A stretch of 64,000 bases of DNA from Pseudobythopirellula maris (GTDB taxonomy: Bacteria > Planctomycetota > Planctomycetia > Pirellulales > Lacipirellulaceae). The notes beneath the pieces were generated by a model. That model ran no database searches. It was not told where the DNA came from and saw nothing but the letters and a program-made list of their open reading frames with translations. Positions 1 through 64,000 of the stretch are shown in pieces (position 1 is the first letter of the stretch; each line of letters opens with the position of its first letter). The translations under genes were made by a program, and so were the position numbers. The stretch is taken from positions 1,762,489 through 1,826,488 of the forward strand of contig NZ_SJPQ01000001.1 of assembly GCF_007859945.1 (NCBI RefSeq), read 5' to 3'.

Positions 1-80
1 TTGCGCAGGCTCGCCACGACCAGCTCCGAGTCGAGCAGGTTCATCTGGCAGCCGACGGTCTCGATGTAGAGTTTTTTCAT
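1..80 (-). CDS. miaB: MiaB tRNA methylthiotransferase, N-terminal fragment
   Basis: The first 26 codons of a gene that runs off the left edge on the minus strand. The peptide begins MKKLYIETVGCQMNLLDSE, which is the start of the MiaB N-terminal (UPF0004) domain; the cysteine in VGCQMN would be the first ligand of the auxiliary iron-sulfur cluster. MiaB is a radical-SAM enzyme that converts i6A37 of tRNA to ms2i6A37. An in-frame ATG two codons upstream (84-86) is an alternative start, and neither start has a clear Shine-Dalgarno sequence. The radical-SAM and TRAM domains lie outside the window, so another methylthiotransferase (such as RimO or MtaB) is not strictly excluded, but CQMN fits MiaB best. 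Confidence 0.85.
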   Translation of the reverse strand, partial: MKKLYIETVGCQMNLLDSELVVASLR

Positions 81-118
81 GGTCATAAAATAATCAGCCA
101 CTCGCGGGGGGACGTCTC

Positions 119-184
119 AGCCGCCGGCGGGAGTCGGCGGTCGGCGCCACGCGGGATTCATACCGCCGACTCCCGTCGGCGGCT
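119..184. repeat. 23-bp inverted repeat upstream of miaB
   Basis: Arms at 119-141 and 162-184 match over 23 bp with one mismatch and enclose a 20-nt loop. It lies between the 58-residue membrane protein (ends 227) and miaB (starts 80), both on the minus strand. There is no run of T on either side, so it is more likely a dispersed palindromic repeat or an mRNA hairpin than a classical intrinsic terminator. Confidence 0.7.
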
Positions 185-226
185 GGGGCAACACGGCAGC
201 ACAGCACAGCCACGTGGCGGTTGGGC

Positions 227-403
227 TCACGCGGCCTGATCTTTTCTGCGTTGCGCCTCGGCCTCGGCCTTTTCGCGGGCGTCGTCGATCTGCTTTTGGA
301 CCGAGGTAACGATCAAGTCGCGGCGCCGCCGCATCAATTTCATGAGCGTGGAAACGGCCACCAGCACGGCGAAGGCGAACAGCACGATATCGTGGGTACT
401 CAT
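227..403 (-). CDS. 58-residue single-pass membrane protein
   Basis: A short reading frame upstream of miaB on the same strand, starting ATG at 403 and ending TGA at 227. The protein begins MSTHDIVLFAFAVLVAVSTL, a convincing transmembrane helix (about residues 4-24). It is followed by a basic stop-transfer stretch (KLMRRRRD) and a charged, probably coiled-coil tail rich in Lys, Glu and Ala to the end (residues 34-58). This is the layout of a small bitopic membrane protein with a cytoplasmic helical tail. No family was recognised and no function is proposed. The spacing of about 150 bp to miaB includes a palindrome, so co-transcription is possible but not shown. Confidence 0.6.
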   Translation of the reverse strand: MSTHDIVLFAFAVLVAVSTLMKLMRRRRDLIVTSVQKQIDDAREKAEAEAQRRKDQAA

Positions 404-617
404 GCTAGCATGCCTGACGGGGCGTGGGGGGAGCGCGACCCGCTATGGTAGCAAGCCACGGCGGGGCCCCGCGAGGGCAAAACGGGGCCGGCGTCAGCAC
501 ACCATTGTCCGACGACTGTCCGACGACCCTGGGTCGTCGGCTATTTCAGCCCTTATCAACGGCGGTAGCCGACGAGCTTTCAGCCTACGGCTGATCGGAC
601 GGCCCCGCCAAGAAGCA
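404..617. other. Intergenic gap with several short hairpins
   Basis: No gene seen. The gap holds a perfect 10-bp palindrome at 520-540 (CCGACGACCC, one-base loop) and a second 9-bp stem pairing 535-543 with 565-573 (CGTCGGCTA/TAGCCGACG). The two stems overlap and are mutually exclusive. On the minus strand they lie just downstream of the membrane gene that ends at 618, so they may act in transcript-end formation, but no T-tract follows. Confidence 0.5.
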
Positions 618-1001
618 TCACCCCGCGATAAGACGTTGCAACCCAAGCTGCAACGCCAAGATGGTAGTGAAGATCAGCACCGCCCTCACTCCAAACCGGG
701 GAAAATGCCATCCTTCCTCGGGCTTCATAACCGCAAACGACTGAGTGATGGAATGCGCGGCGTAGAACGTAACGAGGGATCGAGAGAACGGATTGACCCA
801 AGCCAAGTCGCCGCTGCGATCGCCGTGCAGGGCCATGCTCAGCCCCGAATGGATCAAGAGGCACCCGAAGAAGAAATGGTTGGCCCTCCAGCGGTGATCG
901 GGCGCCAACATCTTCCATGCGACAAGCCACGCGAGGCCAACCACAAGGTACGGTCCCAAAAGCCATGCCAGACCTGCGACGAATCCCCACGGGTCTTTCA
1001 C
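618..1001 (-). CDS. Small integral membrane protein translationally coupled to fmt
   Basis: A 127-residue hydrophobic protein of unknown function. About four transmembrane helices can be seen (around residues 7-30, 42-57, 72-88 and 104-122), with short charged loops between them. Its ATG overlaps the fmt stop codon in an ATGA arrangement (998-1001), so it is probably translated from the fmt message. An overlapping frame (580-990) on the same strand reads as a basic, low-complexity shadow and was discarded. No family was recognised; the coupling to fmt need not mean a shared function. Confidence 0.7.
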   Translation of the reverse strand: MKDPWGFVAGLAWLLGPYLVVGLAWLVAWKMLAPDHRWRANHFFFGCLLIHSGLSMALHGDRSGDLAWVNPFSRSLVTFYAAHSITQSFAVMKPEEGWHFPRFGVRAVLIFTTILALQLGLQRLIAG

Positions 1002-1948
1002 AAGTCTGTCCTCATTGAATTGCCTGGCTTTATCGCAGCCCCGCGCAGAAAATCCGTCGCCGCCATCCTTCGCTTGCCAGCCGGCTGCACATCGAGCAGC
1101 TCCAACGCCCCTTCACCACAAGCAACGACGAGCCGCTCCTTAGCCTCAAGCACGGTTCCCGGAGCGACGGGGCCCGGCGCCCCTGCCCCTTCGACCACGT
1201 CGACGCGGTCGATCACCAGCCGCAACGGCTCGCCCTTCTCCATCGGCACGAATGTGAACGCCCGCGGCCAGGGGGCCATGCCGCGGATGTGGTTCTTGAT
1301 CTTTTGAGCGCTACGCGACCAATCGACGAGGCCCTGCTCTTTGCTCAGCCGCGGCGCCTTGGTCGCTTGCGATTTGTCTTGCAGCTCCGGCGTCGCCGTG
1401 CCGGCGGCCAGCTCGCCGATGACGCGCAGCACCAGCGGCGCGCCCGCTTCGGACAAACGCTCTTCGAGCTCGCCGGCGGTTTCGTGGGGATCGATCGCCA
1501 GCCGCGACTGGCCGAGCGAGGGCCCGGCGTCGAGGCCCGGCGTCATCTGGATCACCGTGCTGCCCGACTCGGCGTCGCCATTGAGAACGGCCCACTGCAC
1601 CGGCGCCGCGCCGCGGTACTTCGGCAGCAGCGAGCCGTGCAGGTTCACGCCCCCCAGGCGCGTGACGCCGAGCGTGGCGTCTTTGAGGATCTCGCCGTAG
1701 TCGCACACGACCATCAGGTCGGCCTCGTAGCCGCGCAGCCGCTCTTGCGACTCGCTCAGATTGGCGCTCTCGGGCCGCCAGACCGGCAGGCCGAGCTCCT
1801 CGGCGGCCGCGACCATCGGCGGCGCGGGCTCGCGCCGCCGGCCTCGCGGCGGTCGGGCCACTACCACGAGCACCTCGTGCTCGCTCGCCTGGAGGGCGCG
1901 CAAGGTCGGCACGGCGAAGGGGCCGGTTCCCATGACAACGAGTCGCAT
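998..1948 (-). CDS. fmt: Methionyl-tRNA formyltransferase
   Basis: A 316-residue enzyme that formylates Met-tRNAfMet using 10-formyl-tetrahydrofolate, making the initiator tRNA. The N-terminal Rossmann formyltransferase domain (about 1-190) contains the signature SLLPKYRGAAP at about 106-116. The catalytic Asn102 and His104 sit in VNLHGS and Asp140 in GLDAGP, matching Asn106, His108 and Asp144 of the E. coli enzyme. The C-terminal OB-fold domain follows from about 205. The length is normal for the family. The start ATG gives MRLVVMGTGPFAVP. Peptide deformylase, which removes the formyl group, lies 1.6 kb away on the same strand, separated by an oppositely oriented photolyase gene, so the usual def-fmt pair has been split. 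Confidence 0.97.
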   Translation of the reverse strand: MRLVVMGTGPFAVPTLRALQASEHEVLVVVARPPRGRRREPAPPMVAAAEELGLPVWRPESANLSESQERLRGYEADLMVVCDYGEILKDATLGVTRLGGVNLHGSLLPKYRGAAPVQWAVLNGDAESGSTVIQMTPGLDAGPSLGQSRLAIDPHETAGELEERLSEAGAPLVLRVIGELAAGTATPELQDKSQATKAPRLSKEQGLVDWSRSAQKIKNHIRGMAPWPRAFTFVPMEKGEPLRLVIDRVDVVEGAGAPGPVAPGTVLEAKERLVVACGEGALELLDVQPAGKRRMAATDFLRGAAIKPGNSMRTDL

Positions 1949-1995
1949 AACGATTCCCTAGGTGTCGAATTGGCTCGATCCACTATCATGCCTGC

Positions 1996-3492
1996 ATGAG
2001 CCAAGTCCCCGCAATCCGCCTGCGCACCGTCAAAGAGGCCCCGGTCCGCCGCGACGGCGATTGGGTCCTCTACTGGATGACCGCCCAGCGACGCCCGCGG
2101 TACAATTTCGCCCTCCAGCACGCCCTTCATTGGTGCGAGGAGCTCGGCAAGCCGCTCGTAGTGCTCGAGCCCCTCAGGTGCGACTACCCATGGTCGTGCG
2201 AGCGGTTCCACCGGTTTGTAGTCCAAGGGATGGCCGACAACGCCCGGGCGATGGACCGCAAGGGCGTGACGCACTACCCCTACCTCGAGCCCGAGCCGGG
2301 CGCCGGCCGGGGGCTCTTGGCCGCTTGGGCCGAGCGGGCCTGCGTGGTCGTGGGCGACGATTACCCGGCCTACTTCCTGCGGCATCTGCCCCGCGCGGCG
2401 GCGCGACAGATCGACGTGCGGCTCGAAGTGGTCGACTCGAACGGCCTGTTGCCGATGCGGGCGGCCGACAGGACCTTCGCGCGGGCTTACGACCTGCGGC
2501 GGTTCCTGCAGAAGAACTTGCTGGAGCACCTCGCCGAGGCGCCCGAGAGCGACCCGCTCGACGAGACCGAGCCGCCGCGTTCCAAGCCCGTGCCCGATGA
2601 GATCGCCGAGCGCTGGCCGGCGGCCGAGCCGCGGCGTCTGCTCGACGAGAAAGACGGCTTCGCACGATTCCCGTTCGAGAACGAAGTGCCGACGGTCGAA
2701 ACGCTCGGCGGCCACGTCGCCGGCGAGGAGACGCTGCTAGCGTTCGTCGAGGAGAAGCTCGAGGCGTACGGCGACCAACGCAACCAGCCCGAGCGCGACG
2801 CCACCAGTCGGCTGTCGCCCTACCTGCATTTCGGCTGCGTCTCCGCGCACCAAGCGTTCGACGAGATCGCCGACCGCGAGCAGTGGAGCCCCAAGAAGGT
2901 CTCGAGCAAGACGGCCGGCCAACGCGAAGGGTGGTGGGGCATGAGCCCGGCGGCCGAGTCGTTCCTCGACGAGCTGGTGACTTGGCGCGAGCTCGGTTTC
3001 AACATGTGCTCACGCGAGACGCGCCACGACCGCTACGAGTCGCTCCCCGACTGGGCCCAGAAGACCTTGGCCGAGCACGAGGACGACGAGCGCGAGCACG
3101 TCTACACGCTCGAAGAGTTCGAGCGCGGCGCCACGCACGACGACCTCTGGAACGCCGCCCAGGGCCAGCTCGTGCGGGAGGGCTACATCCACAACTACCT
3201 GCGGATGCTGTGGGGCAAGAAGATCTTGCACTGGAGCGAGTCGCCGCGCGCGGCGCTCGACATCATGCTGGAGCTCAACAACAAGTACGCCCTCGACGGC
3301 CGCGACCCGAACTCCTACAGCGGCATCTTCTGGGTCCTGGGCCGCTACGACCGCGCCTGGGGCCCGGAGCGCGAGATCTTCGGCAAGATCCGCTACATGA
3401 CCTGCGACAACACCCGGCGGAAGTGCAGCGTCGATGGCTACATCGACGAGTACGCGCCAAGCGACGGGCAACTCAAACTAGGATTCGATTGA
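1996..3492 (+). CDS. phr: Class II deoxyribodipyrimidine photolyase
   Basis: A 498-residue flavoenzyme predicted to reverse cyclobutane pyrimidine dimers using blue or UVA light. The N-terminal antenna domain begins with LYWMTAQRRPRYNFAL, close to the class II YWM(S/T) motif. The FAD-binding region includes SRLSPYLHFGCVS at about 272-284, and the C-terminal class II block has QGQLVREGYIHNYLRM, WGKKILHW, LDGRDPNSYSG and FGKIRYM. These features separate it from class I photolyases and cryptochromes. Length is typical. It is transcribed on the plus strand between fmt and def, and its stop is 14 bp from the def stop, so the two genes converge. A light-repair enzyme suits a surface-water or photic-zone habitat, which is inference. 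Confidence 0.93.
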   Translation: MSQVPAIRLRTVKEAPVRRDGDWVLYWMTAQRRPRYNFALQHALHWCEELGKPLVVLEPLRCDYPWSCERFHRFVVQGMADNARAMDRKGVTHYPYLEPEPGAGRGLLAAWAERACVVVGDDYPAYFLRHLPRAAARQIDVRLEVVDSNGLLPMRAADRTFARAYDLRRFLQKNLLEHLAEAPESDPLDETEPPRSKPVPDEIAERWPAAEPRRLLDEKDGFARFPFENEVPTVETLGGHVAGEETLLAFVEEKLEAYGDQRNQPERDATSRLSPYLHFGCVSAHQAFDEIADREQWSPKKVSSKTAGQREGWWGMSPAAESFLDELVTWRELGFNMCSRETRHDRYESLPDWAQKTLAEHEDDEREHVYTLEEFERGATHDDLWNAAQGQLVREGYIHNYLRMLWGKKILHWSESPRAALDIMLELNNKYALDGRDPNSYSGIFWVLGRYDRAWGPEREIFGKIRYMTCDNTRRKCSVDGYIDEYAPSDGQLKLGFD

Positions 3493-3505
3493 CCCGGGCG
3501 AGCTG

Positions 3506-4093
3506 TCAGACGCGCGCCGCTTCGAGCTCTGCGATCTTTGCCGCCACCACGGTGTCGGTTGGGGCTTCGCCGCTTTCTTGTTGGCTCTGGAAAGCGATCT
3601 CGAACTCTTCCAAGAGGTCGCGCACCTCAGCCAGCTCGGCCTGTTGCAGCTTGTCGGTGAACAGCACGCCGTCGAGGTGGTCGGTCTCGTGCAGAACGAC
3701 GCGCGCCTCCATGCCTGTGAGCTGCTCGTCGATCTCGTTGCCCTGGAGGTCGTACGCCTGCACGCGGATCTGGGCGTTACGCGTCACGGGCGCCCGCACG
3801 CCGGGCAGGCTCAGACAGCCCTCGTCCATCGCGCTCTGGCCCTTGCCCTGCGAGATCACGGGATTGATGAACACCCGTTCGAGCTCCGGTCGGTCGGGGT
3901 CGCCCTCGACGTTCATCACGAACAGCCGGTACGGCAGGTCGACCTGATTGGCCGCCAGGCCGATGCCCTCGTGCTCGTACATCAGGTCGAACATCTCTTC
4001 GACCCACATCTTGAGCTGGGCGTCGACCCGCGCGAGCGGCTTGGATTTGTGCCGCAGCGTGGGGTGCGGGTAGTGGATCACTTCGAGCGACAA
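3506..4093 (-). CDS. def: Peptide deformylase
   Basis: A metallohydrolase that removes the N-formyl group from new proteins. All three family motifs are present: GIGLAANQ (motif 1), EGCLSLPG (motif 2, metal-binding Cys) and HETDH (motif 3, two metal-binding His and catalytic Glu). I chose the TTG at 4093, which gives MSLEVIHYPHPTLRHKSKPL, the usual planctomycete N-terminus, with GGGAAGG 8 nt upstream. An ATG at 4183 would add 30 residues of low-complexity sequence encoded partly by a GC hairpin (about 4140-4158), so the longer start is unlikely. The predicted protein has 195 residues with a C-terminal extension of about 25 residues after the core fold. Confidence 0.93.
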   Translation of the reverse strand: MSLEVIHYPHPTLRHKSKPLARVDAQLKMWVEEMFDLMYEHEGIGLAANQVDLPYRLFVMNVEGDPDRPELERVFINPVISQGKGQSAMDEGCLSLPGVRAPVTRNAQIRVQAYDLQGNEIDEQLTGMEARVVLHETDHLDGVLFTDKLQQAELAEVRDLLEEFEIAFQSQQESGEAPTDTVVAAKIAELEAARV

Positions 4094-4248
4094 CGTCTTG
4101 GCCTTCCCGGTGCGCGGTTGCTTAGAGGCGGAGCTAGCAGCCCCCGACAAGACGGGGGCCTTTAGGGCAGTATAGGGGGCCACGGCGGCCCGGTCATCCG
4201 CCCATACCGCGTTGGCCGCCGCCCGCAGAAACTGCTAAGAAAGACGGC

Positions 4249-5211
4249 ATGCCCCCGGCCGATCTCGCCCCGCCGAACAACCGCCCCCGCTCGCGGGCCG
4301 GCTTGCCGTCGTGGATCGCCTCGGCCGTGGTCCACGGCCTGCTCCTGCTGCTAGCGGTGTGGCTGCTCAGCGGCGCTCCGCGCGGCGGCGACGAGGCCCC
4401 GCGCGAGGCGGGCATCGTGCTCCGCACCACCAGCAACGAGGCGACGCTGTTCGAGGGCCAGCGCCCCGAGCCGGCCGACTCGCCCTCGGATTCGATCTCG
4501 GAAGAGAGCCAGCAGGCGCTGCTCGACGCCCTGCCGCCGGCCGACACGGCCGGCCTGGCCGAGTTGCTGCCGAGCAAGCAAGAGACGGGCCCCGCGCCGG
4601 CCGCGGCCGCCCAGGCCGCCTCGCTCGCCTCGGGCGGGGCGCCGCGTGGCGGTGTGCTCAAGCCGGGGCAGGCCCGCGTGTCGGTCTTCGGCGTCGAGGG
4701 CGAGGGGAGCCGCTTCGTCTACCTGTTCGACCGCTCGATCAGCATGGCCGGCGCCCCGCTCCGCGCCGCGCAGAACGAGCTCATCCGCAGCCTCGGGCCG
4801 CTCGAATCGATCCACCAGTTCCAGATCATCTTCTTCAACCAGAGCCAGTCGGTCTTCGACCTGTCGGGCGGGCAGAAACGCGTGGCGTTCGCCACCGATC
4901 CCAACAAGCAACTGGCCGCCGACTTCGTCAGCGGCGTCACGGCCAGCGGCGGCACCGACCGCTACGAGGCGCTCACGCTCGCCCTGAGGATGCGGCCCGA
5001 CGCGTTGTTCTTCCTCACCGACGCCGACGACCCGATGACGCCGCGCGAGATGAAGCTCGTCTTGGGGTCGCGTGCGGCCGGCGCCGTGACGATCAACACC
5101 ATCGAGTTCGGCCGCGGCCCGAGCCCCAGGCGGCGCAACTTCCTGGTGGCGCTCGCCGAGGCGACCAGCGGGCAGTACGGCTATGTCGACACGCAGAGGC
5201 TCACCAAGTGA
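4249..5211 (+). CDS. VWA-domain protein with TonB-like N-terminal helix
   Basis: A 320-residue membrane-anchored protein and first gene of the ExbB/ExbD operon. Residues 21-41 form one transmembrane helix that contains Ser25 and His29 in the spacing S-x3-H, the arrangement TonB and TolA use to couple to ExbB-ExbD or TolQ-TolR. A periplasmic low-complexity linker rich in Ala, Pro and Glu follows (about 45-140). Residues about 145-318 form a von Willebrand A domain with a MIDAS motif: Asp161-x-Ser163-x-Ser165, Thr236 in GGTD and Asp258 in LTDADD. The gene overlaps the next one by 4 nt. I infer that it is the energy-transducing partner of the downstream proton channel, in place of TonB. The VWA and helix are visible directly; the coupling is inference. 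Confidence 0.85.
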   Translation: MPPADLAPPNNRPRSRAGLPSWIASAVVHGLLLLLAVWLLSGAPRGGDEAPREAGIVLRTTSNEATLFEGQRPEPADSPSDSISEESQQALLDALPPADTAGLAELLPSKQETGPAPAAAAQAASLASGGAPRGGVLKPGQARVSVFGVEGEGSRFVYLFDRSISMAGAPLRAAQNELIRSLGPLESIHQFQIIFFNQSQSVFDLSGGQKRVAFATDPNKQLAADFVSGVTASGGTDRYEALTLALRMRPDALFFLTDADDPMTPREMKLVLGSRAAGAVTINTIEFGRGPSPRRRNFLVALAEATSGQYGYVDTQRLTK

Positions 5212-6269
5212 TAACAAGCCGTGGCAACACGACGGGCACTAAGACGCGCAGCCAGATAGCTGCGCGTGCTTTCGTCTTAAGCGTCGTGTCTTCGTGGTTC
5301 GTTCTTCCGACAGACGTTCGCGGCGACGAGGTGCTACTCTCCCCCAGCACACCCGGTGGGGCCAAACGGTCGGTCGTCGGTGAGATCCTCGATCTGACGG
5401 GCGAGCGGCTCACGCTGCGGCGCGAGAACGGCGCGGAGCTGCGAGCGCCCGCCGACCGGCTGCTCGACCTCAAGACCGTTTGGGAGGTCAGCTACGAGCG
5501 CAGCCGCGCGGCGATGGTCGTCGGCGAGTGGTCGGCCGCCGACGCGCTGTTGGCCGACGCGGTGCGCAGCGAGAAGCGGCCCTGGGCCAAACGCCGAGTG
5601 GTCGAAGACCTGATCGTGGTGCGCGTCGCGCTCGGCGCGAACGAGTCGGCCGGCGAGCTGTTCCTCGCCCTCGCGGCGAGCGACCCGGCTACGCCCGCCT
5701 GGCGGCTGGCGCCGCTGGCGTGGGAGCCTCCCACCGCCACGACCAGCGGCGGCGTTGGACGCCGAGTCGCCCTCAGGTGGCTCGGCGCGGCGAACGACCC
5801 CGTCGCCCGGCTGCTGGGCGCGAGCTGGCTCTTGGGCGACCGCGCCTCGGCGGCGGCCGAGGCCGAGCTGCTGCGGTTGGCCGAGAGCGACAACCCGCGT
5901 GTGGCGCCGCTCGCCACGGCGCAGCTCTGGCGGCTGCGGACACGCGACGCCCGCCCCGACCAACTCGCGCTGTGGGAAGAGAAGACGCGTGAAACGCCCG
6001 AGCCGGTCCGCGCCGGGCCGTGGCTCGTTGTCTCCCGCGGCCTGCTGGCCGCCGAGCGCTGGGACGAAGCCGCCACGGCGGCATTGCGTCTGCCGGCGTT
6101 CTACGGAGACAATCGCCCGCTGGCGGCGGCCGGGTTGCTCGTCGGCGTGAAGGCGACCGATGCCGCCGGCCACCCCGGCGAGTTGCGGCGGCTTGTCGCG
6201 GAGCTCCAAGAGAACTACCCCGAAACCGCCGCAGCAAAGCAACTGACAAGCCACGAAGCCACCCCTTAA
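5208..6269 (+). CDS. Secreted protein of the VWA-ExbBD operon
   Basis: A predicted 353-residue protein starting at a GTG that overlaps the previous stop (GTGA). The N-terminus gives a basic region, a hydrophobic core (AFVLSVVSSWFVLP) and a possible signal-peptidase site near VRG-DE, so export is likely. Residues about 45-90 look like a small beta domain (GEILDLTGERLTLRRENG), followed by an alanine-rich helical region typical of tetratricopeptide-like repeats. No specific family was recognised. The first 70 nt lie in a palindromic repeat (5226-5290), which means the signal peptide may have been derived from that repeat, or that the true start is further in (GTG at 5329 would remove the signal). 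It precedes exbB by 9 bp, so it is part of the operon. Confidence 0.75.
   Translation: MITSRGNTTGTKTRSQIAARAFVLSVVSSWFVLPTDVRGDEVLLSPSTPGGAKRSVVGEILDLTGERLTLRRENGAELRAPADRLLDLKTVWEVSYERSRAAMVVGEWSAADALLADAVRSEKRPWAKRRVVEDLIVVRVALGANESAGELFLALAASDPATPAWRLAPLAWEPPTATTSGGVGRRVALRWLGAANDPVARLLGASWLLGDRASAAAEAELLRLAESDNPRVAPLATAQLWRLRTRDARPDQLALWEEKTRETPEPVRAGPWLVVSRGLLAAERWDEAATAALRLPAFYGDNRPLAAAGLLVGVKATDAAGHPGELRRLVAELQENYPETAAAKQLTSHEATP
5226..5290. repeat. Interrupted palindrome in the 5' end of a CDS
   Basis: Nested complementary segments: AACACGAC (5226) against GTCGTGT (5283-5289), TAAGACG (5240) against CGTCTTA (5273), and a perfect 8-bp inner stem 5245-5252/5259-5266. The right arm reads like the CTTCGTG-type intergenic repeats of planctomycetes. 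It lies inside the predicted signal-peptide region of the gene at 5208-6269. Confidence 0.6.
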
Positions 6270-6278
6270 ACGATCATC

Positions 6279-6992
6279 GTGCCCCTAGATTCAATGGTTC
6301 CTCCTCTCCCCCTCGCCCAAGCGTCGGACGACGGCCTGCTCGACATCGTGCTGGCCGGCGGGCCGGTCGGCATGGCGATCATGGCGCTCTTGGCGGCGCT
6401 GTCGATGACCGCGCTCGCGCTGGTCGTCGAGCACGCGCTCACCATCCGCCGCGGCGTGCTCGCCCCGCCCGGGGTCGACGACGAGCTGGTCCGCGCGATG
6501 CGCGCGGGCGACCTCGCCGCCGCCGCGCGGGCTTGCGACAGCCAGCCCTGCTTCCTGTCGGCCGTCACCCGCGCCGGGCTGTCGGAGGCCGACGCCGGCT
6601 GGCCCGCCGTGGAGAAAGGGATGGAAGACGCCGCCGGCGACCAGACCGCCCGCCTGCTGCGCAAGATCGAGTACCTCTCGGTGATCGGCAACATCGCCCC
6701 GATGGTCGGCCTCTTGGGCACAGTGGTCGGCATGTTGCTCGCCTTCCGCGAGGTCGCCCAGACCGACGGCGCGGCGACCGCCTCGCAGCTCGCCTCGGGC
6801 ATCTACCAGGCGCTCGTCACCACGGTGGCCGGCCTGCTGGTGGCGATCCCGGCGCTCGGCGCCTTTGCCGTGTTCCGCAACCGGGTGGACGGGCTGGCGT
6901 CGGAAACGGCGCACAGGGCGCTGCAGTTGCTCAAGCCGCTGAAGCGCGGCGGCGTCATGCGGCCGAAAGACCAACAACCTGCGCGGCAATGA
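6279..6992 (+). CDS. exbB: MotA/TolQ/ExbB proton channel family protein
   Basis: A 237-residue inner-membrane protein with the three-helix ExbB/TolQ topology: helix 1 near 28-52, then a cytoplasmic loop, helix 2 around PMVGLLGTVVGMLLAF and helix 3 around ALVTTVAGLLVAIPALGAF. The GLLGTV-GM block and the glycine/alanine-rich third helix are diagnostic. ExbB pentamers form the stator around an ExbD dimer and use the proton gradient to do work in the periplasm. A GTG at 6279 is taken as start; an ATG five codons later is an alternative. It lies 9 bp after the previous gene and 64 bp before exbD. Whether it is closer to ExbB, TolQ or another subgroup cannot be decided by eye. Confidence 0.9.
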   Translation: MPLDSMVPPLPLAQASDDGLLDIVLAGGPVGMAIMALLAALSMTALALVVEHALTIRRGVLAPPGVDDELVRAMRAGDLAAAARACDSQPCFLSAVTRAGLSEADAGWPAVEKGMEDAAGDQTARLLRKIEYLSVIGNIAPMVGLLGTVVGMLLAFREVAQTDGAATASQLASGIYQALVTTVAGLLVAIPALGAFAVFRNRVDGLASETAHRALQLLKPLKRGGVMRPKDQQPARQ

Positions 6993-7056
6993 TTGCAAAT
7001 TTGCAATTTGAAATTTTGCAATACTCCCATTAAGCCCTACTCCCTCGCCACTCGCC

Positions 7057-7479
7057 GTGCGTCTCCCTCACACCCCCACAACGCGATCGCTCAGCATCAG
7101 CATGACGCCGATGATCGACGTCGTGTTCTTGCTGATCATCTTCTTCCTGGTGAGCAGCACGCTGGCCAAGCGGGAGACATTGCTCGACCTCGACCTGCCG
7201 ACCGCCGCAAGCGGCCGCGACAGCCAAGCCGACAGCACGCCGCACGTCACGGTGAACGTCGACGCCAGCGGCGTGGTGCTCCTGGCCGGCTCGCCCGTGC
7301 AGCCGGCCGAGTTGCTCGCGCGCCTCCGGGCGGAGTCGGAGCGGCACGAGGAAGGGATCACCGTGCGGGTGCGATCGGACCGCGCGGCCGACTACGCGTC
7401 GGTCGAGCCGGTGCTCGCCGCCTGCGCCGAGGCGGAGGTTTGGAACGTTGTCTTCGCGGTTTACGAAGACAAACAGTAA
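7057..7479 (+). CDS. exbD: ExbD/TolR family protein, first copy
   Basis: A 140-residue protein with one N-terminal transmembrane helix and a periplasmic domain. The helix carries SMTPMIDVVFLLIIFFLVSS, in which Asp21 corresponds to the proton-carrying Asp25 of E. coli ExbD. Residues about 60-140 form the typical ExbD/TolR periplasmic fold (HVTVNVDASGVVLLAG and a C-terminal beta-alpha unit). The start is a GTG at 7057. It is followed by a strong palindrome and then a second ExbD gene, so the two probably form a heterodimeric or alternative pair within the ExbB channel. Confidence 0.9.
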   Translation: MRLPHTPTTRSLSISMTPMIDVVFLLIIFFLVSSTLAKRETLLDLDLPTAASGRDSQADSTPHVTVNVDASGVVLLAGSPVQPAELLARLRAESERHEEGITVRVRSDRAADYASVEPVLAACAEAEVWNVVFAVYEDKQ

Positions 7480-7483
7480 GTGA

Positions 7484-7561
7484 ATGACCAATCACCAAGC
7501 CTCAATGACCAATTCTTGCGTGCCAAGCTTCCTTGGTCATTGAGGCTTGGTCATTGGTCAT
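7484..7561. repeat. 29-bp inverted repeat between the two exbD genes
   Basis: Arms 7484-7512 and 7533-7561 match with one mismatch over 29 bp around a 20-nt loop. Each arm contains two copies of ATTGGTCAT-like sequence, so it is a repeat within a repeat. It lies inside the operon and starts 5 nt after the first exbD stop; an RNA hairpin of this strength could attenuate or process the message and set the ratio of upstream to downstream products. Confidence 0.85.
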
Positions 7562-7604
7562 CCCCCCCCTATCCCCTCATCCCTAACCCCTAGCCCCTCC
7601 CCGT

Positions 7605-8084
7605 ATGCGTCTCGCCTGGCGAACCGAACGATCGCGCGACTCGACGCTCGGGGCGTCGATGACGCCGATGATCGATGTGGTGTTCCTGCTGCTGATCTTC
7701 TTCGTCTGCACCTCGAGCTTCAAAATCCCCGAGCAGGCGTTGCTGGCCGATCTCTTGGTGCAAAACTCGCAGGGCGCCGCAACGATCGAGCTCGACGACC
7801 TGCCGGAGCTCGACGAGGTCGTGCTCCACGGCGAGCCGGGCGACGAGGGCGTGGCCGTGTGGACTTTCAACGACGACCGCCGCTGCGAGACCCGCCAGGA
7901 ACTGCTGCAGCTCTTGGCCGCGCTCGCCGAGGTCGACGGCTCGCTGCCGGTGATCGTCGACGCCGAGGGCGCCGTGCCGTTCGGTGAGGCGATCTCCGCG
8001 TACGACGCCGCCCGGCTTGCCGGCTTCGACACGGTGCAGTTCGCCGCCTCGGCCGACACGCTCACCGACGGGGGCGCCCGATGA
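7605..8084 (+). CDS. exbD: ExbD/TolR family protein, second copy
   Basis: A 159-residue ExbD/TolR protein. The single helix carries SMTPMIDVVFLLLIFFVCTS with Asp24 in the proton-carrying position. The periplasmic domain differs strongly from the first copy (an acidic stretch, then VWTFNDDRRCETRQELLQLL), so this is a diverged paralog and not a recent duplicate. Its stop overlaps the next gene start in ATGA (8081-8084). Two unlike ExbD proteins behind one ExbB are common in planctomycetes and related phyla, and suggest a hetero-oligomeric stator. Confidence 0.88.
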   Translation: MRLAWRTERSRDSTLGASMTPMIDVVFLLLIFFVCTSSFKIPEQALLADLLVQNSQGAATIELDDLPELDEVVLHGEPGDEGVAVWTFNDDRRCETRQELLQLLAALAEVDGSLPVIVDAEGAVPFGEAISAYDAARLAGFDTVQFAASADTLTDGGAR

Positions 8085-10555
8085 CGAGGCCGGCCTCATC
8101 GACGCCGCGGCTGCTTGCTTTGGCGGCGTTGCTCGTCGCCCTCTCGCCCGCGGCGGCGCCGGCGGGACGCGTCGATGCGTACGCCGATTGGCTCCGCACG
8201 CGTGGGCTAGGCCGACTCGCCGAGTCGCACCTTCGGCGCGAATCGCAACGCGACGACCTGACCGACGCCGAAGCGCTTGAGACGGCGCTCGCCTGGTCCG
8301 CCCTGCGCGCCGACGAGGCCCTGGCCACGCCCCCTGGCGCCGACGCCTCGCGCGCCTGGGATCGCGCGAACGAGCCGCTCGCAAGGCTTGCGTCCGAACG
8401 GCCCGAGGCGCCGCGGCTGCTCATCGCCCGGTTGCAACTGGCGCTGAACGCCGCCGCCGAGGGCGCCGCGCTCGACGACCTCGATTTGCTCCGAGAGGCG
8501 GCCGACGCCATGGGCCGGACGGCCGACGCGATCGAGCGGCTCCGCCGCGTGGGGGACGAGGCGGGTGGATTCAGCCAATCCGAAATCGAGTCGCTCGCCA
8601 ATCGGGTCGCCCTGACTCAGGGCGAGACACTGCTCGCCGTCGGCGAGCGACTGCCGGCCGACTCGGCCGATCGCGACGACGCGCTGCTGCGTGCGCTGAT
8701 GACCGTCGAGCCGCTCAGCAAGAAACGGCTGCCCGCGCCCGTGCTATTGCGGGCGCAACTCGCCGAGCTGCGTAGCCGGCGCCTGCTGGGCCGCCTCGCC
8801 GTGGCGACCGAGCAGCTCGCCCGCTGGCTTCAGGCGCACGCCGAGCCCGCGGCCCGCTCGGCGCTCAACGCCGAGCGGGTTCGCCTGCTGCTGGCCGGCG
8901 GAGAGCGTGAGCAAGCCTTGCAAGCGATCGAGGAGCGCAAGCGGTCGCAAGCTCCACCGCACGACGAGTTCGACCTGGCCGAAGTCGAGGCCCTCGCCGC
9001 CGTGTGGCGCGAGGCCGAGGGCGCCGCCCGACGGCGACACGCCGAGACGATCCGCGAGGCGCTCGCTCAAGGCGAATCGCGGCACGGAGGATCGTGGGCG
9101 CGGCGAGCCGAGCGACTGGCCGGCGAGGCGTTGCTCGACATGACGGCCGGCGACGCCGAATCGCTCTCGGTGGCCGCCGCCTACCTGTACCGGATGGGCC
9201 GCTCGGCCGAGGCGGTCGAGCGATACGACCGCGCGGCGTCCGCCGCCTACAACGCGGGGGGACGCGGCCGAGCGTTCGAGCTCGCGATCGCCGCCGCGGC
9301 CATCACCGCCCAGCGGGGCGAACACGCCCACGCCGCCGAGCGGTTCCGCCGCGCCGCGTTGTCGAACTCCGACCACCCACGCGCCGCCGAGGCGCACCGT
9401 GCGGCCTGGCTCGCCGCCATGCAGGGGCTGCGAGCCAAGCCCGGCGACAAGCCGGTCGCCGAGCGCTGCCTCGCGCTGCTCGAGGAGCACACCGGCGCCT
9501 GGCCCGAATCGCCGAGCGCCGCGGACGCGGCGCGGTTGCGGCTCGGGCTGCTCGCCGGGCTCTCCCGCTGGGACCAGTTGCTCGCCGCGCTCGGGCGTCT
9601 GCCAGCCGACGAGGCCGCGACGCCCGCGACCATCGAACTCACCGCCCGCGCGTACGAGGGCAAGGTGGCTGGCGCGGCGGCCGCCGAATCGATCGCCCTG
9701 ATCGCCGAGGCGACCGCAACGCTGCAGCCGGTCATCACCGGCAAGGCGAACAGCTGGCCGCCCTCGTGGAGCGACTCGCAACGCCGCTGCGCGTTGGCCT
9801 TGGGCCGGATCCACCTCGCCCGCGGCGCGGCGGGCGCCGAGTACGCCGCCCAACTGCTCGGGGTTGCCGTGGCGGGGTCGCCCAAGCCTTCTGCCGCGTG
9901 GCTGGCCGAAGCGCTGCCGGTGCTCGCCCAGGCCCAGGTGACGCTCGGCCAAATCGGCGAGGCCCGCACCACGCTCTCACGGATAAGCGGCCGTGAAGGT
10001 TTTGCCGCTCCACGGCTTGTCGAGTCGCTCGTCGCGCGGCTCGCTATGGCGGACGGGGGCGTGGCCGATAGGAGTGAGCAGCGGCGCGAGGTTGCCGAGC
10101 TCTTGCTTTCGGTTGTTGATCCGTTGCTGGAGGACGAATCGCTGCAAGAAGCGGCGACAGACGAGAATCAGTCGCTGCGTCGCGGCCGTGCGGTCGCCTT
10201 GGGGGCGCTCGGGCGAGAAGGCGAAGCGGTCGCCCAGCTCGAGACACTCGCCGCCGAGCGGCCCGACGACGGCGCCACCCAGCGGGCGCTCGCCGCGCAG
10301 CTCGCCCGCTCCGCGTCGGCCGCGAGCCGAGAGCGGGCCCTCGGCTTGTGGCGCAAGATCGAGGCCCGCAGCCGCCGTGGTGGCGCGGGGTGGGTTGAGG
10401 CGCGGGTCGCGAGGCTGCGGCTGCTGGTGGCCCTCGGCCGCACGGAAGAAGCCGCCAAGTTGTTGCGCCTCACGCGGTTGCTGGCGGGCAACTCGCTCGA
10501 CGCCAAGGCGAACGCGAGCCTCGACGCGATCGAGGCCTTGCTGCCGGAGCCGTAA
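8081..10555 (+). CDS. Large exported alpha-helical repeat (TPR-like) protein
   Basis: An 824-residue protein and the last gene of the ExbBD operon, translationally coupled to the second exbD. It has a signal peptide (residues 1-28: Arg near the start, LLALAALLVALSPAAAPAG) and then an almost entirely helical, Ala/Glu/Arg/Leu-rich sequence. Tetratricopeptide-like helix pairs can be seen, such as AAYLYRMGRSAEAVERYDRA and AGEREQALQAIEER. No catalytic motif is visible. I infer a periplasmic scaffold that binds other envelope components or the VWA protein. A convergent terminator follows at 10561-10594. Codon use matches its neighbours. Confidence 0.8.
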   Translation: MTRPASSTPRLLALAALLVALSPAAAPAGRVDAYADWLRTRGLGRLAESHLRRESQRDDLTDAEALETALAWSALRADEALATPPGADASRAWDRANEPLARLASERPEAPRLLIARLQLALNAAAEGAALDDLDLLREAADAMGRTADAIERLRRVGDEAGGFSQSEIESLANRVALTQGETLLAVGERLPADSADRDDALLRALMTVEPLSKKRLPAPVLLRAQLAELRSRRLLGRLAVATEQLARWLQAHAEPAARSALNAERVRLLLAGGEREQALQAIEERKRSQAPPHDEFDLAEVEALAAVWREAEGAARRRHAETIREALAQGESRHGGSWARRAERLAGEALLDMTAGDAESLSVAAAYLYRMGRSAEAVERYDRAASAAYNAGGRGRAFELAIAAAAITAQRGEHAHAAERFRRAALSNSDHPRAAEAHRAAWLAAMQGLRAKPGDKPVAERCLALLEEHTGAWPESPSAADAARLRLGLLAGLSRWDQLLAALGRLPADEAATPATIELTARAYEGKVAGAAAAESIALIAEATATLQPVITGKANSWPPSWSDSQRRCALALGRIHLARGAAGAEYAAQLLGVAVAGSPKPSAAWLAEALPVLAQAQVTLGQIGEARTTLSRISGREGFAAPRLVESLVARLAMADGGVADRSEQRREVAELLLSVVDPLLEDESLQEAATDENQSLRRGRAVALGALGREGEAVAQLETLAAERPDDGATQRALAAQLARSASAASRERALGLWRKIEARSRRGGAGWVEARVARLRLLVALGRTEEAAKLLRLTRLLAGNSLDAKANASLDAIEALLPEP

Positions 10556-10560
10556 CGCAC

Positions 10561-10594
10561 AAAAAAACCGCCGGCCCTTTTGCAGGGCCGGCGG
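10561..10594 (-). terminator. Intrinsic terminator, minus strand
   Basis: An 11-bp perfect GC stem (10568-10578/10584-10594) followed on the minus strand by seven T. It would end transcripts of the small secreted-protein gene at 10652-11014 and may also stop plus-strand read-through from the ExbBD operon. Confidence 0.85.
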
Positions 10595-10651
10595 CTCGCC
10601 GTCGGGGGGGACTGACGGCTTGGAATGGTCGATCAGGTACGACTGCACGGC

Positions 10652-11014
10652 TCACCAGGGGCCGCGAACGTTGTACACGCCGAATTGCATCGTGTCCTGC
10701 GGCCAGACCGGCGTGGTGCGGTATCCGCCGCCTCCGCCAATGGCGCCGGGGTAGTTGCGGCCGAACTGGTGGTCGGCGCGTGAGACGCGGCTGCTCCCCA
10801 CGCCCCAGCCCCAGTTGGTCTGCAGCTGGGCGGTCGGCGGCACGACCATCGCCACCGGCTGGCCGTACTGGGTGTGGGCGTAATTGCCGTTCCAGCTGTA
10901 GCTCGACGCCCGGTAGAGCGGCTTCATATAATTGTGGGCCTCGGCGCTCGCCGCCGCCGAGCAAACCGCGGCGGTCACGACCGCGACGGCAAGGATACTT
11001 TTGAGATCACGCAT
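10652..11014 (-). CDS. Small secreted Tyr/Gly-rich protein
   Basis: A 120-residue exported protein. The ATG at 11014 is preceded by AAAAGGA and gives MRDLKSILAVAVVTAAVCSA, a clear signal peptide that should be cleaved near AEA-HN. The mature part of about 90 residues is rich in Tyr, Gly, Asn and Trp (for example YRASSYSWNGNY, GAIGGGGGYR) with no cysteine. A longer frame reaches 11203 but its extra residues are arginine-rich and lack a ribosome-binding site. It lies 84 bp downstream of another small secreted protein on the same strand and they are probably co-transcribed. No family was recognised; a structural envelope or matrix role is a guess only. Confidence 0.7.
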   Translation of the reverse strand: MRDLKSILAVAVVTAAVCSAAASAEAHNYMKPLYRASSYSWNGNYAHTQYGQPVAMVVPPTAQLQTNWGWGVGSSRVSRADHQFGRNYPGAIGGGGGYRTTPVWPQDTMQFGVYNVRGPW

Positions 11015-11097
11015 GGGGAGTCCTTTTCTGACTTCTGCGGAGACTGTGGGGGTCAGCCTATCGGTCATCACGCGGCGATGGTCCGCCTCGCGGCGTC

Positions 11098-11505
11098 TCA
11101 ATAGGCGTCCATCGAGCGGTAGGTGTGCCACGGGCGGGCGCCGTGGAACGAGAACGGCTTCTTCAAACCCCACGTGCCGTAGCGGACGTTGGTCCGCGTC
11201 CACCCCGAGCCGGCGTGGTGCGTTTGGTACGACCGCATGTGGCCGTAGAGGTACTCGTGTGGCATGAACGGCTGGTAGGTCGTGTAAGTGTGGCCCACGT
11301 GCGCCGGCACGGGGCCGGGCGCCACGTACATCTCGGCCGGGGGGCCGCCGCCCGGTCCGGGGGCGACGTACTCGTTGTAGAATAGGTCGTTGGGCCGCTG
11401 GTGGCTGACAATCCGTTTTCCCTCCCAGCCGTGGCCGGCGATCGCCAGCGAGGGGAGGAGAGAGAGAATGCCCGCCAGGGCCGTGTAAGTCGTAAGCCGA
11501 GTCAT
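11098..11505 (-). CDS. Small secreted His/Tyr/Pro-rich protein
   Basis: A 135-residue exported protein. The ATG at 11505 follows AAGGAGG with a 6-nt spacer, and the N-terminus MTRLTTYTALAGILSLLPSL forms a signal peptide cleaved near AIA-GH. The mature protein is rich in His, Tyr, Pro and Gly (HEYLYGHMRSYQTHH is an example) and lacks cysteine. The bias resembles its neighbour at 10652-11014. Clusters of His and Tyr could bind metal or become cross-linked, but no motif proves this. Unknown family. Confidence 0.7.
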   Translation of the reverse strand: MTRLTTYTALAGILSLLPSLAIAGHGWEGKRIVSHQRPNDLFYNEYVAPGPGGGPPAEMYVAPGPVPAHVGHTYTTYQPFMPHEYLYGHMRSYQTHHAGSGWTRTNVRYGTWGLKKPFSFHGARPWHTYRSMDAY

Positions 11506-11891
11506 CGCAGGCCTCCTTGCTCCGCGGTGTGCCGCCGGCCGCGTGGCCGGTCCGATTCCCCCCCGGCTTGGCTGGCTCACGGGGTCCCTCCCGTGCCGGC
11601 CATGCGGGTCTTAACGAGGAATCGTCGCGGGGCGGTCGCCCGGGTGAGCCTTTCTACGCCCGTCGCAGCCGCCTTGCGCGTGGCGCCGCTCGGGTTGGTC
11701 CGGCTGTAGCGATTGCACGGCCCGCGGACTGCCGAGGCGGGCGGCGGACCGCCTGGGAGGGGGGCCGCGGGGCCGTTAGAATGCCTGATTCGAACCGCCG
11801 CTACGCCCCGTACAACCGGCAAGGTCTTCCACCCGAGGGCCCGCCGCGGCGAGTACTACCACCCCCGATTCGAGCCCCGAAGAGTTGATCG
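11506..11891. other. Divergent intergenic region upstream of top6B
   Basis: 386 bp between the divergent small secreted-protein gene and top6B. Short frames here are arginine-rich shadows. No RNA gene, palindrome or clear promoter hexamers were recognised; it must hold the promoters of both flanking transcription units. Confidence 0.5.
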
Positions 11892-13925
11892 TTGGCTAAG
11901 AGCAGCACCAAGACCGGCGTCGCGACACGGGCCCCCAAACCCGCCTCCGCTCGACGCAGCACCGCCCAGGCGATGGCCGCCTCGCAGAAGGAGATCTCCG
12001 TCTCGGAGTTCTTCGCCAAGAACCGCCACCTGCTGGGTTTCGACAACCCGCGCAAGTCGCTGCTCACCACCGTGAAGGAGGCGGTCGACAACTCGCTCGA
12101 CGCCTGCGAAGAGGCCGGCATCCTGCCCGAAATCTGGGTCCACATCGAGCCGACCACCACCGGCCGCTACAAGGTCGGCATCCAAGACAACGGCCCCGGC
12201 ATCCTCAAGAAGCAGATCCCGCTGATCTTCGGCAAGCTGCTCTACGGCTCGAAGTTCCACCGCCTGCGCCAGAGCCGCGGCCAGCAGGGCATCGGCATCT
12301 CCGCCGCCGGCATGTACGGCGTGCAGACCACGGGCAAGCCGGTCAAAATCATCTCGAAGGTCTCCGTCCGCAAGCCGGCCCATTACTACGAGATCCAGAT
12401 CGACACCCGGCGCAACGAGCCCAAGATCCTCAACGGCAAGGGCGAAGGGGTCGACATCCCGCCCGGCGAGAAGGGCGCCGCCTACATCGAGAAGCACGGC
12501 ATCGAGTGGGTTGACCAGCCGCACGGCACGCGGGTGACGATCGAGCTCGAGGCCAAATTCGTCCGCGGCCGCGGCAGCGTCGACGAGTACCTGCAGCAGA
12601 CCGCCATCGCCAACCCGCACGTGACACTGCATTACCTCGACCCCGAGGATTACCAGTACGACTACCTGCGCAGCGCCGAGGTGCTGCCCCCCGAGGCCAA
12701 GGAGATCAAGCCGCACCCTTACGGCGTGGAGGTCGGCCGGCTCGCCACGATGATCGAGGAGGCCGAGGCGCAGAGCGTCTCGGAGTTCTTCCGCACCCGG
12801 TTCTCACGCGTCACGCCGGCCGTGGCCAAGCGGCTCTGCGAGACGGCCAAGGTGTCGTCGCGCACGAACGTCCACAAGGTCGACCGCCCGCAGATCGACC
12901 AGCTCTACGCGGCGATCCAGGAGACCAAGATCTCGCCGCCGGCGACCGACTGCATCTGCCCGATCGGCGAGGGGCTGATCCTCAAGGGGCTGCACCAGGT
13001 CGTGCCGGGCGAGTTCTACGCCGCCGCCACCCGCCCCCCCTCCGTTTACCGCGGCAACCCCTTCCAGGTGGAAGTGGGCCTCGCCTACGGCGGCTCGGCG
13101 CCGACGCAGAACATCACGATGGAGTTGCTGCTCGACCTGCTCGAAGAGACCGACACCAGGACGATCCGCCAGTTCCTCATCCACACGTTCAACGGCCTGG
13201 GGTCCGACGCCGCCGACAAGATCGTCAAGGCCGCCACGCTCAAGACACGCCAGAACCCCTCGGGCCTCAAGCCCAAGGAACGCCAGAAGCTGTTCGAGGC
13301 GATGAAGAACGTGAACGTGGCCGAGGGGCAACAGATGGAGGTGATGCGCTACGCCAACCGCGTGCCGCTGCAGTTCCAGCAAGCCGCCTGCTGCGTGACA
13401 CAGAGCGTGAGCGGTATGAACTGGCGCGGCTACGGCCTGAGCCAGTCGCGCGGCAGCATGCCCAAGGGCCCGGTGAGCCTGATGGTGCACATCGCCAGCG
13501 TGTGGGTTCCCTTCACCAGCGAGTCGAAGGAGGCGATCGCTTCCTACCCGGAGATCCAGAAGGAGATCCGCCTCGGCCTGCAGGCCGTCGGCCGCAAGCT
13601 CGGCATGTACCTCCGCCGCCGCCTGAAGGTGAAGCAGCAGTCCGACCGCCGCGAGGTCTTCTTGCGTTACCTCAAGGAAGTGGCCACGGCCGTCAGCGAG
13701 ATCAACGCCGCCGAGGAGCGCGAGCTGTACGACCAGCTCGTGAAGGTCGCCGAGAAGCGAACCGCCGAGGCCGACATGAAGCTCGACGACCGCGGCCGGC
13801 CGATCGAAGAAGACCCGACCGAGCTGAACCTGGGCGACAACGTGCTGATCGTCGATCCCGCGCAACACGAGGCGGCGATTAATCGCGTGGGAGCGGTGGA
13901 GGAGGAAGAGCTCGAAGAGGACTGA
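11892..13925 (+). CDS. top6B: DNA topoisomerase VI subunit B
   Basis: A 677-residue ATPase subunit of a type IIB topoisomerase, which relaxes and decatenates DNA by passing one duplex through a double-strand break made by subunit A. The GHKL ATPase domain has the N-box [14 protein letters not shown] (Glu63, Asn67, Asp71), DNGPGI at 99-104 and [12 protein letters not shown] at 129-140 (ATP lid). A helix-two-turn-helix region follows, and the transducer domain contains WVPFTSESK with Lys546 at the position of the switch lysine that contacts the ATP gamma-phosphate. A poorly conserved acidic C-terminal tail ends EEEELEED. Start is TTG at 11892. The partner top6A is at the right edge of the window on the opposite strand. 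Topoisomerase VI is mainly archaeal and plant, so this gene probably has a transfer history. Confidence 0.93.
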
Positions 13926-13935
13926 GCCGCTCAGC

Positions 13936-14092
13936 TAGAGCGTTTTTCGAATAGGTGTGGACGAGGGGGGAAGCGATTGGCGGCGTGGCGAGGAAGCCGA
14001 AGCAGGCAATGCGGTGCATTGTCGATGCAGGCTGACGAAGCCATGACGCCGATCGCGAGCCGAGCGTCTACACCAATGAACAAACCGCTCTA
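13936..14092. mobile_element. 157-bp MITE-like element, copy 1
   Basis: A non-coding element with imperfect terminal inverted repeats of about 28 bp (TAGAGCG...ATAGGTGTGGACG at one end, matched by CGTCTACACCAATGAA...CGCTCTA at the other). It is the reverse complement of the copy at 48367-48523, with 5 differences in 157 positions by hand count. If the ends are read as GAGCG...CGCTC, each copy is bordered by TA on both sides, as expected for TA target-site duplication by an IS630/Tc1-mariner type transposase. No transposase is encoded. It sits directly between the top6B stop and a DUF892 remnant. Confidence 0.8.
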
Positions 14093-14233
14093 GGACTTGT
14101 GGGCGGCGGCGATCAGCAGGACGTCCTACACGCCGGGATCGGCGTCCTGCTCCATCATCTCCTTGCCCTCTTCAAGCAAGACGCCCAACGCTCGCACGCT
14201 ATCGCACGCGCCGACCTGCGAGCCGCCACGCAT
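14093..14233 (-). pseudogene. Remnant of a DUF892 (YciF-like) ferritin-like protein
   Basis: Minus-strand translation from about 14233 reads RALGVLLEEGKEMMEQDADP, then a stop codon (TAG), then DVLLIAAAHK up to the MITE boundary. This resembles the middle of DUF892 ferritin-like proteins (a pattern like EEGKE...DADP.VRDAALIAAAQ). The stop appears to replace an Arg codon, the N-terminal part is absent, and the C-terminal part is cut off by the MITE at 14092. The call rests on recognition of about 35 residues and is moderate. DUF892 genes often sit next to DUF3309-type and stress-related membrane genes, as here. Confidence 0.45.
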
Positions 14234-14257
14234 CGCGTAACCGGCCCAGAGCCTTAC

Positions 14258-14291
14258 AAAAAAGAGGGCCCGGCCGTGTGGCCGAGCCCTC
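14258..14291 (-). terminator. Intrinsic terminator, minus strand
   Basis: A 12-bp GC stem with one mismatch (14264-14275/14280-14291) followed on the minus strand by six T. It lies 46 bp downstream of the stop of the 44-residue membrane gene at 14337-14471. Confidence 0.85.
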
Positions 14292-14336
14292 GATTGGTCT
14301 CCTCGATCGAACCCGATACGGGCTGATGGTCGACGA

Positions 14337-14471
14337 TCAGATCCGGCCCAGCACGAGCAAGACGATCACGATCAGCAGGACGAGCCCGCCGATGCCGCCC
14401 AGGGCGACGTTCTGCAACAGGGCGGCGATCAGCAAGACCACCAGCACGGTGCCTAAGAGTCCGTAACGCAT
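14337..14471 (-). CDS. 44-residue DUF3309-like membrane protein
   Basis: A very small hydrophobic protein: ATG at 14471 with GAGG 8 nt upstream, TGA at 14337. Two hydrophobic helices are separated by a Gly-rich turn (LQNVALGGIGG), and the C-terminus ends in LLIVIVLLVLGRI. That ending closely matches DUF3309 family proteins, which finish LL(I/L)LGRI. DUF3309 proteins are widespread, stress-associated and of unknown function. A strong terminator lies downstream, so this is the last gene after the His-rich membrane gene at 14547-15821, from which it is 75 bp away. Confidence 0.75.
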   Translation of the reverse strand: MRYGLLGTVLVVLLIAALLQNVALGGIGGLVLLIVIVLLVLGRI

Positions 14472-14546
14472 GACATTATCCTCGGTTGATTGGAGTGGAT
14501 TGAGAAAGGGAATGGCTGGGCGGCGACGGCGAGCTGCCGTCGCGGC

Positions 14547-15821
14547 TCAGACCGTGTTGACGCGGTTCGTTTCGTAGTAGCGACGCGAGGCGTCCGCCCC
14601 GCACCAGCCGCCCAGCACCGCGACAGCCAGCCCCAACGCCGTGGTGGCGAAGGCGGCCCACAGCACCTGTTGGGCGTAGGTCGACGCGGTCTCGACGGCC
14701 TCGTTGGCCATCCGCTTGACCGCTTCGATCCGCTCCTGCAGGGGCTCGACCACTCCGTTGGCGATGTCGTTGAGCTGCTCCTCGCTGAGGTCGGTCTCGC
14801 TCGCTAGCAAGTCGACCGCCTCCTCGTCGCGGCCCTCGATCATCAGCATGGCGGCCTGGTTGAACTGCTCGGCGTCGAGATCATTGATCGCTTCGCGCAC
14901 CGCCTGCTTGGTCACTTCAGGGCCCCCTTCGGCGTCGAGCGACGCGACGACCGCGGCCGAACGATCGGCCATCTGCGAACGGAGGTCGTCGGCTAGGCTC
15001 TGGTTGTTGCCGGGGTTACCGAACCGCTCTTTGAGCGCCTGGTAAGCGCCCTCGATGAGGTCGTTGGACTGCTCCTCGGTCAGGTCGGTCTGCGATGCGA
15101 TCAGTTGGGCGGCCGACTCGCGGTCGTCGTCCATCAGCTGCGTGACGAGCTGATCGATCGTCTCGTCGTCGAGCTCCTCGATCGAAGCGCGGACGTCTTC
15201 TTCGGTCACCTCGGGCCCTCCCTCGGCGTCGACCGCGGCGATCGCCTCGGCCGCCTGCTGCTGAAGCCGCTCACGGAGCGTGGCCGCCAGGTCGGTGCTG
15301 GCCGCCGCCGAGCCCATCTCGGCCAAGCCGCTGGCGCCCTGAGCGGCGCCCTGCGCCGTGGTACTGACAACCGTGGCGACGCCCGTGCCCGCGGCCGACA
15401 CGTACGACTGCCCCGTCTGCACGAGCGAGCTGAATCCGAGGTAGCCGAGCCCCAGCAGGATCGTCGTCGAGACGGCCCACAGCAAGAAGCCGTGGATCAT
15501 GCCGTTGGTCTCGTCCGGGTCACGCGACATCCGGGCCGCCACGGCGCCGCCGATGAAGAAGGCGATGATGACCGATATAACCATCCATAAGGCGCCGACC
15601 TGAGGCAGGCCGTCGTCCATCAGGGTGTCGTCGCTCGCATCGGTCACACTGACACCGAGCGACAGGCCGAACAAGTTCAGCAGCCAGCTGATCGACAGCA
15701 CGGCGAACAGGCCGGCAATGATCGCGCCCCAACTGATGGCCGGGGAGCAGTAGGCGGGGGCGGGGGCCCCGTGGTGGGTTTCGTGGTGGGTTTCGTGGTG
15801 GTGGTGCTCGTGCTCGTTCAT
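14547..15821 (-). CDS. His-rich membrane protein with two tandem repeat units
   Basis: A 424-residue inner-membrane protein. The start at 15821 gives MNEHEHHHHETHHETHHG, with ten His in 17 residues, a likely metal-binding segment. Transmembrane helices lie near 28-52 (SWGAIIAGLFAVLSISWLLNL), 75-100, 112-140 and at the C-terminus (about 385-410). The N-terminal membrane block resembles proteins annotated as PhnA-like in alphaproteobacteria. The central soluble part has two homologous units of about 100 residues, each starting DAEGGPEVT and containing an (S/T)QTDL(T/S)EEQ(S/L)ND-type segment. A longer frame reaching 16010 adds unsupported sequence. Function unknown; it groups with the DUF3309-like gene and DUF892 remnant. 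Confidence 0.75.
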   Translation of the reverse strand: MNEHEHHHHETHHETHHGAPAPAYCSPAISWGAIIAGLFAVLSISWLLNLFGLSLGVSVTDASDDTLMDDGLPQVGALWMVISVIIAFFIGGAVAARMSRDPDETNGMIHGFLLWAVSTTILLGLGYLGFSSLVQTGQSYVSAAGTGVATVVSTTAQGAAQGASGLAEMGSAAASTDLAATLRERLQQQAAEAIAAVDAEGGPEVTEEDVRASIEELDDETIDQLVTQLMDDDRESAAQLIASQTDLTEEQSNDLIEGAYQALKERFGNPGNNQSLADDLRSQMADRSAAVVASLDAEGGPEVTKQAVREAINDLDAEQFNQAAMLMIEGRDEEAVDLLASETDLSEEQLNDIANGVVEPLQERIEAVKRMANEAVETASTYAQQVLWAAFATTALGLAVAVLGGWCGADASRRYYETNRVNTV

Positions 15822-16152
15822 GGTTTCGCCTTGGGATAGAAGGTGTCGAAAGTGAAGGTGAGAGGAAAACGCCATAGGTTGGCTCGCGTGCCCCGCCGCT
15901 AGTGCAAACGGCTTGCCAATGCGAATATCTCCTCCCAATGAGCGAACTTGGCCGTAGACTGACCACGCCCGACGGACGCCGCCCGCCCTACCCGGCGCGA
16001 TCCAGACCACCCGCGCGGGCCCCGGAGCCGCTCCCGCGTTCCACCGTTCCCCCCATTCTTCCTAGAAGAGCGTTGCTGGTTGGCTTGCTGCCAGAGCAGC
16101 ACATTCTCTTTCAGCCGCCTCGGCCGCTAATCGACCGATCGCCTTCAACTCT

Positions 16153-16941
16153 ATGAACCCCTTCTCCCACAACGCCCGGGCCTGGGACCGTCTCGTCGAG
16201 GCGGGCAACGAGTGGACCCGGCCCGCGGATCCGGCCGTTATCGAGCGCGCCCGCGTCGGCGAGCTGGAACTGCTGCTCATCCCTGACAAGCCGGTCCCGA
16301 TGGAGTGGTACCCGCCGCTCGCTGGCACGCCGACGCTCTGCCTCGCCTCGGGCGGCGGGCAGCAGGGGCCGCCGCTCGCCGCGGCCGGCGCTGTGGTCAC
16401 CGTGCTCGACGCCTCGCCCAAGCAGCTCGGGCAAGACCGCGCGGTCGCCGAGCGCGACGGGCTTGAGCTGACGACCTCCCAAGGCGACATGGCCGACCTG
16501 TCGGCCTTCGCCGACGAGAGCTTCGGCCTTGTCTTTCACCCCTGCGCGAACTGCTTTGCCGAGAGTGTGCGGCCGGTGTGGCGCGAATGCTGGCGCGTGC
16601 TGCGGCCCGGCGGGGTCCTGCTAGCTGGGTTCTGCAACCCGGTCCGTTTCGCGGTCGAAGACGGCCGCTACGACAACGGCTCGCTGCTGCTGAGGTTCCC
16701 CGTGCCGACGTCCGACGCCGCCGACCTCACCGACCCCAAGATCAAAGCGCAAATCGACGCGGGCGATGTCCTTGAATTCGGTCACACACTCACCGACCAG
16801 ATCGGCGGCCAGCTCGACGCGGGCTTCCTGCTCACCGCCATGATGGAGAGCCGGTTTCAAGACCCCGAGGGCGATCCGGTCTCGCGGCTGATGGACACGT
16901 TCATAGCCACCAGAGCGGTCAAACCCGGCGGCGGGAACTGA
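16153..16941 (+). CDS. Class I SAM-dependent methyltransferase
   Basis: A 262-residue protein with a Rossmann-like methyltransferase domain. Motif I is LASGGGQQGPPLAAAGAVVT, unusual in having SGGGQQG, followed by the acidic end of strand 2 (VLDASPKQL). Motif II is GDMADLSAFADESFGLVFHP, and the post-motif WRECWRVLRPGGVLLAGFCNP is typical of Methyltransf_11 enzymes. The substrate cannot be predicted. The gene stands alone; its 3' end overlaps the convergent PEP-CTERM gene by 23 bp. Confidence 0.85.
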   Translation: MNPFSHNARAWDRLVEAGNEWTRPADPAVIERARVGELELLLIPDKPVPMEWYPPLAGTPTLCLASGGGQQGPPLAAAGAVVTVLDASPKQLGQDRAVAERDGLELTTSQGDMADLSAFADESFGLVFHPCANCFAESVRPVWRECWRVLRPGGVLLAGFCNPVRFAVEDGRYDNGSLLLRFPVPTSDAADLTDPKIKAQIDAGDVLEFGHTLTDQIGGQLDAGFLLTAMMESRFQDPEGDPVSRLMDTFIATRAVKPGGGN

Positions 16942-17779
16942 GCTGTGTGGCGATCGCCAATGCGGCGGCGATCAGCAGCCCCGAAGGCTCTGGCGCCGAA
17001 GCGGCAGCGGGACTTGAGCCGCCAGCGCTGAAGTTATGCACCCACAAGTCGTAGTCGGCAGTCGTCACTACCCCGCTGCCATCGAAGTCGCCCAACGTGT
17101 AGGGCGTAACCTGCTGGTCTAGATGGTCGCGCCACACCGTGAAGTCGGCCGCGTCGACCCGCCCGTCGCCGTTGCCGTCCCCCGGCGTGGGGGTGTTGAA
17201 TCGCAAGCGATCGAGGTTGCCGAACGGGCTGAAATCGTCGTGCGAGAAGGCCCGGGCGTAACCGATCTCGTGGCCCGGTCGGGTGATCGACAGCGGCTCC
17301 ACTTCGTGCGCATAAAGCTGCGCCGTTTCGACGCGCTGCAGAAACGCGCCGGTGGGCGAATAAACCTCCAGCACCCCCACCTGCGCCGAAAGCGAACTCG
17401 TGCCGATGAAATCGATGGTGACCGAACTGGCGGCCGCCACAAAACGCATGGCGAGCTGTCTCGACTCGCTAAAGTAATCAATCCCCGCATGCGAGAAGCC
17501 CTTCACGCCGGTCGACGTGAAGTAGCCGCCGAAGATGTCTTCGCTGGTGGTGGCGCGGACATCGATCACGTGCGGTGCGGGGAACTCGCCGAACCTCTCG
17601 GGGAAATTCTCGTTGATAAACGCGTCATAAATGCGGAGCTCGACCGACGGATGGATGTCGTTGAGGACCGTGTCTTCGGCGTAATCGTCCGGCTCGATGA
17701 TTACCGCCCCGGCCAGCACGGCGGTGCTAGGAGCCATACCGCACAGCAGCAAGATAAGAAGAGCTCGTGAGTGCGGCAT
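16919..17779 (-). CDS. PEP-CTERM exported protein with dockerin-like repeats
   Basis: A 286-residue exported protein. The ATG at 17779 gives MPHSRALLILLLCGMAPSTA, a signal peptide. The middle part (about 30-205) is probably a beta-sandwich with no recognised family. Two calcium-loop segments follow: GDGNGDGRVDAADFTVWRDH and DFDGSGVVTTADYDLW, which together resemble a type I dockerin. The C-terminus has APEPSGLL, a hydrophobic helix and SSRRRV, matching a PEP-CTERM sorting signal. An upstream ATG at 17815 is possible but less well placed. The protein is probably anchored or processed at the cell surface by an exosortase system, none of which is in the window. Confidence 0.82.
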   Translation of the reverse strand: MPHSRALLILLLCGMAPSTAVLAGAVIIEPDDYAEDTVLNDIHPSVELRIYDAFINENFPERFGEFPAPHVIDVRATTSEDIFGGYFTSTGVKGFSHAGIDYFSESRQLAMRFVAAASSVTIDFIGTSSLSAQVGVLEVYSPTGAFLQRVETAQLYAHEVEPLSITRPGHEIGYARAFSHDDFSPFGNLDRLRFNTPTPGDGNGDGRVDAADFTVWRDHLDQQVTPYTLGDFDGSGVVTTADYDLWVHNFSAGGSSPAAASAPEPSGLLIAAALAIATQLSSRRRV

Positions 17780-18005
17780 CTGGTGGGCTTTGTCTACAGG
17801 CGTGAAGTAACTCAAGAGAGACGCCCATCATAGCACAGTGCGCTAACGCGTATTGCTGAATAACGACACGCGGTCCCTCAAATTAGAGCTGACATAAGCG
17901 TCGCCGCTCAAAGTGACGTACACACCACTCACGAAGCCCCGCCGATCTTATGCGTGCAGGACACACAGTACCTACACACAGTACCGAAAAACAGTGCAGG
18001 CGCAT

Positions 18006-18041
18006 AAAAACAGCTAGCCCCTTCTCAGAAAGGGCTAGCTG
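18006..18041 (-). terminator. Intrinsic terminator, minus strand
   Basis: A 13-bp stem with one mismatch (18011-18023/18029-18041) followed on the minus strand by a TTTTTATG tract. It would end the DUF1559 transcript (stop at 18123). The rest of the 17780-18122 gap has no visible gene. Confidence 0.85.
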
Positions 18042-18122
18042 CGTTGCGTTGTCTGAAGGAAACGTCGGTCAGAGCTCGGTTACTGCATACAGCAGCAAAG
18101 GAGGCTGCGACCCGGTCGCGCC

Positions 18123-19163
18123 TCACCAGGTATCTGAGCGAACGATTTCATCCCCGTTGTCACGGCCACCGAGGTCGACCCACACGTACTTCTCGACGCT
18201 GAGCGAGTAAGAGTGGACCGAGCCATCGCAAAGAGCGACCTGGACCACGCCCGGGTGAGCCGAGCCTAACGTGGTTTTCGCGTGGCCCCGGAGAGAATCC
18301 AAAGTGGAGTTGGCGGGATAGTCGCTATCCTGCAATGGCTTAGAGCCGTAACTGCGAACCAAGTCGACGTCTTGGCCGTGGTAGCACGTGTTGTCGTCAC
18401 CGTCGTACAGGCCAGTGGTGTAGTGCGGAATCGGCAAGTACTTCTCACCAATCATCGCCGTCTTGGAAGTGCCGTCGGTGATCTGTCGGAAAGTCGCTCC
18501 CCAACGGAATCCGACGATGCCTCCGCTTGACGGGACAGGGTCGAAATTGTCGCAACGGGGGTAATCCCGGTAGCAGTTAACACCCGGCCCCTTAGGCGAC
18601 GAAGAGCCGTTAGCGCCGTAGTCGGTCTTGGCGTAGGTGCCCGTTTCGTTCTGGATGGCGTTGTGAAGTTTATTCTTTGCGCCGCCACTGTTATTAATCG
18701 ATGACGGGTAGAGAATCGCCGCGCGTCGCGAAGGGCAAATCAGACTAGCGATCGGGTGCGAGATCAGCTTGGTGAGCGCTTCCTTCTTAGGGGTCACCGG
18801 GGCTCGAATTGCGTTTCCTAAACCGGAGCCGATCTGCTGGTTGGAGGTCTCTTCAATAAACGGCGAAACCTGAAAGATCCAACCGCCGGGCTGCTTCTCA
18901 CCGACACCCCAGTCGGGGTCGCCGACCCATTGGTATCCCCAGCCGCCATGCGGGAAGAAGCGATGGGCGGATTCGAAATTGATACAGCCTAGCGCAAGTT
19001 GTTTCAGGTTGTTCTTGCACTGATTCCGACGCGCCGCTTCACGCGCGGATTGAACCGCTGGCAGCAACAACGCGACTAGGATGCCAATGATCGCAATCAC
19101 GACCAAAAGCTCCACGAGCGTGAACGCCTCGCGTGCGAGCCGACGATTAGATGGTGCATTCAT
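18123..19163 (-). CDS. DUF1559 domain protein with type IV pilin-like N-terminus
   Basis: A 346-residue protein of the large planctomycete DUF1559 family. The ATG at 19163 gives a short basic leader, then [20 protein letters not shown], a prepilin-type cleavage and methylation signal with Glu at +5. The DUF1559 core begins with [21 protein letters not shown] and contains the family hallmarks WGA(T)[16 protein letters not shown] and, near the end, [17 protein letters not shown]. Members are thought to be exported pseudopilin-like proteins of uncertain function. A terminator follows at 18006-18041. It stands alone between two PEP-CTERM genes. Confidence 0.92.
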
Positions 19164-19778
19164 ATTCGATGAATCCAAGAACGAGAGTTGGTGAGAAGGT
19201 CGTGGGCTCGCCCGTACCATCCTTGCGAGCCCTTCACCCTTTTATAGCAGAAGCACAAAAATCCCCTCGCGCCGTAAGCCCTTATTTTCAGACAGATTCC
19301 CGATTCCGTCGCCACTTCTAGCACTTGCGACGGTCTGTCGGACGAAGGGGGTTTATCGGCTTTTCAAGGGCCGCACTTCTCCATCGGCACGCCAGAGATG
19401 ACCCGCCGAGCTGCTGAGCAAACCGCGGATAGCCGAAGCCGCTTTCTTTCGCCAGGAGCTTTCGCTTCGCAATCTTTTTACGACCCCCGTGTGCCAGAAG
19501 GTCGGGCATTTTGCTAAACCCCATTTTGATTATCCACGCATGGCCGAGCATGCCCCGGCAAGCTCGACAACGAGCCTCGAAAACTCCTAGCGTTGAGTGA
19601 TCGCAACCTAATCACCAAGAGCCCTCAGCCCTCCATCGACAGCAGCCGCTTTGGGACCATAAACCGCAGAGCGTATTGCCCGATCCGCGAACGCAATCAA
19701 GGATTATTGTCCGAAAATAAGCACCATTCCCTTGTCCACCTTTCCAGGTTCATCGTTAGAATCGAGAGAGACTGGTCC
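19164..19778. other. Intergenic region with no recognised gene
   Basis: About 600 bp between the divergent DUF1559 gene and the beta-strand-repeat PEP-CTERM gene. A minus-strand frame of 77 codons (19318-19551) has no ribosome-binding site or family resemblance. The promoters of both flanking genes must lie here; no palindrome or RNA structure was recognised. Confidence 0.5.
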
Positions 19779-22700
19779 ATGTCGAGGAGCCGAGCCTGCG
19801 GGCTCACGCTTATCACACCGGCCCCTCCTGCCACGTCTACTCTGACGGGACTCTTTTCACACGACCTTCTAGGGCTGAACATCGTGCTCCATAGATCGAA
19901 TACCTGGCCTTGCGTTGCGCTGTTAGGAACCATGTTGCTGTCGACCACGGCGGTCGCGCAATTGGCGGAATCCAACTGGGACAGCTCGCTGACCGGCTCC
20001 CAAGATTGGCAAGTCGACGCTAACTGGAGCACCCCCACGTTCCCTAATGATCCGGACCGAATGGACCCGGACATGACCGTCTTCACTCCCGTGATCGGGG
20101 CGAATCTCTCGGTTGGCCTGGGCGCCGATCTGAACGTCAACGTCGGTGCGACCGATGTCGCGGTCGCCGGCCTCCGTATGGGTGGCTCCGCCGGCCCGGT
20201 CTCGACAACGGTCTCCTCCTCGGGGGGACGTTTGGTGTTCGAGAACTACGAACTGCCCGACACGACCGATGAGGATGATGTCATTCAGCCATGGAATTCG
20301 GGCAGGGCGCTGCTTGTCAGCGGCGGCTCCGCAGGTTCGACCAACGAGATCAGCGCCCCGGTGCAGTTCAACGACATCGTCGATGTCGGGACTTACGATG
20401 ACGGGGTCACGAAGTTCAGGACCACGAAAGACCTCACCCTCTCCGGGCAGCTGACTTTTTCGGGCAACAGTAGCATCAACGCGCTCTCTTCGAACTCGAT
20501 CTACGTGACGGGCCCCGTCGTTACCGAAGCCGCTCCCACCACGGAGAACCCCGACGCCACCACCACGGCTCGATTCAACGCGAACAGCGACTCGCGGGGC
20601 ACGGTCCATCTACAAAGCGTGATCTCCGGCCCCGGCACGCTGCGGGTTGGCGGCGGCGGCGGCACCACCATCATCAGCGCCGCCAACACGGTCAGCAACT
20701 TCTCGTACGGAAGTGGCACCCTCGTGCTTGCCAACGACCAGGCCATGGGCCTCGACACCCGCATCGGCTCGGGCGGCCTCGGAGCTGCGATCACGTCGGA
20801 CAACGACGCCCGCACCGTGTCGGCCTCCATGGTTCTGTCGAACTACCCGCTCGTCGCCGGCGACCACAGCCTGACTTGGCTGGGCGACATCACCCAGCGC
20901 AACTCGCGTGGCTGGGTCAACCACATCGCCAAGGGCAAAACGTTCAACATCGCCGGCACGATCGCCGCCGACGAGGACCCGCCAGAGGACATTCCGAACG
21001 AGCGTGAATTCTACTTTGACGGCACGGGCGACTGGAACATCTCAGGCAAGATGGTAAACCGCCTCGACAGCGAGGATTACCCGTTGCCGGAAAACGATCA
21101 GCCCCAATCGTTCGGCCTTCGTGGAATCGGCTCGGTGCACGTCACTGGCACGGACAACACCTACTCGGCCTACACCAGAATCCAAGGCGGCAACTGGCAT
21201 TACGCCACCAATGACGCCATGTCGCCTGCCGTGATCCAAGCCACCGGCGGCGGTACCATCGGTGTCGACACGGGAACGATTTACGTGGGCGGCAACCCCG
21301 CAAACGTCAACACCGACTTCCTCATCCGCCTTAACAACCGTTCGCAGCAAACCGCTACGTTCATGGACGATGTTGAGTCTTTCATGGATTACGACACCGG
21401 CGGCCTGATGCTCTCTTCCCACGAGACCGACGCCGACTTCGACTTCACCTCAGGCATGCTCCGCAACGCCGAGTCGATGTCGCTGTCGGGTCCGGCGGAA
21501 GGAATCACCTACACCGGTTCGGTGACCCCCGCCGATTCGACTTACCGCTTCGGCGGCGGCACCGGAGTGATCACCCTGCCCGGGACCAACCAGCTGACGG
21601 GCAACAACAAGCTGCTGGCCACCAACGGTCTCGACTCAGGCAGCGTCAGCGGGCTGGGCGGCGTGCGTATCACCGGCGTGAACGACTACACCGGCGAGAC
21701 CCGCATCCAAGGCAAGTACCTCCGAAGCCTCTCGTCGAGTGCGGGCGGAGTTGGCATGGCCAATAACTCCTACAACGGCACCACGCTCATCGTCACGGAG
21801 ATGGCCAACGGCGGCGTCAGCAGCAGCATCGGCGCTTCGAGCAGCAGCGCCGACAACCTCGTCATTCAGGGCAGCACCCTGCGTTACGAGGGCGACGGCG
21901 ACACGACCGATCGTCTCTTCACGATCGGCACCCACGGCGCCACGCTCGATTCGTCTGGCTCGGGAGCAATCGTGTTCAACAACACCGGCGCCTTGAAGAT
22001 CATGACAGCATCCGATCGTGTCGGAACCGTGAGCAACGCTTTCGACCACGAAACGGGCATTACGCAATCGGGTGAATGGATCCCGTTCGGCTTCGAAGAC
22101 ACCAGTGACCTGGTCCGCGGCATGATCGTTAGCGAAGACGGAAACCACATGGAGGAAAGCGAACTTGATGACGATGACATTATCACAGTCACCGGCATCC
22201 AGAGCCCGACCCGCTTCGTAATCAGCGATCAGCAGAACCTTTTCGTCAACTATGAAGAAACCCCATCGACTTGGTCCTTCATCGACGTCCAGAGGACGTT
22301 CACCCTCACGGGCGACAACACCGGCGACAACACGCTGGCGTCGGTGATCGGCGACTCGGTCACCAACCTTGTCAATCTCGAGAAGGAAGGCTCCGGCAAG
22401 TGGATCCTGACCGCCCCCAACACCTACACGGGCGACACTTCTGTTGACGAAGGCATCCTCAGCATCACCAACGCTTACTTGGCCGACACCGCCGATGTGA
22501 GGGTGGATGACAACGCGGTGTTCGATCTCGACTTTGCCGGCATCGACACGGTCAGCAGCCTGTTCCTTGACGATGCCTCGGTTCCGGCAGGCACTTACGG
22601 AGCCTTCGGCACGGGCGCCGATTACGAGAGTGACTACTTCTCGGGAACGGGCATCTTGGAGGTCACCCTGCAGATTGAAACACGCGTCGCCGGCGACTAC

Positions 22701-22964
22701 AACAACAACGGCGTTGTTGACGCCGCTGACTTCACGGTGTTCCGCGACAACCTGGGCGCCGCCGAAGGCACGCTCATAAACGACTTCCTCGGCGGGGTGG
22801 TCGGCGCCGTTCACTACGACCAGTGGGTTGAGAACTTCGGCAGCACCGAAGTCGTGCCCATCGAGATGCCGGAGATGTCGGTTGCGGTCCCCGAGCCCGC
22901 CGCCGTGGCCCTCGGCCTGATCGCACTTCTCTCGGTCTGCTTCGGACGCGGAGCGAAGAAGTAA
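19779..22964 (+). CDS. PEP-CTERM protein with autotransporter-type beta-strand repeats
   Basis: A 1061-residue exported protein. Start ATG at 19779 gives a long N-region before a hydrophobic core (CVALLGTMLLSTTAVA) and cleavage near VAQ-LA; an ATG at 19932 is an alternative start with a shorter signal. The bulk is a beta-helix-like array rich in Gly, Thr, Asn and Asp. Autotransporter-associated beta-strand repeats are visible (GSGKWILTAPNTYTGDTSV is the clearest, with related NTYSAYTRIQGGN and NDYTGETRIQG). A dockerin-like loop (GDYNNNGVVDAADFTVFRDN) and a PEP-CTERM tail (VPEPAAVAL, helix, GRGAKK) close the protein. A surface adhesin or matrix protein is likely by analogy. Confidence 0.85.
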   Translation: MSRSRACGLTLITPAPPATSTLTGLFSHDLLGLNIVLHRSNTWPCVALLGTMLLSTTAVAQLAESNWDSSLTGSQDWQVDANWSTPTFPNDPDRMDPDMTVFTPVIGANLSVGLGADLNVNVGATDVAVAGLRMGGSAGPVSTTVSSSGGRLVFENYELPDTTDEDDVIQPWNSGRALLVSGGSAGSTNEISAPVQFNDIVDVGTYDDGVTKFRTTKDLTLSGQLTFSGNSSINALSSNSIYVTGPVVTEAAPTTENPDATTTARFNANSDSRGTVHLQSVISGPGTLRVGGGGGTTIISAANTVSNFSYGSGTLVLANDQAMGLDTRIGSGGLGAAITSDNDARTVSASMVLSNYPLVAGDHSLTWLGDITQRNSRGWVNHIAKGKTFNIAGTIAADEDPPEDIPNEREFYFDGTGDWNISGKMVNRLDSEDYPLPENDQPQSFGLRGIGSVHVTGTDNTYSAYTRIQGGNWHYATNDAMSPAVIQATGGGTIGVDTGTIYVGGNPANVNTDFLIRLNNRSQQTATFMDDVESFMDYDTGGLMLSSHETDADFDFTSGMLRNAESMSLSGPAEGITYTGSVTPADSTYRFGGGTGVITLPGTNQLTGNNKLLATNGLDSGSVSGLGGVRITGVNDYTGETRIQGKYLRSLSSSAGGVGMANNSYNGTTLIVTEMANGGVSSSIGASSSSADNLVIQGSTLRYEGDGDTTDRLFTIGTHGATLDSSGSGAIVFNNTGALKIMTASDRVGTVSNAFDHETGITQSGEWIPFGFEDTSDLVRGMIVSEDGNHMEESELDDDDIITVTGIQSPTRFVISDQQNLFVNYEETPSTWSFIDVQRTFTLTGDNTGDNTLASVIGDSVTNLVNLEKEGSGKWILTAPNTYTGDTSVDEGILSITNAYLADTADVRVDDNAVFDLDFAGIDTVSSLFLDDASVPAGTYGAFGTGADYESDYFSGTGILEVTLQIETRVAGDYNNNGVVDAADFTVFRDNLGAAEGTLINDFLGGVVGAVHYDQWVENFGSTEVVPIEMPEMSVAVPEPAAVALGLIALLSVCFGRGAKK

Positions 22965-22981
22965 TCGACCCGGAAGCCCAT

Positions 22982-23102
22982 GAGACGTGGCGGGCAGTAC
23001 CGACCGCCGCGTCTCTTGAAAACCTGTTCGGGGCCTAATCTGATTAGGCGATCACCCGATCACTCAAGCTGCAGGCCCTTGCGGAATGGCAAGGGCCTGC
23101 AG
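22982..23102 (+). terminator. Two successive hairpins downstream of the beta-strand-repeat gene
   Basis: Hairpin 1: 12-bp stem 22982-22993/23004-23015 with one G-T pair, followed by TTGAAAA. Hairpin 2: perfect 14-bp stem 23069-23082/23089-23102 with a 6-nt loop, followed by TCGTTT. Both lie in the 238 bp before the next gene and probably end the upstream transcript. Confidence 0.75.
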
Positions 23103-23202
23103 TCGTTTACGGGCCGCGTGATTGCGCCGCCGCCTTCGATTCCAAGCGGCAATCGCCCCGCTCTACGCCCCCAACCCTACGCTTCGCCGAAACGGAGGTG
23201 AG

Positions 23203-24516
23203 ATGCTTTCGCGTCAAAGGAAACACGCTGTCAGCTTCTTCGGCCTGATGGGCATGCTCGCAGGAGGGGCCGCGATCGCCGCTGCCGGCGACGGGGCCCT
23301 CAGCGGCGGGCGGCATCGGGTGGTGGTCTCCACCGACATCGGCGGCACCGACCCGGACGACTTCCAGTCGATGGTTCACCTGCTGGTTTACGCCGACGTG
23401 CTCGATCTCGAGGGGCTGATTTCGTCGCCGTACGGCGAAGGCCGCACCGAGAGCATCGGCGAAGTGATCGACGCCTACGAGCAAGACTACCCGAGCCTGC
23501 GTTCTCACTCCGCCGACTACCCCGAGCCCGACGCCCTGCGCGCCATCTGCAAGCAAGGCGCGCTCCACACGCCCGACCACTCGGGCGTGGGCGAGCCGAC
23601 CGAGGGCTCGCGGTGGCTCATCGAATGCGCCCGTCGCGACGACCCGCGTCCCCTGCACGTGCTCGTGTGGGGAGGCATCGAGGACCTGGCCCAAGCGCTC
23701 CACGACGCCCCCGACATCCTGCCCAAGCTGCGGGTCTATTACATCGGCGGGCCGAACAAGAAATGGAGCGTCGACGCCTACAACTACGTCGAGCAGAACC
23801 ACCCGCAACTGTGGATGATCGAATCGAACGCCACCTACCGCGGCTGGTTTGTCGGCGGCGAGCAGCAGGGGCAATGGAGCAACCACGGCTTCGTCGATAA
23901 GCACATCGCGGGGCACGGCGCGCTCGGCGCTTGCTTTGTCCGAGCCAAAGACGACATCAAGATGGGCGACACCCCCTCGGTCGCCCGCTTACTCCGCGGC
24001 GTTTCGGACGACCCCGCCAGCCCCAGCTGGGGCGGCAAGTACGCTCGGATCTGGGATGGCAGAAAGACCGTCTTCGATCGCCACACCACCGCGGACGACA
24101 AGGCCGAGGCGTTTGGCGTCGTCGAGTTCGTGCTGCCCAAGCCCACGGGCTACACCGCCGAGCACTCCGCCTCGATGGTCTTCAGCCACGGCCGGCCCGC
24201 CTCCGTGGGCGTCGACGAAGGCGAGTCGCTCCGCTTCCGCTTCTCGCCCCGCGACGCGAAGGTTTGGTCGTACGAGATCAAGAGCGACTCCCCCGCCCTC
24301 CATGGGCAGAATGGGAAGTTCGACGCGACCCCGCCGCCGCCCGAACGGACGAGCAAGCCCTCCGAATCGCACCCCCACTGGTGGACCGACGACCCCGACC
24401 CCGCGACGGCCGAGGGGGTGCACCCCGGCGCCAAGAGCGTCAACCGCTGGCGGGTCGATTACCTCCGCGACTTCGCCGAGCGGATGGATCGCTGCCAAGG
24501 CGCGCCGGCCCCGTAG
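23203..24516 (+). CDS. DUF1593 (nucleoside hydrolase-like) exported protein
   Basis: A 437-residue exported protein. The ATG at 23203 is directly preceded by GGAGGTGAG and gives a signal peptide (FFGLMGMLAGGAAIAAAG). The DUF1593 domain starts RVVVSTDIGGTDPDDFQSM, an Asp-rich metal site that parallels the DxDxxxDD of nucleoside hydrolases. The family is annotated as cellulose- or sugar-binding or nucleoside hydrolase-related, and the substrate is unknown. Other conserved segments are LHVLVWGGIEDLAQAL, VYYIGGPNKKW, GDTPSVARLL and a C-terminal all-beta domain. The next gene is a diverged paralog 144 bp downstream, so the pair probably works together on polysaccharide or nucleoside-type substrates; this is inference. 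Confidence 0.85.
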   Translation: MLSRQRKHAVSFFGLMGMLAGGAAIAAAGDGALSGGRHRVVVSTDIGGTDPDDFQSMVHLLVYADVLDLEGLISSPYGEGRTESIGEVIDAYEQDYPSLRSHSADYPEPDALRAICKQGALHTPDHSGVGEPTEGSRWLIECARRDDPRPLHVLVWGGIEDLAQALHDAPDILPKLRVYYIGGPNKKWSVDAYNYVEQNHPQLWMIESNATYRGWFVGGEQQGQWSNHGFVDKHIAGHGALGACFVRAKDDIKMGDTPSVARLLRGVSDDPASPSWGGKYARIWDGRKTVFDRHTTADDKAEAFGVVEFVLPKPTGYTAEHSASMVFSHGRPASVGVDEGESLRFRFSPRDAKVWSYEIKSDSPALHGQNGKFDATPPPPERTSKPSESHPHWWTDDPDPATAEGVHPGAKSVNRWRVDYLRDFAERMDRCQGAPAP

Positions 24517-24660
24517 CGGCGCCGGTGGCCCCCACTCGACCAAGAGACCGGCGCCCCAAGAGACACCGGCCCGCCGGTATGCAAGAATAGACAGCTCAAC
24601 GACCGCCCCTCGGCGGGCTCCTCTGCGAATCCTCTTCCTAGCACCCACCGGGCTCCAGCT

Positions 24661-26094
24661 ATGAAAAGCCTCACGACCCTCGGCCTGCTCGCTTCCCTCC
24701 TGCTTGGTCTCGCCTCGGGCGCCGCGGCGGACGAAACGAAGCGGCGCGTCTTTGTCCTGACCGACATCGAGAACGAACCCGACGACGCGCAGTCGCTCGT
24801 TCGCTTCCTCACCTACGCGAACCACTTCGACATCGAGGGGCTGATCGCCACGACCTCGATCCACCAACGCAACCAAACCGCCGCCTGGCGGATCAAGGAG
24901 ATCGTCGCCGCCTACGGCGAGGTCCAGTCCAACCTGGAGAAGCACGAGCCCGGCTATCCGGCGGTCGAGCAACTCGAGTCGGTCATCGGCGAGGGGAGGC
25001 CCGACTACGGCATGAACGCCGTCGGCGAGGGCCAAGACTCCCAGGGCTCGGAGATGCTCATCGCCGCCGCCGACCGCGACGACCCGCGGCCGCTCTGGGT
25101 GCCGGTTTGGGGCGGCCCCAACGTGCTCGCCCAGGCCTTGTGGAAGGTCCGCGACACGCGGTCGCCCGAGGAGCTGGCGCGGTTCGTCGCGAAGCTGCGC
25201 GTCTACACCATCTCGGACCAGGACAACAGCGGCCCGTGGATCCGCAAGAACTTCCCCGAGCTGTTCTTCATCGCCAGCCCCGGCATGCACGCCGGCGGGG
25301 CCTACCACTTCGCTACCTGGAGCGGCATCAGCGGCGACAAGTTCCACGCCCGCTTCACCGGCGCCGATTTCGGCCTGGTGAACAACGACTGGCTCGACCG
25401 CAACATCCGCCAGAACCACGGCCCGCTCGGCGCGCAGCACCCGCACACCGAGTACCTCATGGAGGGCGACACGCCCAGCTTCCTCGGCCTGGTCCGCAAC
25501 GGGCTCAACCAACCCGAGCACCCCAACTGGGGCGGCTGGGGCGGCCGTTACGAGTTCTACGCGCCGCGCACGCAGAAGTGGTTCCAGGAGCCCGAGACCC
25601 GCCCGTTCTGGACCAACGCCGTCGACGAGGTCCGCGGCGTCGACGGCAACTGGCACACCACGAACCACGCCACGATCTGGCGTTGGCGGTCGGCCTACCA
25701 GAACGACTTCGCCGCCCGCATCGACTGGACCACCCAGCCGTACGACGAGGCGAACCACCCGCCGGTCGCCAAGCTCGCCAGCCCCGCCGCGGTCACCGCC
25801 AAGCAGGGCGACACGATCCAGTTGAGCGCCGAGGGCAGCAGCGACCCGGACGGCGACGAGCTCTCTTACGAGTGGTTCTACTACGGCGAGGTCGGCGCCT
25901 TCACCACCTCGAGCGCGCGGACCGGGCAGCCGGTCGAGATCGACAACCACAACCAGCCGCAGGCCTCGCTGACCGTTCCCAGCGGCCGCGTCATGCCGCC
26001 GGGCGTGGGCGACATGCACATCATCCTGGCGGTGACCGACAACGGCTCGCCCGCGCTAACGCGCTACCAGCGGGTCATCGTGACGGTCGAGTGA
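24661..26094 (+). CDS. DUF1593 exported protein, second paralog
   Basis: A 477-residue exported protein with signal peptide [20 protein letters not shown]. It keeps the DUF1593 architecture: [20 protein letters not shown] (metal-binding acidic site), [30 protein letters not shown] and [11 protein letters not shown]. The last 110 residues ([18 protein letters not shown]) form a PKD/Ig-like domain that the first paralog lacks in this form. Similarity to the first gene is clear in motif order but low in sequence, so the duplication is old. No terminator hairpin with T-run was seen directly after it. Confidence 0.87.
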
Positions 26095-26452
26095 GAGCCG
26101 AGCGGCGCGGCCAAAAGTATTTGAAATACTCGCCGCCGCGATTGCGCCAGCATAGTTCGCCGCGCTGAACGCCCCCGGCAACGCCCGAAAAACGCAGCCC
26201 GGCGCCGCCAACCGAGAGGAACCGCCGCACGAACGCAGCGGCGCGCCCACCCTGCGGCGCCCAATTATATTTGTAACGGGCGTTTCACCTAATTTCGACA
26301 ATCGCTTTTGGCCGCGCGCGCAGCAGCGATTTTTGGGCCACGGCGATTTTGTTGTAGGTTGGGAGCTGCGAACGAGTTACAGCGAGGATTCGGCCGCGCG
26401 GAATCGACGCAAGTCGCGCATAATTATTCTTGGCCACTGGTTTGAACGCTGT
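26095..26452. other. Intergenic region without recognised gene
   Basis: About 360 bp between the second DUF1593 gene and the REP hairpin at 26453. Short frames on both strands are shadows or unsupported. It is noticeably more A/T-containing from 26270 on, as is common near inserted elements. Confidence 0.45.
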
Positions 26453-26488
26453 GTAGGGTGTGATGAAGCGAAGCGCAATCGCACCTCC
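26453..26488. repeat. REP-like hairpin, copy 1
   Basis: The unit GTAGGGTGTGATGAAGCGAA and the following GCGCAATCGCACC form a stem: GGTGTGAT pairs with ATCGCACC around a short loop. It is the left-flank copy for the transposase at 26544 and matches the copies at 27156, 30124 and 30234 with a few changes. Confidence 0.75.
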
Positions 26489-26543
26489 TCGACCCGACCC
26501 CAAACGGCCGGCACCCTAGCCATTCGACACGGCGATACAGCCG

Positions 26544-27095
26544 ATGCCCAATTACCGCCGAGCATCGATCGAAGGAGGAACCTTCTTCTTCACGCTGACC
26601 ACCCAAGGGCGGCGCGACTTGCTTACCACGGCGATCGCCCGTAGAGCGCTGCGAGAATCATTCCGAGAAGTCCGCACACGACGGCCATTCGATCTTGTCG
26701 CGATCGTGCTATTGCCCGATCACCTGCATTGCCTCTGGGCGTTGCCGCGCGGCGATCACGACTTCTCACAGCGCTGGAGTCGGATCAAGGCGGGTTTCAC
26801 GCGGCGTTATCTAGCGGCCGGTGGCGTCGAGGCGCCAACCACGATAAGCCGTGGCGTGCGCGGCGAGCGTGGCGTCTGGCAGCGGAGGTTCTACGAGCGC
26901 GCGATTCGAGACGAAACGCACCTGCGACGCACGATGGACTACATTCACATCAACCCGGTCAAACACGGGCTCGTTGCCCGCGCAAAGGATTGGCCGTGGT
27001 CCTCGTTTCACCGCTACTGCCGACTGGGGGAATACAACGCCGAATGGGGCGGGTCGGGAGAGTTCTTTGGCGACGAGTGGCTTGAATTTGAGTGA
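26544..27095 (+). CDS. REP-associated tyrosine transposase (RAYT, Y1_Tnp)
   Basis: A 183-residue single-domain Y1 (HUH-type) transposase of the REP-associated family. The HUH motif is DHLHCLW at about 55-61 and the catalytic tyrosine is in RRTMDYIHINPVKHGLV. Other family signatures are the start MPNYRRASIEGGTFFFTL and the tail WPWSSFHRY. RAYTs process REP palindromes as single-stranded DNA and are domesticated or low-mobility enzymes. REP-like hairpins flank the gene on both sides (26453-26488 and 27156-27192), with two more 3 kb downstream. The gene looks intact. Confidence 0.93.
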   Translation: MPNYRRASIEGGTFFFTLTTQGRRDLLTTAIARRALRESFREVRTRRPFDLVAIVLLPDHLHCLWALPRGDHDFSQRWSRIKAGFTRRYLAAGGVEAPTTISRGVRGERGVWQRRFYERAIRDETHLRRTMDYIHINPVKHGLVARAKDWPWSSFHRYCRLGEYNAEWGGSGEFFGDEWLEFE

Positions 27096-27155
27096 ACGGC
27101 TAAGGTTGGGGACGCCAACTCATTTCCGGCCGAGCGGCCATGCACGAGACGCCGG

Positions 27156-27192
27156 GAAGGTGCGATTCCGCTGACGCTTCATCGCACCCTAC
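27156..27192. repeat. REP-like hairpin, copy 2
   Basis: Reads GGTGCGATTCCGCTGACGCT and then TCATCGCACC: an 8-bp stem GGTGCGAT/ATCGCACC with a loop of about 14 nt. It lies 61 bp downstream of the RAYT stop in the opposite orientation to copy 1. The extended unit (to CTACGTTCTGCG) is identical to the copy at 30234. Confidence 0.85.
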
Positions 27193-27295
27193 GTTCTGCG
27201 TGATGTTACGAAGCTTGTGGGGAAATCCTCCGTGGATACAATATGCGGCTATACGCCAATCTCGATGAGGCTCCGATGGCAGGAGTATTTCCAGC

Positions 27296-29782
27296 ATGAC
27301 GATTTCCACCCAGCCTTTATCGTCGAACTCACGCCTCCACGGCGTCTGCTTGCTGCTGGCGAGATCGGCTTGCGGGATCATCTTAGCGATGCCGCTCCTA
27401 GCCGACGCGCAGACGATTCCGTCGGGCATTATCAACGTCCCCCCGTCGCAAATTGGTGACAACCAATCCATCGGCTCGAACACGACCGTCAACATTTTAT
27501 CCGGAGGGTCCGTCGGTTCTGGGTTTACCGCCGGCGCTGTGGATGGCAACGACACCGATGTCGAGGTGAATATTGACGGGGGCGAGATCGGTTACGGGTT
27601 AGTCGCCAACGGCAACAGCGTCGTCAATCTTTTCGACGGTCAGGCGGACACGATTTACGTCAAGAGCGGCGCGAGGCTGAACCTTTTTGACGGCGCCGCG
27701 ACAGCTGTGTATGTCGATAGCGGTGGGGTGTTCAATCTTGCGGGTGGGGGCGTGTCAACGATCCAGATGTCTAGTGGCAGCCAAGTCAATATTTCAGGCG
27801 GCTTGATCGGTGATACGCGTCTCAACTCGGCGATGACATTCTTGGGGGGGGAGTTCCGTTTCAATGGCGTTCCAGTCGGCGGTGGCCCCCTGACCATCGG
27901 TAGCGGGGATCTACTATCGGGCACGCTTGAGGACGGCGGTGTGTTCGCTCATGCGGGCGCCTACCCGGCGACAGTGACCCTCGGGGAGACAAACACGCCG
28001 GCCATCGACTTGACGCCTATTGTGATTGACGCACCAGGCGCCGTGGTTACTAGCTTGCGTGAAGGGCAGTCGCTGACGGTCAAGCAAGGCGGATCCCTCA
28101 ACGAATCAGATCACAAAGATTTGGTTGCGGTAGGCGCGGATATTCAGGTTGAAGGTGGAACCGCCCACAATCACTACACGATCATCGACACAGAGATGAC
28201 CGTCACCGGAGGTCAGGCTGAGAGTATCCGAGCACTCTACGGGTCGGTACTCAACATCTCGGGAGGCGGCGTGGGTTATAGATCCGCCGCCCATGAAGGG
28301 AGCACTGTGAACATCAGCGGGGGAGAAATCGCTTTTGATTTCAACGCCTATCACGGCAGCACGGTCAATCTGTCGGGTGGAATCATCGGCGATAGGTTCA
28401 GCAATGTCGATGGCGGCCAAGTGACGATCTACGGCGGCGATTTTCAGCTGAACGGCTCGGCGTTCCAACAGGGGGTCGCGTCAGTCAACAAGGGTGACGT
28501 GCTAACCGGCGTCTTCGCGGACGGCACCGCATTTATCTTCTGGGGGAAAACCTTTGGCGATTCCTTGACCGACGTGAGCATTGTCCAGGCGTCACTCCCT
28601 GAGTTGGATTCCACGCCGATCCAAGTCGACTCCGCCAACGCACCCACCAGCCTGCGCCCGGGGCAGACGATGAACCTCCTGCCTGGCGGTGTGCTAAGCA
28701 GCGATTTTTCGGCGGTCGACGCGACGATCCACATGTCGGGTGGAGAAACACGCCGGCTCGAAACTGCCCGGTCAACCCTTCACCTCTCCGGCGGGTCGAT
28801 CGGTTCGCTCTACTCCGTGGCGGGCGACACCATCGCGATTGAAGGCACGCACATTTATAATCTAAGCACTCACCAAGGGAGCCGCGTGACGATGACCAGC
28901 GGTGTTATCGGCTACGGGTCCAACGCGTACGATGGCAGCACGCTCAACATCAAAGGGGGAACTGTTGAGCCGTACTTTGACGCCGAGTCCGGGAGCGTGG
29001 TCAACATCTCTGGCGGCACGTTCGGCGACCAGTTCGGCGCCAACTACGGCAGTCAAGTGAATATTTCGGGGGGGCAATTCGGAAGCGTGTTCGCAGGGTC
29101 CAACAGCGACCTCAACCTGAGTGGTGGTGAGTTCGACCAAGTCGTCGCGCTGTCCAGCAGCGAGTTGGACATCTCAGGCGGTGCGATCGAAGTCTTCGAC
29201 GCGAATCTGGGTTCGGTAGTAAACATCGCCGGGGGCGAGTTTGGCGCAGATTTCGACGCGCTGAGCACTAGCCGGTTGAATTTTTATGGGATCGCCTTCG
29301 CGTTAGACGGGCTCCCCATCGCAGGCCTTAGCCTCGGTGGAACGATCGAGGTAACCGACCGCAACAAGACGCTCTCCGGCGTGCTGCTTGATGGCTCGCC
29401 CTTCTCGATCGAACTAAACACTTCAGGGGCCGCGTCCGACTCCGTGATTTCCAACCGTGCGGTACTGATGCTCAACCTCCTCGAACCGGTTCTGCTGCCG
29501 GGCGACTTCAACGGCGACGGCTCGGTCGACGCGGCCGACTTCACCGTGTGGCGCGACCACCTCGGCGACGGCGACGAGTCGGCGATCGCCCACAGCGGCA
29601 ACGGCCTGGGCGGCGTCGATATGGCCGACTACGACCTGTGGGTCGCGAACTTCGGCGCCTCGCTCGCCGACTTCGCCCAAGCGACCGCGGCGCCCGAGCC
29701 TGGCGGCCTGTTGCTTTTCCTGCTCGCTGCGTTGTCTTGCGCCCGCCAACGCGTTTTCAGCCACCCCCACGGCCGCCGCTGA
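27296..29782 (+). CDS. PEP-CTERM protein with NISGG beta-helix repeats
   Basis: An 828-residue exported protein. The N-terminus carries a signal peptide ending near ADA-QT. Residues about 50-690 are built from repeats of roughly 20 residues with the pattern GS.VNISGG.IG..F.A, as in GSQVNISGGLIG and GSVVNISGGTFG; this spacing suggests a right-handed beta-helix. Three related longer segments (LDLTPIV-type, then LREGQSLTV and LRPGQTMNL) recur and hint at duplicated modules. A dockerin-like pair of loops (GDFNGDGSVDAADFTVWRD and GNGLGGVDMADYDLW) precedes a PEP-CTERM tail (APEPGGLLLFLL, helix, Arg-rich end). Its 3' end abuts an IS110 remnant, so the last residues (SHPHGRR) may be altered. Confidence 0.85.
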   Translation: MTISTQPLSSNSRLHGVCLLLARSACGIILAMPLLADAQTIPSGIINVPPSQIGDNQSIGSNTTVNILSGGSVGSGFTAGAVDGNDTDVEVNIDGGEIGYGLVANGNSVVNLFDGQADTIYVKSGARLNLFDGAATAVYVDSGGVFNLAGGGVSTIQMSSGSQVNISGGLIGDTRLNSAMTFLGGEFRFNGVPVGGGPLTIGSGDLLSGTLEDGGVFAHAGAYPATVTLGETNTPAIDLTPIVIDAPGAVVTSLREGQSLTVKQGGSLNESDHKDLVAVGADIQVEGGTAHNHYTIIDTEMTVTGGQAESIRALYGSVLNISGGGVGYRSAAHEGSTVNISGGEIAFDFNAYHGSTVNLSGGIIGDRFSNVDGGQVTIYGGDFQLNGSAFQQGVASVNKGDVLTGVFADGTAFIFWGKTFGDSLTDVSIVQASLPELDSTPIQVDSANAPTSLRPGQTMNLLPGGVLSSDFSAVDATIHMSGGETRRLETARSTLHLSGGSIGSLYSVAGDTIAIEGTHIYNLSTHQGSRVTMTSGVIGYGSNAYDGSTLNIKGGTVEPYFDAESGSVVNISGGTFGDQFGANYGSQVNISGGQFGSVFAGSNSDLNLSGGEFDQVVALSSSELDISGGAIEVFDANLGSVVNIAGGEFGADFDALSTSRLNFYGIAFALDGLPIAGLSLGGTIEVTDRNKTLSGVLLDGSPFSIELNTSGAASDSVISNRAVLMLNLLEPVLLPGDFNGDGSVDAADFTVWRDHLGDGDESAIAHSGNGLGGVDMADYDLWVANFGASLADFAQATAAPEPGGLLLFLLAALSCARQRVFSHPHGRR

Positions 29783-29802
29783 GGCATCCGACGCGGGATT
29801 GG

Positions 29803-30123
29803 CGGCGCCAGGCCGACCAGCTTGGCCGCCTGGCCCCGGTTCAGCCGGCCCAGCTCTGGCAGATCAGCGATCAGGCCGTGGGCCGTCGTCGCCCCGACCC
29901 CCGGCACGGTCACCAGCAGCTCGCGTCGGCGGCGGAACCCGGGGTCCTCACGCGTCAGCTCGGCCAGCCGACCGTCGATCTCCTGGAGCTGGTCTTTGAG
30001 GAACCCGATCGAGCGGCGGATCCACTCGCGGGCCTCCCGGTCGCGGGCCGTGCCGAGGCGGTTTTTCTCTTGGGTGAGGGTCTGCTGCACCTGCTGACGA
30101 CGGGCCCTCAACGCCCGGAGTCC
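29803..30123 (-). pseudogene. IS110-family transposase fragment
   Basis: Minus-strand translation gives LRALRARRQQVQQTLTQEKN, then a helical linker and LLVTVPGVGATTAHGLIADL followed by LPELGRLNRGQAAKLVGLAP. This is the linker and start of the Transposase_20 domain of IS110-type enzymes. The N-terminal DEDD domain and the end of the C-terminal domain are both missing: similarity stops at about 29803, 21 bp from the stop of the PEP-CTERM gene, and at the REP hairpin at 30124. Confidence 0.85.
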
Positions 30124-30160
30124 GTAGGGTGCGATGGAGCGCAGCGGAATCGCACCTTCC
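30124..30160. repeat. REP-like hairpin, copy 3
   Basis: Reads GTAGGGTGCGATGGAGCGCA then GCGGAATCGCACC, with the stem GGTGCGAT/ATCGCACC. It sits at the edge of the IS110 fragment and is in inverted orientation to copy 4, 73 bp away. Confidence 0.85.
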
Positions 30161-30233
30161 CGGTTTCACAGGGGGTAAAGGTCGGTCGAAATCGCTTGGC
30201 CGGCTAGCATGTGGGCGACATGCTCGTGACCGC

Positions 30234-30270
30234 GAAGGTGCGATTCCGCTGACGCTTCATCGCACCCTAC
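30234..30270. repeat. REP-like hairpin, copy 4
   Basis: Identical in its core to the copy at 27156 and continues into the same CTACGTTCTGCG flank. Copies 3 and 4 form an inverted pair, as in REP doublets (BIMEs), and separate the IS110 and IS66 remnants. Confidence 0.85.
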
Positions 30271-30273
30271 GTT

Positions 30274-30690
30274 CTGCGAGGCGAGCGTGAGCGGCTCGAC
30301 GAGCCCTCGTACGGCGTGGCCGTGTCGCGCTTGCAGCGGCGGGCGTGGGAGCTGGGGCAAGAGGAGTGGGAGTCGGCCGACGCCCGCCGGCTCGCCGACC
30401 GCTGCGCGCGTCACGCCGACGGGCTGTTCACGTTCCTGTGGCACGACGGGGTCGACCCCACCAACAACCACGCCGAGCGTGAGGTGCGGCCGGCGGTGCA
30501 GATGCGCAAGAACAGCTACCAGAACGCCAGCCCCTCGGGCGCCCACACCCAGGCGGTGCTGATGACCGTCTTCCGCACGCTCAAACGCCGCGGCCACAAC
30601 CCGCTCGGAGCCCTCACCCAAGCCGTCGCCCACTACGCCGCCACCGGCCAACTGCCGAACATCCCCCACGCCAACGCTTCAGGTGGGTGA
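30274..30690 (+). pseudogene. IS66-family transposase C-terminal fragment
   Basis: In-frame translation from 30274 gives the last 138 residues of an IS66 TnpC-type transposase: LFTFLWHDGVDPTNNHAERE, then VRPAVQMRKNSYQN, GAHTQAVLMTVFRTLKRRGH and a tail that ends GQLPNIP. The zinc-finger and most of the DDE domain are absent, and no partner genes (tnpA, tnpB) or IS66 ends are visible. The left boundary coincides with the REP copy at 30234-30270. Non-functional remnant. Confidence 0.88.
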
Positions 30691-30842
30691 GGGGTTACCG
30701 GTCAAGCATTCTGAGCATTATTTAGAAAATAGAATAATTATTACCCTGGGACCCTCATGAGAAGTCCACACTTAAAATGCTTACGCTTCGCTTTCTTGCC
30801 GCCCCGAGCATCGCAAACCGAATCACAATACGACCAACACAG
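30691..30842. other. AT-richer intergenic segment after IS66 remnant
   Basis: The stretch around 30710-30760 (TTAGAAAATAGAATAATTATTA) is much lower in GC than the rest of the window. No gene was recognised. It may be foreign sequence left by the mobile elements. Confidence 0.4.
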
Positions 30843-30876
30843 AAAAAATCCCCCAAGCCATCAGGCGTGCGGGGTC
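30843..30876 (-). terminator. Probable intrinsic terminator of the kaiC-kinase operon
   Basis: On the minus strand CCCCGCACGCC pairs with GGCTTGGGGG with a bulge and one mismatch, and is followed by TTTTTT. The sequence is a degraded copy of the terminator at 34617-34649, with 19 identical nt (GGCGTGCGGGGTCTGGGTC) at one end. Confidence 0.65.
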
Positions 30877-30982
30877 TGGGTCAAAGCAAGACTGGGTAGA
30901 TACCCCTAATCGAGGAAGCTGACGGCGGGGGCTTTCCTAGGCTTGCGGGGGGCCTTCGCCCTAGCGCCGCTCGCCACGCTCG

Positions 30983-32956
30983 TCAGTCGAGGTGCTCGGC
31001 CACCATGCGTAGCATCTCGGCGGTGGCGATCGGCTTGCTCAGGTAGGCGTTGCAGCCGCTCTTCAGGCAGCGGTCCATGTCGCCCTGCATGGCGTCGGCG
31101 GTCAGCGCGATGATGGGGCGGCGGAACCCCATGCTGCGGAGCCGGGCGGTCGCCTCGTAGCCGTCCATCGCGGGCATCTGCATGTCCATCAGCACGATGT
31201 CTGGCGGGGAGCCGGCGTTGAGCATCCGCTCGACCAGCTCCGTGGCGTGCAGCCCGTTCTCGGCGTAATCGACATCGGCGCCGGCGTTCTCGAGGATGCG
31301 GCCGGCGAGAAACCGGATGTCGTGGCGGTCGTCGACGACCAGCACCCGGCAGCCGAGGCGGGGCGGCTCGTCGTCGGCGGCGGCCAGGGCGCCCTCGCGC
31401 GGGGCGCCGGGGGGTGGGGCCGCTTGGTCCTCGGCGAGCGCGAGGGTGAGCTTGAAGGTGCTGCCCTCGCCGAGCCGGCTGGCGACCGTGATGTCGCCGC
31501 CCAGCATGCGGGCGAGCCGCTGGCTGATCGCCAGCCCGAGGCCCGTGCCGCCGAACCGCCGCGAGACCGAGGAGTCGGCCTGGTGGAACGGCGCGAAGAG
31601 CGACTCGATCTGGTCGTCGGACATGCCGATGCCGGTGTCGATCACCTCGAAGACGAGCTCGCCGGGCGAGCCGCTGACCGCCAGCCGGACCGAGCCCTCG
31701 TGGGTGAACTTGATCGCGTTGCCAACCAGGTTGACGAGCACCTGGCGTAGGCGTTTCGGGTCGCTGTGGACCCAGTCGGGGGCGGCGCCGCTGTACTCGA
31801 CCGAGAACCCGACGCCCGACTCGTCGGCGCGCACGCGCATCAGGGCGTAGATGTCGTGGACGAACGGGCCGAGCTCGAAGCGGGCGGGGACCGTTTCGAG
31901 CTTGCCCGCTTCGATTTTGGAGAGGTCGAGGATGTCGTTGATGATCTCGAGCAGGAAGCTGCCGTTCTGCTGGATGACCGAGAGGAAGCGGCGTTTCTCG
32001 GCGTCGGACTCCTTCTCGGCGAGCAGCTCCGCGTAGCCGAGGATGGCGGTCATCGGCGTGCGGATCTCGTGGCTCATGTTGGCGAGGAACTCGCTCTTGG
32101 CGGCCCCCTCGGCGGCGGCGCGGTCGGCGTCGGTCGCCAGCCGCCGCTCGTAGAGCTTCTGGCGGTGGATGTCGGTCCCGGTGCCGTACCAGTGCAGCAC
32201 GGCGCCGTTGGGGCCGCGGATCGCCTCGGCCCGCACGAGGTGCCAGCGGTGCTTGCCGGTGCGGGCGTCGCGCACGCGCAGCTCGGCCTGGAAACTGGCG
32301 CCCGTTTCGATCGAACGGCGCCAGCGTGTCTCGGCGGCGCCGATGTCCTCCGGGTGGATGGCCTGGGCCCAGGAGGCGTCCTTCAAGCGCTGGGGGGTCA
32401 GTCCCAGCAGGTCGAAGGCCCGTTGGTTGATGAACTCCATCCGTCCGCGGGCGTCGGCGGCGAACACCATCTGGGGCATCGCGTCGGCCAGCTGGCGGAA
32501 CTCGCGGCCGCGGGCGTCGAGCGATTCGAGCAGGTCGCGCACCGTGTACTGGCGTTTGCGGTCCTTGAGCCGCGAACGCACGAGGCTGAGGAAGGGCGTG
32601 ATCTTCAGCGGCCTCTCGATCAGCGTCACGTTGAACGACTGCTGCCACCGCTCGAGCTCGGCCGCGTGGACCTGGCTGGAGAGTGTGAGGATCAGCAGCG
32701 GGAGGTCGGACCAGGTCGGTTGCTCTCGCAGCATCGTTTCGACCGCACGCTCCGAGTCGCCGAGCAGCCGCTCCTCGGCGACGAGCAGGGCCCCGGCCCC
32801 GGCGCGGGCCTCGCGGCACAGCGTGTCGAGGTCCGGGCAGACGACCCCCTCCACGCCGTTCTCGGCGAACAGCCGTGCGGTGATCTCGCCGTCCTTGGTC
32901 GTCGGCAACAGCATCAACAGCCGATGCGACTCCCCTGGGGGTTGAAGATCACTCAT
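30983..32956 (-). CDS. Hybrid sensor histidine kinase with PAS and receiver domains
   Basis: A 657-residue cytoplasmic kinase. Residues about 10-130 resemble a degenerate receiver domain without a convincing phosphoacceptor Asp. A PAS domain spans about 150-265 ([16 protein letters not shown]; the PAC end [12 protein letters not shown]). The HisKA dimerisation helix has the phosphoacceptor His296 in MSHEIRTP. The ATPase domain has the N-box NAIKFT, DTGIGM and [11 protein letters not shown]-terminal receiver follows (about 535-655) with Asp591 in [14 protein letters not shown] and Lys641. No transmembrane helix is seen, so it senses something cytoplasmic or a protein partner. Its start overlaps the upstream KaiC-like gene by 8 nt, so the two are probably a functional pair. 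Confidence 0.92.
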
Positions 32957-34460
32957 CGCCGTCCCGAGGTTTGATCAGGTCGGCCTTGTCGCCGGTGTAG
33001 GTCGGGGTGCCGGCCAGCACGCCGTGGAAGTTGCTCAGCGGCTCGCCGACCTTGATCTGGCCGTCGGACATGTGGAACTCGCGGATCGATCGCTCGTGGC
33101 CGCCGTCGCGTTTCTTGACGACCGAGATCGCTTGGCGGATCGAGCCGGCCGACTCGAAGTACCGGAACAGGATGACCGTGTCGGCGAGGTAGCTCGCGTC
33201 GACCGGCGTCTGCATCGCGTGGCCGAGCATGCCGTGCTGGGCGACGACCAGGAACGTAGAAACCCCGCAGCTGCCCAGGTAGTGGAGCAGCTCGTGCATC
33301 TGGACCTGCAGGAACCGCTCTTCGGGCATCGAGCTGAGGTAGCCGTTGAGGCTGTCGATCACCACCAGCGACACGCGGCTGCCGTCGGCTCTTGGCTTGA
33401 TCGCCTGGCGGACCATCTCGGCGAAGTGGCCGGGCGAGACGGCGCCGGGATTCACCTGGTGGATCTCCAGGAGCCCCTCTTCCTCGAACTTCGTGAGGTC
33501 CATCCCCAGGCCCTTCGAGCGGAGGCAGAGCGTGCGTTTGCTCTCGTCGAACACAAAGACCACCGCACGCTCGCCGCGTCCGCAGGCTGTGGCGGCGAAC
33601 AGCGTGGAGCAGCTGGACTTGCCGACCCCCGCGGGTCCCAGCATCAGCGTGCTGGTGCCGGGCTCGATGCCGTCGCCCAGGAGCCGGTCGAGTGACTCGT
33701 TGCCGCTGAGCAGCTTGCCGAACTCGTTGGGGGGCAGCTCGTTGTAGCTGGCGGCGATGCGCGGGTAGATCGTCACCCCGCCGCGTTCGATCTCGTAATC
33801 GTGCCACCCGCCGACGAACTTCCGCCCGCGGAACTTCACCACCCGCAGCCGCCGCCGCTCGTCGCCGAACTCGGCCGGCATCCGGTCGAGACTGATCACG
33901 CCGTGCGCGATGCTCTGCAACTGCAGGTCGTTGTCGGGCGAGGTCTTGTCGTCGAGAAACACCGCGGTGCAATCGCGGCCGACGAAGAACTGCTTGAGGG
34001 CGAGGATCTGGCGCCGGTAGCGCAGCGGATTCTGCGCCAGCAGCCGCAGCTCGGAGAGCGAATCGAGCACCACCCGCCGGGGGTTGAGCGACTCGACACG
34101 ATCGAGCATCCGCCGGGTGGTCTCGCCGAGCTCGACCTCCGAGGGCTGGAACATGGTGTACTGCGACTCGGCGTCGAGCGACTCGGCGGGGTCGACCAGC
34201 TCGTAGATGTCGATCTCGTCGAGCGACCAGCCGTGCGAGTCGGCGATCGCGTCGAGCTCGTGCTTGGTCTCTGACAACGAAACGTAGAGCCCCTTCTCGC
34301 CGCGGCTGGCGCCGTCGAGCAGGAACTGGAGGCCGAGGGTGGTCTTGCCCGTGCCGGGGTTGCCATCGAGAAGGTAGATGCGGTTGCCTGTTAAGCCGCC
34401 GCCCAAGATTGCATCGAGCGTGGCGTTGCCAGTGCTGATGTCAGTCGTTGGGTTGTCCAT
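32949..34460 (-). CDS. KaiC-like RecA-family ATPase with two domains
   Basis: A 503-residue double-domain KaiC homologue. The first domain has Walker [10 protein letters not shown] at 33-41 and Walker B RVVLDSL near 129-135. The second has GPAGVGKSS at 275-283 and LVVIDSL near 365-371. The CII-like domain holds DES at 305-307 where cyanobacterial KaiC has its catalytic Glu pair. The autophosphorylation pair Ser431-Thr432 seems to align with Ser423-Tyr424 ([11 protein letters not shown]), so the Thr is not conserved. Non-cyanobacterial KaiC proteins of this type are thought to regulate signalling rather than run a clock. It overlaps a hybrid histidine kinase by 8 nt; no kaiA or kaiB is in the window. 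Confidence 0.9.
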
Positions 34461-34616
34461 TCAGAGGTTCAGCCATCGTGTGTCGCGTGGGGGGCCAGGC
34501 TCGCCGCGCTGCGAGGCGGCCTAAGTTTATCAAAGCGGCGGTGTTAAGGAAAACAGTGGGGTCGACTGGCTTCGAACGGGTGGTCGCCCGGCTGTCACCC
34601 GGAGGCCCGCCCCATG

Positions 34617-34649
34617 AAAAAACCCCGCACGCCTGGCGGCGTGCGGGGT
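34617..34649 (-). terminator. Intrinsic terminator of the sigma factor gene
   Basis: A perfect 12-bp stem (34622-34633/34638-34649) with a 4-nt loop, followed on the minus strand by six T. It is 31 bp downstream of the sigma factor stop. Confidence 0.9.
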
Positions 34650-34679
34650 CTGGGTCGCATCGTGGAGAGTCTCTTCGGC

Positions 34680-36242
34680 TCAGTCGAGGAAGCCAACCAG
34701 CTCGGCCGAGCGGCTCGGCTGTTGCAGCTTGCGGACCGCCTTCGCTTCGATCTGGCGGATCCGCTCGCGGGTGACCTTGAAGATGTGGCCGACCTCTTCG
34801 AGCGTGTAGCTGTAGCCGTCGCCCAGGCCGTAGCGGAGCTTGATGATCTCGCGCTCGCGGTAGCTCAGGGTCTTGAGCACCTTGGTGATGCGGCCGCGGA
34901 GCATCTCTTGGGCGGCGCCCAGGGCGGGGCTCTCGGCGCCGGCGTCGGGCAGCAGGTCGCCGAACTGGCTGTCCTCGCTGTTGCCGACCGGGCGGTCGAG
35001 GCTGATCGGGTAGCGGCTCATGGCCAGCACGCGACGCGCCTCTTCGATCGTGCAGTCGGCCGCCTTGGCGGTCTCCTCGATCGTCGGCTCGCGGCCCAAA
35101 CGCTGAAGCAGCATCCGCGAGACGTTCCGCACGCGGCTCATGGTCTCGACCATGTGCACGGGGATGCGAATCGTGCGGCTCTGATCGGCCACGGCGCGGG
35201 TGATCGCCTGGCGGATCCACCAAGTGGCGTAAGTGCAGAACTTGAAGCCGCGGCGGTACTCGAACTTGTCGACGGCCCGCATCAGGCCGGCGTTGCCCTC
35301 TTGGATCAGGTCGAGGAACGACAGGCCGCGGTTGCGGTACTTCTTGGCGATCGAGACCACCAACCGCAGGTTGCCCTCACTCAGGCCGCGCTTGGCCCGC
35401 TGGTACTCGGTGTGGACGCGACGCAGGCGGCGGACCCGGTTGTGGAGGCTCGTAGGCGTTTCTTGCATGCTGCGGAGGAGCGTGCGGTACTCGATAATGA
35501 CGGGCTTGCGCTCCGACATCGGGCGGCGGTCCTTGCGCATCTTGTCCATCTGCTTGCGCAGCTGCTGGACACGCTTGTCGAACTGGATCAGGTGCTCGAT
35601 CATCGGCTCGATCCGCTGGGTGCGGAGGCCGAGCTCTTCGACCAGCAGCACCGCGCGGCAGCGGCGCTGCCCCAGGCGGGCCCAGGCCGCCTTGCGGGCG
35701 GCGGGCTTCTGGCTCTTGCTCGAGGCGATCTTGTAGTCCTCGGCGTTGCGGGCGAGCAGCGTCGAGAGCGTTTGCAGGTTGTGCGGCATGCGGCCGAGGA
35801 TCTGCTCCTTCTCGAGCCGGTCCGTCACCGAGACCTGCACGGTGCGGTCGAACGGCAGCTCGCCGCGGTGGACGCGCTCGAGCACCTTGATGGCGCTGCG
35901 CATCACGTAGTCGCAGGCCAGCAGCTTGCGGCGGAAGGCGGTGCGGGTCTGCTCGATGCGGCGGGCGAGGCAGATCTCTTCCTTGCGGGTGAGCAGCGGG
36001 ATCTCGCCCATCTGCGTGAGGTACATCCGCACGGGGTCGTCAGACCAAGACTCGTTGTCGGCGCCGTCGAGCGGGCCGTCTTCGTCGTCCGACTTGTCGG
36101 TCTCGTCGGCGGACGCGGTGGAGGCGGTGCTAATGCCGCTGTCGTCGTCCTCAGTGTCGAGGTTGGCGCCGAGCGTCTGCGCAGCCTCGTCGCTGTTGTT
36201 GCTGTCGTCGACGAGATCGTGATCCAAGAGCGTGGAGTACAA
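34680..36242 (-). CDS. rpoD: RpoD/SigA-type sigma-70 factor
   Basis: A predicted 520-residue primary-type sigma factor. Region 1.2 is [22 protein letters not shown] long helical insert of about 190 residues with many Arg and Lys follows. Regions 2.1-2.4 are [40 protein letters not shown] and [20 protein letters not shown], typical of -10 recognition. Region 3 begins [11 protein letters not shown], and region 4 has [15 protein letters not shown] and the helix-turn-helix [21 protein letters not shown] chose TTG at 36242 because AGGAG lies 8 nt upstream; an ATG at 36347 adds a Pro/Arg-rich leader with no support. The N-terminal 80 residues are acidic ([13 protein letters not shown]). Its terminator follows at 34617-34649. 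Confidence 0.93.
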
Positions 36243-37096
36243 AGCCGTTTTCTCCTGCGGTAGCGGTGGGGGTCGTGGTCGTCGCGTGCGTCGCACCGGG
36301 GCGGTGTGGGCGAGGCAGGCGCCAGACGCGCGGCGGGGGCGCGTCATGCTGGCGGGTTCGCCATCCTAGGCGACGGGTCCGCGGCTTAACGGGAGCAGAG
36401 GCAAGAAGACCTCCGACGACGCGCTCTTGTATTCGGTGGGAATGAGCCGCGATACGATCGGTGGGGTCGGCGTGCGACGCCTCTCTCTTACGGGGCGGGC
36501 GATTCCTGTTCGCCCCGCCTTAACTGACGCTTGGGTCGTGGTAAACGATTGTGCTTCCTCGGGCACACGGGCAAAGGCGTACAGGCAATGGGGGTTATGA
36601 CCGCTGGGGCTCTACTCGGAAGTCTCGGCGTGCGGGCGACTCTCCACTCGGGTTGGTCGCTCCCGTCTTGCCGGGGCTTCGGGCCACGCGAGCGGCCGCC
36701 TTCTTACTCGCTAAAGCAACGCCTGGTCTTCCACGGAACAACGAAGTCTAACACCCATTCGCGGCGCGTCCCTTCAAGCCCCTTATTTGGCAAGAAGTTG
36801 CGACAAAGCAAAAACGAGCGGTCGATAAAATCTCAACGCCTGGGCAAACCTCGCCGCCGGCGGTCAGACTCGTCCCGGCGCGCCCGTCGGCTGGGTCTAT
36901 AGAATTCTAAATAGCGAGACACCGGGGTCCATCCTCTATTTTTGAAAAAGGGCGGCGCTTGTGGCCTCCCGTGCCCCCCGCGCAAAATGGGGAGACGCAC
37001 CCGGCGCTCTTTCGCCCTGCTTTCAGACGCCCCGCGCGCTCCTCCGTTTCCGTCCCATCCTCTCGACGCCGGCGCCACCCCGCTGACTCACCCGCG
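36243..37096. other. Long intergenic region upstream of the sigma factor gene
   Basis: About 850 bp between divergent genes. Short frames (for example 36531-36902) have no ribosome-binding site or recognisable sequence. The 36585-36900 part has several GC-rich self-complementary stretches and an AT-richer end (36790-36840), so an untranslated leader or small RNA is possible, but no known RNA family could be assigned by eye. Confidence 0.4.
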
Positions 37097-37624
37097 ATGC
37101 CTGCCCAGTACCAAATCCCCTGCGAGTGCGGCGCCATGCTCGTGATCGAGACACGGCAGGCCGGCGAGCGGATCCCTTGCTCCTGCGGAGCCACGGTCGA
37201 GGCCCCGCCGCTGCGAAAAATACGAGAATTACAGCCTATTCAACAAGCCGAGGAGCCAACCTCGGCCTGGAGCTACCGCCACGGCGTGCTGACGGCCGGG
37301 CTGCTGGCGGCCCTCGGCCTGGCGCTGCTGGCGGGCTGGTTTGAGACAACCAAGCCCGCCCCCCCGGCGCCGTTCGACGCCACGATCTACCAGAAAAGCG
37401 CGGCCGAAGGGATCGACAATCTCACGCCGCTCCAGGCATGGGCCTTGTGGAAGCAGCGCTATGAGCCTCTTGCCGTCAGTGGCCTGCAGCCGATGACGAA
37501 CCAAGAGAACCAAATCCGCGATTTGCTGATCGCCAGATCGGACAAATATCGCAATGGCTTACTGATTGCCGCAGCCGCAGTTGCGGTGATTACAGCCGGC
37601 GCCTTTGCTTGCTTGCCCAAGTAA
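37097..37624 (+). CDS. Membrane protein with N-terminal CxC zinc-ribbon-like motif
   Basis: A 175-residue protein starting ATG at 37097. The N-terminus has two short Cys pairs, CECGAML and CSCGATVE, arranged like a small zinc ribbon (about residues 9-35). Two transmembrane helices follow, near 63-80 (VLTAGLLAALGLALLAGW) and 150-168 (GLLIAAAAVAVITAGAFAC). The segment between them is soluble and predicted periplasmic or cytoplasmic according to orientation. Many planctomycete proteins share such an N-terminal ribbon. Function unknown. It is 73 bp upstream of a glycosyltransferase on the same strand and may be co-transcribed. Confidence 0.75.
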   Translation: MPAQYQIPCECGAMLVIETRQAGERIPCSCGATVEAPPLRKIRELQPIQQAEEPTSAWSYRHGVLTAGLLAALGLALLAGWFETTKPAPPAPFDATIYQKSAAEGIDNLTPLQAWALWKQRYEPLAVSGLQPMTNQENQIRDLLIARSDKYRNGLLIAAAAVAVITAGAFACLPK

Positions 37625-37696
37625 GCTTCGCCGCAAGCACCAGTCGCAGCGCGCCGCCCGCCCGCCGGGCCCCCCCTAACACGGACGCCCTCCCCC

Positions 37697-38854
37697 TTGC
37701 GCTGCCTCCATTACGTCGACCAGCTCAACGAAGAGACCGGCGGCGTGGTCCGTGCGGTCCTCGATTTGGTAGCCAAGTTGCCCCAGGCGACCGCCGAGCC
37801 GATCGACGTCACGCTGCTGACCGGCGACCCCGGCGACGCCCCCCCCGAGTGGCTCGCCGAGGGGTCGAACCCACGGGTGATTCGGTTCGACCGCCGGGCT
37901 GGACTCTTCGGCCCGAGCGCCGCCTCGAGCGAGGCGATCGAGCGCCACGTGGCCGAGGCCGACGTCGTGCACCTGCACACGCCTTGGGACCCGATGAACC
38001 CCCACGTCGCCCGCGCGGCCAGACGAGCGGGCACGCCGTACGTGCTGAGCGTGCACGGCATGCTCGACGACTGGTCGATGGCCCAGCGCGGCCTGAAGAA
38101 ACGCGTGTACCTCGCGCTGGGCGGACGCAAGATGCTCGAGCACGCCGCCCTGGTCCACTGCACCGCCGAGGCCGAGCGTGACCAGGCCGAGCGTTGGTAC
38201 CCGCGCGGCCGCACCGAGGTGCTGCCGCTGGTGATGGACCTCACCCCTTACGCCGACCTGCCGGGCGACGAGCTCGCCCGCGAGCGCTGCGCCGCTTTCT
38301 CCGCGGCCGAGCCGACGCTGCTGTTCCTCAGCCGCGTCGATCCGAAGAAGGGCGTCGACGCGCTGATCGACGCCGTGGCCCAGCTCAAGGCCCGCGGCAA
38401 GCCGACCCAAGCGGTGATCGCCGGCCCCGGCGCCACCGCCTACGTCGCCCAGCTGCGCGAGCAAGCGACACGCCGCGGCGTGGCCGACCGGGTCCACTTC
38501 CTCGGCATGGTCCGGGGGCGTGAGAAGCTGTCGCTCTACCAGGCGTGCGACCTCTACGTGCTGCCCACACACCAAGAGAACTTCGGCATCGTGCTCACCG
38601 AGGCGATGGCGTGCGGCGCCAAGGTTGTGACCACACGCGGCGTCGACATCTGGCGTGAGCTCGAGCGCGCCGAGGCGACGATCATCGACGACGACCCCCA
38701 GCAGCTCGTCGAGGCGCTCGACACGCTGCTGGGCGACCTGCCGGCGGCCCGCGCCGCGGGCGAGCGTTCGCGTGCGGCGGTGTTCGATTGGCTCGACGAG
38801 ACGCGCGTGCGCGAGTCGTACGCCCGCATGTACCGCACGGCGATCAACGCCTAA
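37697..38854 (+). CDS. Glycosyltransferase family 4 protein
   Basis: A 385-residue GT-B fold glycosyltransferase starting with TTG. The N-terminal acceptor domain has GGVVRAVLDL and VHLHTPWDPMN; the C-terminal donor domain has LLFLSRVDPKKGVDALIDAV, VHFLGMVRGREKLSLYQACD and the EX7E motif region ENFGIVLTEAMACG, which binds the nucleotide sugar. The family retains anomeric configuration and makes exopolysaccharide or LPS glycans. The acceptor cannot be predicted. It is not in a polysaccharide cluster here; its neighbours are a small zinc-ribbon membrane protein and, after a palindromic terminator, the blaI pair. Confidence 0.93.
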   Translation: MRCLHYVDQLNEETGGVVRAVLDLVAKLPQATAEPIDVTLLTGDPGDAPPEWLAEGSNPRVIRFDRRAGLFGPSAASSEAIERHVAEADVVHLHTPWDPMNPHVARAARRAGTPYVLSVHGMLDDWSMAQRGLKKRVYLALGGRKMLEHAALVHCTAEAERDQAERWYPRGRTEVLPLVMDLTPYADLPGDELARERCAAFSAAEPTLLFLSRVDPKKGVDALIDAVAQLKARGKPTQAVIAGPGATAYVAQLREQATRRGVADRVHFLGMVRGREKLSLYQACDLYVLPTHQENFGIVLTEAMACGAKVVTTRGVDIWRELERAEATIIDDDPQQLVEALDTLLGDLPAARAAGERSRAAVFDWLDETRVRESYARMYRTAINA

Positions 38855-38871
38855 CGTCGATCCACGAGTAA

Positions 38872-38959
38872 CGGCGAGCCGGCGGTGTAAGCCGCCGGTG
38901 GTACGCCGTAACGCAAAGCGCTGCAAACACCTCAGGCGACTAACGTCGCCGGCTCGCCG
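38872..38959 (+). terminator. 13-bp palindrome with internal hairpin downstream of the GT4 gene
   Basis: Arms CGGCGAGCCGGCG (38872-38884) and CGCCGGCTCGCCG (38947-38959) are a perfect match, with an inner hairpin (GGCGGTGTAAGCCGCC) and GCTTTTCT after the right arm. It probably ends the glycosyltransferase transcript. The arm sequence is shared with repeats at 44549 and 58115, so it is also a dispersed repeat. Confidence 0.65.
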
Positions 38960-39093
38960 GCTTTTCTGCTGCGACGCTCTCGGCGGCGCCCTTCTGAGAA
39001 AAATCTTCTTGACTCGCGCCCCGCGTATCGATAAAACCAAATCTAGTTAACCAAACTTACTCCTCGGCAACTCATCCCCTGGGAGCCGCCGCC

Positions 39094-39477
39094 ATGGCGC
39101 GACCCAAAGCCCCCGAGCTGACCGAGCGTGAGCTCGAGCTGATGCACGTCTTCTGGGAAAAGGGGCCGATGACCGCCCCCCAGGCCCGCGAGCAACTCGC
39201 CGAGTCGGGCCGCGACCTGGCGTACACCACCGTCGCGACGCTCATCAAGATCTTGGTCGACAAACGCTTCCTCAAGCAAACCGGCGACCAGCGGCCGTTC
39301 GTCTACCAATCGATCCGCTCGTTCGACGCCGTGTCGAAGCGGCTGGTATCGGACCTCGTGCGGCGGGTGTTCCAGGGCTCGCGCGAAGAGCTGCTGGTCC
39401 AGCTGCTCGACGGCCGCAAGCTCTCGCAGAAGGAACGCGAAACTCTTCAGCAAATCCTTGGAGAGGGCCAGTCATGA
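39094..39477 (+). CDS. blaI: BlaI/MecI/CopY family transcriptional repressor
   Basis: A 127-residue winged-helix repressor. The N-terminus LTERELELMHVFWEKGPMTA and YTTVATLIKILVDKRFLKQ contain the DNA-binding helices; the C-terminal helix mediates dimerisation. Family members dimerise on a palindromic operator and are cleaved or released when the membrane partner is activated. The next gene, an M56 peptidase with HELAH, overlaps by 4 nt (ATGA) and is the natural partner. The expected operator would lie just upstream; the sequence there (39040-39070, around TAGTTAACCA) is AT-rich with a GTTAAC palindrome but is only a weak candidate. Confidence 0.93.
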   Translation: MARPKAPELTERELELMHVFWEKGPMTAPQAREQLAESGRDLAYTTVATLIKILVDKRFLKQTGDQRPFVYQSIRSFDAVSKRLVSDLVRRVFQGSREELLVQLLDGRKLSQKERETLQQILGEGQS

Positions 39478-42248
39478 CCGCCGCCACGACGATCCTCCTC
39501 GGTTGTGTTTTGCGAGTGACGCTGTTCGCCGTCGCGGCGGCCTTGTTCTACCTGCTGGTGCGCCGCCTGCGGGCCGGAGCCGGGGCGTCGGCGGCGATGG
39601 CGAGCCTCGGCATGGTGCTCGCGCTGACGCTGCTAGCCGCGAGTCCCTGGCCGCGTTGGGATTTTTCGCCATCTGAAGCAGCCCGAGCAGCAAGCACCGC
39701 GCCGGCCCAAGCTTCGGCCCCGCAGGAAGCGAACGCCAGCGTAGTGCCCTCCCCTGCCCTCGCCGAGCCGGTCGCGAAAGACTCACCCTGGGCCGCCGGT
39801 TGGGAGGCGTTCCGCGAGGCGCTGGCGTCTCCCGCCGCGGCGCCAGAAGCCGACGCCCCCGCAAGCCAAGCCTGGGATTGGCGCCGCGGCGTGTGGGTCG
39901 TGCTCGCGCTGAGCTTGGCCCTCGGCGCCGGGCGATTCGCCTGGGGGCTGTGGTCGGTCGCCGGGCTGGTGAATCGCAGCAAGCCGATCGGAGAAGAAGC
40001 AAGCGCCGCCGCTGCCGTGCTCGCCGAGCTGAGCGAGAAACTCGCTCTGCCCCAGAAGGTCTTGCTGCGTGAATCGTCGGACGTCGTCACGCCGGCCACC
40101 GTCGGCTGGCGCCGGCCGCTGATCTTGCTGCCTGCGGCGGCTTGGCGCGACTGGTCGGAGGAAGAGATGCGCGCCGTGCTGTCGCACGAGCTGGCGCACG
40201 TGGCGGCGCGCGACTACGCGTCGTGGCTCGTCGCCCGACTGGCCGTGGCGGCGCACTTCTACCACCCGCTGGTCCACTGGCTCGCCGGCCGCTTGCAACT
40301 CGAGCAAGAGCTGGCGGCCGACGCCGCAGCGGTCCGCCTGGTGGGCGACCGCCAACGCTATCTGCAAACCCTCGCCGCGCTCGCCATGGCGACGCCCAAC
40401 CATCGCCTGGCGGGCCCCGCGCGGACGCTGATCCCCGGCCGTTCCCTTTTGATGAGGAGAGTCGAGATGCTACGCACGACTAAGACGCCCGGCCCGGCCG
40501 GCGCGCACCGTTGGCTGGTCGCGACCTCGTGGGGGCTGCTCGCCGCGCTGGCCGTTGGCCTGGCGGGCGTGCGGCAAGAGGCCATCGGCCAGGAAGAAGC
40601 GGGGCAGGAAGAAGTGACCCCGGCGGCGGCTACGCTGGCGGCCGAGCCGGTCGAACGGATCGACCTGAGCGTCGTGCCACCCGATTCGTTCTACGTGCTC
40701 TCGCTGAGGCCGGCCGAGTTGCTCTCCAAAGAGGCGTACCGACCGTTGATCAAACCGTTCGACGATCTCGCCAGCGGCTTCTTGATTGCTCCCGGCGTGT
40801 CGGTAACCGATTACGAGGAAGTGATGCTCATCGGGTCGGTGCTCTCGGTCGATCGACCAAGAGTGGTCGTGCGATTCACCAACCCAGCGGTTCCCGAAGC
40901 GATCATCCGGCATATCACAGAAGTTGAGGGGGGCGTCAAAGAATTCAGTGTCGAGGGCCTGCAAGCGTGGGAGACGCACACGGCCCGCATCGTACGCCTG
41001 GACAGTCGCACGCTGGTAGGGGACTCCAAGCCCCGTGTCGGGAGTGGAAGCGAGTTCGCGCCGTCACCGGTCAAGATACAGCCGATAGCCCATCCGCCTT
41101 GGGCCGCGTCTTGGGAAGGACTGACCGACCGCCCGGTCGTCGCCGCGGTGAACCCGAAACTCCTGGACAACCTACTTGCCAGTAACGAGTTGCCTGGAGG
41201 GCTCCCCTCGGACTTGGTCGCCCCGGCAATCAAGCATGTCGAGTGGACGGTTGCGTCACTCGACCTGACAGCCGGCGTGGCCTTGCAAGCGGTCGCTCAA
41301 TGCGACGGGGCCGAGGGCGCCAAAAAGTCCGCAAGAACGGCTCGGGCCATGCTCACACTCATGAGCAACGTGTACGAGGAGCAACGCGCCGCGACACTAG
41401 AGCGGGTGATGAAGTGGCCGGAAGACATCGTGACGCAAGTGGAATTGATAACCGCGGTGTACGACCTAGCGGATGACTTCACCGCCAACGCCATGCCGGT
41501 CGTCGAGGGCGATCGTGTGCGGCTCGCTTACCGGGGAAAAATTGACGAGGACGAGATAGTCGCCACAGCCACCGGGATGCTGCTACCCGCTGTGAACACC
41601 TCACGCGAGGCGGCGCGGCGCACCGAGAGCACGAGGAACTTGAAAAAGATCGCCCTCGCCATGCACAACTACGCGGACACGCACGGTCACTTCCCCCCGG
41701 CATCGGGGACCCGCTTCTACAGTGTTGCCTCCGGTCAAACGGCAGAGAGCAAGCACCCGCACAGCTGGCGGGTCGCGATCCTTCCCTTCCTCGACAACAG
41801 TAAGTACCAGGACCTCTATCAGCAGTACCGCTTCGACGAGCCGTGGGACAGCACGGCCAATCAGAAGGTCATGGCTAACATGCCCTCGGCGTACCGTTCG
41901 CCTTACGCTGACGGCCTTTCGACCAACACGAGCTACTTCGTCCTAACCGGTCCTGAAACCATATTTGACGACAGCGAGGGAACGGCGTTCGATGAAATCA
42001 CCGGCCCCAAGTCGAAGACATTTCTTGTGGTCGAAGCCAAACGCGAGATCCCCTGGACGAAGCCCGAGGACATCCCTTACGCGGCCGACAAGCCATTCCC
42101 GGAACTCGGTGGATACCAAACCAGCCCGATACTTCTAGAGGCAGCTTTCGCCGACGGAAGAGTGGGAAATATCCACGAAGCAATCGGTGAAGCGACGCTG
42201 CGCATGCTCACCACCAAGGCGAAAGAAGTGCCGGCAGACCTGCCGTGA
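39474..42248 (+). CDS. BlaR1-like M56 metallopeptidase fused to a DUF1559-type domain
   Basis: A 924-residue membrane protein overlapping blaI by 4 nt. The N-terminal part (about 1-345) is an M56 peptidase: two membrane helices (7-29 and 38-56), then the zinc-binding H238-ELA-H242 in LSHELAHVAARD and the downstream acidic zinc ligand region (QLEQELAADAAAV), then a helix near 345-365. The region from about 390 carries long beta-rich sequence (SFYVLSLRPAEL). The C-terminal 210 residues match DUF1559: RNLKKIALAMHNYADTHGHF and SWRVAILPFLDNSKYQDLY. The usual BlaR1 penicillin-binding sensor domain was not recognised, so the signal is unknown and the DUF1559 part may be the sensor. Both joined halves are seen in the sequence; the link between them is inference. 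Confidence 0.88.
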   Translation: MTAATTILLGCVLRVTLFAVAAALFYLLVRRLRAGAGASAAMASLGMVLALTLLAASPWPRWDFSPSEAARAASTAPAQASAPQEANASVVPSPALAEPVAKDSPWAAGWEAFREALASPAAAPEADAPASQAWDWRRGVWVVLALSLALGAGRFAWGLWSVAGLVNRSKPIGEEASAAAAVLAELSEKLALPQKVLLRESSDVVTPATVGWRRPLILLPAAAWRDWSEEEMRAVLSHELAHVAARDYASWLVARLAVAAHFYHPLVHWLAGRLQLEQELAADAAAVRLVGDRQRYLQTLAALAMATPNHRLAGPARTLIPGRSLLMRRVEMLRTTKTPGPAGAHRWLVATSWGLLAALAVGLAGVRQEAIGQEEAGQEEVTPAAATLAAEPVERIDLSVVPPDSFYVLSLRPAELLSKEAYRPLIKPFDDLASGFLIAPGVSVTDYEEVMLIGSVLSVDRPRVVVRFTNPAVPEAIIRHITEVEGGVKEFSVEGLQAWETHTARIVRLDSRTLVGDSKPRVGSGSEFAPSPVKIQPIAHPPWAASWEGLTDRPVVAAVNPKLLDNLLASNELPGGLPSDLVAPAIKHVEWTVASLDLTAGVALQAVAQCDGAEGAKKSARTARAMLTLMSNVYEEQRAATLERVMKWPEDIVTQVELITAVYDLADDFTANAMPVVEGDRVRLAYRGKIDEDEIVATATGMLLPAVNTSREAARRTESTRNLKKIALAMHNYADTHGHFPPASGTRFYSVASGQTAESKHPHSWRVAILPFLDNSKYQDLYQQYRFDEPWDSTANQKVMANMPSAYRSPYADGLSTNTSYFVLTGPETIFDDSEGTAFDEITGPKSKTFLVVEAKREIPWTKPEDIPYAADKPFPELGGYQTSPILLEAAFADGRVGNIHEAIGEATLRMLTTKAKEVPADLP

Positions 42249-42266
42249 ACTCAGATCATGGCAAGC

Positions 42267-43643
42267 TCACCCGCCGAGCAGCCGCTGGGTGTCGGCCGCG
42301 CCGAGCGGGCGCCAGGTGTTCGACATCCGTGAGGCGGTCGCCACGCGCAGCGGGTCGAGCGTCTCGCGGCTGAGCACCACGAGCGTCTTGCGGAACCAGC
42401 CGGTCTGCTCCAGCAACACGATGTCGCCAGATTCAGCAACCGACCACTTCTGCTTCGCCAGGCCGGGGTGACGCTCGGTGAGCTCGGCCCGCAGCGGGTC
42501 GTCGGCCGCCAGCGGCGCCGGCTTGCGGCAGCCGTCGCAGCCGGCGTCATCGGCCACGGTGCGCGCCACGCCCTGGCCACAGCGCGGACAGTTGGTCGTC
42601 TCGGTCGCGAGCACCGGCGCTTCGAGCACCGGGCAAGCGACGTAGTGCTCGGCCTCGCCCCGCTTGCCGGTGACCGCGCAGGTGAGCAGTTCGTCGGCCA
42701 ATCGCTTGGCGCCGGTCACGTCGCTCTTCTGGATCGCCTCGGCGGCGACGATGTCGCCATCCTCCAGCACGCCGAGGGAGTAAGTCTCCAGGCCGGTGCG
42801 GGGGCACACCACGGGCGGCGCCTCGAGGTCGCGGGCCCAGCCGTCGAACGGCGCGTCGAGCGAGCGCTCACCGAACTCGAACCGCAGCCGACCGCTGGCC
42901 CGCTTGGCCCACACGATCGCCACGGCGACGGGGAGAGCGGAGTCGGCGTGCGCTTCGGCCAGCCGGTGAGCGGCGGCGGCGATCTGCCCCATGCGGACGC
43001 GCGGCACGCTGTGCGGCGCCGGTTCGGCGGTCTCGACCGTGGCGAGCCCCAGCCGGTCGATCAGCTCGCTGGCGACCGCGGCGACCGATTCGTTGTAGAA
43101 CGTGTGCTCGACGGTTGTCTCGTCCTGCGGGACGCCCGGCGCCACAACGCGGCGGGTGAGGCGCAGGAACGGCGCGTCTTCGAGCGAGCAGCCCGCCACG
43201 TGGCAACGGCCCCCTTCTTCGAGCCGGTAGGCGGCGAACAGCCGCTCGGCGAGGCCGTGGACCCCGTCGGGCTGGCCCAACGGCCGGAGGCCGGCGGGTG
43301 GCTCGCGTTCGGCGAGCCGCGTGAGGAGCGCGTCGACGAGCCCCTCGGGGCTCGTGGCCAGCAGTTCGCCGCCGTTGTCGGCCGGCTCGGGTTCGGCGCC
43401 GGCGCGGCTGCGGCCCAGGGGCCAGATCCGCGACAGGCCCGATTTGCTGCGCGAAGGCGTTTCGTCTTCGCTCAGCTGCGAGGGCGCCACGGCGCGGAAC
43501 TCGGAGCCGCTCAGCTCGAGCACGAGCCCCAGCCCCTCGGCCGCCGAGCGGACGAACGAACGCCACGACTCGGCCCGGCCGCCGCGGCCGGGCGCGGCGG
43601 GGCAGTCGCTGTCGTTGGTCGTGCTGTCGTCAATGGTCGCCAA
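42267..43643 (-). CDS. Uncharacterised planctomycete protein with zinc-ribbon motif
   Basis: A 458-residue protein without transmembrane helices or signal peptide. Residues about 340-370 have CPRCGQGVARTVADDAGCDGC, a plausible four-Cys zinc ribbon, and an upstream Cys-containing block (AVTGKRGEAEHYVACPVLEA). The central region (about 100-290) is alpha/beta with acidic stretches but no recognised fold. It stands between the convergent M56 gene (stop-to-stop 18 bp) and a methyltransferase gene on the same strand 50 bp away, which may be co-transcribed. Function unknown. Confidence 0.75.
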   Translation of the reverse strand: MATIDDSTTNDSDCPAAPGRGGRAESWRSFVRSAAEGLGLVLELSGSEFRAVAPSQLSEDETPSRSKSGLSRIWPLGRSRAGAEPEPADNGGELLATSPEGLVDALLTRLAEREPPAGLRPLGQPDGVHGLAERLFAAYRLEEGGRCHVAGCSLEDAPFLRLTRRVVAPGVPQDETTVEHTFYNESVAAVASELIDRLGLATVETAEPAPHSVPRVRMGQIAAAAHRLAEAHADSALPVAVAIVWAKRASGRLRFEFGERSLDAPFDGWARDLEAPPVVCPRTGLETYSLGVLEDGDIVAAEAIQKSDVTGAKRLADELLTCAVTGKRGEAEHYVACPVLEAPVLATETTNCPRCGQGVARTVADDAGCDGCRKPAPLAADDPLRAELTERHPGLAKQKWSVAESGDIVLLEQTGWFRKTLVVLSRETLDPLRVATASRMSNTWRPLGAADTQRLLGG

Positions 43644-43693
43644 GACGGGTCCGCCTGCCAGTTCCCCCGCGGCGTTCCATCGGCGGGGTCGCT

Positions 43694-44479
43694 TTATTGT
43701 TTTTTGAGGATGAAAACCACATCCTCGGTTTCCGGATCGACCGAGACCGGCTTATCGATATCGTACGCAAAATCGTAAGTCGCCACCGCCTCGAGCGCCG
43801 GGACTTTGGCTATTAAATCGGCCATTTGGCGGGCCGTGTAAGTCCGAAAGTCGATCGTGCTTAACAGTTGGCGGGTCGAGGTCGGCGTGTAAACGTCAAA
43901 ACTCATGCCAACGGTCTCCCGGCGGCGCCGGCGGTCGAGGTCGATGCTCCACATCCGCGAGAGCACGCTAAGCTGCCCGCGGCGGGCGGCCCACGATTCC
44001 TCGTCCGACTCGGGGGGGCCGGCCGTGGGGGTCAGGTGCAGCCCCAGCACGTAAATGCCCCCCCGGCGGAGCCCCGCGGCCACACACCCCAGGTGGGCGA
44101 CCGCCTGGGCCTCGGTCCCGAGGTGGCGGAAGCTGTTGATCGTGTTGAACATGGCGCACGCCTTGCGCTTTAGGCGGAAATCGCACATGTCGCCCACCTC
44201 GGCCGACTCGGCCAGCTGGTGGCGTCGCAGCCTAGCGTTGCAGAAGTCGATCGCCTTGGCGTTCAGGTCGTTGCCGGCGACCTCGTACCCGGCCCGGCCG
44301 AACCGCATCAGCAGCCGCCCCGTGCCGCAGGCCGGCTCGAACAGCCGCTTGACCCGCCCCCGGGCGTGCTTGGCGAAGCACTCTTCAAGGAAGTCGAATT
44401 CCGCCTTCCAGTCGGAACCGAACACCAAGTCGTAGTACTTCGGGTAGTCGTACAGGGAGCCTTCGAGCTTGTCGGGCAT
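43694..44479 (-). CDS. Class I SAM-dependent methyltransferase
   Basis: A 261-residue methyltransferase. Motif I FEPACGTGRLLMRFGRAGYE, then GNDLNAKAIDFC (acidic end of strand 2) and a post-II region (CAMFNTINSFRHLG, GGIYVLGLHLTP). The N-terminus MPDKLEGSLYDYPKYYDLVF is typical of family Methyltransf_25/11 proteins of planctomycetes. Substrate unknown. It diverges from the gene at 44685 across a strong palindrome (44549-44660), and sits upstream of the zinc-ribbon gene on the same strand. Confidence 0.88.
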   Translation of the reverse strand: MPDKLEGSLYDYPKYYDLVFGSDWKAEFDFLEECFAKHARGRVKRLFEPACGTGRLLMRFGRAGYEVAGNDLNAKAIDFCNARLRRHQLAESAEVGDMCDFRLKRKACAMFNTINSFRHLGTEAQAVAHLGCVAAGLRRGGIYVLGLHLTPTAGPPESDEESWAARRGQLSVLSRMWSIDLDRRRRRETVGMSFDVYTPTSTRQLLSTIDFRTYTARQMADLIAKVPALEAVATYDFAYDIDKPVSVDPETEDVVFILKKQ

Positions 44480-44548
44480 GCGGCGTCGGGTGTGGGGGCT
44501 GATGGCGCGGAGGGTTTCGGCCCAGAATACGGCCTAAGCTAGCCTCTG

Positions 44549-44660
44549 GCGAGCCGGTCCGCCTACGGCGGGTGAGACGCCGGAGCTCTTTGCGCTGGGA
44601 TCGCTTACGATTGCTGCTTACGACTCCGGCGGCTGATCCGCCGTAGGCGGACCGGCTCGC
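44549..44660. repeat. 23-bp perfect inverted repeat in a divergent promoter region
   Basis: Arms 44549-44571 and 44638-44660 are perfectly complementary over 23 bp. A smaller pair (GCCGGAG/CTCCGGC) lies inside. It occupies almost the whole gap between the divergent genes at 44479 and 44685, and its arm shares GCGAGCCGG with the palindromes at 38872 and 58376. Confidence 0.85.
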
Positions 44661-44684
44661 TAACTTTCAGGAAGCCATCAGCTT

Positions 44685-45191
44685 ATGAAGACCGACGACC
44701 ACGACCTCGAAACCAAGATCGCCGACCAGGTGCGTGTGATGCAAGTCATGACCGCGGCGATGGTGTTCTGCCCTATGGCGCTGGCGATCATCGCCAAGTT
44801 CGTCGCCACCGGTGAGGAGGGGCCGCCCAACCCGTTGCTCGTTTCGGTCGGCATGGTGGGGGGCCTCGTGATGCTGTTCTTGCAAGCGATCGTCGGTCGC
44901 CTGGTGACCGCGCACGGGATCAAAACGATGGCCGACCGGGCGCGTGACGAGCCCGAGGCGCTGGCCGGCGCCTACCAGGCCGGCATGATCATCTCGCTCG
45001 CCTTTCTCGAAGGCGCCGCGCTGTTCAACCTCATCCTGTACATGATGGAGCGCTCGCCTTACAACCTCGCGATGGGCGCCATACTCTTCTTGTCGATGGC
45101 GATAAAGTTCCCCTTCGCCACGAGGATCGCCGATTGGATCCGCACGCAAGTGAAGCTGATCGAAGAGAAGAAGGCGCTAGGAAGCGAATGA
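44685..45191 (+). CDS. Four-helix membrane protein of unknown function
   Basis: A 168-residue integral membrane protein. Hydrophobic helices are near 18-40 (VMQVMTAAMVFCPMALAIIA), 50-72 (LVSVGMVGGLVMLFLQAIVG), 97-118 (AGMIISLAFLEGAALFNLIL) and 124-148 (NLAMGAILFLSMAIKFPFAT). The topology and the AGMIISLAFLEG helix (small residues plus an acidic residue) recall ATP synthase subunit c-like or Rhomboid-like helix packing but no family was recognised. It sits alone, flanked by a palindrome on each side. Function unknown. Confidence 0.75.
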   Translation: MKTDDHDLETKIADQVRVMQVMTAAMVFCPMALAIIAKFVATGEEGPPNPLLVSVGMVGGLVMLFLQAIVGRLVTAHGIKTMADRARDEPEALAGAYQAGMIISLAFLEGAALFNLILYMMERSPYNLAMGAILFLSMAIKFPFATRIADWIRTQVKLIEEKKALGSE

Positions 45192-45197
45192 CGGAAA

Positions 45198-45288
45198 CCT
45201 GTAGGGATCGCCCTCCGCGGCGCTGCGAGCCCCGGCGGACGGGCGTGTACCCGGCGCCTGGAACGCCGCGGAGGGCGTTCCCTACAGG
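45198..45288. repeat. 25-bp inverted repeat at the end of a convergent gene pair
   Basis: Arms 45198-45222 and 45264-45288 match with one mismatch. The CCTGTAGGGA...CGCCCTCCGCGGCG sequence is of a type recurring in planctomycete intergenic DNA. The right arm overlaps the stop codon of the gene at 45282, and the palindrome lies 7 bp after the gene ending at 45191, so it could end both transcripts. Confidence 0.8.
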
Positions 45289-46640
45289 GACTCTTTTTTG
45301 CTGGCGTGGCGGTTCGCGCCGAGCTTCGTGCGGATCTCGGTCTTGAGCTTCTCGATGACCGAACGCTTGTCGGTGTGGTCGAGGATGTCGGCCACCACCC
45401 GCTTGGCGCCGCCGTCGCCCCAGCTGGCGCCGTTCTCGAAGTAGAACCTCGCCGCCTGGCCCACCAGGTACGACCCGTAGCCCGCCGCGGCGCCCTGCGG
45501 CAACGCGGTGAGCGGCGTCACCGAGCCGAACGACACGGCCTTCAGGAGCGAGACGCCGTAGGTCGTGACCGCCTCGGCCAGGACCACCCAGCCGGCCGCC
45601 TTGAGGATGGCCAGCGCCAGGTTCTTGGCGTTCGTGGTGGTCATTTCAAGGCCGTAAACGTTGGCCAGGGTGGCGACCATCGCCGCGTCGACCGCCACGC
45701 CGCCGGCCACGTCGGCCACGGCGATCGGGTTGAACGCCACGGCTGTCGCCTTGGCGACGGCGAAGGTCCAGATCGTGCGATCGGCGCGCTTCGAGCGCAT
45801 CTGCACCCGCAGGGCCGCGACGCGGTCGCTGCGGTCGGCGGCGAACAGCGAAGCGGCCAGGGCGACGAGCGCCTTGCCGTCGGCGTCGAGCACCTCGAGG
45901 ATCCGCTCGCGCAGGGGCTCGACCTTGGGCGCGGGCCGGCGCCACTCGCTGCGTTCGCCGCCGTCGGCTTGCTCAACGAGGTACTCAACCTCGCGCGGGT
46001 CGGCCGAGACGTATACGTGGTTCTCTTCGGGCACGAGCCGCGTGACGCGCGGGTCAGCCAGTGACTTCTTGAGGCTCGCCAGCTGGTCGGGCGTGTAGAG
46101 GTCGGTCTTGTTGAGCACCAGCAAGATCGGCTTGTGGCAGCCGGCCAGGTCGGCCAGCGCGTTGTGCTCGGTCTCGTTCAGGTCCGAGTCCGTGACAAAC
46201 AAGATGAGGTCGGCCCGCTCGGCCGCCTCGCTGGCCATCGCCGCCCGGGCGGCGCCGTCGACCTCGTTCAGGCCCGGCGTGTCGACGAGCATGACCTCCG
46301 AGTCTTCGAGCCCGGGGAGCCGGTAGCCGGCGCCCCCCCAGTCGAACCGCCAGACATCCTTGGTCCACCCGCCGCGGGCGTTCACCGCGGCCGCCTGCTC
46401 GCCCACCAGGGCGTTGATCAGGGCGCTCTTGCCGGTGCTGATCTCGCCGAACACGACGATCTCGACCCGCGCGTGGCGCAGCTTGTCGGCCATCTCGCGC
46501 AGCTGCCGGAGCTCGTCGACCAGCGCGTCGCGCTCGCCCGGGTCGCCCCCCTCGATCTGCTCGATCGCGCGTTCCACGGCGCGCTGCGCCGACTGCAAGT
46601 CGGCGTCGAGGTCGTCGGTGGGTGATGTGGTGTCGGGCAT
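45282..46640 (-). CDS. GTPase with C-terminal DUF697-like membrane domain
   Basis: A 452-residue GTP-binding protein of the Era/dynamin-like group. G1 is GEISTGKS at 65-72, G3 is DTPG at 120-123 and G4 is NKTD at 177-180; a coiled-coil N-terminus precedes G1. The C-terminal 200 residues are Ala/Val/Gly-rich and hydrophobic (FAVAKATAVAFNPIAVADVA, NPIA-type pattern) and resemble DUF697 membrane segments. Such proteins associate with the inner membrane. The neighbouring gene at 46760 is a longer paralog on the same strand 119 bp upstream, and the two probably interact or form alternative assemblies. The starting Met is well placed (MPDTTSPTDD). Confidence 0.87.
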   Translation of the reverse strand: MPDTTSPTDDLDADLQSAQRAVERAIEQIEGGDPGERDALVDELRQLREMADKLRHARVEIVVFGEISTGKSALINALVGEQAAAVNARGGWTKDVWRFDWGGAGYRLPGLEDSEVMLVDTPGLNEVDGAARAAMASEAAERADLILFVTDSDLNETEHNALADLAGCHKPILLVLNKTDLYTPDQLASLKKSLADPRVTRLVPEENHVYVSADPREVEYLVEQADGGERSEWRRPAPKVEPLRERILEVLDADGKALVALAASLFAADRSDRVAALRVQMRSKRADRTIWTFAVAKATAVAFNPIAVADVAGGVAVDAAMVATLANVYGLEMTTTNAKNLALAILKAAGWVVLAEAVTTYGVSLLKAVSFGSVTPLTALPQGAAAGYGSYLVGQAARFYFENGASWGDGGAKRVVADILDHTDKRSVIEKLKTEIRTKLGANRHASKKESL

Positions 46641-46690
46641 GAAGTCGGTATTAGTGAAGTAGGCGTCTGTGAGTGGTTTCTGAAATGACT

Positions 46691-46763
46691 ATGACGAAGC
46701 CCGAATGACGAAACTATCGGCTTCTCCCAGCACTTTCGTCATTCGTCATTCGGATTTCGTCAT
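46691..46763. repeat. 22-bp inverted repeat between the GTPase genes
   Basis: Arms 46692-46713 and 46742-46763 match with two mismatches, with repeated ATGACGAA/TTCGTCAT units. The right arm overlaps the stop codon of the gene at 46760. The same ATGAC-type unit design appears at 7484-7561. Confidence 0.8.
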
Positions 46764-48316
46764 TCACCTTCTACGACTTTCTGTCGCCCCAGCCGCACGA
46801 GCTTCCTCAGCTCTTCGGGCTTGGTGACGGCGGCCCACTCGTTGCGGGCCAGTTCGGCCAAGCCGCCCGCGGGGGGCTGCATGTCGTTGCGATAGTATTG
46901 CTTGAAAATCCGGCCGATCCAGCGGGTGACGAGCGCCTGCACTAAACCTTGCAGCAATCCACCAGCCACCGTGCCGGCGCCCGGAACGGTCTTGAGAAGC
47001 GATCCGACGCCCGCCGCCAGGGCGGGCGCGGCGGCCGACGCGCCGAGCATCGCGATCAGGTTCTTGCCCAGCTGGGCGAGCATCTCGGTGACGGTGTTCG
47101 TGTCGACCTTCTGCTTGTAAACGCCCGCCAGGTCGAGCACCATTTTGACCGTCACCGCGCTGCCGCCGGCCAGGTCCAACAGCGGGATCGGGTTGACGGC
47201 CGACACGCCGGCGGCGACCCACATGTGGCGGTCGATCACCCGGTCGGCCTCTTTGTCGAGCACGGCGAGCACGCGCTCGCGGGCCTCGTCCACCAAGCCG
47301 CGCGAACGCATCAGCAGGTTGGCCAGCAGCAGGTCGCCCCCCTCGCGGGCGACGATCGCGGCGATCCGCTCGGCGAGCGGCGAGATGTCGGGCGGCGCCT
47401 CGACCTCGTCGTGGGTCTCGACCCCGTCGGGCGAGACGCGCACCACGGGCCGCATCGTCGGCCGCGATCGCACGGCCACGAGGTCGGTCGCCGCGACGAG
47501 CCCCTCACACTGCTCGGCGATTTGACCGAGCAGCTCCTCGCGCTGCCGCGAGTCGTACCAGTCCTCCTTGTTCAGGCAGAGCACGATCCGTTTCTCCATC
47601 GTGGCGAGCCGCTCCAGCAGGTCGTGCTCGTACGACTTCATCGGCCCGTCGACGACGAACAGCACGAGGTCGGCGTCCTTGGCGGAGAGCGCAGCGGCGG
47701 CCGCGCGCCCCTCGCCCTGCACCTCGGCCAGGCCCGGCGTGTCGATGAGCGTCACGCTGTCGTCGTCGGGCCAAGGGACGCGGCTCTCGGTCGTCGTGGT
47801 GCCGCCGACCACGTCGCTGCGGAACGCCTCGCGGCCCGCCAGCGCGTTGAGCAGCGACGACTTGCCGCTGGAGATCGTGCCAAACGCCACGACCTCGAGC
47901 GAGCGCGTCTCGCGTTTCTCTTCGAGCTCGCGGATCGAGCGTTCGATCTCGGAACGCAACATCGGGTTGACGGCGCCCTCGGCGGCGTACTCGCGCCCGG
48001 CCGACAGGTTGTCGCCCAGCTCGGCGGCGCGTTGGTTGCGCGAGAGTTGGCTCGGGTCGCGCGAGCGACGGTCGTCGGCGACACGGCGACTGCGGGTGTT
48101 GCGCCATAAACGCCAAGCGCCCCACACCACGAGGCCCGTGAGCAGCAGAGCGCCCGCCGTCACCACGCCCAGGTACAACCAGCTCACCGTGGGGCTGATC
48201 TCCATGGCGGCGTTGTACTGCGCGATGACCTTCGGAGGCACGGTGACGAGCGCATAGCCGATCGCCACGAGAGCGACGATGGTCAGCAGTCCGGTGGTCT
48301 TGGGTCGGCGAAGCAT
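46760..48316 (-). CDS. GTPase with N-terminal membrane anchor and DUF697-like domain
   Basis: A 518-residue paralog of the GTPase at 45282. Two N-terminal helices (about 9-26 and 46-69) anchor it. A charged linker follows, then G1 GTISSGKS at 146-153, the switch Thr at about 174 (GGTTTTES), G3 DTPG at 192-195 and G4 NKED at 249-252. The C-terminus (about 355-500) has NPIPLLDLAGGSAVTVKMVLDLAG, hydrophobic helices and a soluble end. This is the layout of dynamin-related or YcjF-like GTPases that bind membranes. It is upstream of the shorter GTPase and likely in one operon. Function unknown; membrane remodelling or protection is a reasonable hypothesis. Confidence 0.87.
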   Translation of the reverse strand: MLRRPKTTGLLTIVALVAIGYALVTVPPKVIAQYNAAMEISPTVSWLYLGVVTAGALLLTGLVVWGAWRLWRNTRSRRVADDRRSRDPSQLSRNQRAAELGDNLSAGREYAAEGAVNPMLRSEIERSIRELEEKRETRSLEVVAFGTISSGKSSLLNALAGREAFRSDVVGGTTTTESRVPWPDDDSVTLIDTPGLAEVQGEGRAAAAALSAKDADLVLFVVDGPMKSYEHDLLERLATMEKRIVLCLNKEDWYDSRQREELLGQIAEQCEGLVAATDLVAVRSRPTMRPVVRVSPDGVETHDEVEAPPDISPLAERIAAIVAREGGDLLLANLLMRSRGLVDEARERVLAVLDKEADRVIDRHMWVAAGVSAVNPIPLLDLAGGSAVTVKMVLDLAGVYKQKVDTNTVTEMLAQLGKNLIAMLGASAAAPALAAGVGSLLKTVPGAGTVAGGLLQGLVQALVTRWIGRIFKQYYRNDMQPPAGGLAELARNEWAAVTKPEELRKLVRLGRQKVVEGE

Positions 48317-48366
48317 ACTGCGGTTAGCTCTTAGCGGTTAATCGTTAGCCACCGTGCCGCCCATCT

Positions 48367-48523
48367 TAGAGCGGTTTGCTCATTGGTGTAGACGCTCGGC
48401 TCGCGATCGGCGTCATGGCTTCGTCAGCCTGCATCGACAATGCACCGCATTGCCTGCTTCGGCTTCCTCGCCACGCCGCCAATCGCTTCCCCGCTCGTCC
48501 ACACCAATTCGAATACCGCTCTA
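48367..48523. mobile_element. 157-bp MITE-like element, copy 2
   Basis: Second copy of the element at 13936-14092, in reverse orientation, with 5 differences in 157 by hand count. Terminal inverted repeats TAGAGCGGT...ATTGGTGTAGACG and CGTCCACACCAATTCGAATACCGCTCTA are imperfect. TA borders both ends of the shortened unit. The 48317-48704 gap otherwise has no gene. Confidence 0.8.
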
Positions 48524-48704
48524 GCCGCTGGCGGGGTTCTTCGTACGGGCTTGAAATCTGACCGGATCAACAAGACTGGCGGGATGGCTGGGAGCAAATG
48601 ATCCTGTCGATCTAGTCTAACGTTTTTTCCTTGGCGTCCTTGGCGACTTGGCGGTTGCCCCGTTCGTCGTTCGCCAGCCAAGCATGAATCTTGCCGCGCA
48701 TCTC

Positions 48705-50999
48705 CTACACCAGCCCCCAGCGTTTGCGCAGCCACCATTCGGTTGTCAGCAACCCCACGAACAGCAGCAGGAACGGCCAGGTGTCCCAGTAGGTGACGCG
48801 CGCGATGACCTCCTGCTTGCGCATCGGCTCCTCCTCGGCCAGCTCGGCCAACAACGCGGGCAATTCCTCAGGCGCGAGCGCCCGGCCCCCCGCCTCGCGG
48901 GTGGCGTCGGCCAGTTGGGCCATGATTTGCGGCTCGGCCGAGGGGCGGTCGAGCTCCAGATCGTGGTCGGGCGCCAAGAACCGCGCCCGTGCGGAGCCGA
49001 GCGTCTCGCCGTCGGCCGTGGCGGTGAGCTCGACCGTGTAGTCACCGGCCGCGGTGATGTTGCGGAACACGGCCGTGGAGCGCGCCGCCCCGCCCGGCGC
49101 CGGGGCGACGTGCTTCAAGCCGTTCGGGTCGGTCACCACCACGCGGTACTCGACGCCGGCCAGGTCGAGGGCGCCGCTCTCAAGCCGTGGGTCGTTCACG
49201 CCGACGGTCATCTCGAGCGAGGCGCCGCGCTGCGCCCGCCGCGAGGCGAGCTCGACGTAAACCGGGTTGCGGCGGGTGTCGTCCCGCTTGGCGAGCCACA
49301 GCACCGCCTGGCGCCAGAAACGGCGGTGCTCCTCGGCGCGCCCCTCCATGCGCCACCGCCAAGTCATGTCGATCGCCAGCGCCATCGTCCGCCCCAGCCC
49401 CGCCTGGCCGACCACGAGCAGCGGCTGCGGAGCGCCGGGCGGCGCCGTTGCGGCGATCACCTGAGCGCTGCGTTTCACGTTGTCGACGCCGAGCCGGTTG
49501 GCGCCGGACAACGGCGGCATGCCGCGCCACGCCGACGCCACTCCCTGCGACGGATCGATCTGCAAGATCGGGTGCCTCACGCCCAGCGGCTCGGTCGGCG
49601 TCATCCACACCGGCCCCGGCAGGTGGACGTCTTCGCGCAGCGGCTGGCCGAAGCCTTGCCGCTCGGCCCGGCCGATCATCACCGGCAGCACCTCGGCGAC
49701 CGGCGTCCCGCGGTAGCCGCCCGGCCCGAAGCTGTGCTTGCCGCCGAGCATCGCCAGCCCCGCGCCGCCCCGCACGGCGTTGGCGATCGACTCCCAGGTG
49801 CGTGTGTTCAGCGCTTCGGCGTCGAGGTTGTCGAGCAGCACCACGTCGAACTCCCCAGGCCGCAGGCTCTCGGCCAGGTCGCGTCGCGGCTGGCGGTAGT
49901 CGAACACGGTGCGGGAGAGCGCGATGTCGGGCGAGGCGGAGAGCGCCGCGCGGACGAACCGCTGCTCGACGCCCGGGGCGCCGGCCACGCGCTGCGCGCC
50001 GACCAACTGCCGCACCCGCACGCCGCCGTCGCGGACCGTGACGAAGGTGCTCGCCTCGTTGTTTCCGGTAACGGTCTCGCCCTCCTGCGACTCGGCCCGC
50101 AGGGTGACCTTCCACTCGCCCGGCTCGGTGGGGGCGTGGCGGAGCACGACGGGCAGCGCCACCCCGCCGCCGTCGGCGGTGAGGCTCACCGCGTCGACCG
50201 CCGCCATCTCGCCCTCGGCGTTCTCCCACAAGAGCTGCACCCGGACCGGTCGGTTGGGGTAGCCCTCGATGCGCACCAGCCCCCCCACGTCGAGCGGCGC
50301 CTTGGCGTAGGCGGTCGAGCTGACCGAGAGGTCATCGACCGCCACGTCGGCCCGCTCGCCGGTGGCGCGGGCGCCGAACGTCAGCGCGTACAGCGGGGCC
50401 GCTTCGGCCGCCAAGCGGCGGGCGGCGTCGCTGGGGGGCGCGTCGCGCGGCGGCGTGGCCCGCTGGGCCCCGTCGCTCAGCACGACCACGCCCAACAGAC
50501 GCTGCGCCCCCTCGCGCTCGACCAACTCGCTGAGCGACGCGCCGAGCGTCGTCTCCTCGCCGTCCGGCGTGCTCGGCAGCGCGATGCGGCCACCCGATAT
50601 CGGCAGCGGGGCGAGCGACTTGTCGAAGCGGTAAGCCCTGAGGTCGTGTTTCTCCGCGATCGCGGCGAGCGAGCGCTCGCTCGCCGCAAGCGAGTCGGCG
50701 ACGTTGCGCCAACGCGACGCGCCGGCCAGGCCGTCTTCCACGGTCATGCTGCGCGACGAGTCGAGGAGCATCAGCAGCAACGAGCGGACCTCTTCGCTCT
50801 TGGTGTAGACGAGCGTCGGCCTCGCCATCGCGACGAGCAGCAGCAGCGTGGTCGCCACCCGCAGCGCGCCGAGCGTGGCCTTGCGACGCGGCGTGAGCCC
50901 TCCGCCCCGCGGCCCCAACACCCACGGCGCAACGAGCAAGAGACTCGTGACCAAAGTCACGGTCCAGTCGCCGCCGAGGGGATGGAAAACCCACTGCAT
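48705..50999 (-). CDS. VWA-containing membrane protein with glutamine amidotransferase-like domain
   Basis: A 764-residue protein, last gene of the MoxR operon. Two N-terminal helices (about 12-32 and 44-61), then a VWA-like core: LLLMLLDSSRSMTV gives D-x-S-x-S (MIDAS) and LLGVVVLSDGAQRA the Asp-containing loop. A CARDB-like beta region follows (YAKAPLDVGGLVRIEGYPN). Then comes a class I glutamine amidotransferase-like segment (FDVVLLDNLDAEAL, GGAGLAMLGGKHSFGPGGY) without a visible catalytic Cys, and a final helix near 740. This is the standard planctomycete architecture of the last gene of the cluster. It probably acts at the membrane together with the BatA protein. The GATase-like call is from sequence pattern only. 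Confidence 0.82.
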   Translation of the reverse strand: MQWVFHPLGGDWTVTLVTSLLLVAPWVLGPRGGGLTPRRKATLGALRVATTLLLLVAMARPTLVYTKSEEVRSLLLMLLDSSRSMTVEDGLAGASRWRNVADSLAASERSLAAIAEKHDLRAYRFDKSLAPLPISGGRIALPSTPDGEETTLGASLSELVEREGAQRLLGVVVLSDGAQRATPPRDAPPSDAARRLAAEAAPLYALTFGARATGERADVAVDDLSVSSTAYAKAPLDVGGLVRIEGYPNRPVRVQLLWENAEGEMAAVDAVSLTADGGGVALPVVLRHAPTEPGEWKVTLRAESQEGETVTGNNEASTFVTVRDGGVRVRQLVGAQRVAGAPGVEQRFVRAALSASPDIALSRTVFDYRQPRRDLAESLRPGEFDVVLLDNLDAEALNTRTWESIANAVRGGAGLAMLGGKHSFGPGGYRGTPVAEVLPVMIGRAERQGFGQPLREDVHLPGPVWMTPTEPLGVRHPILQIDPSQGVASAWRGMPPLSGANRLGVDNVKRSAQVIAATAPPGAPQPLLVVGQAGLGRTMALAIDMTWRWRMEGRAEEHRRFWRQAVLWLAKRDDTRRNPVYVELASRRAQRGASLEMTVGVNDPRLESGALDLAGVEYRVVVTDPNGLKHVAPAPGGAARSTAVFRNITAAGDYTVELTATADGETLGSARARFLAPDHDLELDRPSAEPQIMAQLADATREAGGRALAPEELPALLAELAEEEPMRKQEVIARVTYWDTWPFLLLFVGLLTTEWWLRKRWGLV

Positions 51000-51053
51000 G
51001 GAGGGAAGGGGTTAGGGGCTAGGGGCTAGAAACGGCTCGCCACTGTTGATGGG

Positions 51054-53228
51054 TCATTGGGATTGGGTGGTTGGGGCCTCGACATAGAATCGGTTCGACA
51101 GCAGTTGCTCGGCGGCGAACGCGGCGGCCACCAGGGCGATGAGCCAAGGGTAGAGTTCTCGGCCCGGTTGGCCGAGGTCGATGCTGCGCGTCAGGTCGTC
51201 GCGGTTGCGGACGAGCCGCACCCGGTCGGCGCCACCCAGCTGCTCGGCGATTTGCTCGAACGGCGCCCGGTCGAGTTCGCCAAATGCCGGGTCGAGGTTC
51301 ACCGAGAACGCCGCCTCGTAGCGGTTGCTCGTCCCGCCGGCCGTCACGCGGTAAGGCCCCGGCTCGTCGGTCGCCGACACGCTCAGCTCGGCGGCCCCCG
51401 GGGGAACGGGCAGCCGCAGGGCGCCTTCGTCGGGGGTCATCAGCACCACGCCTTCGAGCGTCTCGCCCACCGGCAGCGGCGCCACGGCCGTCTCGCCCGC
51501 TCGGTAGTTGAGCGGCGCGGACGTTTGGTCGCACAGCGTGTCGGCCACGCCGTTCGCCAGCAGCAGAAACGGCCACGGGTCTTCGCCGGTCGGCAGCAGG
51601 TTCCACGGCTCGGGCCGGCTGAGCGGGTCGGACCACGGCGTGGTGGAGAGCAGCACCCGGCCGCGACCCAGCGGGCGGTCGACGAGCGCGGCGTCGCCGT
51701 TGGCGTAGCGAGCGGCGGTCACGGCGTCGTCGCGGGCGTTCTCCAACTCCCAGTAGGTCAGCACCGGGAAGGCGGCCCACGGCACGTCCTCGGCGAACTC
51801 CGAGAGTTCCGCCAGCACCGGGTGGCCGTAATCGGTCGGCAGCAGGTAGGTCTCTTCACGCGACCGCCACTTCAGCGCGGCGGGCAGCAGCACCTGGGCG
51901 TCGGGCGAGTTCATCGCGTCGAGCACGGCGTTGCGGCCGAGCATGACGCCGACGCCCCCGCCGCGCGTCGCGAAGTCGACCAGCGAGCGCCAGGCCTCGA
52001 TCGCCAGCGGCGGCGGGTCGAGCAGCATCACCGCCTGATACTGGTCCAGGTCGGTCGAGGCGAGCTCGCGCGGCGGACGCACCTCGCAGCGGTACCGCGA
52101 CGCGAAACCGGCGCCGAGCGTGGCGGGCGCGATCGCCTCGCGCACGAACGCCGCGTCGCCCTCGGGCGCGGCGACCAGCAGCACGCTCTTGGGCGCCCCC
52201 ACCTCGACGGTGAAGTGGCGGCGGTCGTCGCTCGCCAGGGGGTCGCTGCCGGTGATTTGCACAAAGCCTTGGTGCAGGCCCCGCGCGAGGCCGGTGAGCG
52301 CGAACGTGAGCTCGCCACTCGCCGGCAGCGGACGCTCGTCACGTTTAACGAACTCCTCGCCGCTGCGCAGCCAGAGCTGCGCCACGCCGGTCGACGGCGT
52401 GTCGCCTAAGCGGCGGACCTCCGCGCGCAGCTCGAGCGGGTCGCCCTCCACCAGACGGCTGCGGCTCAGCCGCAAGGCGCCGAGCCCCACGTTCACCGGC
52501 TCTTCGACGCCGACGTCGATCAGGTAGAGCGTCGCCCCCGGGCGGCTCTCCAGCTGGTCGGCCACGGCCGAGCGGGTCGCCTCGTTCCAGGCGCCGCTCG
52601 AGAAGTCGGTGAACAGGTAGATGTCTTGCCGCCGCTCGGGCGGCCGCTCGCCACCGGCCGACGCCTCGCCATTGATCCGCTCCAAGGCCTCGGCCACGGC
52701 CGCCTCGAGCGGCCTGGGGTGGCTGTCGACGCGGAGCCGCTCGACGCGCAGCCGGGCGGCGTCGCGGTCGGCCGCCTTGCTGCGGAAACCGGCCGAGCGG
52801 TCGACCACCTCGAAGGTGCTGTCGGCGGGCGTCTGCTCCAAGAGCCACAGCGCGGTCTCCTTCGCCGCGGCGAGCCTCGTTTGGTTGCGGTCGGTGTATT
52901 GGCTGTTCGGCGCGTTGTCGAACACCAAGGCGGCCGAGAGCGCGGCGTCGATCGCCCCGCGGCCCCCCGCCCCGCCCCACAAGCCCGAGCCGCTCAGCAC
53001 CGGCCGCGCGAGCGCGAAGGCCAGCAGCGCGATCGCCAAGCACCGCAGCACCAGCAGCAGCCAATGCCGCAGCTGCATGCGCGTCTGGTTCGCGCTCTGC
53101 CGGCTCTTGACGAACCGGAGCGCCGGAAACTTCAGCCGCTGCGGTTCGCGGCGCATCACCAGGTGCAAGACGATCGGCGCTGCGATGAGCAGGGCGCCGG
53201 CTAGCAGGGCTGGGGTGAGGAAAGACAT
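51054..53228 (-). CDS. BatA (aerotolerance regulator)-like membrane protein
   Basis: A 724-residue protein. The ATG at 53228 gives MSFLTPALLAGALLIAAPIV, then LHLVMRREPQRLKFPALRFV: the N-terminal double-transmembrane BatA signature with its second helix at about 58-78. A VWA-like segment follows (AALVFDNAPNSQYTDRN), in which the usual D-x-S-x-S is changed to D-N-A-P-N, so metal binding is doubtful. A beta-rich region and a GATase-like segment come after (MLLDPPPLAIEAWRSL, RGGGVGVMLG), and a C-terminal helix near 695-715. The upstream ATG at 53381 adds residues that overlap the DUF58 gene and was rejected. Second-to-last gene of the moxR-DUF58-batA-VWA operon. Confidence 0.86.
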   Translation of the reverse strand: MSFLTPALLAGALLIAAPIVLHLVMRREPQRLKFPALRFVKSRQSANQTRMQLRHWLLLVLRCLAIALLAFALARPVLSGSGLWGGAGGRGAIDAALSAALVFDNAPNSQYTDRNQTRLAAAKETALWLLEQTPADSTFEVVDRSAGFRSKAADRDAARLRVERLRVDSHPRPLEAAVAEALERINGEASAGGERPPERRQDIYLFTDFSSGAWNEATRSAVADQLESRPGATLYLIDVGVEEPVNVGLGALRLSRSRLVEGDPLELRAEVRRLGDTPSTGVAQLWLRSGEEFVKRDERPLPASGELTFALTGLARGLHQGFVQITGSDPLASDDRRHFTVEVGAPKSVLLVAAPEGDAAFVREAIAPATLGAGFASRYRCEVRPPRELASTDLDQYQAVMLLDPPPLAIEAWRSLVDFATRGGGVGVMLGRNAVLDAMNSPDAQVLLPAALKWRSREETYLLPTDYGHPVLAELSEFAEDVPWAAFPVLTYWELENARDDAVTAARYANGDAALVDRPLGRGRVLLSTTPWSDPLSRPEPWNLLPTGEDPWPFLLLANGVADTLCDQTSAPLNYRAGETAVAPLPVGETLEGVVLMTPDEGALRLPVPPGAAELSVSATDEPGPYRVTAGGTSNRYEAAFSVNLDPAFGELDRAPFEQIAEQLGGADRVRLVRNRDDLTRSIDLGQPGRELYPWLIALVAAAFAAEQLLSNRFYVEAPTTQSQ

Positions 53229-53281
53229 GTGGGCAGCGGAGGTGTTGTTGTGTAATTCCCTCCCCCTGGTGGGGAGGGGAA

Positions 53282-54187
53282 CTACGCTCGATGCTTCCTG
53301 GTCACCAGGTACTCCGTCAGCGCCCGATCGAACGGCATGCTCGTGTCGAGCGGCACGTAGTCGATGCCGCTCTGGAAACACTCTTGGCGGTAGGTCTCAC
53401 GGAACGACTCGACCTCGGCGAGGTAGTCGGTGCGGAAGCCGTCGGCGTCGATCTCGAGCTTTTCTTTCGACTCGGGGTCTTCGAGCTCCACCAAGCCGGT
53501 GAAGGGGAACGCCACCTCGGCTTCATCGAGCACGTGGAACAAGATCACGTCGTGACCGCCATGCCGCAGGCGGCGGAGCGCGGGGATCACGCCCCCCTCG
53601 CCTTCCGCATCGGCGAGCAAGTCGCTGAAGACCATCACCAGGCTCGAATGCTTGAGCATCGCGGCGAGCTGGATCAGGCTCGCGCCGATGTCGGTCTTGC
53701 CCTCGGGCTTGAGGTTGGCCAAGAGCGACAAGATCGTGCCGATCTGGGTCCGCTTGCTCTTGGGCGGCAGCGACTGCCGGATCCGCTCGCCGAACGTCAC
53801 GAGCCCCACCGGGTCTTGCTGGCCGATCATCAGGTAGGTGAGCGCGGCGGCCAAGCAGATCGAGTAGTCGAACTTGGTGAGCTCCTGCCGGTACGTGTAG
53901 GCCATCGACTCGCTGAGGTCCATCGCCAGGTAGCCGGTGATGTTGGTCTCGGCCTCAAACTTCTTGACGTAGTAGCGGTCGGTCTTGGCGTAGGCGAGCC
54001 AATCGATGTCCTTCGGGTCGTCGCCGTGCGTGTACTTGCGGTGCTCGGAGAACTCGACCGAGAACCCGTGGAACGGGCTGGCGTGCAGCCCCTGCATGAA
54101 CCCTTTGACGATGAACTGAGCGCGCAGGTCGAGCCGCTTGATCTGCTGGATCACTTCCGGCTTGAGATAGGACTCGGCGGCGGGCAC
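53282..54187 (-). CDS. DUF58 domain protein
   Basis: A 301-residue cytoplasmic protein with the DUF58 signature EHRKYTHGDDPKDIDWLAYA and the following RYYVKKFEAETN. The region after it has VWA-like spacing (AMDLSESMAY, Asp-x-Ser-x-Ser, and VMVFSDLLAD) so a metal-binding site is possible. DUF58 proteins lie next to MoxR ATPases in all phyla and are thought to be its substrate or partner. It is 319 bp after moxR and 53 bp before batA on the minus strand. Normal length for the short form. Confidence 0.93.
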   Translation of the reverse strand: MPAAESYLKPEVIQQIKRLDLRAQFIVKGFMQGLHASPFHGFSVEFSEHRKYTHGDDPKDIDWLAYAKTDRYYVKKFEAETNITGYLAMDLSESMAYTYRQELTKFDYSICLAAALTYLMIGQQDPVGLVTFGERIRQSLPPKSKRTQIGTILSLLANLKPEGKTDIGASLIQLAAMLKHSSLVMVFSDLLADAEGEGGVIPALRRLRHGGHDVILFHVLDEAEVAFPFTGLVELEDPESKEKLEIDADGFRTDYLAEVESFRETYRQECFQSGIDYVPLDTSMPFDRALTEYLVTRKHRA

Positions 54188-54246
54188 AGGCGGGAGGGGC
54201 TAGGGGCTAGGGAGTAGCCGAGGACCTACGGTCGTCGGAGGGATTC

Positions 54247-54506
54247 ACCACAGAGGCACAGAGGGCACGGAGACGGACGAAGATTGGGACGCGGATGCAC
54301 GCGGATTGGGCGGATCGACGAGGATGATAGAAGACTACAACTACTTAACGGGAGCTAATCTGACGGGTGGAAATCGGTTGTACCCAATCGAAGGACATTG
54401 GAATTCAGTGATCTGATGAAATCGATCTCCCGTAATCCGCGTTTATCCGCTCGATCTGCGTCCATCCGCGTCCCATTTTTTTCTGTCCGTCTCTGTGCCT
54501 CTGTGG

Positions 54507-54507
<1 letters not shown>
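54247..54507. repeat. Large imperfect inverted repeat between moxR and the DUF58 gene
   Basis: ACCACAGAGGCACAGAG (54247-54263) pairs perfectly with CTCTGTGCCTCTGTGGT (54491-54507); further matches inside link GGAGACGGAC with GTCCGTCTC-type sequence, and ATCCGCG/CGCGGAT units recur on both sides (54280-54330 and 54430-54475). The right arm reaches the moxR stop codon. The CCACAGAGGCACAGAG unit resembles a planctomycete dispersed repeat. The pairs are long enough for a stable RNA fold between the two genes. Confidence 0.75.
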
Positions 54508-55535
<1,028 letters not shown>

Positions 55536-55741
55536 GGCGTCTGCTCGGTCGGTGCGCGGCGGGGGTCTCAAAAACCCGAGATCGCCCAAAGGAACGGAAC
55601 GGGTAAACCGGTCGTATGATTCTAAGGGCCACTCCCCGGCGGGCAAACGTGGCGGGTCGCCACGCTTCGCCTTAATGGGCCCCGAGCAAAAGAGTAAGCT
55701 ACTCGCTTTCCCTCCCAACCAACCATTCTCGGCGGCACGGC

Positions 55742-58114
55742 ATGCGTAAGTCGCAGCGAACGACCTTCGTGACGGTCCTGCTGATCGCGGCGACTTTGTG
55801 GGCCCCGCCCGCCCGCGCACAGCGGATGGGGCGGCTCGACGAGGAGCCGCTCGACGCCGCCCGCGTGCTGCTGGCCATCGACCGCGGCGTGGAGTACATC
55901 CGCCGCGAGCAAACGCCGCGCGGCTCGTGGCCCGAGCTCACGGGCTACCCCGGCGGAGTGACCTCGCTCTGCACGCTCGCGCTCCTCAGCGCGGGGGTCG
56001 AGCCGACCGACCCCTCGATCCGCCGCGCGCTCGACTACCTGCGCTCGATCGAGACGAGCAAGACTTACACCGTGGCGATGCAGACGATGGCGCTCGCCGC
56101 AGCCGAGCCGAAACGCGACTTGGTGACGATCCAACGCAACGTCCGCTGGCTCGAAGTCGCCCAGGTCAAGGACGACGCCGAACGGGCCGGCTCGTGGACG
56201 TACGACCAGAGCAAGATCGGCCCGGACAACAGCAACACCCAGTTCGCCATGCTCGCCCTCTACGAGGCGCAGCGGGCGGGCGCCCGCGTGCAGCCCGAAA
56301 CCTGGCGCCGGTCGCTCGCCTACTGGCGCCGCACCCAAAAGCCGAACGGCTCTTGGGGCTACAAGCCGGGCGAGAAGAGCACCGGCAGCATGACCTGCGC
56401 CGGCATCGGAGCCGTGACGATCGCCATGCTGGCGGTCGAGGACCTCGACGCCCGGGTGCGGGGCGGCCGCGTCGAGTGCTGCCTGCCGCACGACGACGAC
56501 GCCACGATCGACCGCGCCGCCAACTGGCTTTCGCGCAACTTCTCCGTGCGTCGCAACCCGGGCGAGACCGTCGGCGAGATGTGGCAGTTCTATTATCTCT
56601 ACGGCCTGGAGCGCGCCGGCCGGCTCACCAACCAGCGCTTCTTCGGCGAGCACGACTGGTACCGCGAAGGGACCGCCTACTTGGTGAACGCCCAAGACTC
56701 GCTGGCGCACTCCTGGACCGGGTCGCTGATCGAGGCGAACTCGGTGGTCGCCTCGTCGTTCGCCCTGCTGTTCCTGTCGAAGGGACGGCGGCCGATCTTG
56801 CTGGGCAAGCTCAAACATGGCGCCGACGCGGGTGGCGAATCGGCCTGGAACAGCCACCGGCTCGACGCCGAGCACCTCACCGAGCGCGCCGCCAAGGCGT
56901 GGCGGCTGCCGATGACCTGGCAGGTGATCGACGCCCAGGAGGCCGAGGTCGACGACCTGTTGCAGGCCCCCGTGCTCTACGTCAGCGGCAGCCAAGCCGC
57001 CGACCTGCTGCCGCACGCCCCGAAGCTACGCGCCTACCTCGACCGCGGCGGCTTCGTGTTCGCCGAGGCGAGCTGCGGCGACCCGAGCGGCTTCCTCCGA
57101 GACTTCGAGCGTTTGATCGCCGCGGTGTTCCCCGAGCCGGAGCACCGCCTCGGCGCCGTCGGACCCGGCCACCCGCTCTGGCGGATGGAGCGTGTCGTGC
57201 GGCCCGACTCGCCCTACGCCGGGCGGCTGCGGTCGGTCGAGTATGGCTGCCGCACCTGCGTAGTGCTCTGCGAGGAGGACCTGTCGTGCTACTGGGAGCT
57301 CGACCGCCCGCAAGGCCTGGCGAGTTACCCGCCGGCCGTGCAGCGGCGTGTGGAAGACGCCGTCGATGTGGGCCTCAACGTGCTGGCCTACGCCACGAAC
57401 CGCGAGCCGAAGGGCAAGGAGCAGCTGCTCATCGCCCCGGCGGCCAACTTTGCGCTGGAGCGTGAGGGCGAGCGGTTCCTGCTCGAGGTGGCCAAGATCC
57501 AGCACGCGGGGGGCTGCAACGACGCCCCCGGCGCGCTGGCCAACCTGCTGCGGGCCGCCTCGCAGGGCGACGCCCGCCTGGCCATCTCGCCCGAGCCGAC
57601 GCCGCTCGGCCCCGGCGACCCGGAGCTCAAGAAGCACGTGCTGTCGTTCATGCACGGCCGCCGCGATTTCCGCTTCAGCGAGAACGAGCGGCTTGAGCTG
57701 AGGGAGTACCTCCAGAACGGCGGCACGCTGCTGGTCGATTCGATCTGCGCGAGCGAGGAGTTCTCCCGCGCGCTGCGGGCGGAGATGCGGGCCATCTTCC
57801 CCGATCGATCGTTGCGGCAGCTGCCCGCCGACGACCCGGTCTTCACAACCGCCTTTGGCGGCTACGACGTGCGCCGCGTCGAGCTGCGCGACCCTCAGCC
57901 CGGCCGCGCGGACGAGCCGCTAGCGGCGCGCACGCGTCGCGTGGCGCCGCGGTTCGAGGGGATCGAGATCGACGGCCGCTGGGCCGTGCTGTTCTCGCCG
58001 TACGACCTGAGCTGCGCCTTGGAGAGCCACGAGGCAATCGAATGCCGCGGCTACCGCAAGCAAGACGCGGCCCGACTAGGCGTGAACGTCCTACTCTACG
58101 TCGTGAACCAATAA
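55742..58114 (+). CDS. DUF4159 protein with prenyltransferase/terpenoid-cyclase-like repeats
   Basis: A 790-residue exported protein divergent from moxR. Signal peptide about 1-26 ([18 protein letters not shown]). Residues about 40-340 form an alpha-alpha toroid of the prenyltransferase/squalene-cyclase type ([37 protein letters not shown]). The last 400 residues contain two DUF4159 domains: one from about 400 ([35 protein letters not shown]) and one from about 640 ([20 protein letters not shown]). A DUF4159 protein beside MoxR, DUF58, BatA and VWA genes is the usual arrangement in planctomycetes and other phyla. Catalytic activity is unknown, and no DXDD or similar cyclase motif was seen. 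Confidence 0.88.
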
Positions 58115-58399
58115 GGCGATCCGGCGACGCGAGTCGCCGGAGTCCCCACCGCACCGTTGGACAAAAGCCTCACGCGAAGACGCGAAGTCGCAAAGAACAA
58201 TCGGGATGTGGGAGGCGTCTCCGACGCCGATAGCGGCACGCCAGCCGCTCCTTGCTAGCAGCGATTATCGGCGTCGCAGACGCCTCCCACAGCCTTGTCG
58301 CTTTGTCTTGCTTTCTCTTCGCGTCTTTGCGCCTTTGCGTGAGCTCCCTGGCTAGGCCTTCGCGTGAGGGGCTCAGGCGACTCGCGTCGCCGGCTCGCC
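58115..58399. repeat. Three nested inverted repeats between DUF4159 gene and lptD
   Basis: Outer arms 58115-58138/58376-58399 match with one mismatch over 24 bp. Middle arms 58169-58196 and about 58314-58343 match loosely (about 5 mismatches in 28). Inner arms 58207-58232/58266-58291 match with one mismatch over 26 bp. They are centred on about the same point (58250), giving one large cruciform-capable unit right after the DUF4159 stop codon. No gene is seen in 58115-58557. Confidence 0.85.
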
Positions 58400-58557
58400 G
58401 AGTGTGCTAGCGTTGCTAAGCTCTTCTCTGGCAACGCTTTCCCGCCGGCGCCAGCGGGGGGAACGCGTCTTGCTCCCCTCGGGGGGCCCTCCTATACTCC
58501 GCGCGATTATTTGCCGGGAGGGGTGCGCATGGATCGCGACCCACCACCTCTCGCACG

Positions 58558-61500
58558 ATGCAACGGCCACGGCACGGAAGCCCAATCATCCTCGCTGCGC
58601 TACAAAAGCTGCTCGGCGCTACGCTCCTGGCGATGCTCATCGCCTGGGGATCGCTCACGCCGCGCGCGCTGGCCGAGGTCCGCTTCCCGCCGCCCGACCT
58701 GGCGGAGCCCGTGGCCATCGAGGCCGCCCGGGCCGAACGCTGGACCGAGGGGGGCCGCACCGCTTGGCGGCTCACCGGTGGGGTGAGGCTCGAGCAAGGC
58801 AACACGGTGTGGGCCGCTCCGAGCGCGGTCGTGTGGGTCGACGCCCCCGACTCGTTTGACACACCGACTCGGCTGACGCTGTACCTCGAAGGGACCGACG
58901 ACAAGCCGGTCCGCCGCGAGCTGCGCACCCGCTACCCCTCCGAAGGTTTCGCCGGGGTCGATGCGCCGCCGATCGCCAGCGAGGAATCGCCCGACTGGTT
59001 CGGCAGCCTCGAAAGCATCGGCGGCGTCGACTGGCGCACGCCCCCGCCCGCCGACACCCCCACCGACCCCGGGGGCGTGGTGGCCCGCGGGCGCGTGCGC
59101 TTGCTGGCCGAAGCGGGCGCGATGCCGCCGCGCGTCGACACCGCCGTCGAGCGGGCCGGCGCGACCGGCGAGAGCGAGGCCGCCATGCAGCGGGTCACGC
59201 CGGTGCAGTTTGGCCAGGTGGCGCCTCCGCCGGCGCCCGCGGCGGCGCTGACCAGCGGCTTCCGCCGCATCCACCTGCACTCGCGCGACGGCGCCGGGCT
59301 CAACGCCGAGGGGCTGCAGACGCCCGGCGGCGAGAGCGCGGCGGTGTTCATGGGGGGCATCAACATCGTGGTCGAGGGGATCGAGTCGCCCGAGCTGTCG
59401 CAAACGCTCGGCGGGGCCGACAGCGTTGACCTCGAGGCCGACCGGCTCGTGATGTGGACCGCCGGCGCCGACCAGCTGCGCGGCGGCCAGTTCCAGCAGC
59501 GCAGCGACACGCCGCTCGAGTTCTACATGGAGGGCAACATCGTCTTCCGCCAAGGCGAGCGGACCATCTACGCCGACCGCATGTACTACGACGCCCGCCG
59601 TCAGACGGGCGTCGTGCTGAACGCCGAGATCCTCACGCCGCTGCCCGAGATCGACGACTACCAGTACCGCGGCCTGGTGCGGCTGAAGGCCGCCGCGCTG
59701 AGGCAGCTCGACGCCTCGCGGTTCGTGGCGGACGACGCGGTGTTCACCACCAGCCGGCTGGAGAACCCGAGCTACAGCCTGCGCTCCGACCAGATCATGT
59801 TCGAGGACTCGCAGCGGCCGTTGATCGACCCGGTCACCGGGCAGCAACGCGTGGATCCTTACACCGGGGCGCCGCAGTTCGCCCACCGCCAGGTCGCCAC
59901 GAGCGAGGGCAACCGGGTGCTCATCGGGAACACGCCGATCCTGTATTGGCCCACGATCCGCACCGACCTGGAGGAGCCGTCGTTCTATGTGAAGGACTTC
60001 CGCGTGCGGAGCGACAGCGTGTTCGGCGTGCAGGTGCTCACCGAGTTCGACGTGCACCAGCTGCTCGGCGCCGAGAAGCCGCCCGGCGCCGACTGGGGGC
60101 TCAACCTCGACTACATGAACGAGCGCGGCTTGGGCTACGGCACGAACTACGAGTACCGCGTCGACGAGTTTTCCGGGTTCACCGGCCCGGCCAAGGGCCT
60201 GCTCGACGCCTGGGCGATCAACGACGACGGGACCGACAACCTCGGTCTCGGCCGCCGCAACATCGTGCCCGAACGCGGGTTCCGCGGCCGCGGCTTCTGG
60301 AACCACAAGCAGCACGTCACCGACGGCCTGCTCCAAGGCTGGGACGCCCAGGCCGAGGTCGGCTACCAAAGCGACCGCACGTTCCTCGAGCAGTACTACG
60401 AGCGTGAGTGGGACACGCTCAAAGACCAAACCACCGGCGCCCGATTCAAGCGGCGGCTCGACAACCAGTCGCTCTCGATCGAGGCCAACGTACGCGTCAA
60501 CGAGTTCTACACCGAGACGCAGTGGCTGCCGCGTTTGGACCACTACCTGATCGGGCAAGACTTGGGCATGGCCACTTGGTTCGCCCACTCGCAGGTTGGC
60601 TACGCCAAGTACGACGTGGCGAGTCAGCCGTCGAACGCCACGCTCGCCTCGACGTACAACGTGTTCCCCTGGGAGGGCAAGTTCGAGGGCGAGCGGGCCG
60701 TCACGCGGCAAGAGATCGACCTGCCGCTCAACTTCGATCCGGTGAAGGTCGTTCCGTTCTTCTTGGGCGAGGCGGCCCACTGGGGCTCGGACCTCACGCG
60801 CAACGACGAGCAGCGTTTGTACCTGCACACCGGCGTGCGGGCGAGCGTGCCGTTCTGGGCCGTGAACCCCGACATCCGCGACCCGCTGTTCAACCTCAAC
60901 GGCTTAGCCCACAAGGTCGTGCTCGAGGGCGAGATCTCGTACGCCGACGCCACGCGCAACGTCACCGGGCTGCCGCTCTACGACCAACTCGAAGACAACC
61001 CGTACGAGGAGATCCGCCGCCGGTTGTTCGGCCTGCCGCTCGCGGCGACCGACGACCCGCGGTTCTACCTCGTGCGGAGCGGCGAGCAGGGCTGGGTCAC
61101 CTCGCCCGTCACGGAGATCGCCGACGACCTGCAGGTCGCCCGCCTCGGCATGCGCCACCGCCTGCAAACCAAGCGCGGCCCGGCCGGCGCGGAGCACATC
61201 GTCGACTGGTTCACGTTCGACTCGAACGCCAGCTTCTACCCCGAGGCAGACCGCGACAACTTCGGCGAGTCGTTCGGCCTGATCGACTACGACATGAAGT
61301 GGCACATCGGCGACCGCTTCACGGTGCTCTCGGACGGCTTCACCGATCTGTTCGGCGACGGCCTGCGGACGATCGCGGGCGGTGTGTCGTTCAACCGGCC
61401 GTCGAGGGGCAACGTTTACGTGGGCTACCGCTCGATCCGCGGGCCGTTCGATTCCGACCTGCTGATCGCGCGGGTCAACTACCGCACGGGGCCGAAGTGG

Positions 61501-61734
61501 ATCGCCAGCGCCTCGGCGGTGGTCGACTTCGGCGACGCCGGCAACATCGGCCAGAACTTCGCCCTGAGCCGCATCGGCGAGTCGCTGATCGTGACCACCG
61601 GCATCTCGGTCGACGAGTCGAAGGGCAACGTGGGGCTCAACTTCATGGTCGAGCCACGCTTCATGCCAAGGCTGAACCTGACGCGGCGCACGGGGATCGA
61701 CGTGCCGCCCTCGGGGGCCTACGGGCTGGAGTGA
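58558..61734 (+). CDS. lptD: LPS-assembly protein LptD-like
   Basis: A 1058-residue exported protein. The N-terminus has a signal peptide (about 15-40: LLGATLLAMLIAWGSLTPRA, cleavage near ALA-EV). Residues about 300-470 contain an OstA/LptD-type core (DLEADRLVMWT, EFYMEGNIVFRQGERTIYAD, RMYYDARRQTGVVLNAEI). The C-terminal half is a beta-barrel sequence with amphipathic strands and many Tyr/Arg (QAEVGYQSDRTFLEQYYERE, FWNHKQHVTDG). In diderm bacteria LptD inserts LPS into the outer membrane. LptE and other Lpt genes are not in the window. The protein is longer than the E. coli homologue (784 residues) and has a Pro-rich insert (about 165-215). Confidence 0.82.
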   Translation: MQRPRHGSPIILAALQKLLGATLLAMLIAWGSLTPRALAEVRFPPPDLAEPVAIEAARAERWTEGGRTAWRLTGGVRLEQGNTVWAAPSAVVWVDAPDSFDTPTRLTLYLEGTDDKPVRRELRTRYPSEGFAGVDAPPIASEESPDWFGSLESIGGVDWRTPPPADTPTDPGGVVARGRVRLLAEAGAMPPRVDTAVERAGATGESEAAMQRVTPVQFGQVAPPPAPAAALTSGFRRIHLHSRDGAGLNAEGLQTPGGESAAVFMGGINIVVEGIESPELSQTLGGADSVDLEADRLVMWTAGADQLRGGQFQQRSDTPLEFYMEGNIVFRQGERTIYADRMYYDARRQTGVVLNAEILTPLPEIDDYQYRGLVRLKAAALRQLDASRFVADDAVFTTSRLENPSYSLRSDQIMFEDSQRPLIDPVTGQQRVDPYTGAPQFAHRQVATSEGNRVLIGNTPILYWPTIRTDLEEPSFYVKDFRVRSDSVFGVQVLTEFDVHQLLGAEKPPGADWGLNLDYMNERGLGYGTNYEYRVDEFSGFTGPAKGLLDAWAINDDGTDNLGLGRRNIVPERGFRGRGFWNHKQHVTDGLLQGWDAQAEVGYQSDRTFLEQYYEREWDTLKDQTTGARFKRRLDNQSLSIEANVRVNEFYTETQWLPRLDHYLIGQDLGMATWFAHSQVGYAKYDVASQPSNATLASTYNVFPWEGKFEGERAVTRQEIDLPLNFDPVKVVPFFLGEAAHWGSDLTRNDEQRLYLHTGVRASVPFWAVNPDIRDPLFNLNGLAHKVVLEGEISYADATRNVTGLPLYDQLEDNPYEEIRRRLFGLPLAATDDPRFYLVRSGEQGWVTSPVTEIADDLQVARLGMRHRLQTKRGPAGAEHIVDWFTFDSNASFYPEADRDNFGESFGLIDYDMKWHIGDRFTVLSDGFTDLFGDGLRTIAGGVSFNRPSRGNVYVGYRSIRGPFDSDLLIARVNYRTGPKWIASASAVVDFGDAGNIGQNFALSRIGESLIVTTGISVDESKGNVGLNFMVEPRFMPRLNLTRRTGIDVPPSGAYGLE

Positions 61735-61805
61735 GGGGAATTGGTCCCCAATAGCCGGGTCGATTTGACAAAGCCCGCCAGTGTCATACAATTAGTCAGT
61801 ACCGT

Positions 61806-62060
61806 ATGACATCCGTTGAGGACCTCTCTGTGGCGCGTATTGTTCAAGCCCGAGTCGATGACGACACCGACGCCCTCATCCAGGAGCTCAAGCTCCAAAC
61901 GGGTTGGAACGAGTCGGAACTGGTTCGCAACGGCATCGAGGCGCTCGTTCAGAAGCTGAGGCCCAAGAAACGCCGCCGTATCTCGGGGCTCGGCGCGTAC
62001 GATTCCGGCGTCACGGACCTCGGCTCCAACAAGAAGCACCTGGAAGGCTTCGGACGGTGA
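61806..62060 (+). CDS. Antitoxin of a VapBC-type pair
   Basis: An 84-residue protein. The segment ARIVQARVDDDTDALIQELK followed by WNESELVRNGIEALVQKL is typical of ribbon-helix-helix antitoxins. The C-terminus after about residue 52 (KKRRRISGLGAYDSG) is basic and probably wraps around the toxin. The stop overlaps the toxin start by 4 nt, as in most toxin-antitoxin pairs. An ATG at 61806 is used; no clear Shine-Dalgarno was seen. Confidence 0.85.
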   Translation: MTSVEDLSVARIVQARVDDDTDALIQELKLQTGWNESELVRNGIEALVQKLRPKKRRRISGLGAYDSGVTDLGSNKKHLEGFGR

Positions 62061-62473
62061 ACGCCCTGCTGCTGGACACCGGGGTGATCGTCGCCCTGCT
62101 CGATCGGCGCGAAGAGCACCACCGGCAATGCAACGAGCTCGTCATGAGCACCGAGGCGCTGATGATCACGTGCGAAGCGGTTATCACGGAGGCGTGCTTC
62201 CTGCTGCGCCGTGTCCCGGGCGCCGCGGACGACGTATTGGACAACGTGGAGCGTGGTGAATTCCAGATCCCCGCTCAACTCACCCCGCGGGTGAAGAGCG
62301 TTCGTCGCTTGATGAAAAAGTACGCCGACACGCCGATGGACTTCGCCGACGCCTGCCTGGTGGACCTCGCCAACGAGGCGGGCACGGGGCGCATCCTCAC
62401 GCTCGACCGCGACTTCCAGGTCTACCGCTGGGGCCGCAATCGCGCGTTCGAGTTGCTGGTTGATCTGGAGTGA
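62057..62473 (+). CDS. PIN-domain toxin (VapC-type)
   Basis: A 138-residue PIN-domain ribonuclease starting with GTG that overlaps the antitoxin stop. The acidic active-site residues are visible: Asp7 in LLLDTGV, Glu45 in AVITEACF, Asp98 in DFADACLV and Asp117/Asp119 in TLDRDF. PIN toxins bind two divalent metals and cut tRNA or other RNAs. Normal length for a VapC. The pair sits between lptD and a PEP-CTERM gene with no sign of mobility nearby. Confidence 0.9.
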   Translation: MNALLLDTGVIVALLDRREEHHRQCNELVMSTEALMITCEAVITEACFLLRRVPGAADDVLDNVERGEFQIPAQLTPRVKSVRRLMKKYADTPMDFADACLVDLANEAGTGRILTLDRDFQVYRWGRNRAFELLVDLE

Positions 62474-62474
62474 A

Positions 62475-63392
62475 TCATATACTCCGGCGACGATTTGCGA
62501 AAAAGCAAGCGCCAGCCATCGCCAACAGGGCCAACGCCCCCGGCTCGGGCACGCCGAAGGTGGGCGTGGCCAAAAAGCCGTAGGAGTATCTACCCGGAGA
62601 CACGAAGTTCGTTTGGCTGTACTCAACCACGACCTGAATCTCGGGACTGGGGTCGGCGTATTGCTGGGCCCACGGCTCTCCCGGTCGGGGAGCACCGATA
62701 CCCACGCCGAACATAGAATCCGACAACCCCTCGGCTAGCAAGCGCGAGAAAACGACTTCTGCGCCACCGCTCCCGGCACTTGAGAGCGAGACGCTCACGC
62801 TGTTGTCGTAGAGGCCTATATTGATGCTAGAATAAGCTCCTTCGAGCGGCACATACGACGGGTCGTCTGCTGGATCAATCGGCGGCTCTTGCGCCTGTGT
62901 GAAGTAGATGACGATCCCGCTTGGAGGAAGATTTCGGGCGTATTGCGTTAGGTGCGGAAACACCGGCGCAGGAGACAAATGGCCTGCCGAGTCGATCCTG
63001 ACAGTCCGGGGATAGTAGCTCGTTCTGACCCCAAACTCGTCCGCCGGCCCCAGCATCGGTGGGGCGAAGACCGTCACGCCGCCCGTCTCGGGGTCGTAGT
63101 CGAACTCCGGCCCTCCGCGGTACTCGGCCGCCGCCTTGGTCGACAGCACGGGGTCGATGAACTTGAGGTCTTGGTAGTCGGGGTCGTCGGCCTGGCTCTG
63201 CGGAGCCGTCGGCAAATCGGGCAACGTGATGATGAGGTCACTCAAGGAGACGGTGGTCGTCTCCGCCGCCGGCAGGCCGGTGAGCGCCCCGGTCATCGCG
63301 CTCTGCAAGCCGGCGTGAGCCGATTGCAACGGCGCGAGTGCTAGCAGGGCTCCCGAGAACAGAACCCGCAAAGAAAAAGGGGTGCGCAGCAT
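62475..63392 (-). CDS. PEP-CTERM exported protein
   Basis: A 305-residue exported protein, stop two bases after the VapC stop in convergent orientation. The ATG at 63392 gives a signal peptide (VLFSGALLALAPLQSAHAG). The middle is a beta-rich domain of unknown family with several DDPDYQD-type acidic turns. The C-terminus has FGVPEPGALALLAMAGACFF, then RRR: a PEP-CTERM signal. Unlike the three other PEP-CTERM genes in the window it has no dockerin loops. A GTG at 63398 is the alternative start. Confidence 0.82.
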   Translation of the reverse strand: MLRTPFSLRVLFSGALLALAPLQSAHAGLQSAMTGALTGLPAAETTTVSLSDLIITLPDLPTAPQSQADDPDYQDLKFIDPVLSTKAAAEYRGGPEFDYDPETGGVTVFAPPMLGPADEFGVRTSYYPRTVRIDSAGHLSPAPVFPHLTQYARNLPPSGIVIYFTQAQEPPIDPADDPSYVPLEGAYSSINIGLYDNSVSVSLSSAGSGGAEVVFSRLLAEGLSDSMFGVGIGAPRPGEPWAQQYADPSPEIQVVVEYSQTNFVSPGRYSYGFLATPTFGVPEPGALALLAMAGACFFANRRRSI

Positions 63393-63548
63393 CGTCACGT
63401 CTCACGACTGGTTTGGCCCCCCAGTCAGTGTGCATGATGGAGTTTATCGACTGCGGTAGATCTGCGACTTGAGCGGATTGATGCGCCAAGCCGTCCCCTT
63501 ACTCCGTGCGGGGCTCAGGCGCGGCGGTTGGCGACGCTCTTACAGCAC

Positions 63549-64000
63549 TCAGTCGAGCCAGTCCTGCGCCTCGAGCCGTTCCGGCACGTAGACCTCCGTC
63601 ACGTAGCTGATGTCCTTAGAAATCAGCGATTCGACTTCCAGCTTGAAGTCGTTGGTGAGCATCCGCTTGATCTCGGTCTGCCACTTCGGCTTTTTCTCAA
63701 ACCACGGGTACTTGGCGATCTGCTTGGCGCGTTTGCGGTCGCTGTCGGTCAGCGCGATCTTGACGCTCTCGCTCAGGTCGCAGCGGTCGTAGTCGATGCT
63801 CCTGAGGCCCAGGTACTTGGCCTCGGGGATCGCCATCCGCTGCGACTCGAACGCCAGGTTGATCGAGCCCTGCTTCAGCACGCTGTAGATGTAGTACCCC
63901 CACGGGTCGTTATCCAAGACGCAGTAGATCGGCAGCTTCAACTCGTTGTGCATGCGGTGCAGCAGCCGCCGCACGCCGCGCGGCGGCTGGCCGGCGCCGT
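63549..64000 (-). CDS. top6A: DNA topoisomerase VI subunit A, C-terminal part
   Basis: The last 150 residues of a Spo11-like topoisomerase VI A subunit; the gene continues beyond the right edge. The Toprim domain segment is visible: GQPPRGVRRLLHRM leads into VLDNDPWGYYIYSVLKQGS, where the acidic DND pair matches the Toprim DxD metal site, and PEAKYLGLRSIDY follows. The C-terminal helix is typical (KPKWQTEIKRMLTNDFKLEV, VTEVYVPERL). The N-terminal 5Y-CAP domain with the catalytic tyrosine is outside the window. Its B partner is at 11892-13925 on the opposite strand. Confidence 0.9.
   Translation of the reverse strand, partial: GAGQPPRGVRRLLHRMHNELKLPIYCVLDNDPWGYYIYSVLKQGSINLAFESQRMAIPEAKYLGLRSIDYDRCDLSESVKIALTDSDRKRAKQIAKYPWFEKKPKWQTEIKRMLTNDFKLEVESLISKDISYVTEVYVPERLEAQDWLD

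Follow-up and report, generated by a model that had tools for sequence, protein, structure and literature searches.

A six-gene cluster of Pseudobythopirellula maris probably encodes a vWA-type force transducer and its proton-driven motor, with the von Willebrand A (VWA) protein docked on ExbB and its MIDAS site gripping a partner under proton-driven pull. The cluster lies within the 64,000 nucleotides analysed here (the window), part of a 5.07-Mb genome assembled in 6 contigs. All six genes are on the forward strand and encode, in order, the VWA protein, a secreted β-domain/TPR protein, ExbB, ExbD1, ExbD2 and an exported TPR-like protein (Table 1). By the description given in PMC12204202 (Williams-Jones et al. 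2025), the cluster was assigned as a new member of the vWA force-transducer kind. The interpretation is mostly already in print there (i.e., the same family and the same gene neighbours), and this was the only paper found to treat motor-coupled vWA systems, other hits being judged from their listing.

Table 1. Genes of the cluster and features of the VWA protein (positions within the window)
Feature	Position	Strand	Basis
VWA protein, 320 aa: single TM helix behind a short N-terminus, then a disordered linker and the VWA domain	4249..5211	+	
TM helix of VWA protein, residues 21-41: Trp22, Ser25 (4321-4323), His29 (4333-4335)	4309..4371	+	AF2, conservation
Conserved hydrophobic stretch of VWA protein, residues 52-58, consensus RxxGIVL; candidate ExbD-binding strand	4402..4422	+	
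VWA domain with MIDAS: D161/S163/S165 (4729-4743), T236 (4954-4956), D258 (5020-5022)	4672..5202	+	conservation, PDB sequence matches, Foldseek
Gene 2, secreted: helix resembling a signal peptide, then a small beta domain of five strands and a TPR-like helical solenoid	5208..6269	+	AF2, weak Foldseek matches
ExbB/TolQ-type channel protein: Ser42, Thr148, Thr182, Pro191	6279..6992	+	PF01618, TolQ/ExbB alignment, conservation
ExbD1, TM Asp21	7057..7479	+	PF02472
ExbD2, separate ExbD lineage, TM Asp24	7605..8084	+	PF02472
Gene 6, large exported TPR-like repeat protein, 824 aa	8081..10555	+	weak TPR_19 match under cutoff

The initial annotation had listed a VWA protein, a secreted protein, ExbB, two unlike ExbD proteins and a large exported repeat protein, and this content was confirmed by open reading frames and Pfam. 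ExbB matched MotA_ExbB (1.5e-27), while ExbD1 and ExbD2 matched ExbD (1.5e-26 and 1.3e-15) and were clearly separate by profile score. The first, second and sixth genes produced no family over its cutoff in Pfam or NCBIfam. The GTG start of gene 2 at 5208 overlaps the VWA stop codon (GTGA), and the ATG start of gene 6 at 8081 overlaps the stop codon of ExbD2 (ATGA). For gene 2, the AF2 model (pLDDT 89, pTM 0.83, from 13 sequences comprising the window and related loci) returned only weak TPR matches by Foldseek: PilW, PilF, LapB and BamD, with a best E of 1.2e-3.

A single helix carrying Ser25 and His29 in the S-x3-H spacing had been proposed for the VWA protein, and it withstood both structure prediction and a conservation check. 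The AF2 model, built from an alignment of 44 sequences (window plus related loci), placed both residues in a helix at residues 21–41 with a pLDDT of about 96. Orthologues were pooled at a profile score of at least 180, so that 166 ORFs were reduced to 122 distinct sequences by removal of duplicates, 118 of them with the N-terminus; Ser25 and His29 were each present in 118/118 of these, and Trp22 in 117/118. Entropy was zero at Ser25 and His29, and of the 28 other positions in the aligned stretch (16–45) all exceeded 2 bits except Pro20, Ser21, Trp22 and position 36. Both residues were likewise found in all 61 pooled sequences that came from outside the pattern scan. The named-genome scan, in which 80 of 408 relatives were kept, gave Ser and His in 77/77 sequences with an aligned N-terminus (window included), four others being without an N-terminus. 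At all 30 loci from the family search, S-x3-H occurred in an N-terminal hydrophobic stretch, with Trp22, Ser25 and His29 invariant in the 28 that were aligned. Two further families of the class, outside the window's order, contributed 20 loci, hand-picked where most matches reached the N-terminus; Trp, Ser and His, as well as all five MIDAS residues, were present in 20/20. When compared with chance, among ORFs of at least 200 aa passing a hydrophobicity cut and under crude ORF calling, S-x3-H fell in a hydrophobic stretch in 50/51 VWA ORFs versus 5/148 other ORFs from the same 80 loci.

Only four of the 122 distinct orthologues were without an S-x3-H N-terminus. One (L128) has the helix upstream in another frame and looks frameshifted. 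The other three (L111, L113 and L122) start instead with what resembles a signal peptide and have no S-x3-H there, and the available sequence around these loci showed no recognisable counterpart of any other cluster gene; this favours the force-transducer reading, since signal-peptide paralogues that lack the helix also show no motor gene nearby.

The further claim, of a von Willebrand A domain with a full MIDAS motif, was borne out. In the AF2 model a linker without confident structure (about 45–140) is followed by a VWA domain (142–318) with pLDDT mostly above 90. The best Foldseek matches were ITIH4, ITIH1, a bacterial VWA protein, calcium-channel alpha2-delta, CLCA1 and BatB, and the PDB sequence matches of the domain were ITIH4 and ITIH1. 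The MIDAS residues (D161-x-S163-x-S165, T236 and D258) were invariant in 122/122 distinct orthologues and in 61/61 sequences not derived from the pattern scan; among the named loci, the patterns used in the scan account for part of this conservation. Pfam and NCBIfam gave no match to a TonB/TolA C-terminal domain in the VWA protein.

According to PMC12215075, Ser16 and His20 of TonB contact Ser34 and Trp38 of ExbB, Trp38 touches Pro190, and the same network occurs in TolQ. Among the 49 cluster ExbBs (48 named loci and the window), the docking Ser, Ser42 in the window, was present in 49/49 and the TM3 Pro (Pro191) in 47/47 aligned, while the docking Trp was present in 0/49, its position being occupied by Ala, Val, Leu or another residue. 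The docking site is therefore kept in part. The pore Thr residues were conserved in 48/48 and 47/47 aligned sequences, and the TM Asp in 47/47 for ExbD1 and 42/42 for ExbD2. Coupling of a VWA domain to ExbB–ExbD through a TonB-like helix, as the initial annotation had suggested, is a prediction well supported by these sequences because Ser25 and His29 are conserved on one side and the docking Ser and TM3 Pro on the other, although the docking Trp is absent.

The VWA protein was matched in 41/43 genomes of the family, and the family profile in 281/297 genomes of the class sample and 119/148 of the phylum sample, other VWA proteins being included in each count. Gene order was surveyed in the 53 named loci with at least 6 kb of room downstream of the VWA gene, using gene models built from the same loci, so that diverged genes may be missed. 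All three motor genes were found downstream in 34/53. The full order (gene 2, ExbB, ExbD1, ExbD2, TPR gene) occurred in 24 loci, the same order without gene 2 in eight, and the same order with the TPR gene undetected in two; one had only gene 2, ExbB and ExbD1. Overall, gene 2 was present in 33 loci and the TPR-like gene 6 in 37. No adjacent ExbB was seen in 18/53, which comprised nine loci with none of the genes, four with gene 2 only, three with the TPR gene only, and two with gene 2 and the TPR gene. The three VWA paralogues with a signal-peptide-like start fall among the nine loci with none of the genes.

Ten genomes were picked because no ExbB had been seen beside the VWA gene (in one of them, G042, the neighbourhood had not been read beforehand). 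A close ExbB (E 3.3e-45 or better) was found elsewhere in the genome in eight of the ten, at about 10 kb from the VWA gene in G041 and G042; the other two had no close ExbB, the best being about 1e-28 and 1e-27. Six more genomes, those of loci L089, L092, L096, L107, L132 and L133, contained only distant ExbBs, with best values of 8e-25 to 5e-34. In such genomes the motor must act in trans, or differ. Another 30 loci, mostly of VWA paralogues (L053 and L056 being orthologues), showed S-x3-H in 27/32 VWA rows; the other five had Thr for Ser in one case, Ala for Ser in two, and no such motif in two. A motor gene was unmatched in 18 of these 30 loci.

The loci that keep the VWA gene with the TPR gene, or with gene 2 and the TPR gene, all without the motor, bear on an unlikely alternative, in which the helix binds ExbB but the VWA domain, as a static scaffold or assembly factor with a MIDAS, organises the TPR proteins, and the ExbDs transmit the action of the motor to the cell wall. 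The presence of BatB among the Foldseek matches points the same way: Bat operons pair VWA and TPR proteins and are not known to include ExbBD. However, an outward-reaching tether would fit better with a linker that is long and unstructured and with a docking pair like that of TonB.

As described in PMC12204202, vWA force transducers have a TolA/TonB-like topology and a Ser-His motif, occur in Planctomycetes and others, and have as neighbours a TPR gene, a tolQ-like gene and two unlike tolR-like genes. AF3 models in that paper put the vWA helix at the motor's TonB/TolA site, and coupling is proposed; the function is called unknown, with gliding suggested as one possibility. The cluster shares the Ser-His TM helix, a linker of about 100 residues before a C-terminal vWA fold (AF2, Foldseek), and the tolQ-like, two unlike tolR-like and TPR neighbours, the TPR match being weak. 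It differs in that it opens with the VWA gene and closes with the TPR gene, the vWA gene being placed downstream of the others in PMC12204202, and in that an extra gene for a beta domain and TPR-like solenoid lies in between. The full SHLS motif, ascribed in PMC12204202 to many but not all vWA proteins, was not conserved in the window's family: Leu occurred in 74/118 (Ala in the window) and the last Ser was not conserved. Leu and Ser are less conserved in Ton systems also (PMC12215075). The words MIDAS and metal are absent from the text of PMC12204202, whereas the window's family has the MIDAS motif. The same paper has a motor box bind the TolR/ExbD dimer; here, a GxVL-like pattern downstream of the helix was found in 88/115 VWA proteins, versus a mean of 7.3 in shuffles, and the strict D-box pattern of TonB (from PMC10907165) in 1/115. 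A second vWA family of PMC12204202, which uses TolQ only, also tethers vWA to a TolQ-like motor, but through an ExbD-like pore helix with Asp and without the Ser-His pair, whereas the cluster has separate ExbDs. Compared with TonB-ExbB-ExbD and TolA-TolQ-TolR, the cluster has in common the Ser-x3-His helix, the ExbB docking Ser and TM3 Pro, the pore Thr and the ExbD Asp; it differs in the VWA/MIDAS end domain and the two ExbDs, and is without the ExbB Trp and the strict D-box.

The reading as a force transducer is supported because the conserved ExbB Ser and Pro match the TonB/TolA contacts reported in PMC12215075, the ExbD Asp is kept and the motor trio recurs downstream, and because TonB_C proteins share the S-x3-H motif (see below) and the AF3 models of PMC12204202 agree. 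It is weakened by the missing ExbB Trp, by the near-absence of the strict D-box, and by the paralogue and named loci in which a motor gene or an adjacent ExbB was not seen. Under this preferred reading, ExbB and both ExbDs, probably with one of each in the pore, would assemble into a 5:2-type motor powered by protons. The VWA helix would dock on the outside of ExbB, with Ser25 and His29 against Ser42, as in TonB/TolA, and the long linker would allow the VWA domain to reach across the periplasm. The MIDAS site may then grip a partner, probably with a metal; the likeliest partners would be the exported products of genes 2 and 6, or else a target at the outer membrane. Proton flow would result in a pull on the VWA grip, or in its cycling. 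That the process served is envelope maintenance, rather than uptake, is a guess.

The host genome has six MotA/ExbB-family genes, one of which (L039) looks like a flagellar MotA by eye. Of the five loci other than that of the cluster, four were read, and in one of them ExbB and ExbD are followed by a 612-aa protein in which a linker rich in proline and glutamate joins an S-x3-H helix to a toroid domain (SQHop_cyclase_C 1.8e-5, slightly short of the cutoff). When the genome was searched with a helix profile, eight hits were obtained at E up to 10 (an earlier version of the profile gave seven), and reading showed S-x3-H helices in five: the window VWA protein, three other Pfam-VWA proteins, and a protein of 544 aa that matched toroid families above cutoff (SQHop_cyclase_C, Prenyltrans). 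The profile was not exhaustive, as it missed the 612-aa protein. Relatives of the latter were found in 118/118 class genomes at E up to 0.001, a count that takes in toroids in general. Among the best 30 toroid loci, ExbD preceded the gene in 30/30 and ExbB was seen in 16 (flanks were short); His was present in 30/30 and Ser in 29/30, with one Ala. At 20 further loci from five families, taken from the same set of relatives, His was present in 20/20, Ser in 19/20, and a motor gene was recognised alongside in 16/20; overall, His occurred in 50/50 and Ser in 48/50. The strict D-box occurred in 1/26 toroid proteins, four of the 30 loci having been skipped by the regular expression and at least two rows having had the wrong region picked. 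A substitution of the missing ExbB Trp by Trp22 of the VWA helix was also considered; this idea was dropped because toroid transducers have no Trp at the Trp22 place and the readable TM1 stretches of toroid-operon ExbBs have none at the ExbB position either.

This second kind of transducer, ExbB and ExbD followed by an S-x3-H helix with an α/α-toroid (squalene-cyclase-like) domain, is apparently undescribed. No paper on it was found in the open-access literature, and PMC12204202 mentions neither squalene nor toroid. New protein architectures in Gemmataceae were reported by Mahajan et al. 2020, as cited in PMC8567305.

TonB_C was detected in 11/59 class genomes, 48/59 being without it by this test, and the host genome had no TonB_C match. 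S-x3-H was present at 9/10 planctomycete TonB_C loci. The host genome does encode two Plug-domain proteins, which, with no TonB_C match, would suit the very improbable reading that outer-membrane receptors are energised, in place of TonB, by the VWA domain or by a different S-x3-H transducer encoded in the genome. Yet the end domain is a VWA fold and not TonB_C, Pfam finds no receptor among the six cluster genes, and at least four of the genomes with TonB_C (G047, G058, G069 and G073) have this VWA family as well. Similarly improbable is a role of the S-x3-H pair in some different membrane contact, with the motor genes adjacent but unconnected. S-x3-H VWA proteins often have no recognised motor gene in their neighbourhood; on the other side, proteins without the anchor are also without the motif, and it is shared by unrelated end domains encoded behind ExbD and by TonB_C proteins.

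At about even likelihood, the S-x3-H helix of Planctomycetia is a general ExbBD plug with exchangeable end domains, several per genome (VWA/MIDAS, other VWA and toroid), which together largely replace TonB. This wider pattern, in which a shared docking helix carries interchangeable end domains in bacteria mostly without TonB_C, is a more novel lead than the VWA cluster. For the vWA force transducers, the present data add broad conservation evidence to a family that has so far rested on structure prediction, and name candidate key residues: Ser25, His29, ExbB Ser42, the two ExbD Asp residues and the five of the MIDAS. The toroid variant, if confirmed, would mean that one kind of proton-driven motor is fitted with very different domains in bacteria, and it could help to explain how the outer envelope is energised in planctomycetes without TonB.

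The probable second kind of transducer in this genome comprises ExbB, ExbD and a 612-aa protein, in which an S-x3-H helix of the TonB/TolA type is followed by a proline/glutamate-rich linker and an alpha/alpha-toroid domain. Relatives of this protein, counting toroids in general, were present in every genome of the class Planctomycetia sampled. The 544-aa toroid protein listed below is separated from the nearest MotA/ExbB-family genes on its contig by more than 300 kb.

Loci elsewhere in the genome (G000) and further genes of the window
Feature	Locus or window position	Genome position	Basis
ExbB, ExbD and 612-aa protein	L038:9415-12535	G000:C4:199000-218900	
544-aa protein, PAWLISAAMH helix and toroid domain	L251	G000:C1:855134	
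Paralogous cluster	L037:4672-11107	G000:C4:434000-453000	
Secreted protein ahead of ExbB and two ExbD-type ORFs	L040:6268-10931	G000:C1:524000-543500	
Topoisomerase VI subunit B	window 11892-13925		Pfam Topo-VIb_trans, 5.7e-53
Photolyase-like protein	window 1996-3492		Likeness judged by eye

The paralogous cluster contained a 1028-codon ORF (an exported protein), a TPR protein resembling gene 2 of the window cluster, ExbB and two ExbDs; no S-x3-H protein was recognised adjoining it. At L040, the secreted protein gave HEAT and toroid matches, both below cutoff. Within the window, topoisomerase VI is an enzyme more familiar from archaea and plants. The photolyase-like product, which by eye we take to resemble class II photolyases, had DUF7239 as its sole Pfam match, below cutoff, despite this likeness.

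In the VWA paralogues of three loci (L111, L113 and L122), the S-x3-H helix was replaced by a signal-peptide-like start, and these proteins look as if they have been released from the membrane.
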